Shown one piece after another: positions 1-32,040 of a DNA stretch of 32,040 nt. The stretch spans positions 1-32,040 of the forward strand of contig NZ_PKUB01000044.1 of NCBI RefSeq assembly GCF_002868845.1, read 5' to 3'. The notes under the pieces are model-generated. The model was not told the DNA's origin, ran no database searches, and saw only the letters and a list, made by a program, of their open reading frames with translations. The translations under genes and the position numbers were made by a program. The stretch comes from Desulfuromonas sp. GTDB taxonomy: Bacteria > Desulfobacterota > Desulfuromonadia > Desulfuromonadales > BM501. How positions within the stretch are numbered: the stretch's first letter is position 1; each line of letters opens with the position of its first letter.

Positions 1-622
1 CGGGACCCTCCTCCCCCTGACCGGGGACGGTAGCCATGAAGTCTTTCTCGCAGTTGCGGACGAGAACCGCCGGGCCCTCCTGGCAAAGGCCCTTCTTCCT
101 CCCGACAGCGGGGAGACATTCCCCCTGCCGCTGACCCCTTTGCGCCTCGCGAGCCTGGCCGGCAATATGGTGGGACAAGCCTACGGTTGGGGTGAGAGCT
201 TTGCCGACCGGGACTGTTCGGCTACTGTTCGTGACCTCTTTGCCCCCTTCGGGCTTTGGCTGCCGCGCAACTCCTCCAAGCAGGCCATGGAGGGGACGGT
301 GGTTCCCCTGTCCGGCCTGAGCCCCAGTCGGCGCGAGAGGCGCCTGCTCGATGAAGGAGTCCCGTTTCTGACCCTGGTGCGGGTCCCCGGTCACATCATG
401 CTGTACATCGGAGAGCACGAAGACCGGGCCGCCCTGCTGCACACCCTGTGGGGGGTGCGCACACGAAACCTCTGGAACCGTGAAGGTCGCTGGATCGTCG
501 GCAAGACCGCCATTACCACCTTGGAACCCGGCCTGGAGCAGGCCAGCCTCTCCCTCGGGGTGAGCAGCCTGCGCCGCCGCGTCGAAAGCATGAACCTCCT
601 GCTGTCCCCCGGGCGGCCATGA
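1..622 (+). CDS. NlpC/P60-family cell-wall hydrolase, 5' partial
   Basis: The frame is open from base 2, so the start lies outside the window. About 206 residues are visible. The C-terminal half reads as an NlpC/P60 cysteine peptidase domain: a GxxYGWG stretch, then RDCSATVRD with the likely nucleophile Cys, and later VPGHIMLYIG with the likely catalytic His. The 45 or so residues before it resemble the end of a bacterial SH3 domain, as found in SH3-NlpC/P60 proteins. This family cleaves peptide stems in peptidoglycan, usually outside the cytoplasm. A signal peptide, if any, is out of view. The stop overlaps the next start by four bases (ATGA), which points to translational coupling with the thioesterase gene. 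Family assignment is fairly sure; the exact bond cut is not visible. Confidence 0.82.
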   Translation, partial: GTLLPLTGDGSHEVFLAVADENRRALLAKALLPPDSGETFPLPLTPLRLASLAGNMVGQAYGWGESFADRDCSATVRDLFAPFGLWLPRNSSKQAMEGTVVPLSGLSPSRRERRLLDEGVPFLTLVRVPGHIMLYIGEHEDRAALLHTLWGVRTRNLWNREGRWIVGKTAITTLEPGLEQASLSLGVSSLRRRVESMNLLLSPGRP

Positions 623-1404
623 CCGCAAAGGCGCTTTTTGAAAAGACCTACCGCATCCGGGCCTATGAAGTCGATTTCCGCGACCAGGCCCAGCCTCTCA
701 CCCTGCTCAACTTCCTCCAGGACGCCGCCGGGGAACACTCCCTGAGGCTCGGCGTCTCGGTTGCGGAACTGAGGCCGAGGGGTCTGACCTGGGTCCTCTC
801 CCGCTACCACCTGCAGGTCGATCGGTATCCCGGCCGGGGCGAAGAGGTACTCCTCCGGACCTGGCCCGCCCTGCGCGAGCACAAGGGGACGGTGAGGGAT
901 TTCGAAATATTCGACGCAGCAGGGAAGACTCTCCTGAAGGCATCGAGTTCCTGGGTCGTCATCGACCTGGCCACCAAACGACCAGTGCGCCTCGACGACC
1001 ATCTCCCCCCCTACCCCCTCCTTCCCCGCCGGGCCCTGGCCACCGAGTTCCCCATGCCGAAGGCGCTCGGGGAGGCCGAGCAGGAGTTTCCCTTCAGGGT
1101 TCGCATGACCGACCTCGATCTCAACCGCCATGTCAATAATGCGGTCTACGCCGCCTGGGCTTTGGAAGCGGTCCCCGAAACGATACAACGCACCCATGTC
1201 CCGTCAGAACTGCGGATCGCCTATCGCGCCGAGGCATTCTACGGCGACCGGGTACTCTCCCGCCTGCGGTCGGTCGAGAAAGGACCTCCGGCGTTCATCC
1301 ACCAGTTGCTCCGCGAAGCCGACGGCCGCGAACTGACCCGGCTGGAATCTCGATGGACACCATGCCCACCGGGACTTGCCACGACGCACCGCGGGGTTGT
1401 ATAA
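619..1404 (+). CDS. acyl-ACP thioesterase (FatA/FatB-like, double hotdog)
   Basis: A 261-residue protein matching the acyl-[acyl carrier protein] thioesterase family, which releases free fatty acids from acyl-ACP in the cytoplasm. The N-terminal hotdog begins near residue 9 with YRIRAYEVDFRDQAQP and includes the NFLQDAAGEH helix. The second hotdog has the typical DLDLNRHVNNAVYAAW stretch, with D165, D167, N169 and H171 near the expected catalytic residues. Length is normal for bacterial members. The ATG overlaps the stop of the preceding peptidoglycan hydrolase by four bases, so the two are probably translated together. Which chain length it prefers cannot be read from sequence. A role in membrane lipid turnover is an inference from the neighbour. 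Confidence 0.85.
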   Translation: MTAKALFEKTYRIRAYEVDFRDQAQPLTLLNFLQDAAGEHSLRLGVSVAELRPRGLTWVLSRYHLQVDRYPGRGEEVLLRTWPALREHKGTVRDFEIFDAAGKTLLKASSSWVVIDLATKRPVRLDDHLPPYPLLPRRALATEFPMPKALGEAEQEFPFRVRMTDLDLNRHVNNAVYAAWALEAVPETIQRTHVPSELRIAYRAEAFYGDRVLSRLRSVEKGPPAFIHQLLREADGRELTRLESRWTPCPPGLATTHRGVV

Positions 1405-1448
1405 AGGAAGCGTCCGGATTATTCCCGCCCGACCCGAAAGACCGGCCA

Positions 1449-3485
1449 GTGAGCGAGACATTTTTCCATAGAAACGGCATCGAGGAGCTTCGAACCGGCA
1501 CCCCTGGCCCGAGGCGGCAGACCACCGTTGGAATTGGGCCCTGCCTCGTCGTCGACCAGGTTCCGTCCGCCGGAGAGCGGGTGCAGGCACTGATCGCGGA
1601 GTTGAACAGGTCCTTCGGCCTCGATGCCGCCACCTCCCGCCAGCGTCTCCTCGGCCGGGGGCCGGCCCTCCTGGCCCGCGGGGAGCGGGAGAGGCTCGAG
1701 GAGATCGCCGAAGCGCTCGATGAAACCGGCTGGCGTCACTGGCTGATCGAGCCGACCCCGCCCTCCTTCGCCCCGGCGCGGGTTCGTGAACTGCGGATCG
1801 ATGACCAGGAGGTCGTCTTCCGCTGCGACGGGCAGGAGATCCCGCTACAGCGAGGGGACAGGGTGCTGGCGGTCCTCGCCGACCTGTCGGGTCAGATCGT
1901 CGGCCGCAGCCGCAAGCGCGCCGTAGCCAGACAGACTTACCGAGGCACCACTGCCCCCCCTCCCGGCGACGATGGAAAGACCTACCGCGAAGTCCTGCTC
2001 TACAAACCGATCCTCGACCTCTACCTCCTGTCCGAGAAGGGGAAGGTACGAACCGCGATCCGCTTCTTTCCCGGCCGTTTCAAAACCGAGGGTCTGGGGG
2101 AGCGCGCCTCCCTGAGCGGTTCCGGCAACCTCGACCAGCTGGTCCGACTGGCCCGCCAGTACGCCGGATCCTTTTCCCTCAACACCGATTTCGGCCTCGC
2201 CAAACTCCCCGGTTGCCGCCCCCGCAAAGACGCCGACGGCCGGCCCGACCTGCAAGCCAACCTGGCAGCCCTGACCCGCTACGGCTGGCTGCTCGCCGAC
2301 CTGCAGGCCGAAACCCTTCGCAATTCCTCCCCGGAGGACGCCAGCCAGGGGATCGGGCTCGGCCCGGTCCTCCTCGGCGCCGTGGGCCACGGCGAGGCGC
2401 TTGGTTCGGGAAGCCTCGATGAACCGGCCGGATCCGCCGGGGAAAGGGATGCGAAGACCGAAGGGATCGAGGCCCGACCGCCCCTGCCACAGCCGCCGGA
2501 ACGGGGCGACGACAGGGAGTTTCTCTGGAGGAGGCGTACCCTTATGATCGGGGGCGGCGTCCTGGCCTTTATGGCCCTTCAAGGCACGGGAGCGGCCCAG
2601 AGCGTGCTGCCCTTCTTCAAACGCTACGGCCTGCAGTCCGGCGCCGTTCCCGCCCTTCTTTCCACCGCCCTTTTCCTGGCCGCTTTCCACTACCTGAGGC
2701 TCAAGCGCATGGTGGAGAACACCCCCACAAGCAAGGTTCGCTCCCTGGCAATGGGCATGGTCGAGCTCAAGGGCAAGGCGGTGCGCCAGTACGCCCTCGT
2801 CTCCCCCCTCACCCAGATCCCCTGCGTCTTCTACCGCCTTCGCAAATACCGCCGCAATGCAAAGGGACACTGGAACCTGGTGCGCCAGACAGACAGCAGC
2901 CACGTCCCCTTCTTCCTGAAAGACGAAACGGGCCGGGTCTCTATCAGTCCCGCCCGGGCCCGCATCACCCCCCGCCACCGCCGCACCGGAAACCACACCG
3001 GCGACGCCTTCGTTCTGCTCGACGGTCCCCTGGCCGGCCGAAACAGCGAAAAGTACGAGGAGGAGATCATTTTCGAGAACAACGATCTCTACGTTCTCGG
3101 ATTTGCAACCGTGCGGCACGGTGAGCGCAAGTCCCTTCGGCAGAGAACGGCCGAGGCCCTGCGCCGAATCAAACAGGACCCTGCGGCCATGCGTGCCTTC
3201 GACACCGACGGCGACGGGCGCATCGACGCCGGAGAATGGGATGCCGCCCGCCGCGCCATGGAGGAGAAGTCTCTGCGCCAGAGCCTGACCGAGAGGAACG
3301 GGCAAAAAGACCGGGTGGTCATCACCCGGGCCCGGGGGATGGGGCTGCCCTTCATCATCTCCGAAACCGCTTCCGAGACCCGCCTGACACGCAAGTACGG
3401 GCTGCTCATCGGATCGCTCCTTTTAACCGCTCTGGCCGCCGCCGTCTGGGCCAGCATCGCAGTGCTGCGCCATCTCGGGACTTGA
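1449..3485 (+). CDS. GIDE-domain membrane protein with EF-hand
   Basis: A 678-residue protein if it begins at the GTG at 1449. An ATG at 1353 in the same frame overlaps the thioesterase gene and cannot be excluded, as neither start has a convincing ribosome site. The N-terminal 350 residues are charged, soluble-looking and match no family I recognise. Two membrane segments follow (about residues 360-382 and 398-418), then a GIDE-type domain (about 435-620), known from MUL1-like eukaryotic proteins and bacterial relatives. Inside the C-terminal part sits a canonical calcium-binding EF-hand loop, DTDGDGRIDAGEW (about 583-595). A last membrane segment lies near 648-672. LemA follows 38 bases later, the usual partner of bacterial GIDE proteins. 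No RING finger is visible, so ubiquitin ligase activity should not be assumed. Confidence 0.8.
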   Translation: MSETFFHRNGIEELRTGTPGPRRQTTVGIGPCLVVDQVPSAGERVQALIAELNRSFGLDAATSRQRLLGRGPALLARGERERLEEIAEALDETGWRHWLIEPTPPSFAPARVRELRIDDQEVVFRCDGQEIPLQRGDRVLAVLADLSGQIVGRSRKRAVARQTYRGTTAPPPGDDGKTYREVLLYKPILDLYLLSEKGKVRTAIRFFPGRFKTEGLGERASLSGSGNLDQLVRLARQYAGSFSLNTDFGLAKLPGCRPRKDADGRPDLQANLAALTRYGWLLADLQAETLRNSSPEDASQGIGLGPVLLGAVGHGEALGSGSLDEPAGSAGERDAKTEGIEARPPLPQPPERGDDREFLWRRRTLMIGGGVLAFMALQGTGAAQSVLPFFKRYGLQSGAVPALLSTALFLAAFHYLRLKRMVENTPTSKVRSLAMGMVELKGKAVRQYALVSPLTQIPCVFYRLRKYRRNAKGHWNLVRQTDSSHVPFFLKDETGRVSISPARARITPRHRRTGNHTGDAFVLLDGPLAGRNSEKYEEEIIFENNDLYVLGFATVRHGERKSLRQRTAEALRRIKQDPAAMRAFDTDGDGRIDAGEWDAARRAMEEKSLRQSLTERNGQKDRVVITRARGMGLPFIISETASETRLTRKYGLLIGSLLLTALAAAVWASIAVLRHLGT

Positions 3486-3523
3486 AGGCAGGGGCGCAAT
3501 GACACTTTTTTCCAGGAGGTAAC

Positions 3524-4093
3524 ATGATCGGTTGGATTGTGCTTGTCGTCTTGCTGCTCCTTTTGGTCGGAACGGTCCTCTACGCCGTGATGATCTACAA
3601 CGGATTTATCCGCCTCAAGAACAACATCGACCGCGACTGGAGCAACATCGACGTGCTCCTCAAACAGCGCTATGACGAACTGCCCAAGCTCATCAAGGTC
3701 TGCGAAGGATACATGCAGCACGAGCGCCAGACTCTCGAGGCGGTCATCCAGGCCCGCTCCCAGATCAAAAGCGCCGGCAACGACGAGCAAAGGATGCAGG
3801 CCCAGAACATGCTCACCGACACGTTACGCTCCCTCTTCGCGGTCGTGGAGCGCTACCCGGAACTGAAGGCGGACAAGCTCTTCCGCAGCCTCAGCAACCG
3901 CATCTCCGAACTGGAGGACCAGATCGCCGACCGCCGCGAGTTCTACAACGAGTCGGTCAACATCTACAATATCCGCCTCGACCAGTTCCCCGACGTGCTC
4001 ATCGCCCGCTTCTTCACCTTCGCCAGGCGCCCCCTCTGGAAAATCGATCCGGCCCACCGGACCGATGTCGAAGTAAGCTTTGGACAGGGCTAG
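3524..4093 (+). CDS. lemA: LemA family protein
   Basis: A 189-residue LemA protein. It has one N-terminal membrane anchor (about residues 3-24), followed directly by the family signature YNGFIRLKNNIDRDWSNIDVLLKQRYDELPKL and a helical, glutamine-rich body that ends with the conserved YNxxVxxYN-like segment (FYNESVNIYNIRLDQFPD). LemA proteins are inner-membrane proteins with a long helical bundle on the outer face; their biochemical function is still not settled. The start is well supported by an AGGAGG a few bases before the ATG. It follows the GIDE-domain gene with a 38-base gap, so the two are most likely one operon and may form one membrane complex. The last residues before the stop look normal for the family. 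Confidence 0.93.
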   Translation: MIGWIVLVVLLLLLVGTVLYAVMIYNGFIRLKNNIDRDWSNIDVLLKQRYDELPKLIKVCEGYMQHERQTLEAVIQARSQIKSAGNDEQRMQAQNMLTDTLRSLFAVVERYPELKADKLFRSLSNRISELEDQIADRREFYNESVNIYNIRLDQFPDVLIARFFTFARRPLWKIDPAHRTDVEVSFGQG

Positions 4094-4108
4094 GCCCGCC
4101 CCCGGGCC
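4093..4108 (+). terminator. GC-rich hairpin at lemA stop
   Basis: A six-base perfect stem (GGCCCG / CGGGCC) with a CCCC loop begins at the last base of the lemA stop codon. It has no T-run, so it may be a weak or Rho-assisted end, or only a stabilising hairpin. Confidence 0.35.
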
Positions 4109-4263
4109 AGGCCAAAAGACCTCTCAAGCAGGGGTTCACTGCATTCGCCGGATACCTGTCAAAAGACAAAGGCCTCCCCTCTGGGGACAGCCAGGCTTAA
4201 TGGTTCCCGGCGTCACCCGATGTCCGATAGCGACGAACATCACTGCATCAATTGGCTATGAAA

Positions 4264-4291
4264 AAAGGACACTTCGATCGAAGTGTCCTTT
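4264..4291 (-). terminator. palindromic terminator of the DUF1059 gene
   Basis: A perfect 28-base palindrome with centre TTCGATCGAA. Read on the minus strand it ends in six T residues and lies 28 bases past the stop of the DUF1059 gene, so it is a rho-independent terminator in that direction. In the plus direction the tail is only TTT followed by A residues, so it may also slow readthrough from lemA. Confidence 0.85.
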
Positions 4292-4319
4292 AAAAATCGC
4301 CATACAACGGTTCGCGCCT

Positions 4320-4520
4320 TTACGCTGGCGGGTTCCCGTCCTTGAATTCCCTGCGGACATGGTCCCGGAACTCTTCGGTGTTTGCACAACCGTGGACATT
4401 GATGGCGTGCCTGACCACTTCCTCGAGGAGTTCCTCTTCGCTATCGGCGGTGAGGGTCGTGGAATGTTTGCACTTGTCACCACCCGGAAAATCATGGCAT
4501 TCGATATATTTGCTTCCCAT
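4320..4520 (-). CDS. DUF1059 family small protein
   Basis: A 66-residue protein beginning MGSKYIECHDFPG. It has the DUF1059 pattern: a short Cys-containing first strand, an acidic TADSEEELLEEVVRHA helix and a VHG turn near the middle. Function is unknown for the whole family. Two ATG codons lie close together. I chose the second because AAAGGAG sits seven bases before it, while it abuts the first at 4526. A longer frame open to 4631 has no support. The gene stands alone, with its own promoter at 4657-4686 and a strong terminator at 4264-4291, leaving a leader of about 130 bases. Its five His and two or three Cys residues could bind metal, but that is a guess. Confidence 0.78.
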   Translation of the reverse strand: MGSKYIECHDFPGGDKCKHSTTLTADSEEELLEEVVRHAINVHGCANTEEFRDHVRREFKDGNPPA

Positions 4521-4656
4521 GACCATTCTCCTTTCCTGAAGAATTGACCCCGCTGCCGCGAGGTTCGAACCAAGCCTTGCAGCCCTTTTCGTCCCCCGAC
4601 ACCGCCGAAGGAACATCAATTCGAAAAACACCGGACTTCAAGGCTTTCCTGCAACA

Positions 4657-4686
4657 ATTATAGCCCCTTCAACGGTTGTCTGTATA
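4657..4686 (-). promoter_or_regulatory. sigma-70-like promoter for the DUF1059 gene
   Basis: On the minus strand a perfect -10 TATAAT (4657-4662) is preceded by an 18-base spacer and TATACA (4681-4686, four of six to consensus). Predicted transcription starts near 4650, giving a leader of about 130 bases before the ATG at 4520. Confidence 0.6.
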
Positions 4687-4906
4687 GCGTAGCTAATTAT
4701 TTTCCTGAAGGGGGAAAATCGAACTTTAGGTTCTGTTCCCGCCCCGAAGACGTTAAAACACAAAGGTTTTCTGAATCGACACCGAGGGCGTGAAGTCGCC
4801 CCCACTGCAGACGATCGCCAGGCAGGCCCGGGAAAAACCCCGGGGATTCATGGGCGTAAAAAGATTCTTTGACCCGCAGGGTTTCATCAACAAACACGGG
4901 ATGAAA
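4687..4906. other. intergenic stretch with no supported gene
   Basis: No gene is supported in these 220 bases. They hold small hairpins: a seven-base stem ATTTTCC/GGAAAAT near 4698-4718, GGGCG/CGCCC near 4786-4802, and CCCGGG/CCCGGG near 4829-4847. A 66-codon open frame runs on the minus strand (4697-4897) with no ribosome site, just beyond a terminator. It may be chance or the remnant of a gene. Confidence 0.5.
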
Positions 4907-4941
4907 AAAAGCCTCCAGGTCATGATGGCCTGGAGGCTTTT
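4907..4941 (-). terminator. rho-independent terminator of the HELGH protein gene
   Basis: A nine-base GC-rich stem GCCTCCAGG / CCTGGAGGC with a nine-base loop, extended by A:T pairs. On the minus strand it is followed by seven T residues and lies about 80 bases past the stop at 5022. The plus-strand side has four T residues, so weak two-way action is possible. Confidence 0.85.
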
Positions 4942-5021
4942 AGGGTTCAGGATGGGGATGTCCGGCAAATCAGGACCCCCTTTTTGGGAAAGAGGGCTTC
5001 TTTCTCGGCTCTATGATCGAT

Positions 5022-6059
5022 TCAGGAACCGGCGCGTGTCGAAACGGTGAGCACATCCCCGGAATCCGCCTCGTTTTTGACGAGGAAGATCTCTTCTTCG
5101 ATGCGCTGGCCAAGCAGGCTGGCCCGCTCGATCATCTCCTCCCGGCCGAGTCCGGTGGTCACACCCAACAGGGCCACCAGATCGTTGCCGCAGAACGACC
5201 TGGAATCCCGCTCCAGGCGGTCGAGCAGGGTGACCAATTCCACCTTCTCGGTCCAGGCCATCATCACGAGAAGAGCCGCTCCGTAGAGATCCGACTCGAG
5301 AACCATCTGGTTGCCGTTGTGCTGAGCCCAGGAGAAGAGCTGGTCGCGGACCGAAAGATCATCCAGCACCGTCCCGACCTTTCGCAGGGCCATAAAGCGT
5401 TTCAGCAAGGTGGGATCCTCCTGGCCGGCAAAGCCCTTGGCGAGCACTTCGCAGATCCCCTCGATGAACCAGCGGGTATGGACGGAGGCCTCACCGTCGA
5501 GATCGTGAAGCATACAAGGCATGCCGGAGAGAACGTCGTGACCGAGTTCGTGAGGGATGGTGTCGTAGATCAGTTCGGTGAGCCCTTCGGCCGCGTTGGG
5601 GCCGAAAAGGTCTTGGCCCGGCTCCACCAGGGCGAGGCGTACCTCGCCCCACTGGGCTTCCTGGTAACTGGCCTGGAACCTGTAAGAGACGGGAATCCGC
5701 TCCATCTCGATGATATAAAGGAGAACCCCCCGTTCCAGGGTGCGGCCGGAGGCGGCCTCGATATATCGATAGCTGCGCTGTACAACCCCGGCCGTTTCGT
5801 TCAGGCCCCGGGATTCGGGATCGGCCAGGTTGGAGCAGATCTGAAGCGCCCTGCCCCCTCCAAGGTCGAAATCATAGGTGCGCATGCCGGGAATGGCTGC
5901 GGGGTCGATGGTCTGCGCGGGATAAGGGGTTCCGTCCGGAGCGATGGCGATAACCTCCTGGGAAAAAAGAATGGAGGGCGACATCGCGGAAAGAGCCAGA
6001 ACGGGCGAGGCCAGGGTCAGCAGGATCAACAGGGGCAACAGGGGCAACAGCGACTTCAT
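5022..6059 (-). CDS. secreted HELGH metalloprotease-like protein
   Basis: A 345-residue protein starting MKSLLPLLPLL with a clear signal peptide (about residues 1-24), so it should be exported. The core has HELGH at residues 170-174 and, 26 residues after the second His, WFIEGICE with Glu200. That arrangement is typical of gluzincin zinc peptidases (HExxH plus a distant Glu in a WFxEG context). His170, His174 and Glu200 would bind zinc and Glu171 would be the catalytic base. I do not recognise the family beyond this. The start at 6059 has GGAG 12 bases upstream, a little far; an in-frame ATG at 6089 is possible but would put polar residues ahead of the signal peptide. It is a single gene, ending at the terminator at 4907-4941. 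Substrate unknown. Confidence 0.78.
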   Translation of the reverse strand: MKSLLPLLPLLILLTLASPVLALSAMSPSILFSQEVIAIAPDGTPYPAQTIDPAAIPGMRTYDFDLGGGRALQICSNLADPESRGLNETAGVVQRSYRYIEAASGRTLERGVLLYIIEMERIPVSYRFQASYQEAQWGEVRLALVEPGQDLFGPNAAEGLTELIYDTIPHELGHDVLSGMPCMLHDLDGEASVHTRWFIEGICEVLAKGFAGQEDPTLLKRFMALRKVGTVLDDLSVRDQLFSWAQHNGNQMVLESDLYGAALLVMMAWTEKVELVTLLDRLERDSRSFCGNDLVALLGVTTGLGREEMIERASLLGQRIEEEIFLVKNEADSGDVLTVSTRAGS

Positions 6060-6407
6060 GGACAGGGTGTACTCCTTTTTTGAATTCATCCGCCTAGCGG
6101 GACCGATGCATTCAGCCGGAGGTTTGACCCTGGGCCGAATAACACTGCTCCTTTCATATTCAATATACATGCCACCTTTGCCACAGAACCCCCCTCCCCC
6201 CCATTCAAAAGGCCTACCAAAGACCGATCCCCTGCTACTTAAGACGCTGAAATCACCACTCCTTACCCTTTGGGCCGACCGGCCTAAAACTACGCTAAAT
6301 TAACCACTTAAAATGTTTCCGGGAGCTTTTCCATAGACGTCTCTCACCCAACCCCCTGTTCACAGGAGAAAAAACCGGCGCCCCCATATTTTTTTCCGCC
6401 ATATAGC
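6060..6407. other. long divergent intergenic region
   Basis: These 348 bases separate the HELGH protein gene (minus) from the repeat lipoprotein gene (plus). No gene is seen. A homopolymeric C-rich patch lies at about 6188-6202. Upstream of the minus gene there is AT-rich sequence around 6151-6170 that could hold its promoter, but no good -35/-10 pair stands out. Confidence 0.5.
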
Positions 6408-6436
6408 TTGACAAGGACCTTTTCGGGTATTTAATG
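6408..6436 (+). promoter_or_regulatory. strong sigma-70 promoter of the repeat lipoprotein
   Basis: A perfect -35 TTGACA (6408-6413), a 17-base spacer and a -10 TTTAAT (6431-6436, five of six). Transcription should start near 6443, giving a leader of about 104 bases. Confidence 0.8.
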
Positions 6437-6460
6437 GAGACAAGGGGTGAGACCCGATTT

Positions 6461-6489
6461 GCCGGCCCGACCTAGCCCGCTGGGCCGGC
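6461..6489 (+). promoter_or_regulatory. hairpin in the leader of the lipoprotein mRNA
   Basis: A perfect eight-base GC stem GCCGGCCC / GGGCCGGC with a 13-base loop, lying between the predicted transcription start (about 6443) and the ribosome site at about 6535. There is no T-run, so it is more likely a stabilising or regulatory leader element than a terminator. Confidence 0.55.
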
Positions 6490-6546
6490 AGCGCCCGGCA
6501 GTGGCCCTCTCACCCATGACCAATTAACCGCAAGAAGGAGGAAACT

Positions 6547-7752
6547 ATGAAGACCAAGGTGTTCCTCAGCACAATCGCTACCGTAGCGGTTGCCTTGATG
6601 CTGAGTGCCTGCGCCTCGACCGAGCCTCAGATGGCCGGGACCACGACCGGAGCGATGATGGAATCCGGCGCGAGCATGGCTGAAATCCAGGCGCGTGAGG
6701 CAGGGCTTGCCCAACAGCAGGCACTTCTGGCTGCAAAAGAGTCCCAATTGGCGCAGCAGAACATGCAGCTTGAACGCCAGATGGCGGCCCTCTCGGCTGA
6801 GCAGAAAGCCCTGGAAGCCCAGCAGATGTCCTCCATGATGCAGACTCCGGCGGCACCCGCTCTCCAGTTCGCCGGGGGTGAAGCTCTCTTCCCGCCCAAC
6901 GCCGAACTTGGCCATTGTTATGCCCGGCTGTTCATTCCGGCCGAGTACCAGACCGTGACCGAGAAGGTCCTCAAGCACGAGGCGGGAGAGCGGATCGAGA
7001 TCATCCCCGCCCGCTACGAGACGGTCACCGAGAAAGTGCTGGCCCAAGAGGCCTCTCAGAGGCTCGAGGTGATCCCTGCCCAGCATGACTGGGTGGAAGA
7101 GCAGATTCTCGTGCAGCCGGCAAAGACGAAACTGGTGGAAGTTCCCGCCCGCTACGAGACGGTCACAGAGCAGATCATGGTCAAGCCTGCCCAGACTGTT
7201 TGGAAAAAGGGGACCGGCCCCATCCAGCGGATCGACGAGTCGACAGGTGAGATCCTTTGCCTGGTGGAAGAACCTCCTCAGTACCGGACCGTTTCCAAGC
7301 AGGTCCTCAAGTCTCCGGCCACCACCAAGGCGATTGAGACTCCGGCCGTTTACAAGACCGTGAAGAAGCAGATACTGGTCAAGGAACCCACCACCCGGGT
7401 GATCGATATCCCGGCCACGTACAATACCGTCCAGGTGACGAAACTGGTCGAACCGGCCCGCGAAGTGCGGATTCCGGTGGCAGCCCAGTATCAGACGGTG
7501 ACAAAGAAGACGAAGGTGTCCGAAGACCACATGGAGTGGAGAGAGATTCTCTGTGACACCAATACAACCCGCAGCAAGGTCATGGAAATCCAGCGGGCGC
7601 TGCAAAAAGCGGGCTACAACCCTGGTCCTATCGACGGCAACGTCGGTTCCCAGACAATGGCGGCTGTCAATGCCTTCCAGAAGGACAAAAACCTGGCGGT
7701 TGGCAAGTACTTGACCGTGAGTACGGTTAAGGCCCTGGGCGTCTCGCCCTAA
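6547..7752 (+). CDS. lipoprotein with 23-residue repeats and peptidoglycan-binding domain
   Basis: A 401-residue protein. It opens with a signal peptide and lipobox LSAC (Cys22). A Gln/Ala-rich helix (about 42-96) is likely a coiled coil. From residue 131 to about 335 come eight units of a 23-residue repeat with the pattern PAxYxTVxxxxLxxxAxxxxxxI. Unit four carries a 20-residue insert (TGPIQRIDESTGEILCLVEE). Three cysteines, before unit 1, in the insert and after unit 8, could form disulfides. The C-terminus (about 345-400) is a peptidoglycan-binding-like domain (IQRALQKAGYNPGPIDGNVGSQTMAAVNAFQK). So it is probably an outer-membrane or periplasmic lipoprotein that tethers to the wall. The start has AAGGAGG five bases upstream. 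As far as I recall, similar repeats occur in uncharacterised proteins of other proteobacteria. No enzymatic role is visible. Confidence 0.85.
   Translation: MKTKVFLSTIATVAVALMLSACASTEPQMAGTTTGAMMESGASMAEIQAREAGLAQQQALLAAKESQLAQQNMQLERQMAALSAEQKALEAQQMSSMMQTPAAPALQFAGGEALFPPNAELGHCYARLFIPAEYQTVTEKVLKHEAGERIEIIPARYETVTEKVLAQEASQRLEVIPAQHDWVEEQILVQPAKTKLVEVPARYETVTEQIMVKPAQTVWKKGTGPIQRIDESTGEILCLVEEPPQYRTVSKQVLKSPATTKAIETPAVYKTVKKQILVKEPTTRVIDIPATYNTVQVTKLVEPAREVRIPVAAQYQTVTKKTKVSEDHMEWREILCDTNTTRSKVMEIQRALQKAGYNPGPIDGNVGSQTMAAVNAFQKDKNLAVGKYLTVSTVKALGVSP
7006..7166 (+). repeat. direct repeat within the lipoprotein gene
   Basis: An identical 23-base word occurs at 7006-7028 and 7144-7166, exactly 138 bases (two 69-base units) apart. 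It encodes the PARYETVT start of repeat units 2 and 4. It suggests recent duplication or gene conversion between units. Confidence 0.9.
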
Positions 7753-7795
7753 GGGCGGCAGCAGCGATTAGTTGTCACATGAGTTATGAGGAATC

Positions 7796-7825
7796 AGCTC
7801 CGGCTATTGCCGGGGCTATTCTTTT
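7796..7825 (+). terminator. first terminator after the lipoprotein gene
   Basis: A nine-pair stem AGCTCCGGC / GCCGGGGCT (one G:U pair) with a TATT loop, followed by ATTCTTTT. Confidence 0.85.
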
Positions 7826-7828
7826 GCA

Positions 7829-7850
7829 GGCCCCCCCGGGGGGGCCTTTT
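7829..7850 (+). terminator. second terminator after the lipoprotein gene
   Basis: An 18-base perfect GC palindrome followed by TTTT, ten bases after the first terminator hairpin. The pair would isolate the lipoprotein unit from the convergent minus-strand gene ending at 7878. Confidence 0.7.
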
Positions 7851-7877
7851 CCACTCTCCCCCCGCACCCGGGCGAGT

Positions 7878-8339
7878 TCATTGAACGGGGAAAAGGCTCT
7901 CGAGGGTGTGACGCCTGAAAGAAAAGATCTCTTCCAACTGGCGGCCAACCGCAACTCGCTGAAGAAAATTACCCAGAAGACCTAGGGGCAGGGCGTAGTG
8001 AACCAGGTCCTCCATCTCCACGCCGCCGGGAATGGCTCGAAAATGGTGCTGATGCTGCCAGAAACGATAAGGACCAGCGCGCTGTTCGTCGACGAAATAG
8101 GTGGGTTGTCGAACGTGGGTGATCTCGGTCACCCAGGCAAGGGGGATGTTGACGAGGGGACGGATGCGGTAGGAAATAATCATACCGGGGTACATGGCGG
8201 ACTGTGGGGGCGAGGTCACAACGAAACCGAGCCCCGGTGGAGTGATGGAGGCCAGGTTGGCCGGGTCGGAAAAAAACCGCCACGCCTCCTCGAGAGAGAC
8301 AGGCAGTTTTTGCCGGTAATGGAGGCGATAAAGTTTCAT
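7878..8339 (-). CDS. SRPBCC family (START-like) protein
   Basis: A 153-residue protein with the SRPBCC/Bet v 1-like fold pattern. It opens with a beta strand (YRLHYRQKLPVSLEEAWRFFSDPANLASITPP), the classic start of this family, followed by a WVTEITHVRQPTYFVDEQRAGPYRFWQHQHHF stretch. It ends with an amphipathic helix. Members bind hydrophobic ligands or act as cyclase-like or regulatory proteins; the ligand cannot be read here. I chose the ATG at 8339 because GAGGAG lies about five bases before it; an upstream start at 8366 has no such site. It is a single gene with its own promoter at 8383-8411 and a leader hairpin. Confidence 0.8.
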   Translation of the reverse strand: MKLYRLHYRQKLPVSLEEAWRFFSDPANLASITPPGLGFVVTSPPQSAMYPGMIISYRIRPLVNIPLAWVTEITHVRQPTYFVDEQRAGPYRFWQHQHHFRAIPGGVEMEDLVHYALPLGLLGNFLQRVAVGRQLEEIFSFRRHTLESLFPVQ

Positions 8340-8357
8340 CGATCTCCTCGAAGGATG

Positions 8358-8375
8358 GGGCGCCAAAGTGCGCCC
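8358..8375 (-). promoter_or_regulatory. leader hairpin of the SRPBCC gene
   Basis: A perfect six-base stem GGGCGC / GCGCCC with loop ACTTTG, between the predicted promoter and the ribosome site of the gene starting at 8339. Its role is unknown. Confidence 0.4.
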
Positions 8376-8382
8376 TCACTTC

Positions 8383-8411
8383 ATTCTACCCCTCCAGCAG
8401 TCCGAAGGCAA
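8383..8411 (-). promoter_or_regulatory. promoter of the SRPBCC gene
   Basis: Minus strand: -35 TTGCCT (8406-8411), a 17-base spacer and -10 TAGAAT (8383-8388). Transcription would start near 8376. Confidence 0.55.
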
Positions 8412-8444
8412 AACCCGCCCAGCAACAAAGGGAATGGAACAAAA

Positions 8445-8474
8445 AAGGCCGCCCATGTTTTGCAGGACGGCCTT
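8445..8474 (-). terminator. terminator of the Fe-S/cytochrome b operon
   Basis: Stem AAGGCCG / CGGCCTT, extended inward by CC/GG around one mismatch, with a ten-base loop. On the minus strand it is followed by six T residues, just past the cytochrome b stop at 8481. Confidence 0.88.
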
Positions 8475-8480
8475 GTCTCT

Positions 8481-9128
8481 CTAGATGCGCCACTTGCGAT
8501 GGCGCCTTCGGGCGTAATCCCGGTTCACCGCGCCGGTGAGCATGGTCGGCAGCAGGGGCCAGTTGGCCCTCAGGGCAAAGGCCCCCACGTGGGCGATGAT
8601 CAGCAGCATGAAAACCATTGTCCCAACGGTGTGAAGGACGGTCACCACCTGCAGGATGGAAGGATCGATGACGATGGCCCCCAGGTTCTTGTAGCTCTTG
8701 AGCAAACCGGTGAGCAGAAGCAGCAGGGACACGGCTCCGGTCGCGGCGTACGCCAGGCGCTGCTCGGCGAGGAATTTGCCGTGGGGCGGCTCCTCTCCGC
8801 CCGACAAGAGTGCCTTGATAATGGAAAGGCTCTCCCTGAAGTCGCCTTTCTGCGGCCAGGCTGCCAGCTCCCTTCTCCGCAGGTGGTATACCAGGTGAAA
8901 GCAGACCGCCGCACCGAACACGACGGCCGTCCCGTAGTGAAGAATCAGGTTCAGTTCGAAATCTCCGGCCCAGCCCAGCCCCGGCAACTTGACCAGGTTG
9001 TAGCGCTTGTACATGGGCAACTCGCCCATCCCGGTAAAAATCAGCAACAGGCCACTGATGGCGACCAACCAGTGGACAAGCCGCACAGCGAGAGAGTGAC
9101 GGACTACCTTTTCGCTATTTTTCATCAT
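8481..9128 (-). CDS. cytochrome b subunit, formate dehydrogenase gamma-like
   Basis: A 215-residue integral membrane protein with four predicted membrane segments (about 16-34, 62-82, 126-144 and 160-186). Histidines at 11, 19, 64, 78, 82, 166 and 180 sit in or near them, in the pattern of di-heme cytochrome b subunits of the FdnI/HybB-type family (RxVHW near the start, LHTVGTM...AHV near the end). Such proteins pass electrons between a periplasmic Fe-S partner and the quinone pool. The gene overlaps the end of the Fe-S gene by 14 bases and has only a weak ribosome site, so it is probably translationally coupled. A strong terminator follows. No catalytic molybdenum or nickel subunit lies nearby. 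Confidence 0.84.
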   Translation of the reverse strand: MMKNSEKVVRHSLAVRLVHWLVAISGLLLIFTGMGELPMYKRYNLVKLPGLGWAGDFELNLILHYGTAVVFGAAVCFHLVYHLRRRELAAWPQKGDFRESLSIIKALLSGGEEPPHGKFLAEQRLAYAATGAVSLLLLLTGLLKSYKNLGAIVIDPSILQVVTVLHTVGTMVFMLLIIAHVGAFALRANWPLLPTMLTGAVNRDYARRRHRKWRI

Positions 9129-10089
9129 CTCTGTTCTTTATCACGGTGGCGGCGAAAGCCCCCACCGCTCCGGCCACCGGGGCGACGAGGGCCGCCTTGG
9201 CCAGGACGGTGTGCCGCTCCAGAAGGTTCTCGGGTTGGTGCAGGCGCATTACCTTTTTGGGGTCCTCGGCCTGCTCAAGCAGGGCACGATCGAGTTCCTC
9301 GAAGGGGACAGGGGAAACGTAGAATGTCGAGGTCCCTCCGTTCTCGGTACGACCATAAAGGTGTCCCTGACAACGGGCCACCAAGTCGTCGGCGAGCGCT
9401 TCGATCTCGCGCCGGGTCCCCAGGTGCATGGCCTGCCGGGGACAGGCGGCCAGGCAGGCGGGCTGCTCACCCAGAGCGAGGCGATCCCGGCAAAGATCGC
9501 ACTTGTACATAACTCCCCCCCCCACCGGCAGGGGGTCGAGATGGGTGTAGATTCCAACACCCGCCTGCCGCTGCGGCACATGCCAGGGGCAGACCGTGCG
9601 GCATTTTGCACCACCGAAGCAGAGGTCTGGGTCGATGTGAACCGGACCTTCCGGGGTCTTTTTGTTGGTTCCAAAGGGGCAGAGCTTGACGCAGGGGGGG
9701 TTGTCGCAGTGCATGCAGCGACGGGGGATGGCCACTTCCTTCCGCCGGCCGTCCACATCGACGGACACCCTCTGGACATAGCTCCAGTTGTAGGGTGTGA
9801 GCCGATCGGTGATGTCGCGCCGACCGCTCCAGTCCTCGTGGAAGGGTTGGGGCCAATAGTCCTTGAGTTTTGCCGGGTCCGGCTCGGGGAATTTGGGCGT
9901 ACAAGCCGTGCGGCAGGCCCCCACGCAAAGCGGGACCTCCTCTCCGGAGCAACCGTCGCACCGGGTCAGGTCAATGAGCGTGGCGTAGGAGTCCTTGCTC
10001 GCGGCCGCCCGGGCTCTCGAACATGGCACCATCATCGCGCCGGTGGCCGCAGCCATCCCAGCAAGGAAGGTTCTTCTATTCAACTTCAC
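9115..10089 (-). CDS. Tat-exported Fe-S electron-transfer protein (HybA/FdnH-like)
   Basis: A 324-residue protein with a Tat signal (NRRTFLAG at residues 4-11), so it folds before export. Cysteines form four groups: C44, C47, C55, C59 and C63; C125, C128, C133 and C137; C157, C163 and C167; C197, C200, C212 and C216. This is the arrangement of the four-cluster beta subunits of formate dehydrogenases and hydrogenases. The third group reads CFGGAKCRTVCPW, so one of the usual four Cys is Gly (G160). A hydrophobic segment near residues 295-316 probably anchors it in the membrane. The start is a GTG at 10087-10089, with AGGAGG eight bases upstream. It is the first gene of a two-gene operon with cytochrome b. 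Electron donor or acceptor unknown. Confidence 0.87.
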   Translation of the reverse strand: MKLNRRTFLAGMAAATGAMMVPCSRARAAASKDSYATLIDLTRCDGCSGEEVPLCVGACRTACTPKFPEPDPAKLKDYWPQPFHEDWSGRRDITDRLTPYNWSYVQRVSVDVDGRRKEVAIPRRCMHCDNPPCVKLCPFGTNKKTPEGPVHIDPDLCFGGAKCRTVCPWHVPQRQAGVGIYTHLDPLPVGGGVMYKCDLCRDRLALGEQPACLAACPRQAMHLGTRREIEALADDLVARCQGHLYGRTENGGTSTFYVSPVPFEELDRALLEQAEDPKKVMRLHQPENLLERHTVLAKAALVAPVAGAVGAFAATVIKNRDDEK

Positions 10090-10156
10090 AAGCCTGGCCT
10101 CCTCAAGCCGATCTGTCCCGGCCCCAAAACCGAACCGAAAACATCTGCCGTATCTT

Positions 10157-10186
10157 CCTATATATGGATAAAAAAGACAAGGGCAA
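10157..10186 (-). promoter_or_regulatory. possible promoter of the Fe-S/cytochrome b operon
   Basis: Minus strand: TTGCCC (10181-10186), an 18-base spacer and TATAGG (10157-10162), in an AT-rich patch. Both boxes are only four of six, so this is tentative. Confidence 0.35.
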
Positions 10187-10340
10187 ACTCAAGGGTTCCA
10201 CTTTACCTTTTCTTAATCCTTCCCGAGTAACAGAGTGAACAATCAGGCCCCGAAGACCAGCGATGGGCACCTCTTTGGGGGTGGGGGATCTGGCAGAGCA
10301 AGGCAAGCGGGGGAGTCGGGCGGCAGGGTCGGTTCTGGCT

Positions 10341-10371
10341 GACAGGCCTGATGCGGCGAATCAGGCCTGTC
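10341..10371 (-). terminator. strong hairpin just past the rdgB stop
   Basis: A perfect 12-base stem GACAGGCCTGAT / ATCAGGCCTGTC with a seven-base loop, starting three bases after the rdgB stop codon. It has no T-run on either side, so it may protect the mRNA 3' end or need Rho. Confidence 0.55.
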
Positions 10372-10373
10372 CT

Positions 10374-10964
10374 TCAGGGAAGTTTCTGGAGATACTCGAG
10401 GGCGCAGCGTAGGGCCTGCCCCCGATGGCTGATGCGATTTTTCACCTCCAGGGGGAGTTCCGCAAGAGTCTTGCCATACTCCCGCACCAGGAAGAGGGGG
10501 TCGTAACCGAAGCCTCCCTCGCCGCGCGGCTCGTCCAGGAGCAGGCCTTCGAGACGCCCCTCGAAAACGAGACACTTCCCCTCTGGCCAACACAGGGCCA
10601 TGGCGCAGTGGAAAGCTCCCTGGCGCCGTTCAGGGGAAACTACCGCCAGAGCTTCAACAAGCTTCCGGTTATTGTCGGCGTCGCTGGCCCCCTCACCCGC
10701 ATAGCGGGCGGAACGCACTCCGGGCTGCCCGGCGAGAGCCTCAACACTCAGCCCCGAATCGTCAGCCAGCGTCAGGAGACCCGTATGACGGGCCACGGTC
10801 AGGGCCTTTTTGCGGGCATTGGCCTCGAAGGTATCGCCGTCCTCCTCAATCTCCGCCAATTCGGGAAAGGCGTCAAGCCCCCGGGCCTCCAACCTGGTCC
10901 CCTCGAGCAGTCGCCGAATCTCCCGGAGTTTACCCTCGTTGCGGGTCGCGACCACCAGTTCCAT
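10374..10964 (-). CDS. rdgB: XTP/dITP diphosphatase (RdgB/HAM1)
   Basis: A 196-residue protein that hydrolyses dITP, XTP and ITP to the monophosphates, keeping deaminated purines out of DNA. All family marks are present: [11 protein letters not shown] at the N-terminus, [12 protein letters not shown] with the metal-binding acidic pair, GGFGYDPLF, and [11 protein letters not shown] near the end. Of two close ATGs I chose 10964, because AGGAGG lies seven bases before it and only one base before the ATG at 10970. The start is two bases after the rph stop, so the pair is tightly coupled. It ends the amidase-rph-rdgB operon and is followed at once by a long hairpin. Confidence 0.95.
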
Positions 10965-10966
10965 GA

Positions 10967-11701
10967 TCATCCCTCCTTGGCCTGTTTCTGCAGCAGGGCG
11001 AGGTCCCGGCATCCGCCAAGGGCCAGGTCGCGCAGGGCATCCAATTGTTGCGAGGTAAATGGCTCCTCTTCGGCGGTCCCCTGGACCTCCACGAAGCGTC
11101 CGGATTCGGTGATGACGAAGTTCATGTCCACCGAGGCGCCGAAATCCTCCTCGTAATTAAGGTCGAGTAGAGGCCGGCCATCGACAATCCCGACGCTTAT
11201 CGCTGCGACGGTCTCCAGCAGGGGCGAACGGGTCAGGAGGCCCTGCTCGACCAGCCCATCCAGGGCATCGCCCAAGGCCACGCAGGATCCTGTAATGGCT
11301 GCTGTCCGGGTACCGCCGTCGGCCTGAAGCACATCGCAATCGATCTGGATGGTTCGCTCGCCGAGGGCCTCCAAGTCGATCACGGCCCTCAAGGAACGGC
11401 CGATGAGACGCTGGATCTCGTGAGTTCGTCCACCGACCTTGCCGCGGGTCGACTCCCGGGGCGAGCGGGTGTGCGTGGCCCTGGGAAGCATGGAGTATTC
11501 GGCCGTCACCCAGCCGCGCCCCTCTCCGCGCATAAAGGGGGGAACTTTCTCTTCGACCGATGCGTTGCACAGCACGACGGTCTCCCCGAAGCGAACCAGG
11601 ACCGAGCCTTCGGCGTAGCGGGTGAAACCCTTCTGAAATGTGACTTACCTCAGCTGGGCCGGAACGCGCCCGTCCGGGCGCCGGTCATCGCTTCCGTTCA
11701 A
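10967..11701 (-). pseudogene. rph: rph, RNase PH, interrupted by in-frame TAA at codon 19
   Basis: RNase PH trims tRNA 3' ends with phosphate. From codon 20 on, the sequence is a full-length, well-conserved match: [61 protein letters not shown] and [13 protein letters not shown]. Upstream, the same frame still reads RRPDGRVPAQLR, the normal RNase PH N-terminus, from a TTG at 11701 with GGAGG seven bases before it. Between them is a TAA at 11645-11647, where relatives have a residue between QLR and VTF. The whole frame would encode 244 residues, normal for the family. The TTG overlaps the amidase stop by four bases. The only later start before the core is a GTG at 11575, which would lose about 42 residues. 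It may be a true nonsense mutation, a sequencing error or readthrough. Confidence 0.85.
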
Positions 11702-12771
11702 TGTGAGACCTCCTTGAGTTCATCTGCAAAAGCCTTCAGCCCTGCAAACAGAGCGCCGGCCAGTTTTTGTTGCCCATCCGCATCCTGCAGCAGAACCCGA
11801 TCCCCGGGGTGGGACAGATAACCCAGCTCCACCAAGACCGTGGGCAGGTCGCCCCGGCCGAGAGGCAGCAAAGGCGCCTCGCGAATCCCGGCGACCTCCA
11901 TGCCGGAATCGCGCAGGGCCTCGGTGAGGTGGCGAGCCAGGCGCATGCTTTCCCCATCGCCAACCTCGGGACCGCCACCGGGAAGCCCCTCGCGAGGCCG
12001 CACAAAAAGACTGAGTCCCCGCGGGTCATGACCGAGGGAGGCCTGTGCGTGGAGCAGGAGAAGCACGTCGACCTCAGGGCGTGCCGCAGGCTCCAGGCGC
12101 TTTTCCCAGGTCAGGGAATAATCGCCGTCGCGGCTCAGAAAGGTCGGGATGCCGAGCCGCATCTTGACAAGCTTCTCCAACTGCCGGGCGACCTCAAGGG
12201 TCACCTCCTTTTCCTTGCCTCCGAGAGGGCCGAGAACCCCCGGGTCCTGGCCGCCGTGGCCGGGGTCAATGGCCACCCCGTGCAATCCGCCTCCGGAGAC
12301 CGGCTGCTTCTTGCGCAGCAGGAAGGCGAATAAGCGATCGAGGGGGTTTTGCTTCTCCTGCTGTGTCGGGGCGGTCGGATGGAGATTGCGGAAGTAGATC
12401 GGCCTCTCGACCATCTGGGCGAGATGCTCGGTAATGAAATCCGAGGAAACCCGCAGTCGGCCGTCGATGAATCGGGGGGGGCGTTGCAGGGGAACGAACC
12501 GCTCCCCCTGGCGCAAAAACTGGCTGCCCGGGGAGATGACCGCGGTGCCCCATGAACTCTTGATGAGGTAGACGTGCTCCACAGAATCCCACCGGCCGCG
12601 CAGGCCCAGGGTAGGAAGCAGGTCGTCGAGCGCCAGGTAGGCGACCCCGTCGCGCAGGTAGACTTCGTGAATAGTGGTCGGCTTCTGGCGCCCGAGGGAC
12701 AGTTCCACAGAGGCCGCGGCCGGCACGGAGAGGGTCAGAGCTAGGCAGAGCAGGATTAAAGTTCGGACCAT
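11698..12771 (-). CDS. N-acetylmuramoyl-L-alanine amidase (AmiC-type)
   Basis: A 357-residue zinc amidase that cuts the bond between muramic acid and the stem peptide. A signal peptide covers about residues 1-20, so it is periplasmic. Residues 25-130 look like a beta-rich stalk domain, unlike the AMIN domain of AmiC. The Amidase_3 catalytic domain runs from about 163 to 350, with zinc ligands His172 (DPGHGG), Glu187 and His241, and catalytic Glu315 (VLVELGYLS). HAQA replaces the commoner HANA. The ATG at 12771 has GAGGTGACC before it and sits about 24 bases after a strong predicted transcription start. A longer frame to 12831 would begin upstream of transcription and is rejected. It is the first gene of the amidase-rph-rdgB operon. 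Confidence 0.92.
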   Translation of the reverse strand: MVRTLILLCLALTLSVPAAASVELSLGRQKPTTIHEVYLRDGVAYLALDDLLPTLGLRGRWDSVEHVYLIKSSWGTAVISPGSQFLRQGERFVPLQRPPRFIDGRLRVSSDFITEHLAQMVERPIYFRNLHPTAPTQQEKQNPLDRLFAFLLRKKQPVSGGGLHGVAIDPGHGGQDPGVLGPLGGKEKEVTLEVARQLEKLVKMRLGIPTFLSRDGDYSLTWEKRLEPAARPEVDVLLLLHAQASLGHDPRGLSLFVRPREGLPGGGPEVGDGESMRLARHLTEALRDSGMEVAGIREAPLLPLGRGDLPTVLVELGYLSHPGDRVLLQDADGQQKLAGALFAGLKAFADELKEVSH

Positions 12772-12801
12772 GGTCACCTCGGGGCGGAGTCGGGCGCCCA
12801 C

Positions 12802-12831
12802 CTTATACCCCGATTTATCGCGCCCTGTCAA
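12802..12831 (-). promoter_or_regulatory. promoter of the amidase-rph-rdgB operon
   Basis: Minus strand: a perfect -35 TTGACA (12826-12831), an 18-base spacer and -10 TATAAG (12802-12807). Transcription would start near 12795, fixing the amidase start at 12771. Confidence 0.75.
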
Positions 12832-12865
12832 TGCGAACGCCCCCAGGCCGGGCTCCCTCCCCGCA

Positions 12866-13900
12866 TCAGGAGGGAATCAGCTTTGCGCCATACACCAAGG
12901 GCATGCCCAGGGTCTTCAGGAGCCTGCGGGTCAAGGTCTCCTCCAGTTCCCGCTGGGCGGCCTTGCTGCCTTGCATGGACCGGATCTGTCCGCCCGCGGT
13001 CATGCCGTGTCCCCCGGCGCTGCCGAGACCGTCGACGACCCGGTGCAGGGCCTCCCCCGCTTTCAGGGAGAGATCGGAGGTGCGAAGAGAAAGAATTTCC
13101 TTCTCCCCGTACCGCCCCATGCCCAGGACGACCTCGATCCCCTCCATGCGAAGCAGGAAATCAGCCATTTCGGCCACCATGTCAGGAATCTCGATGTCGT
13201 AAAGGTTGAAGACCAGAACCCGATCGAAAATGCGGGCGTTCTTAAGCGCCCGGTAGAAGGAGAAAAAGTAGGCGCGGGGGGACTTGGGGTGAGTGATGTT
13301 GAAAAGGATCCGGTTATTGGCCAATGGAAGGAGAGAGAGGTAAGCCTCCCGGTCGGCCCGACACCACTCTCGACCCAAATCCTGGGTCTCTGACTTGATG
13401 GCGTAGAACAGGATCGTGGCCAGCTTGGTGCTCAGGTAGACATCCTGAGCGACGAGGTACTCGAAGAGGATGGTCGCCGAGGCCCCGTAGTTCTCCCGCA
13501 CGTCGACCCAGGGGCCGGGTGCCTCGATACGCAGGGGATGGTGGTCGATGACGACGTGCACCCGGCGGCCGGCGGGAAAGGAATTGTTCCCCGTGCCCGG
13601 CTGGGTGTCCACCATGCACACCACTCCATACTGGTCCAGATCAAGGCCGTCGATGGGGACAGCGCCGATTTCAAGTTCATGAACCATGGCCCGGTTCTCG
13701 CCCCGCCCGATCACTCCGCCGAAGGCGATGGTCGCCTCCTGCCCGGCCTTGACCAGAAACAGGTGCTGGAGGGCGAAAGCGGAAGCCAGAGAATCGGGGT
13801 CCGGATTGTCATGGGCCACGATCAGGATGCGCCCCTTGCCCCGCACCCACTCGATCAACTGGTCGGAAAAGGTCCTGGAACGGCTCCCCTCCGCGGTCAT
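12866..13900 (-). CDS. DHH-family phosphoesterase (NrnA-like)
   Basis: A 344-residue DHH phosphoesterase. Motif I is AHDNPDPDSLASA (about residues 29-41), motif II is VDTQPGTGNN, motif III is the DHHP signature, and a DHHA1-type C-terminal domain ends with GSAGGHGMTAGG. Proteins of this type (NrnA) use manganese to degrade nanoRNA or pAp, and some cleave cyclic dinucleotide products. Which substrate applies here cannot be told. The ATG at 13900 overlaps the stop of the TIGR00725 gene by four bases (ATGA), so they are coupled. An open frame continuing upstream to 14797 runs antiparallel-frame through other genes and is not coding. It is the last gene of the TPR-copA unit. Confidence 0.87.
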   Translation of the reverse strand: MTAEGSRSRTFSDQLIEWVRGKGRILIVAHDNPDPDSLASAFALQHLFLVKAGQEATIAFGGVIGRGENRAMVHELEIGAVPIDGLDLDQYGVVCMVDTQPGTGNNSFPAGRRVHVVIDHHPLRIEAPGPWVDVRENYGASATILFEYLVAQDVYLSTKLATILFYAIKSETQDLGREWCRADREAYLSLLPLANNRILFNITHPKSPRAYFFSFYRALKNARIFDRVLVFNLYDIEIPDMVAEMADFLLRMEGIEVVLGMGRYGEKEILSLRTSDLSLKAGEALHRVVDGLGSAGGHGMTAGGQIRSMQGSKAAQRELEETLTRRLLKTLGMPLVYGAKLIPS

Positions 13901-14370
13901 GATAGGCCCCCTTCGCCGCCGAGGCTCTCCAGGGCCAGCCGTACCGCCTCCTCGGCGGTAGCGGCATGGGCCAGGCCTTCGAGACGATATCCGGCGTCGA
14001 GGGCGATGACCGGGCGCCCCAGCTTGAGGGCGATGGCCATCTCGGAGAGGGTTCCGTATTCTCCTTCCACGGCGATCAGTGCCTGAGCCGTATGGGCGAT
14101 GATAACGTTGCGGGCGTGCCCCATGTTGGTGGGAATGGCCAGGGACACGTAGGCATTGGCCTGTCCCGCCTCGCCGCCGGGCAAAAGGCCGACCGCCAAC
14201 CCCCCGGCCTCGCTGCACCCACGGCAGGCCGCCTCCATGACCCCACCCAGGCCACCGCAGACCAGGGTCGCCCCCCGCTCCGCCAGAAGCCGGCCGACCT
14301 GCCGCGCCTTGTCGTATCCGCCGGCGCTGACGCTGGAGGCCCCGACAACCCCGATGACCGTTCTGCCCAT
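13897..14370 (-). CDS. TIGR00725 family (LOG/DprA-like Rossmann) protein
   Basis: A 157-residue protein of the TIGR00725 group, related to the lysine-decarboxylase-like LOG fold. It opens with VIGVVGASSVSAGGYDKARQVGRLLAERGATLVCGGLGGVMEAACRG, containing the GGxxGxMEA-type motif, and later has GEYGTLSEMAIALKLGRPV, matching the PGGxGTxxE motif of the fold. Such proteins probably bind nucleotides; the function of this branch is not established. Start chosen at 14370 with GGAAGGAG seven bases before. It lies 33 bases after copA and overlaps the DHH gene by four bases. A role alongside the DHH phosphoesterase in nucleotide turnover is an inference. Confidence 0.85.
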   Translation of the reverse strand: MGRTVIGVVGASSVSAGGYDKARQVGRLLAERGATLVCGGLGGVMEAACRGCSEAGGLAVGLLPGGEAGQANAYVSLAIPTNMGHARNVIIAHTAQALIAVEGEYGTLSEMAIALKLGRPVIALDAGYRLEGLAHAATAEEAVRLALESLGGEGGLS

Positions 14371-14402
14371 GACGCTCTCCTTCCCTGTTTTCCCCAAACC
14401 TG

Positions 14403-17075
14403 TCAGAGCCGGCGCCGGTAGCGGCGAAGCAACAGGCTGTTGGTGACCACCGAAACGCTCGAGAAGGCCATGGCGAGGCCGGCGAACTCGGGCTTGAGAA
14501 CCACCCCGAAGGCCGGGTAAAGGGCACCGGCGGCAATGGGGATGCCGACCACGTTGTAAAAGAAGGCCCAGAACAGGTTCTGTTTGACCTTGGCCAGGGT
14601 CCTGCGGCCGAGGCGGATACCCCGTTCCACGTCCAGAATGTCCCCCCGGACCAGGACCATGTCGCCGGTCTCCTTGGCCACGTCCGTACCGCTACCGATA
14701 GCGATGCCGATATCCGCCTGGGCCAGGGCCGGTGCGTCGTTGATGCCGTCACCGACCATCCCCACGAAGTGCCCCTGCCCCTGGTACCTGCGGACAACTT
14801 CCAGTTTGTCGCTCGGAAGGACCTCGGCCTCCACCGCGTCCACGCCGATCTCGGCAGCCGCCGCCCGGGCCGCCGCGGCCCGGTCGCCGGTGATCATCAC
14901 CGTCTTCAGCCCCAGGTCCCTGAGCCGGGCAATGGTCTTGCCAGCGTTCTCATGAAGGGTGTCGGCAAGGCCCACCACCCCCAGCAAGGCGCCCGATCTG
15001 GCGAGATAGACCACCGACTTGCCGGCGGCGGTCAGTTCATCCACCGTCTCCATCAGGGGGGTCACGTCCACCCCCTCGCGCTCCATGAGACGATGGCTTC
15101 CGGCGAGAACTCTTGCGCCCTCCACCTCTGCGATCAGACCGTGGCCGCCAACCTCCGTCACCTCCCCGACGGCGGGGATGTCGATGCCCTCCTGACGCGC
15201 ACGGCGAACCACTGCCCGGGCCAGGGGGTGCAGGCTGCCCGCCTCGGCCCCGGCTGCGACCCGCAGCAGTTCCGCCTCGCTTTCGCCCCCGGCGGGAATC
15301 AGGTCGGTGACGGAGAACTCCCCCTTGGTGAGGGTGCCGGTCTTGTCGAGCAGCAGCACGTCAAGCCTGGACATGTTCTCCAGGACCGACGCGCGCTTGA
15401 AGAGGATTCCGGCCGAGAGACCGACAGCACTGCCGACCATGATGGCGGTCGGGGTGGCCAAACCGAGCGCGCAGGGGCAGGCGATGACCAGAACCGCGAT
15501 CGCCATCTTGAAAGCGAAAAGGAACTCGGCCCCCGCGGCAAACCGCCAGAGGAGAAAGGTCGCCAGGGCGACGGCCACCACGGCGGGGACGAAAACATTG
15601 GATACGGCATCGGCCAGGCGCTGGATGGGGGCCTTGTCCGCCTGGGCCTCCTCCACCATGCGCACGATCTGAGCGAGCACCGTCTCCTCGCCGACCCGAG
15701 TGGCCCTGACCACCAGCCTGCCGGTCCGGTTGATGGTGGCCCCGGTGACGCTGTCGCCCGCCTCCTTGTCCACCGGCACCGACTCGCCGGTGACCATCGA
15801 TTCGTCCACCGCCGAACTGCCCTCTTCCACCTCCCCGTCCACGGGGATCTTCTCTCCGGGGCGGACCACGACCCGGTCGCCGATGCCGACACGGTCCGCC
15901 GGCACATCCTCCTCGCGGCCGTCCACCAGCAGGGACGCCCTGTCGGCCTGGAGCTGGAGCAATGCCTTCAGGGCCTGGCTCGCCTTCCCCTTGGCCCGGG
16001 CCTCCAGCCACTTACCAAAGCGGATGAAGGTGACCAGCATGGCACTCGTCTCGAAAAAGACATGACCCGAAACCCCGAACAGGTTCAGCAGGGCGAACAT
16101 CGAATAGCCGTAGGCAGCGGTGATTCCCATGGCCACCAGCACGTCCATATTGGCCGAACGGTTTCGAAGCGACGTCCAGGCGCCACGGTAAAACGTGAGG
16201 CCAGCGCTGAACTGGATGACCGTGGCGAGCAGGGCGTTGAGGTAGACGGTGGACCCGCCGAAAGGCTCGGTCCACATCAAAGGAAGGATGGGAAGGGTGA
16301 GTATAGCGGAGAAGAGCAGCCAGCGAAGCTGGGCGCGGGCCTCGTCCTGCTCGCCTGCGCCCCCCCGGGACTCCAGGGGAGTGAAGCCGGCGTCCTGCAC
16401 GGCCCGAAAGATCTCGACCCGGCCGAGTTCGGCGGGATCGAACTCCACGGCGGCGCTGTCACCGGCAAGGTTGACCTGAACGGAGCGCACACCTCCCAGG
16501 GACTGAAGCTTCTTCTCGATCGTCCGGGCGCAGGAGGCGCAGTGCATGCCCTGGATCGCGAAGATCAGCCGCCCTGGGATCTCGGGGGCAGTCCCCGGCA
16601 ACAGGGCCCGATAGCCGAGATCCTGCACCTTGCCCACGATGTCGCCGGTATTCAGGCGATCGGCGTCGAAGACCACGGTCAGCTTTTCCACCGCGAAGTT
16701 GACCGAGGCCTCCTGCACCCCTTCCAGGCCGAAAACCCCCTTTTCGACCGTTCGGGCGCAATTGGCGCAGGTCATTCCCCCAAGCTGCAGGGTGAAAGTT
16801 TCGGTCCGCTTCGGCTCCCCGGCTTCCTCCTGGGTCTCCGATGGTGCCCGGTGTGCCGCCCCAAGGACCCCGCCAGCCTGAAAACCGGCAGCGGTGATGG
16901 CCGCCAAGATCTCCCGTCGGCCCGCCCGGAGCTCATCATAAACGACCGACGCCTCCTCTTTCTCCAAGGAGACCCGCACCGCCTTCACCCCGTCCAGGGA
17001 CTCCAACGCCGAAGTGACCTTAGACGCGCACCTCTGGCAGCTCATTCCGTGGACGGACACCGTGGTCTGCTTCAC
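14403..17075 (-). CDS. copA: copper-translocating P1B-type ATPase with three HMA domains
   Basis: An 890-residue copper exporter of the inner membrane. Three N-terminal heavy-metal-associated domains each have a CxxC: MSCQRCAS (Cys13/16), MTCANCART and MHCASCART. Next come eight predicted membrane segments with the copper-site CPC motif in [12 protein letters not shown] (about 533-535), the phosphorylation site DKTGTLT (Asp577), an SLHPLA segment with the nucleotide-binding HP, and [28 protein letters not shown]. These mark a Cu(I) exporter. One or two HMA domains are common; three is less usual. The start is a GTG at 17073-17075 with AGGAGG seven to eight bases before. The TPR gene ends 12 bases upstream. 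No copper regulator or chaperone is visible in the window. Confidence 0.95.
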
Positions 17076-17087
17076 GGGATGCCTCCT

Positions 17088-18332
17088 TCACACCGCCTTA
17101 TTGCTCCCGAACAGGCGCCGGAAAGAAGGCCGGTTGCGAATCGGGTCAAAATCCGGATCACGATCGGCGTCCTCCAAAAATTGCGGATCGAGAGTTGCTG
17201 CCTCTTCGAGAGACCGTACGGCCTCGCGCACCTGGCCCTTGAGGGCCATAGCACATGCCCGGTTGTAATGAGCCAGGGAATAGCGGCTGTCCTTTTCGAG
17301 GACCGCATCGAAGCAGACAAGGGCCTCGTCCACCCGGCCCATGTCCATGAGCACGTTCCCCTTGTTGTTGAGGGCATGAACCGCATCGGGGTCGCGGCCA
17401 AGGCTCTCGTCCAAGGCGGCCAGTGCCCCCGCTGCATCCCCCTGCTTCTCCAGGATCACCCCCCGGTAGAAAGGCGGTTCGGGGCTGCCCGGCTCCAGCC
17501 GTTCGGCTTCTTCTAGCACCACCAAAGCTTCGCCGAAATGCCCCAGGTCGGTGAGCAGGCTGGCCGTCTCGACCCAGGCCTCGAAAAATCCGGGATCGAG
17601 CTTCCGAACGACCTTTAGGTCGTCCAGGGCTGCCTGATGGCGGCCCAGCCGATAGTAGGAAAGACCGCGATTGTAGCGATAGATGGCGGTGTCGGGTTCG
17701 CGCGCGATGGCCCGATCGTAATCCTTCAGGGCCTCCTCGTCGCGCCCCAAGCCGGAAAGAGCGTAGCCCTTGCCGTTCAAACAGGAAGCGTCGTTGGAGC
17801 GAATACCCAGAGCCCGGGTGAAGACGTCCAGGGCTTCTTCGAAGCGACCCAAGTGGTTGAGGGCGTACCCCTTGTTGTAGAGGGGGTCGATGGCCTCCGG
17901 CATCCGCTTGAGGGCCTTATCGTACCACTCCAGTGACTCCTCGGTCCGTCCCAATCCGTCCAGAACGTTGCCGAGGTTGAGGTAGGCCTCTGGAAAGTCA
18001 GGCTGCAGATCAAGGCAACGCCGGAAGTGACTCAGGGCCTCCTGGTATTCGCCGATGCGTTCCAGAAGCACGCCGTAATTGTGATGGATCGATCCGTTGC
18101 GGGGTTCCAGGCGCAAGGCCTTCTGGAACAACCCCAGAGCCTTGACCTCATCCCCCAGGTTAAAGGCCGCCACCGCGCAGAGGTTCAGGGCATCAACCCG
18201 CAGCGGATGGTTCTCCAGGCAGTTTTCCGCCATCTCCAGAGCGCCGCTGTCATCCCCCCGGTCCAAAGACATCTGGGCCAGTTCCAGGGTGTCGTCGTTC
18301 TCTTCCAGGTATTCGTCGAATTCCTCGTTCAT
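17088..18332 (-). CDS. tetratricopeptide repeat (TPR) protein
   Basis: A 414-residue protein made almost entirely of TPR units, about eleven of them, each about 34 residues with the Y/F...LG...EA...A pattern (for example LYNKGYALNHLGRFEEALDVF). It has no signal peptide or membrane segment, so it is probably a cytoplasmic scaffold. The first 40 residues are very acidic (MNEEFDEYLEENDD). I chose the ATG at 18332, with GGAG six bases before; an upstream extension to 18452 would pass through the tautomerase terminator and is not supported. It precedes copA by 12 bases, so it is likely co-transcribed, but a functional link to copper is not shown. Its partners are unknown. Confidence 0.87.
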   Translation of the reverse strand: MNEEFDEYLEENDDTLELAQMSLDRGDDSGALEMAENCLENHPLRVDALNLCAVAAFNLGDEVKALGLFQKALRLEPRNGSIHHNYGVLLERIGEYQEALSHFRRCLDLQPDFPEAYLNLGNVLDGLGRTEESLEWYDKALKRMPEAIDPLYNKGYALNHLGRFEEALDVFTRALGIRSNDASCLNGKGYALSGLGRDEEALKDYDRAIAREPDTAIYRYNRGLSYYRLGRHQAALDDLKVVRKLDPGFFEAWVETASLLTDLGHFGEALVVLEEAERLEPGSPEPPFYRGVILEKQGDAAGALAALDESLGRDPDAVHALNNKGNVLMDMGRVDEALVCFDAVLEKDSRYSLAHYNRACAMALKGQVREAVRSLEEAATLDPQFLEDADRDPDFDPIRNRPSFRRLFGSNKAV

Positions 18333-18401
18333 GCCAGCTCCCGGCGGTAGGGAAAAACGTCCGGTCATGCCTGAGGCGGTCCGGGGGAGCCAATATAACA
18401 G

Positions 18402-18439
18402 AAAAGACCTGACGAAGCACCTTGTTCCGCAGGTCTTTT
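18402..18439 (-). terminator. terminator of the tautomerase-like gene
   Basis: A ten-base stem AAAAGACCTG / CAGGTCTTTT with an 18-base loop, about 50 bases past the stop at 18489. The minus-strand tail has four T residues inside the stem. The long loop makes it moderate in strength. Confidence 0.6.
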
Positions 18440-18488
18440 CCCGAGGCATCAACCACCTCTCTGCGGAGCCAGTCGGACCTCGATCAAT

Positions 18489-18707
18489 TCACTTCGGGGA
18501 AATGCCGGGAACCCCCTTGGCACGGAGGCTCTCCACCGTCTCCCCCCGCACTCCCCAGTTGCCCGGGGGCACCTCCTCGACGACCACATGGGTCGATGCC
18601 GGGTTCTTGCTCAAAACCCTGGCAAGCAGGTCGGTGATTCCCTCGACAAGCTGTTCCTTTTGCTCTTTCGTCGCCCCGGTAGTGATGCGCACGTTCACGA
18701 AGGGCAT
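18489..18707 (-). CDS. 4-oxalocrotonate tautomerase-like protein
   Basis: A 72-residue protein starting MPFVNVRITTGATKEQKEQLVEGITDLLARVLSKNP, the classic 4-oxalocrotonate tautomerase fold. After loss of Met, Pro1 would be the catalytic base. The VVVEEVPPGNWGVRG segment matches the VIDEVPxENWGxGG motif. Such enzymes isomerise 2-hydroxymuconate-type dienols; many small homologues have unknown natural substrates, and no aromatic degradation gene is nearby. The ATG at 18707 has AGGAGG about five bases before. Its C-terminus is a few residues longer than the 62-residue standard. Confidence 0.86.
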   Translation of the reverse strand: MPFVNVRITTGATKEQKEQLVEGITDLLARVLSKNPASTHVVVEEVPPGNWGVRGETVESLRAKGVPGISPK

Positions 18708-18887
18708 GGCTCCTCCTGGATTGTAGGTTGGAGACAGACCTGAGCCGACCCTCCCGGACCGGACAAACGGCTGCCTGAATCATAGCATCTCCGTGGATCC
18801 CCCCACGGTCCCGCCCGAAAGATTCGAACCAGGGCTTCTGCGATGCCGGCCCCCATTCGGACACGCCCATGGCGGCGCTTCGGTCAC

Positions 18888-18916
18888 TTGACTTTGCACA
18901 TCGCTGTCACTATAGT
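18888..18916 (+). promoter_or_regulatory. promoter of lpxH
   Basis: -35 TTGACT (18888-18893), a 17-base spacer and -10 TATAGT (18911-18916). The -10 ends only eight bases before the lpxH ATG at 18925, so transcription should start within about two bases of the start codon. Confidence 0.65.
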
Positions 18917-18924
18917 TGGCTCCC

Positions 18925-19665
18925 ATGAAAGAGAAAGACCTCTTCATCGCCGATGCCCATCTGCTCGACCCCGGCGACGCCAACTACCGGCGCCTGCTGA
19001 CATTCCTTGACGAACAGAGGGGACGCATCCGCACACTTTACCTGCTCGGCGACATCTTCGACTTCTGGTTCGGCTACCGGCACACCGTCTTTGCCCCGTA
19101 CGTTCCCATCCTGGAAGCCCTTCGCCGGATACGCGAGGAGGGGACGGAAATCGTCTACGTCGAAGGCAACCACGACTTTCACATGGGCCCCTTCTTCGAG
19201 CAGACCCTCGGCTGCCGGATCCTGCCCGACGGGGGCGAGGTGCGAATCGACGACGAGCGGATTTTTATCGCCCACGGCGACCTGGTCCGCCCCGACGACC
19301 CCGGCTACCGCCTGCTGCGCCGCTGCCTGCGCAGCAGACCCCTGAACTGGCTCATGCGCCTTATCCCCCCCGACTGGGCCTGGTCCGTGGCCCGCTGGGC
19401 CAGCCGCCAGAGCCAGAAAACCCCCCACGTCGACAGGAACAAAGGACAATCCGAGGCGACCCTGGCCTCCTTCGCCCGGCAACGCTTCGCCGAAGGGTAT
19501 CGGGCCGTGGTCACCGGGCATTTCCACTCCCCCATGATCCGTACCATCGAGGAGGGTACTCTGGTCGCCCTCGGAGACTGGATCGACCAGTTTTCCTACG
19601 CCGTCTACGAGGACGGCGCCTTTTCTCTTCGCAGTTTCAAAGGGGCCGGTTCCAAGACCGACTGA
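18925..19665 (+). CDS. lpxH: UDP-2,3-diacylglucosamine diphosphatase (LpxH-type)
   Basis: A 246-residue metallophosphoesterase. Lipid A biosynthesis needs it to cut UDP-2,3-diacylglucosamine into lipid X and UMP at the inner membrane. The metal-binding motifs are all present: ADAH (Asp10, His12), LGDIFDFWFG (Asp43), GNHDFH (Asn82, His83), AHGD (His117) and GHFHSP (His199, His201). The GDxFDxWFG and WARxxSRxS-like parts favour LpxH over a general phosphatase. I chose the ATG at 18925; an in-frame TTG at 18916 lies inside the -10 box. There is no ribosome site before the ATG, and the promoter is almost touching it, so the mRNA may be leaderless. The gene stands alone and meets the YihY gene end-on, nine bases away. 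Confidence 0.88.
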   Translation: MKEKDLFIADAHLLDPGDANYRRLLTFLDEQRGRIRTLYLLGDIFDFWFGYRHTVFAPYVPILEALRRIREEGTEIVYVEGNHDFHMGPFFEQTLGCRILPDGGEVRIDDERIFIAHGDLVRPDDPGYRLLRRCLRSRPLNWLMRLIPPDWAWSVARWASRQSQKTPHVDRNKGQSEATLASFARQRFAEGYRAVVTGHFHSPMIRTIEEGTLVALGDWIDQFSYAVYEDGAFSLRSFKGAGSKTD

Positions 19666-19674
19666 GTCTGGGCT

Positions 19675-21045
19675 CTACCCTTCCCCCTCCTCGCCTTCCT
19701 CCCCCCTTCTTTCCCTCATCCGGGTCACCAGATCCTGCAGGGTCGCCCCTTGCAGGGCGGAACGGCCCGCTTCCGCGATGCGCGCCTCGATCTCCGTCAC
19801 CACATCCCGTTCCGGGGTTCGACGCAGACGAGCGAAGGTGACGCCGTCCCCCTTCAACCCCTCCAGCAGATCATGCACCGTTAGAACTTCGGGAGCCAAA
19901 CCGGGCTGATAGTGGCAGCCTTCGTCGCCATTATCATGCACCTCCGATAGGAACCCGAGACTAACCAACTGGGCGAGGATGTTTTTGGCCAGCCGCGGAG
20001 GCAGGTCGAGATCGACGCAGAGGCGCTCCGGGGTCCAGCGCTTCTCGCCGCGATAGAAGGCCTCGCCAACCACCAGCATCACGGTCAGGGCCACCATCTC
20101 GCGACTGGAGAAGTTGACCTGCTCGCCGCGCACATCGCTCGGGACGAGGCGCAGGTTCTGCCAGGCATAGGTCACCTCCAGCCCAAGGAGGACGATGAGC
20201 CAGCTGAGATAGATCCAGACCATGAAAATGGGAAGGGCGGCCATGGTGCCGTAGATGGCGTTGTACTTGGCCACACCGACCTGGAAGTGGACATAACCCA
20301 ACTGTGCCAACTGCCACAAGGTACCGCCAAAGATGCCGCCGACCACGGCGGCACGGTAGTTCACCTTGGTGTTGGGCATGAAGATGTACAGGGCTGTGAA
20401 GGCAATCCACATCCCCAGATAGGGGATGGTGCTGAAGAGGAAAAGAATAATCGGTCCGATGAAGGCGGTGGCCTGGAAGCGGGCGACGAAGGCGTGGCTT
20501 TGCAGAGTGGAGGTCATGGAGATGGCCGCGATCACCAGCAAAGGCCCTACCGTGACAACCGAGAAATAGTCGGCGAAGCGTCGCAGCAGGCCGCGGGTTT
20601 CGTCCACCCCCCAGATGGCGTTGAAACTTTTCTCGATGTTGGAGAGAAGGGTCAGTACCGTGAAGATCAACATGGCGAGGCCAAGCATCCCGAGGCGACC
20701 CACGTTGGTGTTGTCGATATAGTTGACGATCTCGCCGATCACCTCCCCGGAACCGGCGGCGAACTTCTCCAGCAGAAGCGGTTGCAGGGAGTTCTGAACA
20801 CCGAAGCCCTTGAGTACCGCGAACATGAGGGCCAGCAGAGGAACGATCGACAGGAGGGTCGCGTAGGTCAGAGCCGAGGCCCGCAGCAGGCAACGATCGG
20901 CAATGAAATCGCGTACGACGAGGTTCGCGACCTGCACCTGCCGAACCAGCAAGGCTTTCGCCCGCGGCAGATCCGAGATGTCAACCTCCCACAGGTCGCG
21001 AAACAGAAACCTCTTCACCCTTCTGAGCTGATCCAGCAGACCCAC
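19675..21045 (-). CDS. YihY/BrkB family inner-membrane protein
   Basis: A 456-residue membrane protein of the YihY/virulence factor BrkB family (UPF0761), once mislabelled RNase BN. The core (about 60-310) has six membrane segments with family-typical text: LRASALTYATLLSIVPLLALMFAVLKGFG at the start, and YGTMAALPIFMVWIYLSWLIVLLGLEVTYAW at the end. About 140 C-terminal residues after the core are soluble and include a winged-helix-like segment (WTPERLCVDLDLPPRLAKNILAQLVSLGFL), as in many longer family members. A charged tail closes it (RRGEEGEEGEG). I chose the GTG at 21045, with GGAGGG six bases before; a TTG at 21069 lacks one. Transport or lipid function has been discussed for this family but is not established here. 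Confidence 0.9.
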   Translation of the reverse strand: MGLLDQLRRVKRFLFRDLWEVDISDLPRAKALLVRQVQVANLVVRDFIADRCLLRASALTYATLLSIVPLLALMFAVLKGFGVQNSLQPLLLEKFAAGSGEVIGEIVNYIDNTNVGRLGMLGLAMLIFTVLTLLSNIEKSFNAIWGVDETRGLLRRFADYFSVVTVGPLLVIAAISMTSTLQSHAFVARFQATAFIGPIILFLFSTIPYLGMWIAFTALYIFMPNTKVNYRAAVVGGIFGGTLWQLAQLGYVHFQVGVAKYNAIYGTMAALPIFMVWIYLSWLIVLLGLEVTYAWQNLRLVPSDVRGEQVNFSSREMVALTVMLVVGEAFYRGEKRWTPERLCVDLDLPPRLAKNILAQLVSLGFLSEVHDNGDEGCHYQPGLAPEVLTVHDLLEGLKGDGVTFARLRRTPERDVVTEIEARIAEAGRSALQGATLQDLVTRMRERRGEEGEEGEG

Positions 21046-21095
21046 GGCAACCCTCCGGTAAGGACTCAACCTGCGCGCCGCAGAGGCGCTTTATT

Positions 21096-21125
21096 AAATT
21101 ACACCACATCTATGCAATTTGACAA
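21096..21125 (-). promoter_or_regulatory. possible promoter of the YihY gene
   Basis: Minus strand: -35 TTGTCA (21120-21125), an 18-base spacer and -10 TAATTT (21096-21101), in an AT-rich island. The -10 is only three of six to consensus. Confidence 0.38.
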
Positions 21126-21138
21126 TGATAATGGGGTG

Positions 21139-21666
21139 TTACCAGGAAGACAAGAGAGCGTCGGCGAGACTCAGCCGCGGGGCCTCGGGAGGCGTCCCCT
21201 GGTATTTTTCGGCCACTAACAATCCGTTGACCGTGGCCAGGGTGGCGTTGAGCAGGTCAAGATTAATAACCGCCTCGGCGGGAAGAGAGGCGGCCCCGGT
21301 GAAGTTCTGAGGACAGAAATCGATGCGACGCTCCCCTCCTTCGCCGGTGAGCAGAGGCAATCCATGGGTACGGCAGATAATCGGGCGTGCCGAATACAGC
21401 AGGCACTCCCCACCCTTCAACAGGGGGCAGGGGGCGTCGGGGGCGACCTTACGGGCCAGTCCACGAAGTCGGTTCGCGGCCTTCTCGGGCATTTCCTCCA
21501 GGGCGCGGGCCAAGGCATACCCTTCCACGGGAAAGACGCTCAGGTGGCGACAGCAGCTGTCGCAACCCCTATGGCAGGCGATCTCATCGGAGAAGGCCTC
21601 CTCGATCCGGCCGGCCAAAGCATCGACCCGTTCCACCAGGGTACGATAGTTTTCGAGCAGGTCCAT
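21139..21666 (-). CDS. YkgJ family cysteine-cluster protein
   Basis: A 175-residue protein with the CxxxCxxCC motif (Cys31, Cys35, Cys38, Cys39) and further Cys at 80, 88, 98 and 118, in the order typical of YkgJ-type putative zinc- or iron-binding proteins (CPLLKGGECLLYSARPIICRTHG). Function in this family is mostly unknown; some members act in metal handling or as chaperone-like partners. The ATG at 21666 has GGAAGG eight bases before. It lies 93 bases upstream of the YihY gene, with a possible promoter between, so co-transcription is uncertain. About 270 bases separate it from the M16 pair, with no feature I could support. Confidence 0.87.
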   Translation of the reverse strand: MDLLENYRTLVERVDALAGRIEEAFSDEIACHRGCDSCCRHLSVFPVEGYALARALEEMPEKAANRLRGLARKVAPDAPCPLLKGGECLLYSARPIICRTHGLPLLTGEGGERRIDFCPQNFTGAASLPAEAVINLDLLNATLATVNGLLVAEKYQGTPPEAPRLSLADALLSSW

Positions 21667-21938
21667 TGGTACATCCTTCCTTGGTTGTCTCCCCCTCCGA
21701 CGTTCAGGGGCACAGGAACTCCGGCACCCCGTTCACCACAAAGGGGATGCGGGAAAACAAGCATCAAGTCCAAGATGCGGCAAATAAACGGTGCTGCCGA
21801 TGAAACCGACCCAACACTGCAAATCGTCGGCCCGATTCAGAAAAACAGATCTCTGCCGATGGCACCGATGCCGGCGCCCTTCCCGAGAGACGCTGCAGAG
21901 GCAAGAGACGCAGACACCTCGAGTTTCGCCGCCACGCC

Positions 21939-23354
21939 TCAGTCTATCTGCGCGGCGGGGCGCACCGGCAGGCCCAGAGAGGAAGGCGGGGCATCGAGGG
22001 CGGCCTCGTCCCCGACCAGAACCACGATCTGGCGATCGGGGTCGAGATAGCGGCGGGCCACCCGCAGCACGTCCTCCCCGGTCACCGCCGCCACCTTGTC
22101 CCGATAGGTTTCCAGGTAGCCATCGGGATAGTCGAAGAAGTCCAGGCGCAGCCTCTGGGTGACGATGTCGTGGCTGTCGGTGAAAGCGAAAACGAAGGAG
22201 TTGATCAGGCTCTCCTTGGCCAGTTGCAGGTCCGCTTCGGGAACGGGGCTTTCGCGCATCTCACCGATCAGGGCCCTCATCAGGCCTACCACCTCCATGG
22301 TCGAGGCGCTCTTGGTCTCGGCCCCGGCGATAAAGGGCCCGGGCAGGAGTCGGCCGACCTGGAAATAGGAATAGACCGAATAAGCCAGACCCCGGTTGGA
22401 GCGAACTTCGCGCATGAGCCTTGAATTGAAGCCTCCCCCCCCGAGGATGAAGTTCATGACCCGAAGGGCCTGCAGGTCGGGGTTGCCCTTCTCGATGCCG
22501 ACCTGTCCCATGAGAATCGTGGTCTGGGGGATCTCCTTCTGCGCCAGGATCAGCGACGGAGAGGTCACGCCCCCGAAGGGCGGCACATCCTGATACCGGA
22601 AAGCCCCCCCTTCCCAGGAGCCGAACAGTTCCTCCAGAAGCGCCTTCAGTTCCCCCCGGGAGAAGTCCCCCGAAATGCCGAGCCAAAGGTTTTCGGGATG
22701 AGAATAGCGCCGGTGAAAAGCGACCAGGTCCTCGCGGGTGACCGCCTGCAGGGTCTTCTCCGTGGGAGTGCGCCCCAGGGGATGGTCTCCGTAAAGGGCC
22801 TTCATGAAGGTGCGCTGGGCCACCGCTCCGGGGTCATCATCCTGGCGGCGCACCCCCTCGACGGCCTGCTTGCGGGCCAGCTCGAGACGCTGGACGTCAA
22901 AGCCGGGACGGCGCAGGACATCGGCCAAAACACCCAGTCCAGCCCGCAGGTCGCCGCTTCGCAAGGAAAGGCCGAGGGTGGTGGTATAGGTGTCGGAGGT
23001 CGCGGAGAAATCGGCGGCCAGGTGTTCCAGTTTCTCGTCGAGCGCTTCGGGACTCATCTCCCCGGCCCCACCGGTGCGCAGCAGGGAAGCGAACACTCCA
23101 CCCTGGCCGGTCTTGGTCGCCGGGTCGCCGATGGATCCCGCTCCGATCATCGCAGTCACCGAGACCAGAGGCAGTTCGTGGTCCTCCTTGAGGAAGAGTC
23201 GGATGCCGTTTGGAAGGACGAGTCTCTCCACCTGCGGCAATTCAAAGGCCAGAGGAGAGAATTGCATCTGGTCCGGGTGAAGCGGCATCCGGGCGGAACA
23301 GGCGGTCAGCACGAAGCACAGAAGGATCAGGGCCCAACAGCGAAGGCGGTTCAT
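21939..23354 (-). CDS. M16-family lipoprotein, non-catalytic partner
   Basis: A 471-residue M16 (insulinase-like) protein. A lipobox LTAC (Cys19) makes it a lipoprotein. Two M16 halves are clear: the first begins near residue 43, the second ends near 440. At the place where active enzymes have HxxEH it reads GQGGVFASLLRTGG (about residues 83-96), so zinc binding is lost. The second half keeps the substrate-binding R/Y loop (SNRGLAYSV). This is the usual inactive partner of paired M16 proteins, as in the bacterial YmxG-like and mitochondrial processing peptidase pairs. It overlaps the active gene by four bases (ATGA), so they should form one heterodimer in the envelope. Substrate unknown. Confidence 0.9.
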   Translation of the reverse strand: MNRLRCWALILLCFVLTACSARMPLHPDQMQFSPLAFELPQVERLVLPNGIRLFLKEDHELPLVSVTAMIGAGSIGDPATKTGQGGVFASLLRTGGAGEMSPEALDEKLEHLAADFSATSDTYTTTLGLSLRSGDLRAGLGVLADVLRRPGFDVQRLELARKQAVEGVRRQDDDPGAVAQRTFMKALYGDHPLGRTPTEKTLQAVTREDLVAFHRRYSHPENLWLGISGDFSRGELKALLEELFGSWEGGAFRYQDVPPFGGVTSPSLILAQKEIPQTTILMGQVGIEKGNPDLQALRVMNFILGGGGFNSRLMREVRSNRGLAYSVYSYFQVGRLLPGPFIAGAETKSASTMEVVGLMRALIGEMRESPVPEADLQLAKESLINSFVFAFTDSHDIVTQRLRLDFFDYPDGYLETYRDKVAAVTGEDVLRVARRYLDPDRQIVVLVGDEAALDAPPSSLGLPVRPAAQID

Positions 23355-24847
23355 GGTTGCTGCCCTTTCTTGGCAAGGGTGACAACCGTGCGATTGGCCG
23401 GGGTGAAGTAGGTGCGGGCGGCGGCCATGACCTCGTCGGCGCCGATCCCCGCCACCACTTCGTCATAGTCCACAAGGTAGCGCCAGTCTTTGGCCACGGT
23501 CTGGTAATAAGTCAGCATTCGCGCCAGGCCGGTGTTTCCCTTGAGGTAGCGAAGCCGGTCGGTGCGTAGCCGGTTGCGCGCCCGTTCGAGTTCGCGGGGC
23601 GTTACAGGTTCGCTGGCCAGCCGCTGGAGTTCTGCGTACAGGGCCCTTTCCACCTCCCCGGGGGTGTGGGGGTAGCGTGGCACGAGGGAAAAGACGAACA
23701 GGTTGGGGAAGCGGGAGCCCGGTGCGCCGTAGGTCGAAACCGATGTGGCCAGTTGCTGCTCCACCACCAGCGCCCGGTAGAGACGCGAGGTCCGGCCCCC
23801 GGCGAGAATCAGGTCGATGAGGTCGAAGACGTAATCGTCCCGCTCGGGCAAGGTCGGCTTGTGGAAGGCGACGGCCAATCGGGGCTCGGCGTCGAACTCC
23901 ACCTTGACCCGCTTCTCACCTTTCTGCTCGGGCTCAACGGCCACCACGGGGGGCACAGGGGTTCCGGGCGGAATGTCCCCGAAGTTGCGCTCCACGGTCG
24001 CCACCGCCTCCTCGGTGTCGATGTCTCCAACGATGGCGATAACGGTGTTGACCGGAGCGTAGTAGCTGTGGAGGAAATCACGGGTCTCGGCCAGGGAAAG
24101 GTTGACGATGTCGGAAGGCCAGCCAATGGTCGGATTGCGGTAGGGGTGCACGGTAAAAGCGTTGGCGATCAAGGTCTCATAAAGCATTCCGCCGGGGCTG
24201 CTCTCATAGGAGCGACGGCGCTCCTCCGTAATCACCTCGCGTTCGGTATAGAACTCGCGCAGTACCGGGTTCTTCATCCGGTCCGACTCGACTGCGGCCC
24301 ACAGTTCAAACTTGTTGGCCGGCAAGGAGACGAGATAAGTAGTCAGGTCCTTGCTCGTGAAGGCATTGTAGCCCACCCCTCCGTTTTTGGCATAGATGCG
24401 GGAGAACTCGTCCTTGACCACGAACTCTTTGTGCCTCTTCTGCAGGGCTTCGAGTCGGTCTTTCAGACGGGAAACCTCCTGCGGGTCGGCATCCCTGGCC
24501 TCCCGAAGGGTATCGAGAGCGACACCGACCTCTTCGATCTCCTGCAGAAGGGGTTTTTCTTTGCGAAAATCGACAGTGCCGAGGGTTTTCGTCCCTTTGA
24601 ACAGCATGTGTTCGAGCAGATGGGCCACCCCGCGGGTCTGACTGGTCTCGTCCACCCCGCCGACCCCGATGGTGATGTAGGCGGCGAAGGTCGGCGAGTC
24701 GTGGCGCTCCACGGTGAGCAGTTTCAGGCCGTTGGCCAGGGTGTGCTCCCGGACCTTCTCTTCGAGGTACTGGGCAAGAGCCCCGGGGGCCAACAACAGG
24801 GTCAACAGCAGGGCGGTCAAAGACCTCCCGACAAACCGATGGTGCAT
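23351..24847 (-). CDS. M16-family zinc peptidase, catalytic partner
   Basis: A 498-residue exported M16 metallopeptidase. A signal peptide covers about residues 1-25. The inverted zinc motif HLLEH is at residues 76-80, with Glu79 as base and His76 and His80 as ligands. Glu187 in AAVESDRM is the likely third ligand. The first domain carries a long charged insert (about 95-145), and the second domain lies around 255-480. The gene has its own promoter at 24893-24921 and AAGGAG nine bases before the ATG. The inactive partner gene follows with four-base overlap. Members degrade peptides or unfolded envelope proteins; the substrate here is not known. Confidence 0.92.
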   Translation of the reverse strand: MHHRFVGRSLTALLLTLLLAPGALAQYLEEKVREHTLANGLKLLTVERHDSPTFAAYITIGVGGVDETSQTRGVAHLLEHMLFKGTKTLGTVDFRKEKPLLQEIEEVGVALDTLREARDADPQEVSRLKDRLEALQKRHKEFVVKDEFSRIYAKNGGVGYNAFTSKDLTTYLVSLPANKFELWAAVESDRMKNPVLREFYTEREVITEERRRSYESSPGGMLYETLIANAFTVHPYRNPTIGWPSDIVNLSLAETRDFLHSYYAPVNTVIAIVGDIDTEEAVATVERNFGDIPPGTPVPPVVAVEPEQKGEKRVKVEFDAEPRLAVAFHKPTLPERDDYVFDLIDLILAGGRTSRLYRALVVEQQLATSVSTYGAPGSRFPNLFVFSLVPRYPHTPGEVERALYAELQRLASEPVTPRELERARNRLRTDRLRYLKGNTGLARMLTYYQTVAKDWRYLVDYDEVVAGIGADEVMAAARTYFTPANRTVVTLAKKGQQP

Positions 24848-24892
24848 AGGGGGATACTCCTTGTAAGGCTGAGGCTGGACGGGCTACCCCAT

Positions 24893-24921
24893 AGTATAAC
24901 CGTTCATCCCCTCCAGGTCGA
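24893..24921 (-). promoter_or_regulatory. promoter of the M16 pair
   Basis: Minus strand: -35 TCGACC (24916-24921, four of six), a 17-base spacer and -10 TATACT (24893-24898). Transcription would start near 24886, 40 bases before the ATG. Confidence 0.5.
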
Positions 24922-24925
24922 GGGG
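24908..24925 (-). terminator. weak hairpin after lon
   Basis: Six-base stem CCCCTC / GAGGGG with a six-base loop, five bases past the lon stop. No T-run follows, and it overlaps the M16 promoter, so lon transcription may read through. Confidence 0.3.
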
Positions 24926-24930
24926 ACAGG

Positions 24931-27312
24931 TCAGGGGCGGGCGGGGAAGGATGTAGCGGAGCTGTCGGTAAAACTCGGAGCGCCTTTGCCCTCGGGGGGC
25001 AAGAGGGTCTTTTCCAGCACTTCGTCCATGTCTCCTACGAAGAATACGGAGATCTCCTTGCGGACGTACTCCTCGAGGTCCAGAAGGTTCTCCCGGTTGC
25101 ACTCCGGAAGGAGCACGGTGGTGGCCCCGGCCCGGCTGGCCGCCAGGACCTTCTCCTTGACTCCGCCGATGGGCAGAACCCGGCCGGAGAGGGTCAACTC
25201 CCCGGTCATGGCCACTTCACGGCGGGCAGGACGCCCGGTGAGCATTGAAATGAGGGCCGTCGCCATGGTGATACCCGCCGAGGGCCCGTCCTTGGGAATG
25301 GCTCCGGAGGGAACGTGGATATGAATATCGCTGTTCTCGAAAAACCGCGCATCGATGCCGAAATGGGCGGTCCGCGCCCGGACGAATGAGAGGGCGGTCT
25401 TGGCCGACTCCTGCATCACGTCGCCGAGGCTGCCGGTAAGGATCAGATCCTTCCTGCCGGCCATTCGCGAGGCCTCCACAAAAATGATATAACCTCCGGA
25501 CTCGGTCCAGGCCAATCCCGTCACCACCCCGACCCGATCGGACTCGCCGGCCACGTCGGTGAAGAAGGTGCGCGGACCGAGCATGTCCTCCACTGCGGCC
25601 GGGGAAACGGTGAGATGGGGGGGCTGCCCCTGGGTGATCTCCTTGGCGACCTTGCGGCAAATCGAGGCGATCTTGCGCTCGAGACTGCGCACCCCGGCTT
25701 CCCGGGTATAATCCTTGGCGATCTTGAGGATCGCATCCTCCTCGAAGACCATGGAGTTGGACTCCAGGCCGTTTTCGACAATCTGTTTGGGAATCAGGTA
25801 CTTGAACGCGATCTGACTTTTCTCTTCATCGCTGTAGCCGGTCAGGCGAATGACCTCCATGCGGTCTTTCAGGGCATGGGGGACCGGGTCCATGATGTTG
25901 GCAGTAGTGATGAACATGACCCGGGACAGATCGAAGGGGACGTCCAGGTAGTGATCGGTAAAGGTGTCGTTCTGCTCCGGGTCGAGGAGCTCCAGCAGGG
26001 CCGAGGCCGGGTCTCCGCGAAAATCCTGCCCGATCTTGTCGACCTCGTCGAGCATAAACACCGGATTGTTGGACTCGGCGCGGCATATTTCCTGAATAAT
26101 CCGGCCCGGCAAGGCACCGATGTAGGTGCGCCGGTGGCCCCGGATCTCGGCCTCGTCCTTCATCCCGCCGAGAGAGATGCGGATGAACTTGCGCCCCATG
26201 GCCCGGGAGATGGAACGTCCGAGAGAGGTTTTACCGACCCCCGGGGGGCCAACAAAACAGAGAATCGGCCCCTTGGTGGTGGCCTTGAGGGAGCGCACCG
26301 CGAGGTACTCCAGGATGCGTTCCTTGACCTCCTTGAGGTTATAATGGTCCTCGTCCAGAATCCGCTGAGCCTGATTGATGTCGTGCCGGTCCTCCGTACC
26401 CCGTCTCCAGGGCATGTTGCACAAATACTCCAGAAAGGTCCGGGAGACGGTGTATTCGGGGGAGGAGGGGTTGATCCGTTCAAGCCGGGACAGCTCTTTC
26501 TCCGCCACTTTGAGCACATCCTCCGGCATGCCAGCCCGGGCAATTCTCCTTCGAAAGTCGTTGATTTCCGACTGGCGGGGATCCTCGTCTCCCAGCTCTT
26601 CCTGAATCTCCCGCATCTGCTCACGCAGCAGGTACTCCTTCTGGGTCTTGCCGAGGCGCTTAGCCACCTCGGACTGAACCTCCCCTCGCACCTGGAGCCG
26701 CTGGACCTCGTTGGTCAACTGCAGGTAAACCTCCTTGAGCCGATCCAGGGGGTCGGTGATCTCAAGAAGTCCCTGCTGATCACGCAGTTCAAGGTTGAGA
26801 TAGACCGCCACCAGGTCGGCCAGCTGACCGGCATCCTCGATCTGGTCGATCATCTTGAGCACATCGCCCGGAAGGGGCCGCCCGTAGGCCAAGGCGATTT
26901 TAAGAAGGGCGTTAACGCTCTGCACCAGGGCCTCAGTAACGAGGCCATTGTTCTCGGGGGTTTCCACCGTTTCGACAGTGGCCAGAAGATAAGGAATGCG
27001 TTGGGTCGGCGCCACCAGTCGAACCCGCCGAATACCCTCCACCACCACTTTCGCCCCTCCCTCGGGGAAACGGAAAATCTGGTTGATCCGGCACAGGGTG
27101 CCGATCTGGGCCATGTCCTCGAAGCGGCTCTCCTCACCGGGGACAAAGCAAGAGACCAGCCCAAGCATTTGGTCTCCGCGCATGGCGTGATCGATAATCG
27201 TCATCTGGGCCGGATTGACGAAAAGAGGAAAAACCATGTGAGGGAAAACCACATGCTCCCGCATGGGATAGATGGGAAGAACCTGCGGAAAGGGAAGTGG
27301 CCGGCTGAACAT
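24931..27312 (-). CDS. lon: ATP-dependent Lon protease
   Basis: A 793-residue Lon protease, cytoplasmic, degrading damaged and regulatory proteins. The LonN substrate domain is at about 10-205, followed by a helical region (about 205-340). The AAA+ module has Walker A GPPGVGKT and sensor or Walker [12 protein letters not shown]. The proteolytic domain ends the protein, with catalytic Ser678 in KDGPSAG and Lys about 721 in [10 protein letters not shown], positions almost equal to E. coli Lon (Ser679, Lys722). The start at 27312 has GGGAG seven bases upstream. A 76-residue gene precedes it by 19 bases under a good promoter. The C-terminal tail is a little longer and Ser/Thr-rich. Nothing looks broken. 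Confidence 0.97.
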
Positions 27313-27331
27313 GATCGGCTCCCTGTCTGGG

Positions 27332-27562
27332 TTAATCGAACTCGGGATTCACGTCTTCGATGGTGCGGGCCAGGATGTCGGGAAACAGTTCCCTGAAGGA
27401 TGGGTGGGCAGAACCAAGATACGTCTTAAGAGCGATCACCTCCAGGCGCAGCCGATCGACCTCGCCGCGCAATTCAAGCAGGCCGCTGTCTGTTTCGAGC
27501 CCGGAGAGGGTGAGCTCCTTTCCCGGGCGAACGATGGGTTCGTCCAAAGGGACCTTGTCCAT
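27332..27562 (-). CDS. 76-residue hypothetical protein upstream of lon
   Basis: A small protein I do not recognise. Residues 28-47 ([19 protein letters not shown]) form a strong amphipathic helix, probably a short coiled coil. The rest is acidic, and the end ([17 protein letters not shown]) is also helical. No signal peptide. The ATG at 27562 has GAGG seven bases before. It lies between a clear promoter (27607-27634) and lon, with 19 bases to the lon start, so the two should be co-transcribed. It could be an adaptor or regulator of Lon, but nothing in the sequence proves that. Confidence 0.7.
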
Positions 27563-27606
27563 GCCACACCTCGTTTTCGGGTCGATGGGGGCCTAAATCA
27601 CCATCA

Positions 27607-27634
27607 AGGATAACAACCCCAAAAGGGCTGTCAA
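27607..27634 (-). promoter_or_regulatory. promoter of the 76-residue gene and lon
   Basis: Minus strand: a perfect -35 TTGACA (27629-27634), a 16-base spacer and -10 TATCCT (27607-27612, four of six). It does not look like a heat-shock sigma-32 promoter. Transcription would start about 40 bases before the ATG at 27562. Confidence 0.6.
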
Positions 27635-27723
27635 GGCTCGATACCGGCGCCGTTGCCAGCGGCAGCGGATGGTGAGCCCGGCACATATTCTCCGGCAGAG
27701 GCGCCGAAAAGGCTTCAGCGACC

Positions 27724-27752
27724 TTGCCCGAGAGCTCGGCGGATTGTATAAG
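27724..27752 (+). promoter_or_regulatory. promoter of the alpha/beta hydrolase
   Basis: -35 TTGCCC (27724-27729), a 17-base spacer and -10 TATAAG (27747-27752). Transcription would start near 27759, 40 bases before the ATG at 27799. Confidence 0.55.
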
Positions 27753-27798
27753 TGACGAACCAAGTATCGGAGCACAACTTCGGGCAGGAGGAGGAACC

Positions 27799-28494
27799 AT
27801 GACGGTCGAGCGAGTCACCCTTCCGATAGACGGGCAAAAGAGCATTTCGGCGGTCCTGGCCCAACCGGAGGATGCAACAGAAAAGCGCCCGGCCGCGGTG
27901 CTCATCGCCCACGGGGCCGGGGGAAACATGGACCACGAATTTATCGTCACGGTGGCCGAAGGCCTGACGGCGGCGGGCCTTGCCACCCTGCGTTTCAACT
28001 TTCCATTCAGCGAGGAGAGAAGAAAAGCACCCGACACTCCGCGAAAGCTCTATGCAGCGTGGCGGGCGGCCTTCGATTTCATGTCCGGAGAGAAGGGGCC
28101 CTGCCCTTCAAGGATCGTCGTTTCGGGCAAGTCGATGGGCGGGCGCATCGCATCGCAGATGGTGGCCGAGGGCTTGCTCCCGGCCGACGGCCTGATCCTC
28201 TTCGGCTATCCCCTGCACCCGCCTGGGAAGCCGGAAAAACTGCGAGATGGGCACTTGCGCCAGGTTCGGATCCCGACCCTGTTCGTCTCCGGAACCCGCG
28301 ACGCTCTGTGCGACCTGACCCTGTTGAAGGATGTTTTGCCGAGGCTGACGGCCCCGTGGAACCTGGAGGTGATCGAAGGGGGCGACCACTCCTTCAAGGT
28401 GCCAAAGTCCAGCGGACAAAGCTACCCTTCGGTCAAGGAAGATATTCTGGAAAGGACCACGGCATGGCTGGAGGAATGCGGTTTTCGGGCCTGA
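27799..28494 (+). CDS. alpha/beta hydrolase (KANL3/Tex30-like)
   Basis: A 231-residue cytoplasmic serine hydrolase of the dienelactone hydrolase/Tex30 branch. The oxyanion region is IAHGAGGNMDH. The nucleophile elbow GKSMGG places Ser112, the acid is Asp168 in SGTRDALCD, and the base is His197 in GGDHSFK. Length and order are normal. The ATG at 27799 has AGGAGGAGGAA just upstream. The longer frame back to 27724 starts in the promoter and is rejected. It is a single gene, divergent from the lon unit and convergent with the kinase gene. Substrate unknown; many relatives are annotated only as putative hydrolases. Confidence 0.85.
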   Translation: MTVERVTLPIDGQKSISAVLAQPEDATEKRPAAVLIAHGAGGNMDHEFIVTVAEGLTAAGLATLRFNFPFSEERRKAPDTPRKLYAAWRAAFDFMSGEKGPCPSRIVVSGKSMGGRIASQMVAEGLLPADGLILFGYPLHPPGKPEKLRDGHLRQVRIPTLFVSGTRDALCDLTLLKDVLPRLTAPWNLEVIEGGDHSFKVPKSSGQSYPSVKEDILERTTAWLEECGFRA

Positions 28495-28546
28495 GTTCCT
28501 CAAGGAGCGGCGAGACACCCGGATATGGGGCGGCGGAGGTTCGACT

Positions 28547-30835
28547 CTATACCGCTTCCCCCGCCGCCTGAGCTTGAAGACCGATCGGCAATATAAAACA
28601 GACCCGTGTGCCGCGGGAAGGCTCACTTTCGACCCAGATCGTTCCGCCATGCATTTCCACGATATTTTTTGCGATACCCATTCCAAGTCCCAATCCGCCG
28701 ACTGCCGTGTTGCTGGCGTCGGCACGGTAGAACTTGTCGAAAATCCGCTCGACCTGCTCAGGGGTCATGCCGATGCCTTCGTCGGTCACGGACAGCTGGT
28801 AACGGTCGTCGACCTGACAGCCCTCCACCCGGATTTCCCCGCCCCCGGGGGAATACTTCACCGCGTTGCTGAGCAGATTTTCAAGGACCTGCACCATTTT
28901 ATTGCGGTCAAGGCAAATGTTTTCCGGAAAATCCGCGGCCAGGGCGAGTTCGAAGCGGTGGTTGACCGCACGGCTCTGGAACTGTCCCACCACCTTTTTC
29001 AGGATTCCCGGCAGATCCCAGAACCCCATTTCCAACGGGATGGCCTGCCCTGACTCGATGCGGCTGATGTCCAGGATGTCGTCGGTGATCTTGGACAACA
29101 CCTCCCCTTTATCGTAGATTTCCCCGAGAAATTCTCTCTGCTGCTCGGGTTCGAAATTCCCGAATTCCTCCGGGTTTAAAAGCAGTTCGGTGTACCCCAT
29201 CAGGGACGCGAGGGGGGTGCGGAGTTCATGGGCCGCGGTGGAGATAAACTCGCTCTTCATGAGGCCTACTTCCCGCAGTTTGTCTTCCGCCTTTTTTCGT
29301 TCTGTGATGTCGCGAAAGATGGCCCGGGTGGCCACCGGCCGGCCGTCCTCAACGTGAATATTGACGTTCCCCTCGACGGTGACATTCCGGCCGTCCCTGG
29401 CTTTAAAGGAGGTCTCGATGCTGTCGACCGTCTCCCCGGCCATGATGCGCTGGAATACCCCCATGCAGTGCTCGAGGCAGTCCGGATGGATGATTTCGAA
29501 AAGGGAAAGGCTGCCGACCTCATCCTGATCGTAGCCAAGGGTTTCGCACCAGGCCCGGTTGACCAGCAGAAAAGACCCGTCCGGGGCGACGCTTTGTATC
29601 AGGTCGCTGGCATTGTCGAAAAGGTCACGGTAGCGGGCCTCACTCTGGAGCAGCAGCGCCAGGGCCTCCTGGCGCTCGGCGACCTCCCGGTTGAGTTCCT
29701 CGCGGGACGCGGTAACCTGTTTCAGGTTCTGCGCCATGCGGTCGAAAGCCCGCGAGAGGACTCCGACCTCGTCCTGTCGCAGGGTCCCCACTCTGCAATC
29801 GAGGTTGCCCCGACCGATCTCCTCGGTCCCCTTCTGCAGTCGGTAAAGGGGACTCGAAATCGACCGGGCGACCCCCAGGGCCACGCCCATACCGATCAGG
29901 GAAACGAACAGCGACAGGATCAGGACCAGTCTCTCCAGCCGGCTCACCGAGGCGAACGCCTCATCGGTATTGACCTTGACCACCATCCCCAGCCCCAGCT
30001 CGGGCAGGGGCCGCCAAGCGGCGATCACCTCGGCCCCCTCGCAGGTCTCGACCAGGCCCGTGCCGCTATGTCCGGCGAGAGCTTCCTCCATCGGCATTGT
30101 CCCCGCCTCGGAAAAGGGAGACACCAGGTTCGGGTCATGCCCCCCCCCCTTGTGCGGGGGAGTGAGATGGATATAGCCCTGCCCCGAAACCGTCTTTCCG
30201 AGAACGGTTATTCCGGTCCGGCCGAGGCCGACCTGATCCCGGACCTGGTCGAGGATCCCCTCTACCCCGACCTCGAAAGCGACGAAGCCGAGGATCGCCC
30301 CGTCCTTTCCGCGAATCGGTTCGCTCAGCAGCAACGCATACGGCCCCTCCTCGTGACAGCGATAAAGAGCGGCGGCCTGCTGCGTTTCAGGCCCCTGCGC
30401 CCCGACCTCCGGAAAAGGGCGACCGGTCCGCTCGACGGCGTGCTTCTTGTTGCTTTGGTAGAGGATTCTCGAGTCGGGGGCGAGGAGGTGAATGTCCTCC
30501 AGGCCGAGGAGGGCTTGGAGGGGACTCAGGGCCTCGTCGAGGGCGCGGGTCGCGGCTGCGAACTCGGAGTGTCCCGGCACATCGGCATGGCGGGTCAGAA
30601 CCGGGAGGTTGCGCAACAGGACGGATGAGTGTCGGAGGGTCCGCAAGGCCCGGCCCTTGTCGGCGACAAAGGCCGCGGCCCGTTTCGCCTTGAGCTCGGC
30701 GACGGCAACCAGTGAGGCCGTCGTGCTTTTTTGAATGGCGTCTTTGCCGGCGTAAAAGCCGCCGCCCCCCACAACAAACAAGGGCAAAAAGGCCAGACCC
30801 AGAAAAGTCAGTAACAGCTTATTTCTTATCGACAC
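28547..30835 (-). CDS. sensor histidine kinase (Cache-HAMP-PAS-HisKA-HATPase)
   Basis: A 762-residue membrane sensor. A first membrane segment (about 7-26) and a second (about 303-322) enclose a periplasmic domain of about 275 residues, probably a double-Cache sensor. A HAMP linker follows (about 322-375), then a PAS domain (about 400-515, YRDLFDNASDLIQSVAPDGSFLLVNRAWCETLGY) and a HisKA domain with phosphoacceptor His536 in AAHELRTPLASLMGYTELLL. The HATPase has NLLSNAVKYSP (N box), DEGIGM (G1) and GLGLGMGIAKNIVEMHGG (G2). There is no receiver domain, so its response regulator is elsewhere. The start is a GTG at 30833-30835 with GGAGGG five bases before. It overlaps the GGDEF-EAL gene by 17 bases. 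Signal unknown. Confidence 0.92.
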   Translation of the reverse strand: MSIRNKLLLTFLGLAFLPLFVVGGGGFYAGKDAIQKSTTASLVAVAELKAKRAAAFVADKGRALRTLRHSSVLLRNLPVLTRHADVPGHSEFAAATRALDEALSPLQALLGLEDIHLLAPDSRILYQSNKKHAVERTGRPFPEVGAQGPETQQAAALYRCHEEGPYALLLSEPIRGKDGAILGFVAFEVGVEGILDQVRDQVGLGRTGITVLGKTVSGQGYIHLTPPHKGGGHDPNLVSPFSEAGTMPMEEALAGHSGTGLVETCEGAEVIAAWRPLPELGLGMVVKVNTDEAFASVSRLERLVLILSLFVSLIGMGVALGVARSISSPLYRLQKGTEEIGRGNLDCRVGTLRQDEVGVLSRAFDRMAQNLKQVTASREELNREVAERQEALALLLQSEARYRDLFDNASDLIQSVAPDGSFLLVNRAWCETLGYDQDEVGSLSLFEIIHPDCLEHCMGVFQRIMAGETVDSIETSFKARDGRNVTVEGNVNIHVEDGRPVATRAIFRDITERKKAEDKLREVGLMKSEFISTAAHELRTPLASLMGYTELLLNPEEFGNFEPEQQREFLGEIYDKGEVLSKITDDILDISRIESGQAIPLEMGFWDLPGILKKVVGQFQSRAVNHRFELALAADFPENICLDRNKMVQVLENLLSNAVKYSPGGGEIRVEGCQVDDRYQLSVTDEGIGMTPEQVERIFDKFYRADASNTAVGGLGLGMGIAKNIVEMHGGTIWVESEPSRGTRVCFILPIGLQAQAAGEAV

Positions 30836-32040
30836 GGCATCCCTCCACCGGCATCATTTCCCCCACCCGTCTTCCCCTTGTGGCGGCTCCCCCGGTCTCC
30901 TCCGGGAAGAACGTGCCCTGTTCCCCGGATTGCTCCCGCCGCAGGAAACTCTCGATCTGCTCCGCAGGCAGGGGCCGGCTGAACAGGAAACCCTGCCCCT
31001 GCTGGCACCCCCGCTCCTTCATGAAGGCGAGCTGTTCGGGGGTCTCGATCCCCTCTGCCACAACATCGAGCCCCATGCTCCGGCCCAGCGCCACGATCGA
31101 CCCGGCGATGGCCGCATCGTTGGGGTCGCTGGTCACGTCACGGACAAAGGAACGGTCGACCTTCAGCCTGGAGATGGGAAAACGCTTCAGGTAGCTGAGG
31201 GACGAGTAGCCCGTGCCGAAATCGTCCACCGCCAGATGGATGTCGCGGACCTTGAGATCGGTCAGGGTCATGATGCTCTCCTCCACGTCCCCCATGATCA
31301 CGCTTTCGGTGATTTCCAGCTCCAGCCAGCGCGGGTCGAGCCCGGTTTCACCGAGAATCTCGTCGACGGTATCGACGAAGTTGGGCTGCCGGAACTGACG
31401 TCCGGAGATATTGACCGCCATCCGCACCGGAGCCAGGCCCGACTCCTGCCAGGCACGGCCCTGTCGGCAGGCCTGCCGCAGCACCCACTCTCCGATGGGC
31501 ACGATCAACCCGGTCTCCTCTGCCAGGGGGATGAAATCGGCAGGGGGAACGAGCCCCCGCTTGGAATGGCGCCAGCGCAGCAGGGCCTCCACCCCGATCA
31601 GACGCCCGCTGGGCAGCTCGACCTGGGGCTGGTAGTGAAGGACGAACTGCTCCTGGTCAAGGGCCCGGCGCAGATCCCCCTCGAGGAGCAGCCGCTCGTG
31701 GGCCCGGGCGTTCATATCCGGGGTGTAGAACTGGTAGGTGTTGCGCCCCCGCTCCTTGGAGCGATACATGGCGACGTCGGCACACCGCAACAATCCCTCC
31801 GAATCCATGCCGTCAGCAGGATAAACGCTGATGCCGATACTGGCGGTCACGTACAGCTCGTGGTTGCGGATGTTGAAGGGGCGGGCGAGGGTTCCGAGGA
31901 TGCTCTCGGCCACCGTGGCCAGGTCGGTGAACTTCTGGAACTCCTCCACCACGACGAGGAACTCGTCCCCCCCGAGGCGGGCCAGGGTATCGCTCTTGCG
32001 CACGCAGCCGGAGAGGCGCTGGGCCACCTCCCGCAGCAGT
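30819..32040 (-). CDS. GGDEF-EAL c-di-GMP protein, 5' partial
   Basis: The frame runs off the window on its 5' side; about 406 residues are visible. The GGDEF domain ends in ARLGGDEF, with an RxxD inhibitory site (RKSD) five residues before. The EAL domain has GVEALLRW, NISGRQF, ELEITES, DDFGTGYSSLSYLKRFP and AEGIETPEQ, so the metal and catalytic residues for c-di-GMP cleavage are present. Both activities may be real, or the GGDEF domain may regulate the EAL. A Gly- and Arg-rich tail follows. The stop overlaps the kinase start by 17 bases, so they are probably coupled. Upstream sensor domains are out of view. Confidence 0.93.
   Translation of the reverse strand, partial: LLREVAQRLSGCVRKSDTLARLGGDEFLVVVEEFQKFTDLATVAESILGTLARPFNIRNHELYVTASIGISVYPADGMDSEGLLRCADVAMYRSKERGRNTYQFYTPDMNARAHERLLLEGDLRRALDQEQFVLHYQPQVELPSGRLIGVEALLRWRHSKRGLVPPADFIPLAEETGLIVPIGEWVLRQACRQGRAWQESGLAPVRMAVNISGRQFRQPNFVDTVDEILGETGLDPRWLELEITESVIMGDVEESIMTLTDLKVRDIHLAVDDFGTGYSSLSYLKRFPISRLKVDRSFVRDVTSDPNDAAIAGSIVALGRSMGLDVVAEGIETPEQLAFMKERGCQQGQGFLFSRPLPAEQIESFLRREQSGEQGTFFPEETGGAATRGRRVGEMMPVEGCRVDKK

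Follow-up and report, generated by a model that had tools for sequence, protein, structure and literature searches.

Wall-bound envelope tethers and long beta-hairpins are both known. Among the tethers, Lpp is a coiled-coil lipoprotein (PMC8824477) and is linked covalently to the wall. The protein analyzed here, encoded in a 32,040-nucleotide stretch of DNA from Desulfuromonas sp. (the window), would differ from Lpp in binding the wall by a domain. Covalent linkage to peptidoglycan of the Lpp type needs a C-terminal Lys; the window protein ends in VKALGVSP, with no C-terminal Lys, and was rejected as an Lpp-type tether. It resembles the Lpp and Pal/OmpA tethers in its lipobox and wall-binding domain, some relatives also carrying OmpA (which replaces PG_binding_1 in L058 and L097 and accompanies it in L056), and differs from them by an added, predicted equal-armed beta-ribbon. 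The C-terminal domain is shared with PG_binding_1 proteins (PF01471), whereas the preceding 210 residues are unmatched by that model. The alignment to the His-Xaa-Ser repeat protein HxsA is limited to the last repeat unit and the wall domain (residues 310-400), and with 50.6 bits against a cut-off of 121.65 the window protein is not a member of that family (TIGR03979). The stems of the pore formers lysenin, aerolysin, iota Ib and Vibrio cytolysin have in common with the proposed fold the geometry of a long antiparallel two-stranded hairpin, but only these stem hairpins align to our structure model (Z at most 3.0), and the sequence-profile search, read up to E 1, contained no pore-forming protein. 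Neither the matches listed from the databases searched nor the open PubMed Central papers listed included a repeat protein with equal, self-zippering arms, and we found no Pfam or NCBIfam model dedicated to the family.

We propose that the protein is quite probably a wall-anchored, self-zippering beta-ribbon, with its two arms forming one long beta-hairpin. The equal arms, the pairing register, the all-beta prediction and the wall-binding domain are supported by computation. The features of the gene and its product are collected in Table 1.

Table 1. Features of the zipper lipoprotein gene and its flanks (window coordinates; amino acid numbering as in the window protein)
Feature	Coordinates	Strand	Basis
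Promoter: TTGACA (6408-6413), 16-base spacer, TTTAAT (6430-6435)	6408..6435	+	conservation upstream of homologues
Leader containing a G+C-rich stem and, ahead of the start codon, AAGGAGG	6436..6546	+	from sequence
Gene for the 401-residue putative equal-armed zipper lipoprotein	6547..7752	+	ORF list; homologues found
Putative signal peptide with lipobox LSA-C22, Ala at +2	6547..6612	+	from sequence, lipobox motif
Gln/Glu/Ala-rich segment, probably helical, residues 40-103, from lipid anchor to base	6664..6855	+	by eye
Cys124 (C1), proposed hairpin base	6916..6918	+	fixed spacing to the first unit among members
N-arm: unit 4, 6937-7005; unit 3, 7006-7074; unit 2, 7075-7143; unit 1, 7144-7212	6937..7212	+	unit parse
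Tip insert (20 residues) with Cys238 (C2, 7258-7260)	7213..7272	+	parse; turn by model and coevolution
C-arm: unit 1, 7273-7341; unit 2, 7342-7410; unit 3, 7411-7479; unit 4, 7480-7548	7273..7548	+	unit parse; coevolution with the N-arm
Cys336 (C3), proposed hairpin base	7552..7554	+	column statistics among members
PG_binding_1 domain (PF01471), residues 342-397	7570..7737	+	Pfam; model matches SltB3 and SleB structures
First intrinsic terminator: stem 7796-7817 and T tail	7796..7825	+	terminator scanner
Second stem (7828-7847) with four T, weaker terminator candidate	7828..7850	+	folding versus shuffles

In the window protein (L001), a position-specific score finds the spacing of the units to be 23 residues throughout, except for one spacing of 43; the count of eight units with a single 20-residue insert, proposed in the initial annotation, is therefore exact. 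The insert stands after the fourth unit, has Cys238 near its end and splits the array into an N-arm and a C-arm of four units each. Read by eye, the unit follows the pattern P-A-x-Y-x-T-V-T-x-x-V-x-V-x-P-A and continues for about 7 residues; the window units are divergent copies, none of them perfect. The cysteines of the protein are C22, within LSAC, which we take to be a lipobox with Cys at +1, and C124, C238 and C336, the last three bracketing the repeats and the insert as had been claimed. PG_binding_1 passes the Pfam gathering cut-off (E 2.4e-13; 50.5 bits versus 23), and the earlier assignment of a lipobox and a C-terminal wall-binding domain is upheld.

The product is a probable cell-wall-binding lipoprotein, and its Ala at +2 suggests anchoring in the outer membrane. 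By the +2 rule of E. coli, Asp at this position keeps a lipoprotein in the inner membrane. A second copy in the window genome (L018; G000:C30:10456-11577, L018 1348-2625), 51% identical and likewise 4:4, has Asp after the lipobox (LLSGC-DQE), where the window protein reads C-AST. By the same rule, the L018 product would stay in the inner membrane and the window protein would reach the outer membrane.

Equality of the two arms extends across the family. Equal numbers of units lie on either side of the tip in 68 of 72 homologues from several phyla, counted partly by hand. The equal counts run from 1:1 (L043, L044, L045 and L117) through 2:2, 3:3, 4:4, 5:5, 6:6, 7:7, 8:8 and 9:9 to 11:11, 12:12, 15:15, 18:18 and 22:22 (L097). 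With similar members removed, 50 of 53 were equal, whereas 20,000 shuffles averaged 12.0 and never exceeded 23; among proteins with at least 5 units in the N-arm, 13 of 15 were equal and the shuffles averaged 2.6, reaching 11 at most. A fully automatic count of the proteins with a single interruption in the array, made without manual fixes, gave equal arms in 44 of 51. Among the 7 unequal automatic counts, those of L060, L081 and L102 are due, on our reading, to a missed weak unit, L062 lies on a cut contig and L114 is without a tip; the inequality is real in L004 and L104.

For the count of 72, nine proteins (L042, L058, L060, L064, L076, L081, L095, L097 and L102) had weak units added manually where the 23-residue period called for them, and six were counted wholly by eye (L028, L054, L056, L069, L091 and L117). 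Dropped beforehand were L003 (start of the N-arm masked), L023 (C-arm frame broken), L098 (no recognizable units), L096 (end units truncated; 2:2 automatically), L114 (no tip), L116 (no units; a weak match in G1248) and four genes cut at a contig or locus end (L035, L041, L062 and L063, the last of which is identical to the L097 gene). Duplicates of genes already in the count were left out as well (L019, L046, L048-L053, L055, L066-L068, L075, L080, L082-L084, L086, L087, L090 and L118).

The four counted exceptions are L104 (10:6), L022 (5:4), L038 (17:18) and L004 (3:4). L038 stands beside a near relative, L037, at 18:18, and L004 has lost one unit and part of the tip. In L104 (G900:C2:241800-243800), which adjoins an ordinary 4:4 copy (L105), the N-arm units are near-identical and basic, with Trp in the short strand. 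Irregularities within the arrays were mirrored in several members: the arrays of L028 and L069 read 3,3,3,3, the two arms being interrupted at corresponding positions, and the extra residues of L022 fall in each arm between units 2 and 3, counted from the tip. L091 carries large inserts with no mirror in the other arm. In L054 and L056, a domain sits inside the C-arm (identified as OmpA by Pfam in L056, seen by eye in L054), and both proteins are still 12:12 and end in PG_binding_1.

We consider it probable that these proteins make up a class of self-complementary zippers of 1-22 unit pairs, in which the arms would be equal because they are zipped and would have grown by paired distant insertions. 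The analysis yields a simple rule, that of equal arms, for a multi-phylum family, together with a prediction of how it folds and which residues pair, and makes length something that can be counted in the gene. It also raises the evolutionary question of how two distant arrays stay equal, and for envelope biology and protein design the family supplies a natural rod of tunable length.

Pairing between the arms was assessed by coevolution. Units were aligned by their distance from the tip in 32 proteins, the non-redundant subset of the 40 members whose arms each hold four or more units, and corrected mutual information was calculated in a nine-class alphabet. With N(i) and C(i) denoting the i-th unit from the tip in either arm, the long strands of N(i)-C(i) gave z 5.56 at column sums 15-17, and the short strands of N(i)-C(i-1) gave z 5.45 at sums 38-40, with six other offsets all at or below 0.36 in both cases; the column sums were picked after earlier scans, in which the peak was at 16. 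Since 39 equals 16 plus one 23-residue unit, both signals describe one continuous antiparallel ribbon. The identity pairing ranked first of 24 (z 5.17), and the best of nine derangements (3.82) was one containing the short-strand pairing N(2)-C(1), N(3)-C(2), N(4)-C(3). When the members of the structure alignment were left out, the identity pairing kept its top rank among the 24 (21 members; z 4.27 at sum 17), and when the arms were shuffled between proteins, the value never rose above -0.08 in 60 trials. Parallel pairing of the arms was rejected as weaker than antiparallel pairing in four of six subsets, though not in two subsets with three units per arm, where the parallel diagonal was ahead (3.88 versus 3.44 and 3.59 versus 3.24). 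Over 40 members, with three units per arm, column 9 had opposite mean charges in the two arms (N units -0.58, C units +0.58), and column 14 of N units averaged +0.46. Unit i of the N-arm is thereby predicted to pair antiparallel with unit i of the C-arm, counted from the insert.

These results bear on the earlier suggestion of a rigid spacer between outer membrane and wall. Regular, probably structured repeats in a probable wall-binding lipoprotein stand, but the in-line arrangement most likely does not, as the equal arms and the coevolution indicate a hairpin. A single rod that separates the lipid anchor from the wall domain by its whole length would suit the N-terminal lipobox, the C-terminal wall domain and the regular repeats between them; because it leaves both the equal arms and the N(i)-C(i) coevolution unexplained, we regard it as very unlikely. 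Zipping between molecules, in which two chains would form an antiparallel dimer and the N-arm of one would pair with the C-arm of its partner, is harder to separate from zipping within one chain, given that equal arms and coevolution are the same for both. However, the strands of the 1:1 member L117 are joined, as judged by eye, by a short turn, and the nested 3,3,3,3 members L028 and L069 suit an intramolecular turn, so that we consider such a dimer unlikely.

A first AlphaFold2 model of the repeats, from the gapped alignment A1, reached a pLDDT of 67.2. A second, for which the input was twenty contiguous tip-centered stretches, with longer homologues re-cut to four units on each side, had a mean pLDDT of 88.6 with a pTM of only 0.33; 138 of 220 residues were at pLDDT 90 or higher, and 12- and 7-residue strands alternated throughout both arms. 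The repeats are probably structured. When solved hairpin stems were superimposed on this model, the sum of the first and last aligned model residues lay within 217-223 for 15 of the 16 rows. A row that covers almost the entire model carries little information on register; all ten rows that begin and stop 27 or more residues away from the model termini also fell within 217-223, and in these ten, targets aligned over 41-92 residues span more than 100 model residues. The predicted register of the model (column sum 16, equivalent to 219) agrees with the coevolution register within a few residues.

Structural comparison gave VIA as the best match (Z 3.0). In the Foldseek search of the PDB, the sole match below 0.001 was the phi29 collar and tail-axis chain at a TM of 0.15, and therefore no known fold was matched as a whole; a viral structure library yielded two matches with E below 0.001 at TM 0.11, and nothing coherent. 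Many of the best structural matches are pore stems of lysenin, aerolysin, iota and cytolysin, which would suit hairpins standing side by side as a beta-barrel tube across the periplasm. However, these matches have Z 3.0 or less and share only the long hairpin, Pro-Ala kinks occur twice per unit and there is no sign of oligomers; we give such a tube hardly any credence.

AlphaFold2 is biased on perfect repeats, according to PMC11795689, and therefore our claim about the fold rests first on the counts and the coevolution. The same bias could mean that the repeats are disordered or flexible and the model an artefact of repetition. Yet the coevolution register is the same without the sequences of the structure alignment, the equal arms are independent of AlphaFold2 and the window units are divergent rather than perfect copies, which makes this explanation highly improbable.

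In the favored self-zippering hairpin, the chain would leave the lipid anchor through the helical segment and run outward as four 23-residue units, each made of a 12-residue and a 7-residue beta-strand with Pro-Ala kinks between them. It would turn at the Trp/Cys insert, the tip, and return as four matching units, each outgoing unit lying antiparallel to the returning unit at equal distance from the tip and the Glu-rich columns of the outgoing arm coming near the Lys/Arg-rich columns of the returning arm. C124 and C336 would meet at the base, probably in a disulfide, with the peptidoglycan-binding domain following directly. With the insert as the hairpin turn, both anchors (the lipid and helical stalk before C1 and the wall domain right after C3) would therefore be at one end, and the rod would project away from the wall-bound base, its reach being set by the number of units. 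A role as a stiff strut or tether, with its length given by unit number, is what we infer from this arrangement.

At 0.33 nm per residue, each fully extended unit would contribute about 7.6 nm, so that the rod would measure roughly 30 nm in the window protein and over 150 nm in L097. The periplasm is a few tens of nm deep. The longest members would thus be too long to stand upright in it and, unless compacted, must lie along the wall, coil or exit. For a lone two-stranded ribbon of 30-160 nm, the structure searches gave no close solved precedent (best Z 3.0), so oligomers may be needed. The long members would fit the periplasm if each arm instead formed a beta-meander sheet and the two sheets packed face to face as a sandwich, at about 1 nm per unit as against 7.6. 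Equal arms would be expected here too, and the Pro-Ala pairs between strands could be tight turns. However, the short strands couple to C(i-1) rather than C(i), which is what a continuous ribbon requires, the best structural matches include long hairpin stems, and a high pLDDT with a low pTM suits a very elongated shape. The sandwich therefore appears improbable to us, and we retain the extended ribbon.

The cysteines were placed relative to the units in the 66 members with set coordinates. C1 lies exactly seven residues ahead of the first unit in all 66. In 22 of them (and likewise in L117), C3 occupies column 25 of the final C unit; another 36 have it somewhere in columns 23-29, and 8 short members lack it. 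L043 and L044 have exactly two cysteines from just before C1 to the end. In proteins that have both, a disulfide probably joins C1 to C3 at the base, their column sum of 42 being three residues off the exact register; as C3 is missing in 8 of 66, this disulfide cannot be general. The tip cysteine is found in 59 of 66 (missing in L043, L044, L045, L072, L074, L106 and L109) and is without a fixed partner. By linking the tips of two rods, it could create a strap of twice the length that is anchored to the wall at both ends. In two Chitinophagales loci, L024 (5240-7607) and L025 (2123-4529), the zipper gene is flanked on either side by a thioredoxin-like gene of the same orientation whose product has a signal-like N-terminus; these neighbors, from two related genomes only, fit disulfide handling.

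Searches with the repeats did not connect them to a characterized domain: neither Pfam nor NCBIfam gave a model over the window repeats at E 0.001. Among the other 19 rows of alignment A3, Tautomerase-like matched 2 and DUF5372 matched 1, and CEP76-C2 and DUF4901 were below cut-offs or on few members; all were taken as chance. LRR_5 passes its cut-off on L097 (1111-4863) with E 5.6e-30 and its best stretch in the C-arm, a match that is probably false, arising from the repeats, and a likely source of wrong annotation. Against the PDB, the window protein had 4 matches by sequence, all to the wall domain, and 19 by profile A1, 18 of them to the wall domain and one (4xxt) beginning in the last C unit; the repeats alone matched only ribonuclease H, at E 0.16 or worse. 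A phage origin was rejected, with no match in phage records. In PHROGs there were 8 matches, 7 labeled endolysin over the wall domain, two of which reach well into the repeats, and one without an assigned function in PHROGs that covers residues 16-94. Plasmids gave one partial match, from Methylobacterium.

A whole-protein search of 58 genomes of the order found matches in 17, mostly to the wall domain alone (as in L005-L017 and L020); full relatives were the two copies of the window genome and those of G019, G046 and G054. A scan of species genomes gave 25 loci from Desulfuromonadales, Nitrospirota, Acidobacteriota, Chitinophagales, Saprospiraceae, Hyphobacterium, Octadecabacter and Shimia. 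The tip-region profile A2 matched 2 of 297 genomes in the phylum of the window (one its own), 11 of 296 in that of L024 (one its own), 27 of 398 in that of L043 and 2 of 198 in that of L022 (its own genome and a weak match that lacks units). The match frame G352:C14 was left out of the homologue set. PG_binding_1 is present in 12 of the 13 members of A1, and L088 has a CAP domain added after it; the short members L073 and L078, from the phylum of L043, had no Pfam match. L117 (G054:C34:2000-4300) is a minimal 1:1 member, with two long strands joined by a short turn, and is possibly an ancestral or a reduced form. At five Saprospiraceae loci, a gene of 403-425 residues lies directly upstream of the zipper gene; the four tested all have an HD domain, and one further neighbor, on the opposite strand, has receiver and PglZ domains. 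No functional link of the upstream genes to the zipper gene is claimed.

The window promoter, described initially as near-consensus, has 11 of 12 consensus positions. A simple promoter scanner does not report the site because of its -10 rule. Identical hexamers and spacer occur 143 and 145 bases before the start in L021 and L002, and TTGACA-N16-TTGAAT precedes the paralogue L018 and L117, so that a comparable site is found at 4 of 8 other starts examined. The remaining four are without it: L118, L094 and L057 reach at most 9 of 12, and L047 has TTGACA-N16-TATTTT. The promoter is thus supported by conservation upstream of homologues. The leader hairpin fared worse: the stem exists, yet it is no more than chance expectation, folding no better than shuffled sequences (z -0.20). 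Of the two tandem terminators proposed, the first is reported by the scanner; the second is weaker, having only four T and being absent from the scanner output, although its region folds better than shuffles (z -3.0). Three Rfam matches around the gene, all near the terminators, are far below gathering scores. The likely flanking genes, 5022-6170 and 7878-8366, chosen by eye among overlapping ORFs, are on the opposite strand, and an insulated single gene is therefore a fair description.

The exact 23-base repeat within the gene was also confirmed, at 7006-7028 and 7144-7166, 138 (2 x 69) bases apart. As for the recent duplication or conversion read from it, seven synonymous codons would coincide by chance with a probability of about 0.4% (from codon usage in four window ORFs, uncorrected for the number of unit pairs), which weakly suggests recent conversion.

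Elsewhere in the window, the gene at 5022-6170 (- strand) encodes a secreted-looking protein with an HELGH motif like that of a zinc peptidase and with no Pfam match at E 0.01. At 8481-10089 (- strand), a 4Fe-4S protein with a possible Tat signal below the cut-off adjoins a cytochrome b561-like protein, and the two are likely a respiratory pair.
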